Source: an uncultured Senegalimassilia sp. (GTDB taxonomy: Bacteria > Actinomycetota > Coriobacteriia > Coriobacteriales > Eggerthellaceae). From it: a stretch of DNA of 17,719 nt. Position 1 is the first letter of the stretch. Each line of letters opens with the position of its first letter. Positions 1 to 17,719 of the stretch are shown in pieces. The DNA is taken from positions 1 to 17,719 of the forward strand of contig CALEWN010000327.1 of assembly GCA_937925385.1 (NCBI GenBank). Direction: 5' to 3'. Under the pieces are notes generated by a model that ran no database searches, was not told the origin of the DNA, and saw only the letters and a list, made by a program, of their open reading frames with translations. Both the position numbers and the translations under genes were made by a program.

Positions 1-32
1 CACTCTTTCCCTACACGACGCTCTTCCGATCT
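1..32 (+). other. Illumina adapter remnant (read-1 side)
   Basis: These 32 bases match the 3' part of the Illumina TruSeq universal (read 1) adapter, ending in the diagnostic GCTCTTCCGATCT. They are library sequence, not genome. The symporter reading frame continues cleanly from base 33, so the boundary is sharp. Confidence 0.98.
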
Positions 33-308
33 CACGATAGCGGTTGCAACGCCCACGATGTTGCCGGTACCGATGGTTGCTGAGAGCGCGGTGCACAGCG
101 CGCCGAAGCTGGTCACTTCGCCGGAGCCGCCCTTCTCGTTCTTGACCATGTAGCGCAATGCGCGCGGCAGTTGACGGAACTGCAAACCGCCCAGACGCAC
201 CGTCAGCAGGATGCCTCCGAACAGGATGAGCACCATCAGCGGTACGCCCCATACAAAGTCGTCAATAGCGGTGATCACGTTGTTGACGACGTCGAAAAAC
301 CCTTCCAC
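33..308 (-). CDS. Alanine/glycine:cation symporter (AGCS family), N-terminal part only
   Basis: The 92 codons visible on the minus strand encode the start of a sodium- or proton-coupled alanine/glycine importer of the inner membrane. The chosen start is GTG at 308, with an AGGAG ribosome site about seven bases upstream. The protein begins with a short amphipathic stretch containing FVWGVP, followed by a hydrophobic segment (LMVLILFGGILLTVRLGG), a basic loop rich in R and K, and then the AGCS signature region FGALCTALSATIGTGNIVGV, where the family has conserved ion and substrate contacts. The frame runs into the adapter, so roughly four fifths of a typical 450-residue protein is missing. The glycine riboswitch in its leader supports glycine or alanine as substrate. 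Family assignment is firm; the exact substrate is inferred. Confidence 0.88.
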
Positions 309-431
309 AACTCACTCCTAACTTAATTCTGAACCGATACAACCTCTGCGAGACCCTGAGGATGCATGGAAAGAGAGCTCAGCGAAAGCTATGGGGTTCT
401 GGAATATGGAATTAGGGAAGGGAAAAGTTTT

Positions 432-461
432 CGTGAACGCCGAGTTTGAGTTTCGTTCACG
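432..461 (-). promoter_or_regulatory. Hairpin downstream of the glycine aptamer, candidate expression platform
   Basis: A perfect 8-base inverted repeat (CGTGAACG / CGTTCACG) with a 14-base loop lies in the symporter leader, 24 bases after the aptamer on the minus strand. It is followed on that strand by AAAAC and then TTTT. It could be a terminator or antiterminator stem controlled by glycine binding, although the U-run is short and not adjacent. The pairing is seen; the function is inferred. Confidence 0.4.
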
Positions 462-484
462 TTTGCGACAAGTCACTGACTTTT

Positions 485-617
485 CTCTGTCCTTTTGCCT
501 GAGAGTTTCAGCGAAACGGTTCGCCGGCGCAGCTTAATCGAAGCTATTTGCGGTTAGGTCTTGCGGCCTGCGTTTCACCTTGCCCCTTCGGCACCCATGG
601 TTGGGATTCTCCAGAGG
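485..617 (-). promoter_or_regulatory. Glycine riboswitch, single aptamer
   Basis: Read on the minus strand, this region carries the hallmark glycine-aptamer elements in order: a P1 strand CTCTG followed by GAGA, the core GCCGAAGGGGCAA, a long P3 arm closed by GAAACG / CGTTTC, then CTCTCAGGCAAAAGGACAGAG-type 3' sequence whose CAGAG pairs back to CTCTG. Only one aptamer core is visible; no second GCCGAAGG core occurs on either side. The P3 arm is long, about 65 bases. It lies about 180 bases upstream of the AGCS symporter start on the same strand, a known arrangement in which glycine controls amino-acid symporter expression. Confidence 0.93.
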
Positions 618-686
618 CCCCTGCTTGCCCTGTTTCTTGCGATCCAGAACATATCAACGGGGTGACGCTATGAAATTGTGGCATGA

Positions 687-715
687 ACTTTAACAGTGGA
701 GTAACGGCTTGTAAA
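687..715 (-). promoter_or_regulatory. Putative sigma-70-type promoter for the riboswitch-symporter transcript
   Basis: On the minus strand TTTACA (715-710) and TAAAGT (692-687) are separated by 17 bases. Each differs from consensus by one or two bases. Initiation near 680 would place the aptamer about 60 bases into the leader. Prediction by eye only. Confidence 0.5.
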
Positions 716-1302
716 CACCCCAGTATTTCGAATGTGTAATTTTTTGGGCAAGTGGACAAAAAGGAGATGAAGTAATGTCCGTTATTCATTGGAATAAGGG
801 GCGTCTAGTTGCTTGGAGGAGTGTTTCTGCAGCACATCGCACAAAGCTAAGGTGTTGTACATATGATGTTGTACACACGTTTCAATTCGGATATCGCATG
901 AGAAGTGGAGTGAAGGTTTTTGCTGAATAAGGATGGGAACTTCGCTCCCGGTGTTTGCCTTGCTACCATGTTTTCGACTCGCAATGGCAATGGGCTCCGG
1001 TTCGACTTGGGGCGCAAAAACAGTCATCGATCCGCCCGATGCAGAGTCGGCGAAGCGCGTGTTTCGCGTTGCGAGTGAAGAAGGGAATAACCAAGCCTTT
1101 TTCAACAAGGTTGATAAAGGGTCGATTTCACTTCGTGAGAAGAAACGGATGCCGAAATTCGGTCGGTGCGGGGACAAGGCATTGCGTGTGCTTTGATTAT
1201 AGGTAGAGCAATCCCCTTCCCTATGGTTTTCGATGGGAAATGCAGCGGTTCACGATTGCGGTTGCTCTGTTCAATATTATGTTGCGCTATGAAAGGGTAA
1301 GG
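716..1302. other. AT-richer stretch without a convincing gene
   Basis: Between the symporter promoter and rlmH there are about 590 bases of visibly lower GC than the flanking genes. Several overlapping frames are open here (for example 933-1196 on the plus strand and 1177-782 on the minus strand from a TTG). None has a good ribosome site and none of the translations resembles a family I recognise. The stretch contains the direct repeat TGTTGTACA at 853-861 and 867-875. It may be a non-coding or dispersed-repeat region, or may hold a small RNA, but the sequence alone does not decide this. Confidence 0.4.
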
Positions 1303-1782
1303 ATGAAGTTCACGGTTGTGGCGGTTGGAAAGCTGAAAGAACGCTTTTGGGTGGATGCCTGCGCGGAATATCTGAAACGCCTGCAGCCGTATGCGAAGAC
1401 CCAGGTGCGCGAGATTGCCGACGTTGACCCACGCAAGGTAGGCGGCGTAGGGGGCGCGCGTGATAAGGAGGGCGCAGCCATCTGCGCTGAGATCGAGAAG
1501 CTTGGTGCGGACACGCATGTGGTGCTACTGGCCATCGACGGCAAGGAACGTTCGAGCGAGGGGCTGTCGAAGCGCCTTGATAACCTGATGCTGCAAGGAA
1601 AAAGCAACTTCGCATTCGTCATCGGCGGATCCGACGGCGTGAGCGATGAGGTGCGCAAACGCGCAAACGAGCTCCTGTCGTTCGGCCCCATCACGCTCCC
1701 CCACAACCTAGCGCGCGTAGTCCTGCTCGAGCAGCTCTACCGTTCCCAAAAAATCTCCCACGGCGAGCCGTACCACAAATAA
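1303..1782 (+). CDS. rlmH: 23S rRNA (pseudouridine1915-N3)-methyltransferase RlmH
   Basis: RlmH is a small SPOUT-fold methyltransferase that uses SAM to methylate the pseudouridine at position 1915 (E. coli numbering) in helix 69 of 23S rRNA in assembled ribosomes. The protein starts MKFTVVAVGKLKERFW, and its C-terminal half has the knot signature FVIGGSDGVSDEV, then FGPITLPHNLARVVLLEQLY and the conserved end QKISHGEPYHK. The start at 1303 gives 159 residues, the usual family length. An upstream in-frame ATG at 1240 would add 21 residues not found in the family and has no better ribosome site; AAAGGG precedes 1303. A glycine-rich segment (VGGVGGARDKEG) is slightly longer than in many homologues. 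rlmH genes often lie close to the replication origin, which fits the parS site downstream. Confidence 0.96.
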   Translation: MKFTVVAVGKLKERFWVDACAEYLKRLQPYAKTQVREIADVDPRKVGGVGGARDKEGAAICAEIEKLGADTHVVLLAIDGKERSSEGLSKRLDNLMLQGKSNFAFVIGGSDGVSDEVRKRANELLSFGPITLPHNLARVVLLEQLYRSQKISHGEPYHK

Positions 1783-1793
1783 CGTTGGACGGT

Positions 1794-1826
1794 CGGACAC
1801 TTAGGGGACGTGTCGTTAAGCGTCCG
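1794..1826. repeat. REP-like imperfect palindrome downstream of rlmH
   Basis: CGGAC-a-CTTA and TAAG-c-GTCCG form a 9-pair stem with one mismatch around a 13-base loop (GGGGACGTGTCGT). The loop itself contains part of a second possible pairing (GACAC/GTGTC). There is no T-run, so a terminator is unlikely. It looks like a repetitive extragenic palindrome of the kind mobilised by Y1/RAYT transposases. Multicopy status cannot be judged from one window. Confidence 0.45.
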
Positions 1827-1978
1827 GTTTAAGGGATGAATGCACGGTACCGCGCTGGCTGAACAGCGGCCGCATGCGATCACCGTTGTTTTGCCAGCAT
1901 CTTTGATTGCATCGACGGTCGCTCGGGGGATGTGCTGTTGTCTGCCCCCGCTTTTCTTGGCCGCCATGCGCAAGACGT

Positions 1979-2007
1979 TTGCCCGCATCTCCTAGGCTTC
2001 TTATACT
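1979..2007 (+). promoter_or_regulatory. Putative promoter of the exonuclease III gene
   Basis: TTGCCC (1979-1984) and TATACT (2002-2007) are 17 bases apart, giving matches of 4/6 and 5/6 to the housekeeping consensus. Transcription would begin near 2014, about 30 bases before the start codon. Confidence 0.5.
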
Positions 2008-2045
2008 GTTTCGGAACGAATTTGCCTGCGAAGGAGGCGCTTTTC

Positions 2046-2990
2046 ATGCGGATGATCTCTTGGAACGTGAACGGCTTGCGCGCCGTTTTGAAGAAGGGCT
2101 TCGAGGATATCGTGTGCCAATTTGATGCCGATGTGGTCGCGCTGCAGGAAACGAAGCTGCAGGCTGGCCAGGCAACGCTGGATTTGCCGCAATATCGCGA
2201 GTTTTGGAGCTATGCGGAGAAGAAGGGCTACTCGGGCACGGCGGTTTTCACGAAGGAAGAGCCGCTGCAGGTGCTTCATGGTCTGGGCTTTCCCCACTTG
2301 GATAACGAGGGGCGCATCGTGGCGTGCGAGTTTCCCGAGTATTGGTTCGTTTGCGTCTACACGCCGAACGCGCAAAACGAGCTGGCGCGCATAGATCATC
2401 GCATGGAATGGGATGACGCGTTCCGCGACTTTTGCAAGGGCCTGGAAGAGGGTGTGCTCCCAGCAGGCGTTCCGGTGGAACGTGTCGGCGCCGACGGCAA
2501 CGTGGTGTTGCGCCCTGAGGCTGGCCGTGGCGAAGGCAAAAACGGCGCGGATGTGATTCCCGAACCGGCTCCGTTGGGAGACGGCCACTTGCCCACGCAA
2601 TGGCTTCCGCTGACGCAGCCCGGCGAGTCGGCTCAGCCGAAGCCCGTGGTCATGTGCGGCGATTTCAACGTGGCGCACAACGAGATAGACCTGAAGAACC
2701 CCGGCCCCAACCGCGGAAACGCTGGCTTTTCCGATGAGGAACGCGAGAAGTTCACCAAGCTGCTCGACGCCGGGTTCACCGATACCTTCCGCAGTACGCA
2801 CCCCGACCTTGCCGGCGCGTACTCTTGGTGGAGCTACCGTTTCAACGCGCGAAAGAACAACGCAGGGTGGCGTATCGACTATTTCCTAGTCAGTGACGCC
2901 TTGGTGCCGCGCATCGAAGCCGCCAGCATCTACAACGAGGTGTTCGGTAGCGACCACTGCCCCGTCGGCCTCGAACTCGACCTGGACTAG
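2046..2990 (+). CDS. exoA: Exodeoxyribonuclease III (AP endonuclease, EEP family) with central insert
   Basis: This is a Mg-dependent base-excision-repair enzyme that cuts DNA at abasic sites and degrades 3' ends. ATG at 2046 is chosen because AAGGAGG sits at 2031-2037; the 38 in-frame residues upstream are unlike the family. Catalytic motifs are all present: WNVNG (N7), LQETK (metal-binding E35), the Y in VYTPNAQN, CGDFNVAH (D206, N208), WRIDYFLVS, and the closing GSDHCP with D303 and H304. The protein has 314 residues against about 250-270 for typical ExoA/Xth. The excess lies between residues about 135 and 198, a Gly/Pro/Glu-rich stretch inserted just before the PVVMCGDFN strand. The frame and codon use stay normal through it, so it looks like a lineage-specific loop rather than damage. 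It is apparently a single-gene transcription unit. Confidence 0.95.
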   Translation: MRMISWNVNGLRAVLKKGFEDIVCQFDADVVALQETKLQAGQATLDLPQYREFWSYAEKKGYSGTAVFTKEEPLQVLHGLGFPHLDNEGRIVACEFPEYWFVCVYTPNAQNELARIDHRMEWDDAFRDFCKGLEEGVLPAGVPVERVGADGNVVLRPEAGRGEGKNGADVIPEPAPLGDGHLPTQWLPLTQPGESAQPKPVVMCGDFNVAHNEIDLKNPGPNRGNAGFSDEEREKFTKLLDAGFTDTFRSTHPDLAGAYSWWSYRFNARKNNAGWRIDYFLVSDALVPRIEAASIYNEVFGSDHCPVGLELDLD

Positions 2991-3026
2991 TCCCGACGTT
3001 ACGTCCCTGATGTGTCTGGGATGGGG

Positions 3027-3058
3027 TTGGCGAAGCTGCTGGTGGCGCGTGGTATCAT
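3027..3058 (+). promoter_or_regulatory. Putative extended -10 promoter for folE
   Basis: TGGTATCAT at 3050-3058 reads as an extended -10 element (TGn plus TATCAT). A TTGGCG at 3027 is a possible -35, but its 20-base spacer is long. The predicted start near 3065 leaves a leader of about 80 bases before folE. Confidence 0.45.
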
Positions 3059-3077
3059 GCTAAGGTTCGAAACGAGA

Positions 3078-3110
3078 GGTTACGGCAGCTGGAAGTCGGG
3101 CTGCCGGACC
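3078..3110 (+). promoter_or_regulatory. Hairpin in the folE leader
   Basis: CGGCAGC (3083-3089) pairs perfectly with GCTGCCG (3100-3106) around the loop TGGAAGTCGG. The stem is extended by GGT/ACC across a small internal loop. It lies in the predicted 5' leader of folE, 34 bases before the start codon. No T-run follows. It could be a post-transcriptional control element. It does not match the tetrahydrofolate riboswitch cores I can recall, so no class is assigned. Confidence 0.35.
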
Positions 3111-3143
3111 TGTATTCAGCACTGCTAGAAGGAAAATAACCGT

Positions 3144-3725
3144 ATGGATACTGCAAAGATCGAAGCCGGCGTTCGCATGATTCTGGAGGGCGTGGGTGAG
3201 AATCCCGATCGCGAAGGGCTGAAGGAAACGCCTGCGCGCGTTGCCCGTATGTACGAGGAAGTGTTCTCCGGCCTGACGGAAGATCCCGCCGTGCATTTCG
3301 CCACCACGTTCGATGAGCACTGCAGCGAAATGGTGCTTGTGCGCGACATCTACTTCTACTCCATGTGCGAGCATCACCTGGTGCCGTTCTTCGGCAAGGC
3401 CCATATCGCCTACATCCCCGCGGCGGATGGTCGCGTGTGCGGCTTGTCGAAGCTGGCGCGCCTGGTCGAAGTCTATGCAAAGCGTCCGCAGGTGCAGGAG
3501 CGTTTGACCTCGCAGATCGCCGACACCCTGGTCGAGCAGCTGAACCCCCAGGGCGTTGTGGTGGTGCTGGAGGCCGAGCACATGTGCATGAGCATGCGCG
3601 GCGTGAAGAAGCCCGGCAGCCACACGGTTACCAGCGCGGTGCGCGGCGTGTTCGCCGGCAGTACCGATGCGGCCCGTGCCTCGCGTTCCGAGGCCATGTC
3701 GCTCATCTTGCGCGAAACCCGATAA
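3144..3725 (+). CDS. folE: GTP cyclohydrolase I
   Basis: This cytosolic enzyme converts GTP to 7,8-dihydroneopterin triphosphate, the entry step to folate and related pteridines and to the deazapurine/queuosine branch. The 193-residue protein has the standard FolE1 layout: an N-terminal helix region, [20 protein letters not shown], the zinc and active-site motif [20 protein letters not shown] (C75, H78), [23 protein letters not shown], and the third zinc ligand C148 in [15 protein letters not shown]. Length is within the normal range for the core enzyme. AAGGA at about 3129 serves as a ribosome site. The next gene, a membrane transporter, begins 15 bases after its stop, so the two are almost certainly cotranscribed. 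No other folate or queuosine genes are present nearby, so the pathway served is not shown. Confidence 0.97.
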
Positions 3726-3740
3726 CGCAAAGGCTTGGTT

Positions 3741-4538
3741 ATGGAAGCCGTTGCCGACGTGTGTCAACAGCTGTTCGGCATCGCCCCGGGGGCTATGCTG
3801 CTGGTGTGCCTGCTCGTGTTCTTGGCGGGTTACGTCGACGCCATCGCGGGCGGCGGCGGACTGATCTCGCTGCCCGCTTACATGATCGCCGGCCTGCCCA
3901 CGCACGCCGCCATCGCCACGAACAAGATGAGCTCGACCATGGGCACCACCATCGCCACCTGGCATTATGCGAAATCGGGCTACATCCAATGGAAGCTGGC
4001 GGGTGTTTGCGTGGTGCTTGCCGTTGCCGGATCGACCATCGGGTCGAACCTGGTCCTCATCACCAGCGATGCGTTCCTGCGCGTGTTCCTGCTGGCGGTG
4101 CTGCCGATTACGGCCATCTACGTGATGAGGTCGAAGAGCTTCGGCAAGCAGGATAAGGAGTCGCTTTCGCCGAAGCGTACCGCGGCGCTTTGCGCGCTGG
4201 TGGCGTTTTGCGTGGGCATATATGATGGCTTCTACGGTCCCGGCACGGGTACGTTTCTGATGCTGCTGCTCACCGGCGTGGCTCATCTGAAGCTCAAGTC
4301 CGCCGCCGGTATCACGAAGGCCATCAACCTTACCACTAACGTTACGGCACTGGTGGTCTTCCTTCTGCACGGTCAGGTGTTGCTGGTGTTGGGCTTGGTA
4401 GCGGGCGCATTCAACATTGTGGGCAACTACCTGGGTTCCCATAGCTTCTCGAAGAACGGCGGCGCGGTCGCCCGACCCATCACCATCGTCGTCCTGATCA
4501 TCTTCTTCGCGAAGGTTATTTGGGATTTCATCGCCTAG
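3741..4538 (+). CDS. TSUP/TauE-SafE family membrane transporter
   Basis: This is a predicted eight-segment inner-membrane protein of the sulfite exporter TauE/SafE family, whose members move small anionic, mostly sulfur-containing or carboxylate compounds. The two family repeats are clear: residues about 20-75 (AGYVDAIAGGGGLISLPAYM, then ATNKMSSTMGT) and residues about 155-210 (VGIYDGFYGPGTGTFLML, then GITKAINLTTNV). ATG at 3741 is preferred over the in-frame TTG at 3735 because AAAGG lies seven bases before it. It gives 265 residues, typical for the family. It follows folE by 15 bases. The substrate is unknown; the operon hints at a pterin-linked or sulfur-linked role, but that is inference only. 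Confidence 0.9.
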   Translation: MEAVADVCQQLFGIAPGAMLLVCLLVFLAGYVDAIAGGGGLISLPAYMIAGLPTHAAIATNKMSSTMGTTIATWHYAKSGYIQWKLAGVCVVLAVAGSTIGSNLVLITSDAFLRVFLLAVLPITAIYVMRSKSFGKQDKESLSPKRTAALCALVAFCVGIYDGFYGPGTGTFLMLLLTGVAHLKLKSAAGITKAINLTTNVTALVVFLLHGQVLLVLGLVAGAFNIVGNYLGSHSFSKNGGAVARPITIVVLIIFFAKVIWDFIA

Positions 4539-4568
4539 GCCGTGAAACCGCGCGCCGCTGGCTGCGGA

Positions 4569-4584
4569 TGTTTCACGTGAAACG
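4569..4584. promoter_or_regulatory. parS: parS site (ParB/Spo0J binding sequence)
   Basis: TGTTTCACGTGAAACG matches the broadly conserved chromosomal parS consensus TGTTTCACGTGAAACA at 15 of 16 positions, with a perfect 14-base palindromic core. An extra half-site CGTGAAAC lies at 4541-4548. ParB loads at such sites to organise and segregate the origin region. Finding one between the TSUP gene and the ACT-domain gene suggests that this locus is near oriC. Confidence 0.88.
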
Positions 4585-4673
4585 TCACCTGAAAATACAA
4601 GGTGCACGACAATCGGGTACTATGGGAACATACTGAACGAGCGCGTCGGTCGCGCGGGTGAAAGGATTCGAAC

Positions 4674-4938
4674 ATGAAGTGCGTTATCAGCGTTCTGGGC
4701 AAGGAGCGGTATCGTTGCAGCTGTTTCGGTTGCGCTGGCCGAGTGCGGTGCCAACATCGATGACATCAGCCAGACCATCCTCGGTGACATGTTCTCCATG
4801 ACCATGCTTACCACGTTGGACACCGAGAAGGCAGACTTCAACGTCGTCCAGGAGAAGCTTGAGGGCGTCGCCTCCGAGCTGGGTGTGCAGATCACCATTC
4901 AGCGCGAGGACGTTTTCCAGTTCATGTACAAGATTTAG
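4674..4938 (+). pseudogene. ACT-domain protein (UPF0237 family), frameshifted
   Basis: The gene starts at ATG 4674 with AAAGGA upstream and encodes MKCVISVLGKE, then shifts frame at about 4707. In the starting frame it stops at 4761 after only 29 codons. From 4708 a second frame reads GIVAAVSVALAECGANIDDI and continues to QREDVFQFMYKI, ending at TAG 4936-4938. Joined, the two parts give an intact 89-90 residue single ACT domain of the small amino-acid-sensing regulatory type, which is usually followed by an UPF0210 (PFL-like) gene; none follows here. Family members read GK(D/E)R-x-GIVA at the break, so five bases appear to be missing. This may be a true mutation or an assembly error; the rest of the coding sequence shows no decay. 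Confidence 0.85.
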
Positions 4939-5024
4939 GACTCGACCTGAATCGCATCGCTTGCGAATTCGGCTGCATCGGCGCGTAATGCGCAGTGCGC
5001 CATTTCCACAAGCCGCCGAACGAC

Positions 5025-5054
5025 GGCCCGGAGTCGAAGACTTCGGGCCTTTTT
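5025..5054 (+). terminator. Rho-independent terminator after the ACT-domain gene
   Basis: GGCCCGGAGTC and GACTTCGGGCC form an 11-pair stem (one G-T wobble) around the loop GAA, followed directly by TTTTT. This is the strongest intrinsic terminator in the window. It separates the ACT gene from the menaquinone genes. Confidence 0.9.
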
Positions 5055-5069
5055 GCGCACCGCTATAAT
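5042..5069 (+). promoter_or_regulatory. Putative promoter of menF-menD
   Basis: A perfect -10 box TATAAT lies at 5064-5069, 39 bases before the menF start. The matching -35 would fall inside the terminator stem (TTCGGG, 5042-5047, 16-base spacer) and is poor, so activation by a regulator is possible. Confidence 0.5.
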
Positions 5070-5108
5070 AAGAAACCGTGACCCATTAGACGATCAGGGA
5101 GAAGTCGA

Positions 5109-6428
5109 ATGACCCGAATCTATTCGTATACCCAGCCGCTCAATGCCGATATCGTCGATGCGTTCTGCCTTATGCAGAAGGGCTTCACCGATCAGTTCGT
5201 GTATTACCGCAAGGATCGTCCTACTCGTTTCATGGGTTTGGGGCGCTGTATCGCGCTGCCGACCTTGGACGAGGCCGAGTGCGAGCTGACGGGGCCGGCC
5301 GCCGAGCAGCCGGTGTTCTTCTCGTTCAACCGATTCGACGCGCATAACCCCGCGCCGGCCGATGAGCTGTTCCAGTCGTTTCCCAATCTGCATTTCATGC
5401 TGCCCGAAGTGGTGCTCATCGAGAACGAGCGCGGCGCTTTCCTGCAGGTGAACTCCCTTGGCCCGGTGTACGCCGGCCGCGTCGAGCGCTTCGCGCGCCT
5501 TGCCCTGACGGTGCCGCGACGCACGCGACGGACCGTTTCGTACCAGCTGGAGCTCGATTCGCGCTCTGCCTGGGAACAGGCCGTGGGAAGCGGGCTTGAC
5601 GCCATCAAGGAAGGCCGCGTGGAGAAGGTGGTGCTTTCCCGTCGCCTGAAGCTGCGCGCCGATGAGCCGTTCTCCTCGAAGGACCTGCTGGTGAACCTGA
5701 TCGACGGCACCGCGCATGGAACCGTGCTGCTGTACCGATATGCCGACGTGTTCTTCTGCGGCTGCACCCCCGAGCTGCTCGTGCGGAAATCGGGCTGCGA
5801 ACTGGAAAGCATGTGCTTGGCCGGAACCTGCCCGGCATCGCCCGACCCCGTGGAGAACAATCGCCTTGCACAAGATTTGCTGAACGACGCGAAGAACCGC
5901 GCCGAGCATGACTACGTTGTGCGCTTCATCCGAGATGTGCTGGGCCGCACGTGTTATGCGGTCGATGTCCCGAAGCAGCCGACCATCATGCCGTTGACGC
6001 GCATCCAGCATCTGATGACTCCCGCCCGCGCAAAACTGCTTGAAGGTGTGGACCTGTGGTCGATGATGGGCGATTTGCACCCCACGCCCGCGGTTTCGGG
6101 CACGCCGGTCGGCGAGGCGAAGATGCTCATTCGCCAGATCGAAACCTACAATCGCGGCTTCTTCGCCGGCGCTTGCGGCTACGTGGATGCCGCGGGAGAC
6201 GGCGAGTTCAGCGTGGCGCTGCGTACCGGCGTGTTCGACGGCGAGATCGGCTACGTGTACGCCGGATGCGGCATCGTCGACGGCAGCCGTGCGGCGGACG
6301 AATACGATGAGATCGCGCTGAAACTGAAAACCGTTCTCTCGGCATTCGACGGCGAAGCCGGTGCCTCCTCGCCTGCCGCGCAAACCAGCCCGCAAACCAC
6401 GACCGCAGGGGAAGGAGAAGCTCGATGA
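5109..6428 (+). CDS. menF: Isochorismate synthase
   Basis: MenF catalyses chorismate to isochorismate, the first committed step of menaquinone synthesis. The 439-residue protein has a variable N-terminal half and the chorismate-binding fold in the C-terminal half. Visible motifs are VEKVVLSRRL with the general-base lysine, CGCTPELLVR, CLAGTCPASPDP, DAKNRAEHDYVVRFI with metal-site glutamate, LHPTPAVSGTPVGEA, IETYNRGFFAGACGY, and YVYAGCGIVDGSRAADEYDE. The AGT motif is followed by Cys where anthranilate and aminodeoxychorismate synthases carry Arg, in line with isochorismate synthases, which vary here. GGGAGA precedes the ATG. Its stop overlaps the menD start (ATGA), so the two are translationally coupled. 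Salicylate synthase activity is unlikely given the adjacent menD. Confidence 0.94.
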   Translation: MTRIYSYTQPLNADIVDAFCLMQKGFTDQFVYYRKDRPTRFMGLGRCIALPTLDEAECELTGPAAEQPVFFSFNRFDAHNPAPADELFQSFPNLHFMLPEVVLIENERGAFLQVNSLGPVYAGRVERFARLALTVPRRTRRTVSYQLELDSRSAWEQAVGSGLDAIKEGRVEKVVLSRRLKLRADEPFSSKDLLVNLIDGTAHGTVLLYRYADVFFCGCTPELLVRKSGCELESMCLAGTCPASPDPVENNRLAQDLLNDAKNRAEHDYVVRFIRDVLGRTCYAVDVPKQPTIMPLTRIQHLMTPARAKLLEGVDLWSMMGDLHPTPAVSGTPVGEAKMLIRQIETYNRGFFAGACGYVDAAGDGEFSVALRTGVFDGEIGYVYAGCGIVDGSRAADEYDEIALKLKTVLSAFDGEAGASSPAAQTSPQTTTAGEGEAR

Positions 6429-8422
6429 CCGTCGCCGACCCGCGTGCAACCGCGCGCTTCCTAGGAGCCTTCTTCGACGAGCTTGCGAAATGGGGCGTGG
6501 AAAACGTGGTGATCAGCCCGGGATCGCGCTCCACCCCGCTGTCCATGACCGCCTACGAGCTGTCTTGCCGCGCCCCGCAGCGGATGAGCACGTATGTGGA
6601 CATCGATGAGCGCGGCGCCGCCTTCCTGGCGCTGGGCATGGCGAAGGCATCCGGTCGTCCGGCGGCGCTGGTGTGCTCGTCGGGCACGGCCATCGCCAAC
6701 TACTATCCGGCCATCCTTGAGGCGGAGTCGTCGCGCGTGCCCCTTATTGTGCTGACGGCAGATCGCCCGCCGCAGCTGCAGGGGCTGGGTGCTCCGCAAA
6801 CCTGCGATCAATCGCATGCTTACGGCACGCACGTGCGCGCCTATCGCGGTATGCCTTTGCCCGCAGACGACGAAGGCTCGCTGCGCTTCGCCCGCCAAGC
6901 CGCCCGCGAGGCGTGCATCGCCGCGCTCGGGTCGTGCGAGCTCCCGCAAAACCAGGGAGCGCAAAACCCCTCGGCTGCAGCGACAGGCGTATCCCAGCGT
7001 CTCGCCGGAACCTGCTTCGGCGGCCCGGTGCACCTGAACTTCCCGTTCGACGAGCCGCTGAAACCTGATGTGACGCTGTCCGATCTGTTCGATGCCGGCA
7101 TCTCCTGCGCTGACGCTACCGCGGACGGCGCGGCTCGCGCACCCAAGCCCGTCCGCAATCCGCTGCTTCCCGTCGGCATTGCGCAGGTGCGCGGGGGCAT
7201 GGAAGGCGTCGCTGCGGCGCAGCTTGCCCGCGAGCTGCTCGCCAACAACGTGTTGCTGTTGGCGGGCGAAGGATCGTGCGCCACGTACGAGGAAGCGCAG
7301 CGCGTGCTGGCCTTTGCGCGCGCATTCGCCATCCCTGTGCTCGCCGACCCGCTCTCGGGGCTGCGTTCCCTTGACGACCCATTGGTGATCGGCAACTACG
7401 ACAGCGTGTTCCAGCCTGGCGGCATTTCGCCCGACGACAGCCTGAACCCGCAGGTCATCGTGCGCTTTGGCAGATATCCCGTGTCGAAGCGCACGACGCA
7501 GTGGGCTCGTGCGCGCGAGGACGCCGGCGTGCTGCAGGTTGTGGTGGATCCCCTGGAAACGCGCGATACCAACGCCGCTACCACGGTTTTCGCTCGCATG
7601 AAGCCCGCCGATTTCGCGCAAAGCATGGAGCGCGCGCTGCGCACGGAGGACGGTCCTGCGGCGGCAGGCGCCAACGACTTGTCGTTTGCCAACGCCTGGC
7701 AGCGGGTGGAGGAATCCGCCGCAAAACGTATCGCTGCGGTGGATGCCGGCGAAGAATCCGGCGCCGACGGCTTCGAGGGCGCTTACGTTCGCCGCGTGCT
7801 GGAGCTTGCTCCCGAAGGCTCGTGCCTGTTCGCGGCAAACTCCATGAGCGTGCGCGCTGTGGACACCTTCTACCTGAAGGGCGGCAAGCAGCTCACCGTG
7901 CTGGCGAACCGGGGCCTGAACGGCATCGACGGCACGGTGTCCACGGCCATCGGCGCCTCGCGCTACTTCGGTCGGACCACGCTGATCACCGGCGACCTGA
8001 CCATGCAGCATGACCTGAACGCCTTGGCGCTGCAGCGTGAGCTGCGTATGCAGCGGCGGCTCTCCGGCATCGAGGAAGGAGCAAGCCGCACACCGGAGCA
8101 GGATGCCAAGTGCGATACCCGCGAAGCAGATGCCGGCGCCCAGGGTATTACCATTGTGTTGCTGAACAACAACGGCGGTGCCATATTCGACATGCTGCCG
8201 CAGAAGTCGCAGGAAGCGTATTTCGAGCGCCTGTTCCTCACGCCCCAGGACGTGGACTTCCAAGCTGCTGTCACCGCATTCGGCGTGCCCTACAGCAAAA
8301 CGGCCACGTTGGCCGAGTTCGACCGGGCATATCGCGCATCGCTGGATGTGCCGGGCATCAGCTTCATCGAGGTGCCCGTGCCGCTGCAAGGCCTGCGCGA
8401 GCGATACGCCGATTATTGGTAG
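6425..8422 (+). CDS. menD: SEPHCHC synthase (MenD)
   Basis: This ThDP-dependent enzyme joins isochorismate and 2-oxoglutarate, releasing CO2, to give 2-succinyl-5-enolpyruvyl-6-hydroxy-3-cyclohexene-1-carboxylate. Motifs in order: VVISPGSRSTPLSM (residues about 32-45), DERGAAFLALGMAKASGRP with the ThDP-activating Glu, CSSGTAIANYYPAILEA, NRGLNGIDGTVSTAIGAS, LITGDLTMQHDLNAL, and VLLNNNGGAIFDMLPQ, the Mg-diphosphate site. At 665 residues it is about 100 longer than E. coli MenD. Two hydrophilic inserts are visible, residues about 172-198 (between the N-terminal domain and GGPVHLNFPF) and about 541-575 (between the LNALALQREL helix and the NNNGG strand). GGAAGGAG at 6410 is the ribosome site, inside menF. 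Confidence 0.95.
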   Translation: MTVADPRATARFLGAFFDELAKWGVENVVISPGSRSTPLSMTAYELSCRAPQRMSTYVDIDERGAAFLALGMAKASGRPAALVCSSGTAIANYYPAILEAESSRVPLIVLTADRPPQLQGLGAPQTCDQSHAYGTHVRAYRGMPLPADDEGSLRFARQAAREACIAALGSCELPQNQGAQNPSAAATGVSQRLAGTCFGGPVHLNFPFDEPLKPDVTLSDLFDAGISCADATADGAARAPKPVRNPLLPVGIAQVRGGMEGVAAAQLARELLANNVLLLAGEGSCATYEEAQRVLAFARAFAIPVLADPLSGLRSLDDPLVIGNYDSVFQPGGISPDDSLNPQVIVRFGRYPVSKRTTQWARAREDAGVLQVVVDPLETRDTNAATTVFARMKPADFAQSMERALRTEDGPAAAGANDLSFANAWQRVEESAAKRIAAVDAGEESGADGFEGAYVRRVLELAPEGSCLFAANSMSVRAVDTFYLKGGKQLTVLANRGLNGIDGTVSTAIGASRYFGRTTLITGDLTMQHDLNALALQRELRMQRRLSGIEEGASRTPEQDAKCDTREADAGAQGITIVLLNNNGGAIFDMLPQKSQEAYFERLFLTPQDVDFQAAVTAFGVPYSKTATLAEFDRAYRASLDVPGISFIEVPVPLQGLRERYADYW

Positions 8423-8482
8423 ACGCCCAGCGCACCTTCATCGTAAGGCGAGGCTTCGTGCCCTGACCTTGCGAGAATGCTG

Positions 8483-8505
8483 TGTTGTACGCAACGCATA
8501 CAACA
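8483..8505. promoter_or_regulatory. Inverted repeat upstream of menH, possible operator
   Basis: TGTTGTA-N9-TACAACA is a perfect 7-base inverted repeat, 32 bases before the menH start, in a 114-base gap after menD. Its centre-to-centre spacing fits a dimeric DNA-binding protein. The same TGTTGTAC octamer occurs twice at 853-874. No regulator is assigned. Confidence 0.4.
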
Positions 8506-8536
8506 ACGAAATCGCTAAAGGACCGAGGAGGCGCTT

Positions 8537-9424
8537 ATGCAAATGCTGAACGAGCAGTCGGAAACCGCCTGCTTCGACGTTGACGGAGTCCGATATCGTT
8601 TTCTGTATATGAAGGAGGAAGATCCCGCCCGCGGCCGCCGCCGTTCCCCGGTGCTGTTCGTTCACGGATTCGCGCAAAACGCGCTGTCCTGGTTCCCTAC
8701 AAGCCGCGCCATCTTCCTTGAGCGCGACGTGTACGGTATCGACCTTGTCGGTCACGGCGGGTCGGCGGTCCCGTTCCACCCCGCGCCGTACAGCTTGATT
8801 TCCATGGGCGAGGCGCTGCTTGCCCTTATCAAGCTGATTCCTGGAAAACCCCTGGTGGTGGGCTATTCCATGGGTGGGCGCGTTGCGCTTTCCGCGCTGC
8901 TTGAGGCGGGCCCCGCCGCTTTCGCCAAGCAAACGAGCGGCCTGCTGCTGGAAAGCGTGGGCATGGGGCCGAAAACGCAGGCGGAACGCGATGCCGCCAT
9001 TGAGCGCGATGCCGATACGGCGCGGCGCCTGCGTGAGATGCCGCTCAAGGATTTCATGACCTATTGGGAGAACTTGCCGCTGTTCGCATCGCAGAAGGCG
9101 CTGCCGAAGAAGGTCCGCGCCGCGGTGCGCGCCAACAGGCTTGCCAACGACCCCGAGGCGTTGGCGAAGTGCGTGGAGTGCGCCGGGCAGCACCGCATGC
9201 CCTCGTATCGCGAGACCACGGCGGCGCTGCGCGACCTCGGCCTGCGCGGCTACCCTGCCCTCTACCTGGCCGGCGAGAAGGACGCGAAGTACAGCAAGCT
9301 TGCGAGGAGCTTGCACGAGGATGGGATCATCAGAACGCGCATCGCGCCGAAGGTGGGACATAACGTCCACCTGGAAGCCCCGGATGTTTTCGCCGCCTGC
9401 GTGCACAGCGTGGCGACGCGCTAG
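8537..9424 (+). CDS. menH: SHCHC synthase-like alpha/beta hydrolase (MenH)
   Basis: This is an alpha/beta-hydrolase fold protein, most likely the enzyme that eliminates pyruvate from SEPHCHC to give SHCHC. Visible elements: the oxyanion-hole motif LFVHGFAQNALSW (residues about 36-48), DLVGHGGSA, the nucleophile elbow VVGYSMGGRVAL with Ser, YLAGEKDAKY with the acidic triad member, and KVGHNVHLEAPD with the catalytic His. The triad and the menF-menD neighbours support MenH, but this fold is used for many reactions, so the name rests partly on context. At 295 residues it is longer than E. coli MenH (252). A strong GAGGAG lies seven bases before ATG 8537. The 114-base gap after menD, with an inverted repeat, suggests that it can be expressed separately. 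Confidence 0.85.
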   Translation: MQMLNEQSETACFDVDGVRYRFLYMKEEDPARGRRRSPVLFVHGFAQNALSWFPTSRAIFLERDVYGIDLVGHGGSAVPFHPAPYSLISMGEALLALIKLIPGKPLVVGYSMGGRVALSALLEAGPAAFAKQTSGLLLESVGMGPKTQAERDAAIERDADTARRLREMPLKDFMTYWENLPLFASQKALPKKVRAAVRANRLANDPEALAKCVECAGQHRMPSYRETTAALRDLGLRGYPALYLAGEKDAKYSKLARSLHEDGIIRTRIAPKVGHNVHLEAPDVFAACVHSVATR

Positions 9425-9470
9425 CAAGGCGTCGGCGGCCTCATCGGGAGGGCCCCTCCAACCGCATCAC

Positions 9471-9516
9471 GGGCGCTTGCCGCGAACGTCCTCCAAAGCG
9501 CTTGCGGCAAGCGCCC
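9471..9516 (+). terminator. Long hairpin after menH, probable terminator
   Basis: GGGCGCTTGCCGC (9471-9483) pairs perfectly over 13 bases with GCGGCAAGCGCCC (9504-9516), followed by a weak T-rich tail (GTTTCGTT). An alternative nested hairpin, GCGCTTG-CGG-CAAGCGC at 9498-9514, competes for the same 3' arm. Confidence 0.55.
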
Positions 9517-9570
9517 CGTTTCGTTCGCTGCATCCCGCACCATGTTCCCATGCATTGCCCGATCAAGCCG

Positions 9571-9596
9571 TTGACGTGGTGCGGCTTTGCTACAAT
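9571..9596 (+). promoter_or_regulatory. Putative extended -10 promoter for the c-di-GMP gene
   Basis: TGCTACAAT at 9588-9596 is an extended -10 element (TGn plus TACAAT). TTGACG lies upstream at 9571-9576, but the 14-base spacer is short, so the extended -10 is the main support. Initiation near 9603 leaves a leader of about 57 bases. Confidence 0.5.
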
Positions 9597-9659
9597 ACTC
9601 TCGCTGGAAAACAGCATTCCCGCATATCCGAATCATCTCGAAACAGAGGCTCACCGGCT

Positions 9660-11570
9660 ATGGACGATGACGAAAAGCAAGGTATCGAGCACCAAGATCA
9701 GCTACCCGATATGTCACGGGGCGAACTGGACGCGGAAATCGGTCGCTTGCTCGGGACCTACCCTGTTGTGCGCTTTCTCGATGAGGAGGACATCGAGAAA
9801 GAAGATTCCTGCCTTCTGTACGGCAGCTCGTGCGTCTGCATGCGCGGGGTGTGCAAGGATATCCTGCGCAACGGGGGCTCCCGAACCGACAGGGTCCTCA
9901 TGGGCGATCTGGTTCATCGCGCGTCGGCTCAACGGGTGAACGTCGACGGCAAGCCGGGCGTTCTCATGTGCGCTCAACCCATCGATGAGATCGCCGGCAG
10001 CATGCTTTCCGAAGAGCTGCTCTATCACGATGCTTTGTCGGGTGCTTACAACCGGCGTTTCTACGAGGACAACCTGCGCAACCAGCACGTGTTCGCCGGC
10101 GTGGCGGTTTTGGACCTGGACGATTTCAAGCTGGTCAACGACACGCTGGGCCACCACGCGGGCGACGTCGCCATCAAAACGGCCGTGAGCGTGCTCAGAG
10201 GCTGCATCCGGTCCAGCGATATGCTCGTGCGCTACGGCGGCGACGAGTTCGTGCTGGTCATCCCCGGTATCTCCGCCGATGTGTTCGCGCGCAAGCTGCA
10301 CGATATGGGCGATAAGCTGGCCGAAACGCCCGTTCCCGGGTATGAACGCCTCAACCTCACCGTCAGCATCGGCGGCGTGCTGTCCGAGGGGCGCACCGTC
10401 GAGGAGTCGGTACGCCAGGCCGACGGCCTCATGTACAAGGCGAAGGGCCGCAAGAATCTCGTCATCACCGATTCCGACGACCTTGATCCCTACGAGTTCC
10501 ATAAACCGTTGCTGCTGGTGGTGGACGATTCCGAGATGAACCGCGCCATCTTGAGCGAGATGCTCAAAGAACAGTACGAGATTCTCGAGGCGGATTGCGG
10601 CGAAGCGGGCATCGCGTGTTTGGAGCAACATGGAAGCGGCATTTCCGTCGTGCTGCTCGACATCGTCATGCCCGGCGTCGACGGCTTCGACGTGCTTTCC
10701 CTCATGTGGCGCAACGGCTGGATCGACGACATCCCCGTCATCATGATCTCCAGCGAGGATTCCGACGACTCGGTGCTGCGCGCCTATGAGCTGGGTGCTT
10801 CCGACTACATCAGCCGCCCCTTCGATTCGCGCATCGTGCGCCAACGCGTCAGCAACATCATGCGCCTGTACACCAAGCAGCGGCGTCTTTCCACCATGCT
10901 CGCGCAGCAGTTCTACGAGCGCGAACGCGAAAGCCGTATGCTCGTCGACATCATGGGCGGCGCGATGGAGCTGCGCAACGGCGAAAGCGGGCCGCACGTG
11001 CAGCACGTGCGCAAGCTCACCGAGATGATGCTGGAGCATCTGGTGCGCAAGACGGACCGCTATCACATCAGCTCAAGCGAGCGCAGCACCATTGCCGCCG
11101 CTTCAACGCTGCATGACCTGGGGAAATTGTCCATCCCCGACAATATTTTGAACAAGCCGGGCCGGTTGACTCCCGAGGAGTTCGAGATCATGAAGACCCA
11201 CACCACCATCGGCGGCGATATGCTGGAGGGCATGGTGCAGTACCGCGACAGCGCCCTGGTGCGCGCGGCGCGCGACATCTGCCGCTGGCATCACGAGCGT
11301 TACGACGGCAACGGATACCCCGATGGGCTGAAGGGCGAGGAGATTCCCATTTCGGCGCAGGTCGTCTCGCTGGTGGACGTCTACGACGCCCTTACCAGCG
11401 ACCGTGTGTACAAAAAAGCGTTCTCGCATGAGAAGGCCATGCACATGATCTTGAACGGGGATTGCGGCGCGTTCAATCCGCTGCTGATCGATTGCCTTAT
11501 CGATCTGCAGGATCGCATCGTCGCCGAGAAGGACGAGCAAGGTCCACCCCCCCCCTATTTCAGTGAATGA
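9660..11570 (+). CDS. GGDEF-REC-HD-GYP c-di-GMP synthesis/degradation response regulator
   Basis: This 636-residue cytosolic protein has four parts. Residues 1-115 are a PAS-like segment with four cysteines (C51, C58, C60, C65) and a VDGKPGVLM strand. Residues about 120-275 are a GGDEF diguanylate cyclase with intact GGDEF at 193-197 and an inhibitory I-site RSSD at 184-187, the canonical five residues before. Residues about 284-405 are a receiver domain with acidic pair D289/D290 and phosphoacceptor D334 (LLDIVMPG). Residues about 430-615 are an HD-GYP phosphodiesterase with LHDLGK (H485, D486), HHERYDGNGYPDGLKGEEIP and FNP. All catalytic motifs look active, so it may both make and break c-di-GMP under phosphorylation control. 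No membrane segments are visible. The start at 9660 fits the promoter, although the ribosome site is weak. The 3' end contains a run of nine C. An Hpt gene follows. Confidence 0.93.
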   Translation: MDDDEKQGIEHQDQLPDMSRGELDAEIGRLLGTYPVVRFLDEEDIEKEDSCLLYGSSCVCMRGVCKDILRNGGSRTDRVLMGDLVHRASAQRVNVDGKPGVLMCAQPIDEIAGSMLSEELLYHDALSGAYNRRFYEDNLRNQHVFAGVAVLDLDDFKLVNDTLGHHAGDVAIKTAVSVLRGCIRSSDMLVRYGGDEFVLVIPGISADVFARKLHDMGDKLAETPVPGYERLNLTVSIGGVLSEGRTVEESVRQADGLMYKAKGRKNLVITDSDDLDPYEFHKPLLLVVDDSEMNRAILSEMLKEQYEILEADCGEAGIACLEQHGSGISVVLLDIVMPGVDGFDVLSLMWRNGWIDDIPVIMISSEDSDDSVLRAYELGASDYISRPFDSRIVRQRVSNIMRLYTKQRRLSTMLAQQFYERERESRMLVDIMGGAMELRNGESGPHVQHVRKLTEMMLEHLVRKTDRYHISSSERSTIAAASTLHDLGKLSIPDNILNKPGRLTPEEFEIMKTHTTIGGDMLEGMVQYRDSALVRAARDICRWHHERYDGNGYPDGLKGEEIPISAQVVSLVDVYDALTSDRVYKKAFSHEKAMHMILNGDCGAFNPLLIDCLIDLQDRIVAEKDEQGPPPPYFSE

Positions 11571-11624
11571 CACGGAATGCGAATGATGACGACAACATGC
11601 CGGCAAGGAAAGGCTAGGTAGGCC

Positions 11625-11981
11625 ATGAGTGCAATCGAGAACGCGTATAACCAGATAGGAGCAGATTTCGACGATGTGCTGCGCCGCTTCACCAGCGAGG
11701 AGCTCGTCGTGCGCTTCTCCGAGAAGTTCTTGGAGGACGGCAGCTTCGAGCAGCTGGGCGAGGCGCTGCGAAACGATGACGCGAACGCTGCGTTCCTTGC
11801 CTCCCACACGCTGAAGGGCATCGCGCAGAACATGGGCTTCACCGGCCTGTACGAGCCGTCGAACGCGCTGACCGAGGAGCTGCGCGCCAAACCCGCCGAT
11901 CTTACGCGGGCCAAGGAACTGCTCGTTCCCGTAGAGGCCGAATACGGTAAAACCGTGGCGGCCCTGCGCGCAGCCCTATAG
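11625..11981 (+). CDS. Stand-alone Hpt (histidine phosphotransfer) protein
   Basis: This 118-residue all-helical protein carries the Hpt signature ASHTLKGIAQNMGF, in which H61 is the phosphorylated histidine. Lys and Gly follow as in ArcB/YPD1-type domains. A short N-terminal helical region precedes it, and a C-terminal helix (ELLVPVEAEYGKTVAALRAAL) completes the bundle. There is no kinase domain, so it can only shuttle phosphate between receiver domains or from a kinase elsewhere. It begins 54 bases after the GGDEF-REC-HD-GYP gene with no terminator between, so the neighbouring receiver domain is the obvious partner. The ribosome site before ATG 11625 is weak (TAGGTAGG). No hybrid histidine kinase is encoded in the window. 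Confidence 0.9.
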   Translation: MSAIENAYNQIGADFDDVLRRFTSEELVVRFSEKFLEDGSFEQLGEALRNDDANAAFLASHTLKGIAQNMGFTGLYEPSNALTEELRAKPADLTRAKELLVPVEAEYGKTVAALRAAL

Positions 11982-11987
11982 CAGACA

Positions 11988-12010
11988 GGTGCGCCGCTTG
12001 GCTGCGCACC
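11988..12010 (+). terminator. Hairpin directly after the Hpt gene
   Basis: GGTGCGC and GCGCACC pair perfectly around a 9-base loop, starting seven bases after the Hpt stop codon. There is no T-run, so an intrinsic terminator function is uncertain; mRNA 3'-end stabilisation or Rho-dependent termination is equally possible. Confidence 0.35.
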
Positions 12011-12031
12011 GAACGAAGAACCGGCCCAGAT

Positions 12032-12061
12032 GCTCCGTACGATGCTGATATCGTGCGGAGC
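12032..12061 (+). terminator. Strong 12-pair hairpin between Hpt and menB
   Basis: GCTCCGTACGAT pairs with ATCGTGCGGAGC (one T-G wobble) around the loop GCTGAT. The stem is long and stable, but the following bases (GTGCTTATG) lack a clear U-tract. It probably helps to separate the signalling genes from menB. Confidence 0.45.
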
Positions 12062-12092
12062 GTGCTTATGTCGGGCGAATTCGTTACCATTG

Positions 12093-12106
12093 TTACGTAC
12101 ACGTAA
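12093..12106. promoter_or_regulatory. Palindrome upstream of menB, possible operator
   Basis: TTACGT-AC-ACGTAA is a perfect inverted repeat of two 6-base arms, 49 bases before the menB start and within the likely promoter region. It is a candidate repressor or activator site; the cognate protein is unknown. Confidence 0.4.
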
Positions 12107-12154
12107 ATCTTCGCGCAAACCCTTGCGTTTTCGCGTAGCAGCGGAAGGAATCAC

Positions 12155-12994
12155 ATGAGCGACATCCAGTGGCAACCTGGAAAGCAGTACCGCGAGATCG
12201 TCTATGAAACGTACGAGGGCATCGCGAAGATCACCATCAACCGTCCCTCCAGGCGCAACGCCTTCACGCCTCTCACGGTGAACGAGATGTACGACGCGTT
12301 CTCCGTGGCGCGCGATGACGCCTCCGTCGGCGTCATCATCCTCACGGGCGCCAACCATGGCGGCCGTCACGAGGACGAGGCGTTTTGCAGCGGCGGCGAC
12401 CAGAAGGTCCGCGGCAACGGCGGCTACGTCGGCGAGGACAACATCCCCCGCCTGAACGTGCTCGACCTGCAGCGCCTGATCCGCGTGGTGCCCAAGCCCG
12501 TCATCGCCATGGTTAACGGCTATGCCATCGGCGGCGGCCACGTGCTGCACATCCTGTGCGACCTGTCCATCGCCGCGGAAACGGCGAAGTTCGGCCAGAC
12601 GGGCCCGAAGGTTGGCAGCTTCGACGCCGGTTACGGCGCGGGCTATCTGGCGGCCATGGTCGGCCAGAAGAAGGCGCGCGAGATCTGGTACCTGTGCCGT
12701 CAGTACACGGCGCAGGAGGCGCTCGACATGGGCATGGTCAACAAGGTGGTGCCTTTCGAGCAGCTCGAGGAGGAAACGGTGCAGTGGGCGCGCGAGATGC
12801 TGCAGTTCAGCCCCACGGCGCTGCGCTTCATGAAGGCGTCCTTCAACGCCGCCACCGACGGCCTGGCCGGTCTGCAGCAGTTCGCCGGCGACGCAACGCT
12901 GCTGTACTACACCACCGCCGAGGCGATGGAGGGCCGCGATGCGTTCAAAGAGAAGCGCAAGCCCGATTTCTCCAAGTACCCCAAGTTCCCGTAA
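12155..12994 (+). CDS. menB: 1,4-dihydroxy-2-naphthoyl-CoA synthase
   Basis: MenB is a crotonase-fold enzyme that closes the second ring of the naphthoquinone, turning o-succinylbenzoyl-CoA into DHNA-CoA. The 279-residue protein is of standard length and strongly conserved: [34 protein letters not shown] with oxyanion-hole glycines, [60 protein letters not shown] with the conserved Asp and Tyr region, and the C-terminal [20 protein letters not shown] that swaps into a neighbouring subunit. GGAAGGA lies six bases before the ATG. The menE-menC fusion follows after 42 bases with no terminator, so the two form one operon. Confidence 0.97.
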
Positions 12995-13036
12995 GTCGTT
13001 TCAGCAGTTCAAGGCAAAGGTAGGCGCAGAACCCTC

Positions 13037-15886
13037 ATGATCAGCGTATTCGAAGGCATGGTGCGGCAGAACCCGCAGCGCACGTGCTTCACGTTTGTCG
13101 ATAAGGAAGGGAACGTGGAAGCGTTCTCGTACAGGGAAGCCCGCATGATGGCGGCGGGCTTGGCCAGCCTGTTGCGTCGAAGGGGCGTCGAGCCGGGCGA
13201 CGCCGTGGTTGTCGATCTGCCGAACAACCCGGCTTTCGTCATCATGCTGCTTGCGGCCGCCTACGGCGGGTTCTCGCTTGTCACCATGAACACGCGCCTG
13301 ACCGATGCCGAGAAGCAGGCGCGCCTGCTCGACCTGCAGCGATCCCGTGCCATGACCATCGCCTACACGGTCGACATGTCGAACGCGGGGCACCTGCTCC
13401 AAACCGTGGCCGACGAGGCGACCGGCACCGCCGAGACGGCAGCGCATGGCCGCGGCCATGCGCAGCGCACGGCGTTCACGGCGCGCACCAACATCGCCAC
13501 CGCCGAGGCCCGCACCACCCGTGCGCTCGGTCGCGCGGGCCATGGGCGCCAGGCGGCAGCTCGCCGCCGCGAGGACGTTGCTCGGCAAGATGCGGTGGAA
13601 AGCGTCATCCATTTCGCCGAACGCGGCGCGCATGTGTTCGACCATGGCGCCGTGGCGGTGGTCATGTTCACGTCCGGCACCACCGGCCGCTCGAAGGCCG
13701 TGCCCCTGACCTGGGACAACCTATGCAATTCGGCGGCGGTCTCGAACGCTGCGCTCAATCGCCGCGGCGAAGGGCTGTGGCAGGCGGCGCTTCCCCTGTA
13801 CCATGTGGGCGGCCTGCAAATGGTGGTGCGCAGCTTCCTGAACGCGAACCCGTTCATCCTGTACGAGCGCTTCGATGCCCGCCGTGTGCTGGCCGATGCC
13901 GCCCGTCGCGGTGCCACCCATATCTCGGTGGTTGACAAGATGCTGCAGGACATGCTGGCCGCGCCGAACGCCGATCAGCTGCGCCGCTACGTGTGCATCC
14001 TGCTGGGCGGCGGTCCGTTGAACGCGCAGACGCTCGGCAGCGCCTTGGCCGCCCGCGCCCGCGTGTACGCCAGCTACGGCATGACCGAGACGTCCAGCAA
14101 TATCGCGAACTCCCTGGTGACGCCCGGTTTCACGGGCGGCATGCAGCTGCTTTCCGGCTACGAGGCCCGCATCGTGGACGCCGGCCCCGATGGGTTCGGC
14201 CGTCTTGCCGTGCGAGGCCCCGGGCTGTTCTCGGGCTATTTGAACGCGCGGGCCGCCTACACGGCCGACGGGTTCTTCCTCACGGGCGACACGGCCGCCA
14301 TCGCGCCTGATGGCAAGCTCTATGTGAAGGAACGCACCGACGACATGTTCGTCTCGGGCGGGGAGAACGTCTACCCGGCCGAGATCCGCGAGAAGCTGCT
14401 GCGCGTGCCCGGTGTGGCCGACGCATACATCTTCGGCGCGCCCGACGAGAAGTGGGGCCGCCGTCCCGTCGGCTTCATCGAGCGAGATGCGGCCTTCGAC
14501 CCGTCGAAATCCATGCCCGCATCCATCGCGTCAGGCGTCGCTGGAAAGCGCGGCCGCACCGTTTCCGACCGCATGTTCGCCCAGGAGGCGGCGCGCAACG
14601 TGGCTTCCCAGTTGTCGCGCGTGTACCAGTCGAAGCACCTGTTCGTGCTGGACAGCTTCCCGCGCACGGGCATCGGCAAGGTGGACCGCTCGGCCTTGCG
14701 CAGCCTGTACGACCAGCGCATCAAGGTCAAGCGCGTGAACCTGTACCGTATCCGCCTGCCGTTCCGCAAGCCCTTTGCCACGGCGAAGGGGACGCTGTCG
14801 TTCCGCGAATCGCTGCTGGTGGAAGTGGTGGACCATGCCGGGCGCACGGGTTTGGGCGAGTGCGCCGCCTTCCCCACCGACTGGTATCTTCCCGAAACGC
14901 TCGATCAGGACCTTCGCATCCTGCAGGAGCAGCTCATACCCTTGGTGCTGAACACCGTGTTCCTGCATCCCTCCGAGGCCGATGGCCTGTTGGCGGCGTG
15001 CCCGGGCGCCGATGCGCTGCCTATGGCGCGCGGGGCCATCGAGCCGGCGCTGTGGGACCTGTACGGCAAGATCGTCGGCCAGCCGCTGTGGCGGCTCATT
15101 GGCGGGCAGGCGCCCGAAGACGGCCGGCCCGCCTCAACGTCGGCGGGCGCCGCAGTGCCCGTGGGCTCGGTTTCCGACACGCTTGCCGCCGTGCAGCGTT
15201 GCGTGGACGATGGGTACACGCGCGTGAAGCTGAAGGTGACGCCGGGTACCGCGCCGTTTTGCGTGCAAGCGGTACGCGAGGCGTTCCCCGACCTGGTCAT
15301 ATCGCTTGACGCGAACCAAAGCTTCACCGAGCGGGACCTCGACGTGCTGCGCGGGTTCGATGCGCTGGGCATCGCCTGGATCGAGGAGCCTCTCGATTCG
15401 CGGCGCGCGCCGGCAAACGGCCCGCACGACCTGTTCGCGCGCCTGGCCCAGCTGCAGCGCCGCATCCAAACGCCGGTGTGCCTGGACGAATCCATCTTCA
15501 CCGCAAGCGATTTGGCGAAGGCGCTCAAGCATCAGGAGCTGAAGTGCTTTGCGCTCAAGATCGGGAAATTCGGCGGCATCCAGCCTTCGCTGCAGTTCGT
15601 GCGCATGGCGAACGCGCGCGGCATGAGCGTGTGGATGGGCGGCATGTACGATACCGGCATCTCGCGGCGTGTCCATTCCGCGTTCCAGATGCTGCCCGGC
15701 GTGATCGACGCGGGCGACGTCGGTGCCACCTCGCGCTATTTCGACGTCGATGTCACCGATCCGCCCTACACGGTGGAGCGCGGGACGGTCACGCTCGAAC
15801 GCCGAGGTCACGAGCATGGTCTGGGCTGCGCGCTCGATCGCTCCGCCTTGTCGCGCGTGCTCATCGACCAGCAAACCTACGAATAA
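13037..15886 (+). CDS. menE-menC: Fused MenE-MenC: o-succinylbenzoate-CoA ligase + o-succinylbenzoate synthase
   Basis: A single 949-codon frame encodes two consecutive menaquinone enzymes in reverse pathway order. Residues about 1-562 are an ANL-family ligase: MFTSGTTGRSKAVPLT (from about 210), YGMTETSSN (about 347), FLTGDTAAIAPDGKLYVKER, MFVSGGENVYPAEI, and catalytic K548 in TGIGKVDRS. Residues about 563-949 are an enolase-superfamily MenC: YRIRLPFRKPFATAKG, KxK at K731/K733, metal ligands D758 (SLDAN), E783 (WIEEP) and D817 (CLDES), and K841 in ALKIGKFGG. The linker is only a few residues, and the frame is uninterrupted with uniform codon use. An Ala/Arg-rich insert occupies residues about 124-190 in the ligase. 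The ribosome site (AAAGGTAGG) is rather far from the ATG, which fits coupling to menB. All active-site residues appear intact, so a bifunctional protein making OSB-CoA from SHCHC is expected. Confidence 0.92.
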   Translation: MISVFEGMVRQNPQRTCFTFVDKEGNVEAFSYREARMMAAGLASLLRRRGVEPGDAVVVDLPNNPAFVIMLLAAAYGGFSLVTMNTRLTDAEKQARLLDLQRSRAMTIAYTVDMSNAGHLLQTVADEATGTAETAAHGRGHAQRTAFTARTNIATAEARTTRALGRAGHGRQAAARRREDVARQDAVESVIHFAERGAHVFDHGAVAVVMFTSGTTGRSKAVPLTWDNLCNSAAVSNAALNRRGEGLWQAALPLYHVGGLQMVVRSFLNANPFILYERFDARRVLADAARRGATHISVVDKMLQDMLAAPNADQLRRYVCILLGGGPLNAQTLGSALAARARVYASYGMTETSSNIANSLVTPGFTGGMQLLSGYEARIVDAGPDGFGRLAVRGPGLFSGYLNARAAYTADGFFLTGDTAAIAPDGKLYVKERTDDMFVSGGENVYPAEIREKLLRVPGVADAYIFGAPDEKWGRRPVGFIERDAAFDPSKSMPASIASGVAGKRGRTVSDRMFAQEAARNVASQLSRVYQSKHLFVLDSFPRTGIGKVDRSALRSLYDQRIKVKRVNLYRIRLPFRKPFATAKGTLSFRESLLVEVVDHAGRTGLGECAAFPTDWYLPETLDQDLRILQEQLIPLVLNTVFLHPSEADGLLAACPGADALPMARGAIEPALWDLYGKIVGQPLWRLIGGQAPEDGRPASTSAGAAVPVGSVSDTLAAVQRCVDDGYTRVKLKVTPGTAPFCVQAVREAFPDLVISLDANQSFTERDLDVLRGFDALGIAWIEEPLDSRRAPANGPHDLFARLAQLQRRIQTPVCLDESIFTASDLAKALKHQELKCFALKIGKFGGIQPSLQFVRMANARGMSVWMGGMYDTGISRRVHSAFQMLPGVIDAGDVGATSRYFDVDVTDPPYTVERGTVTLERRGHEHGLGCALDRSALSRVLIDQQTYE

Positions 15887-15889
15887 CGG

Positions 15890-15908
15890 GCGCCGCTCCC
15901 GGCGGCGC
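15890..15908 (+). terminator. Short GC-rich hairpin after menE-menC
   Basis: GCGCCGC and GCGGCGC pair perfectly over seven bases around TCCCG, four bases after the stop codon. It lacks a U-tract. It is a plausible 3'-end structure of the men operon but a weak intrinsic terminator. Apart from this hairpin, the arcD operator and the arcD promoter, I see nothing else in the 15887-16180 gap. Confidence 0.4.
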
Positions 15909-16038
15909 TATGGTGGCCCGGGGCGGCATAGCGTTCTCGGGCCGTCGCGATTCCGGCGCACGGCATCGCCTTCCGTATCAGATGCCGCTTCGGCGTGCGC
16001 GGCTCCCGTGATACCGCTCGGCTTCGCGCTCCGTCCCG

Positions 16039-16060
16039 TTGCGTGAATCGCATCACGCAA
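16039..16060. promoter_or_regulatory. CRP/FNR-type palindrome upstream of the arginine/ornithine antiporter gene
   Basis: TTGCGTGA-N6-TCACGCAA is a perfect 8-base inverted repeat whose core GTGA-N6-TCAC has exactly the spacing of CRP/FNR-family operators. Its centre lies about 103 bases before the predicted transcription start. ArcR, a CRP/FNR-family protein, controls arginine deiminase genes in several Firmicutes, so an ArcR-like or cAMP/FNR-like regulator is a reasonable guess. The palindrome is seen; the regulator is inferred. Confidence 0.5.
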
Positions 16061-16119
16061 AACCGCGCATACACCCGAGGTATTATTCATTTGCATCGGA
16101 AAATATCCCATACGAATCC

Positions 16120-16146
16120 TTTACAAAGCTATGTGTGGGGTATAGT
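16120..16146 (+). promoter_or_regulatory. Putative promoter of the antiporter gene
   Basis: TTTACA (16120-16125) and TATAGT (16141-16146) each match consensus at five of six positions, but the 15-base spacer is short. This may make the promoter activator-dependent. Initiation near 16153 leaves a short leader of about 28 bases. Confidence 0.5.
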
Positions 16147-16180
16147 GAAACGGACTGTTTTTTCCGATGAGGAGGGTTTG

Positions 16181-17688
16181 ATGAACAACGCTAACGAAGC
16201 GGCAGGCGCTTCTATGGCCGCTTCCGGCACGGTGGCAACCGGGTCCGGCGCGCTGCATGATATGGAACATCACGGCAAGCTGGGCATCTTCCGTCTAGTA
16301 GCGTCGGTCATCACGCTGATCCTCGGCGCCGGCGTGTTCACGCTGTCCGGCGACCAGGCCGCCCATGGCGCCAGCGGCGCCGCCATCCTCACGGCTTGGG
16401 GCATCTCGGCGGTGGGCGTGCTGTGCCTGGTCATGACGTTTTTCGCGTTGTCGCGCCTTAAGCCCCAGCTCAAGGGTGGCATCTACAGCTATGCGGCCGC
16501 TGGCTTCGGCGACTTTTTGGGCTTCAACAGCGCTTGGGGCTACTGGATCTCGGCCATCCTGTGCACCGTCAGCTTCTCCGCGCTCCTGTGCGGCGCCTTG
16601 TCCTACTTCTTCCCCGTCTTCGGCGCGGGCAACAACCTGCCGTCCGTCATCGTGGCCAGCTGCATCATCTGGTTCTACGCGTTTCTGGTCAGCCGCGGCG
16701 TGAAGGAGGCTGCGGGCGTCAACCTGATCATCACCATCAGCAAGTTCGTCCCCATCTTCGTCGCGCTCACCGCAATCATCTTCTTCCAGAAGTTCGATGT
16801 GAACATCTTCATGGAGAACATGGCGCACGGCTCGATGGAGGGCATGACGTTCTTCGAGCAGGTCAGCGGCACCATGATGGTCACCATCTGGGTGTTCCTC
16901 GGCATCGAGGGCGCCGTGGCCATCTCCGGCCGCGCCAAGAAGGACAGCGACGTCGGCAAGGCCACCGTCATCGCCTTTGTCTGCGTGCTCACCATCTACC
17001 TGCTGGTCTCCACCCTGTCCATGGGCGTCATGCCGCTGTCCGAGCTGTCCGAGCTCTCCAACCCGGCGCTTGCCGGCGTTATGGAACGCGCCGTGGGCCC
17101 GTGGGGCGCCACGCTCATCAACGGCGGCGTGGTGCTGTCCCTGGTGGGCGCCATGCTCGGCTACACCGTGCTCTCCGCCGAGTGCCCCTACGAGGCGGCG
17201 GCCCAAGGCGGCTTCGTGAAGACGTTCGCCCGCGTGAACAAGAAGGGCGCGCCCATCGTCACGTTGGTTGTCACGAACCTGGTCATCGAGGCGTTCCTCG
17301 TCATCATGCTGTTCTCCGAGAGCACGTACCAGTTCTTCTACTCGCTGTCCGCTGGCATGATCTTGCTGCCGTACCTGCTTTCGGCCGCGTATTTCGCGAA
17401 GGTCGCCTTCACCGAGGCCGGCTCCTTCAAAGGCAAGCTGGGCGTTCCCGTGGCGGTTTGGCGCGTGTTCGCCATCCTCGGCGTCATCTACAGCGTGTTC
17501 CTTGCGTGGGCAAGCGGCGCCGTCGGCGTTACGCTCATGTCCATCCTGTATGCTCCTGGCATCTTGGTATATATCAAGGGCAAGAAGGAGCGTAGCCAAC
17601 CGTTCTTGGACAACGCCCGCGATCGCGTGGTGGCCGCCGTCATCCTCATCGCGGCCATCGTGTCGATCGGTCTGTTGGTCACGGGAAC
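16181..17688 (+). CDS. arcD: Arginine/ornithine antiporter (ArcD-type, APC superfamily), 3' end missing
   Basis: This is a multi-spanning inner-membrane amino-acid antiporter of the basic amino acid/polyamine antiporter family. 502 codons are visible. A hydrophilic N-terminus of about 33 residues precedes transmembrane segment 1 with GAGVFTLSGDQAAHGA. Next come GGIYSYAAAGFGDFLGF and SAWGYWISA, SRGVKEAAGVN, VWVFLGIEGAVAISGRAKK with SDVGKATVIAF, NPALAGVMERAVGPWGA, SAECPYEAAAQGG, FSESTYQFFYSLSAGMILLP, and a final hydrophobic segment at the cut. These motifs match ArcD-type exchangers, which swap external arginine for internal ornithine in the arginine deiminase pathway. GGAGGG lies four bases before ATG 16181. 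The frame reaches the adapter, and only a few C-terminal residues should be missing. A lysine or agmatine exchanger of the same family cannot be excluded; no arcA/B/C genes are in view. Confidence 0.9.
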
Positions 17689-17719
17689 AGATCGGAAGAG
17701 CACACGTCAGAACTCCAGT
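17689..17719 (+). other. Illumina adapter remnant (read-2 side)
   Basis: The last 31 bases start AGATCGGAAGAGCACACGTC and follow the TruSeq read-2 adapter, with one mismatch at 17709 (A in place of T). They are library sequence. Any reading frame extended through them, including the antiporter C-terminus, is artefactual. Confidence 0.98.

Follow-up and report, generated by a model that had tools for sequence, protein, structure and literature searches.

A single open frame on the forward strand of the window (the whole stretch of DNA analysed, 17,719 nucleotides) encodes a 949-residue protein in which an ANL ligase (MenE-like) is followed by an enolase-superfamily MenC, both complete by their Pfam domains. 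This fusion is the normal state in the class Coriobacteriia and not peculiar to one genome, and its two halves degenerate separately where the pathway is broken. Judged from domains, motifs and neighbouring genes, it very probably serves the classical menaquinone pathway as a bifunctional enzyme with MenC and MenE activities. The C-terminal MenC half would dehydrate SHCHC to o-succinylbenzoate (OSB), the N-terminal MenE half would adenylate OSB and then transfer it to CoA, and MenB, encoded just upstream, would take on the OSB-CoA. Each of the two enzymes is well studied singly; their class-wide weld is neither described nor named in the open-licence full texts that the literature searches listed. 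Among the matches listed, relatives were deposited as 'o-succinylbenzoate synthase' and once as 'AMP-binding protein' (P0173), never with both functions, and pathway reconstructions may therefore report MenE missing in these gut bacteria.

The fusion gene and its men neighbourhood

The menE::menC gene (13037..15886, plus strand) starts with an ATG 42 bases 3' of the menB stop and contains no internal stop, and all four Pfam domains of its product exceed the gathering score. The ligase consists of a large domain (AMP-binding, PF00501, residues 8-402, 13058..14242, 171.8 bits) and a lid domain (AMP-binding_C, PF13193, residues 452-548, 14390..14680, 32.2 bits) that ends with the catalytic Lys548 (codon 14678-14680). 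The P-loop region (residues 210-222, MFTSGTTGRSKAV, 13664..13702) carries T212-SGTTGRSK-220, and YGMTE (347-351), TGD (416-418) and R433 are present as well. A variable insert, delimited by alignment and the AlphaFold2 model (residues 103-205, 13343..13651), precedes the P-loop; it comprises 101 residues between 103 and 205 in the window protein and 3-254 in 68 relatives, and its pLDDT falls to about 55. The MenC half is built from a capping domain (MR_MLE_N, PF02746, residues 575-689, 14759..15103, 41.4 bits) with the capping-loop residues F612, Y617 and E620, and a barrel domain (MR_MLE_C, PF13378, residues 716-936, 15182..15844, 115.6 bits). By sequence and alignment the barrel holds the KxK motif (K731 and K733, 15227..15235) and, within 15308..15559, the metal ligands D758 (15308), E783 (15383) and D817 (15485) and the second lysine K841 (15557-15559). 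The catalytic roles of the ligase motif positions and MenC residues are presumed from the motifs of the two enzyme families. The claim of the earlier note that this is a real MenE-MenC fusion with two apparently intact active sites is thus borne out: the frame is open throughout and recurs in relatives, and both residue sets are present.

The MenC half scores 245.5 bits with NCBIfam menC TIGR01928 (cut-off 200.65). The ligase half shows the ANL core motifs with the catalytic lysine (13 key positions), and menE TIGR01923 is its best ligase model, although the score of 263.6 bits lies below the cut-off of 330.15. This shortfall, like that of the menH-like gene described below, counts against the proposed function; the N-terminal half is named MenE-like and its OSB-CoA formation is regarded as putative. 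By sequence its best ligase match is MenE of Bacillus subtilis (5x8f/5x8g/5buq) and Staphylococcus aureus (3ipl), and the fold of 5x8f matches with a TM of 0.81 by target length. It shares with MenE the P-loop, YGMTE, TGD, the lid and Lys548, and differs in the C-terminal MenC, the variable insert before the P-loop and the score below the TIGR01923 cut-off. Other ligase-type matches in the near relative G001 reach at most 66 bits in a search with the fusion protein, a query that itself favours the fusion. The MenC half resembles NSAR/OSBS-subfamily MenC (Enterococcus faecalis 1wue, Listeria 1wuf, Thermus 2zc8, Amycolatopsis 1sja/7s8w) in fold (TM 0.90-0.93 by target length), in KxK, D/E/D and the second lysine, and in its TIGR01928 score above cut-off. 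Unlike these enzymes it stands behind a ligase and has Lys844, three residues after the second lysine, at a place that we take, from the alignment to 1wue, to be that of R266 in N-succinylamino acid racemase. Lys844, and not Arg266, is at least 90% conserved in 66 fusions. The title of PDB entry 7s8w names an R266Q mutant.

On the same strand 5' of the fusion, the gene order is menF-menD-menH-(regulator)-menB. The isochorismate synthase gene menF (5109..6428; TIGR00543, 278 bits), menD (6425..8422; TIGR00173, 378.9 bits) and menB (12155..12994; TIGR01929, 412.7 bits) score above their cut-offs; the menH-like alpha/beta hydrolase gene (8537..9424; TIGR03695, 175.1 bits) stays below its cut-off of 208.55. 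menB lies within the fetched stretch in 70 of 84 relative rows, in all 70 upstream of the fusion on the same strand; of the other 14, nine are the genomes that lack the pathway and five are stretches that are short or cut. A link to defence systems was not found, as PADLOC gave 0 families. It had been remarked that the domain order is the reverse of the reaction order. The order itself is as described, but no functional reason for it is needed, because menE precedes menC in Bacillus-type men operons and, at the Enterococcus columbae locus L053, is found about 4 kb upstream of menC in the same orientation.

Distribution within and outside the Coriobacteriia

Among 396 Coriobacteriia genomes, 73 have menB and menD, and the fusion is seen, among the matches listed, in 71 of these; in the remaining two the genes run off contig ends, G146 having the ligase and the MenC start in one frame and G136 being cut inside the ligase. 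The proposal of the earlier note could thus be tested in this class, and the notion of a single-genome oddity falls away. At least 81 fusion-type frames occur among the matches listed, counting the broken genes in G129 and G371. The key positions (13 in the ligase, 6 in MenC) are fully readable in 68 of the 71 fusions and intact in 68/68; in G382, G129 and G371 contig ends truncate the gene, and the positions that can still be read are intact. The fused frame is the product of neither chance nor a lost stop, because relatives down to 41% identity share it. It occurs in many genera, in isolates as well as MAGs, the complete chromosome of Adlercreutzia hattorii (NZ_AP022829) among them, and an assembly artefact through a missing stop or an indel was rejected as virtually impossible.

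Close relatives with separate menE and menC genes and a stop between them had been named as the refuting case; the relatives carry the fused frame instead. In the class sample G322 has unfused genes, with menB-menE on one contig, menC (303.8 bits) on another and no menD match above cut-off. In the trees its MenE and MenC group with Enterococcus proteins, across a branch from all fusions, and they may derive from transfer or contamination. G322 departs from the pattern, described below, that menB without menD goes along with a dead MenC; being unfused, it falls outside the comparison of fused halves. Eight of the 396 genomes have a menD match and neither menB nor the fusion.

Many unfused menC-like frames of about 360-520 aa, below cut-off, were also seen among the matches listed in genomes without menB or fusion; they are presumably other enolase-superfamily enzymes.

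The alignment set comprised 181 fusion rows, reduced to 152 after near-identical C-terminal parts had been removed. Unknown residues (X) were removed before alignments and trees, and the trees were built without the pieces of G129 and G371 (the MenC tree also without G252). Of 43 well-supported MenE splits, 36 recur in the MenC tree and 2 conflict with well-supported MenC splits. The two trees are largely congruent, which suggests that the halves were inherited together. The fusion would most likely have a single origin, either in the ancestor shared by the fusion-bearing Coriobacteriia sampled or earlier, and the ancestral event would have been the joining of two genes ordered menE-menC.

Within the sampling, there is no sign that the fusion has spread through the Actinomycetota. 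A sample of 396 genomes was drawn from the whole phylum and overlaps with the Coriobacteriia covered above; among the matches listed, its menC matches in frames above 812 aa all come from genomes of the class sample. No fusion in menE-menC order was present in the non-Coriobacteriia loci checked: L092-L105, 14 loci at 13 distinct places, each hold a menC relative and no menE relative at E 1e-5. They cover the six highest-scoring matches, six of the long frames, none above 812 aa, and one frame of 587 aa, with other frames of 590-670 aa lying outside the set. Two further searches were made among long proteins, each scoring only the roughly 8000 candidates that shared most words. One started from the MenC region of a Coriobacteriia fusion that branches deeply and gave 95 proteins, of which 91 have the PF00501 plus MR_MLE architecture that the earlier note had suggested looking for; every organism name given among the 95 is from the Coriobacteriia. 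The MenC of Enterococcus columbae yielded 17 proteins, four with PF00501: P0134 and P0151 belong to the Coriobacteriia-type fusion family, P0229 belongs to the same family with a decayed MenC, and P0231 has the reverse order. P0231 (806 aa; 28% identity to the Enterococcus MenC query over 68% of the query) likewise combines MenC and MenE in a single protein but with MenC first, and is evidently, as judged from its domain order and sequence, an independent fusion. PHYLLO of plants and algae is described as a MenF-MenD-MenC-MenH fusion (PMC2412073, PMC6189191). Like the present protein, it has MenC embedded in a larger chain with other enzymes of this pathway. It differs in having no MenE; OSB is exported from the plastid, and MenE acts on it afterwards in the peroxisome (PMC6189191). 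The window protein carries the ligase and MenC domains only.

Decay of the halves in genomes with a broken pathway

The halves were compared in a set without P0231, L025 and L048. G203, the genome of Adlercreutzia sp. ZJ141 (the strain of locus L026), and G252 have menB and neither menD nor menF; their ligase is intact and their MenC is dead (G203) or gone (G252). The reverse is seen in nine genomes without menB, menD and menF: the ligase is ruined in 9/9, and the six catalytic MenC residues are retained in six. In both groups the absence of men genes may in single cases reflect genome incompleteness. The state of the halves is read as following the need for each activity. In the capping loop, Y617 is changed in eight and F612 in five of the nine. 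The ruined ligase is still full length in 8/9, and the ninth, G363, is cut by a contig end. The menaquinone prenyltransferase failed as a discriminator, since a menA-like match was present in 20/20 genomes examined and only 2 were above cut-off.

In a branch-rate comparison on a fixed tree (79 rows, also without G382; 87 background branches), acceleration is seen for the MenE half on the G269/G286 stem (1/87 background branches as extreme) and in G363 (0/87), and for the MenC half in G203 (1/87). G190 leans toward MenE acceleration (7/87), the G184/G190/G276 stem (3/87 as low) and the short branch of G276 (1/87 as low) lean the opposite way, and other branches are unremarkable. With these mixed results, it is only partly true that the dead half generally evolves faster. 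dN/dS was obtained for 19 pairs with a simple counting procedure; dS approached saturation in several pairs, and in two it was undefined for one or both halves. For G184/G276, the closest pathway-less pair, the ratio is 0.068 in the dead ligase and 0.074 in MenC, similar to intact pairs; by this estimate purifying selection on the dead ligase remains strong. The ratios for G366/G215 are higher (0.59 and 0.40).

One possibility, to which we give somewhat less than an even chance, is that in several Coriobacteriia lineages without the upstream pathway the ligase has become a selectively maintained pseudo-enzyme while MenC, with most of its acid-base lysines and metal ligands preserved and its capping loop changed, has turned to a new substrate, with an exogenous precursor being used. 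In that case a bifunctional vitamin K enzyme would at the same time be the starting point of a new enolase-superfamily enzyme that carries a pseudo-ligase within it. The half-dead fusions constitute a natural experiment that may tell menaquinone makers, OSB importers and importers of later precursors apart among gut bacteria, a distinction that is hard to read from gene presence alone. That some gut bacteria make menaquinone and others import precursors has been proposed on other grounds (PMC4746308).

The joint and the persistence of the fusion

The joint (residues 549-575, 14681..14761) is defined by model and length comparison. Lys548 and P575 are separated by 26 residues in 78/78 fusions (68/68 intact, 10/10 degenerate); a constant length is found in 249 of 922 windows of equal size, whereas the lid loop ranges from 4 to 94 residues across relatives. 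In the AlphaFold2 model (pLDDT 89.9, pTM 0.83; blocks around the joint 88-98), helix 551-559 passes directly into the MenC strand 562-581, which makes the joint rigid in the model. The minimal linker reported earlier is confirmed in that no flexible spacer separates the enzymes.

This unvarying joint could reflect an advantage of coupling, with OSB handed directly from MenC to MenE and the fusion kept for that reason. The opposite-order fusion P0231 also hints that joining these enzymes is useful. Such channelling is nevertheless unlikely, as OSB is a soluble free intermediate and one half survives without the other in G203, G252 and the nine reverse cases. It is a tentative possibility, short of being probable, that a read-through of adjacent operon genes was fixed early, could not easily be reversed afterwards and brings no gain other than equal dosage; this would agree with the match between the domain order and the gene order of Bacillus-type operons and with halves that are co-inherited yet decay separately. 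A joint under no constraint would be expected to vary like the insert and the lid loop, which it does not, but the stiff passage from helix to strand could suffice to explain its constant length.

Retention of each half for the stability of the other, as a folding or oligomerisation platform, is rather doubtful. It would fit the low dN/dS of the dead ligase in G184/G276, close to that of MenC and of intact pairs, and the full length of the ruined ligases; however, the N-terminal ligase has to remain in frame anyway for MenC to be translated, and the ratios for G366/G215 point the other way. Moreover, the ligase does not always need MenC, because G252 keeps an intact ligase without the MenC half. 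For the bifunctional enzyme favoured here, the rigid joint raises a mechanical question. Since the last lid helix enters the first MenC strand in the model, MenC would have to move along with the lid as the ligase switches between the adenylation and the thioester-forming state, so that a swinging ANL lid would carry a second enzyme of about 390 residues.

The fused gene, its operon and its joint

The frame at 13037-15886 (+) of the window runs without a stop through 949 residues and holds four Pfam domains above the gathering score, the ANL domains at residues 8-402 and 452-548 and the enolase-superfamily domains at residues 575-689 and 716-936, which bears out the single frame with ligase and MenC parts described in the earlier note. 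The MenC half scores above the NCBIfam menC cut-off. NCBIfam menE was the top ligase model for the N-terminal half, yet its score stayed below the cut-off, and for this reason the first half is named only MenE-like. The nearest solved structures are Bacillus MenE for the ligase half and OSBS/NSAR-type enzymes from Enterococcus and Thermus for the MenC half. The window itself resembles Senegalimassilia anaerobia (94% to the fetched locus L001).

Upstream of the fusion and all on the + strand lie menF (5109-6428), menD (6425-8422), a menH-like hydrolase gene (8537-9424) and menB (12155-12994), whose stop is separated from the fusion start by 42 bases. Among relatives, the stretch retrieved included menB for 70 of the 84 rows, each time upstream and on the same strand. 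Bacillus-type men operons have the gene order menE-menC, with which the domain order of the fusion fits, and in the Enterococcus locus L053 menC likewise has menE upstream. Between menH and menB, inside the operon, lies an open frame (within 9141-11570, +) whose product carries GGDEF, receiver and HD domains; the real start of this frame is probably downstream of the menH end. The further neighbours, also on the + strand, encode a SPOUT methyltransferase (1240-1782), an endonuclease/exonuclease/phosphatase (1932-2990), GTP cyclohydrolase I (3144-3725), a TauE-type exporter (3735-4538) and, downstream of the fusion, an amino acid permease (from 15995, in the 15995-17719 stretch).

The linker was claimed to be minimal, and this stands: Lys548 of the ligase and Pro575 of MenC are separated by exactly 26 residues in 68/68 fusions with all key residues kept and in 10/10 degenerate ones (78/78). 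Across the 68, constant length was found in 249 of 922 same-size windows, and within 517-575 in every one of the 32 tested. An AlphaFold2 model built from 66 sequences (pLDDT 89.9, pTM 0.83) shows a helix at 551-559 followed by a strand at 562-581; the blocks from 541 to 580 have confidences of 88, 95, 98 and 92. The ligase half is closer to the Bacillus complex 5x8f (TM 0.81), which we take to be the thioester-forming state, than to the adenylate complex 5gtd (0.66), and the MenC half resembles 1wue (0.92 in structure comparison). ANL lids undergo a large rotation from one half-reaction to the other, so that MenC would have to travel with the lid, or else the big ligase domain would move instead. 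The lid loop varies from 4 to 94 residues in the 68 intact fusions. An Ala/Arg-rich variable insert, modelled with low confidence, precedes the P-loop of the ligase at residues 103-205 (13343-13651); the insert preceding the P-loop measures 101 residues in the window protein and 3-254 in the 68 relatives.

Distribution and origin

A genome scan yielded 55 loci, or 53 after Enterococcus L053 and Methylobacterium L055 were set aside. One open frame spans both halves in 49 of the 53, including L025, whose frame is interrupted by unknown bases ahead of the joint, and L037, which begins at a contig end. The remaining four loci represent halves of two contig-end-cut genes (L046/L051 and L048/L049). 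The earlier note had suggested searching Coriobacteriia genomes for the architecture. In a sample of 396, menB scored above cut-off in 76, menD matched (E <= 1e-30) in 81 and a fusion-type menC frame was present in at least 81 among the matches listed, counting the contig-end-cut genes of genomes G129 and G371. With the fusion again taken among the matches listed, all three occur together in 71 genomes, menB and menD without a fusion-type frame in two (G146, where ligase and MenC start share one frame at a contig end, and G136, where the gene is cut inside the ligase), menB and fusion without a menD match in G203 only, menB without menD or fusion-type frame in G252 and G322, the fusion without menB or menD in nine, and menD alone in eight. 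Genomes with menD above cut-off and neither menB nor fusion include G058, G332, G113, G176, G121 and G258.

Separate menE and menC genes were found in G322, with menB-menE on one contig and menC (303.8 bits) on another; its proteins (loci L086, L114) group with Enterococcus ones in both half-trees, and these genes may represent transfer or contamination. The separate half-trees largely agree and point to one origin of the fusion: 36 of 43 well-supported MenE splits recur in the MenC tree and two contradict well-supported splits there, while 35 of 39 MenC splits recur in the MenE tree and two conflict, in trees built by a quick method with several long branches and two unfused rows only as outgroup.

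No fusion in MenE-MenC order was seen in the Actinomycetota loci checked outside Coriobacteriia. A long-protein search with the MenC region gave 95 proteins, 91 of them with AMP-binding, and every named one belongs to Coriobacteriia. The database protein P0231 (806 aa), from outside the Coriobacteriia set, has MenC first and MenE second and is an independent joining of the same two enzymes. MenC was also seen together with an alpha/beta hydrolase (MenH-like; P0217), with a GNAT acetyltransferase (P0207) and with a long C-terminal extension (P0221).

Key residues and pathway completeness

Key positions chosen from known motifs (13 ligase, 6 MenC) were compared across genomes, and a wider check with family-wide invariants (48 ligase, 38 MenC residues) told the same story. 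Both active sites had been described as intact in the window, and the same applies to all 68 of the 71 genomes with menB, menD and fusion that are readable at all 19 positions; G382, G129 and G371, cut by contig ends, are intact wherever readable. Tested singly, intact genomes keep at least 94% of ligase and 95% of MenC invariants. Genomes of this type would be full makers.

Three genomes have menB without menD. G203 (Adlercreutzia sp. ZJ141; L026, L121), also without menF, keeps 48/48 ligase and 25/38 MenC invariants, with Asp817 and Lys841 of MenC lost, and is a candidate OSB importer. G252, without menF, keeps 47/48 ligase invariants, and its frame stops just past the lid, so that the MenC half is absent. 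The unfused G322 lies outside this pattern of intact ligase and dead or missing MenC. Genomes with menB, an intact ligase and a dead or absent MenC are probable OSB importers, and the nine without menB, menD and menF probable importers of a later precursor; a passage in PMC4746308 proposes that menEBIAG microbes could use OSB and menAG ones DHNA. By model search menF had no match in the nine, G203 and G252 (11 genomes) and a weaker one in G322, and scored above cut-off in 8/8 intact controls tried; a menA-like match was present in 20/20 genomes examined. Some of the nine are fragmentary (G363 lies on a 3.5-kb contig), and in single cases a missing gene may reflect an incomplete genome.

The nine require at least three changes on the MenE tree and at least four on the MenC tree. 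Their ligase is intact in 0/9 (23-37 of 48 invariants kept), and the MenC catalytic set in 6/9 (29-37 of 38 MenC invariants kept across all nine), with K733R in G215 and G366 and a ruined MenC in G373. Barrel lysines and metal ligands are mostly retained, and change is most frequent at capping-loop positions that do not vary among the 68: Tyr617 in 8/9, Phe612 in 5/9 and Glu620 in 4/9 (G190, G215 and G366, plus G363, which has a gap there). For the closest pair, G184/G276, dN/dS was 0.068 in the dead ligase half and 0.074 in MenC, within the range of intact pairs (0.06-0.28); G269/G286 gave 0.22 and 0.16, and the more distant G366/G215, a weaker case, 0.59 and 0.40. The low values indicate that the dead ligase is not in free decay in at least two lineages, and conversion of the fusion in the nine to another function is put forward as a hypothesis. 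Among 152 fusion rows, further decay affects the ligase in P0184, P0189 and P0195, both halves in P0211 and P0215 and MenC in P0229, all known as database proteins apart from their genomes. Directly downstream of the pseudo-ligase fusion, L116 (G190) and L124 (G276) carry a similar long frame of 642 and 646 aa, beginning MGLTR.QWF, which by eye looks like a transporter.
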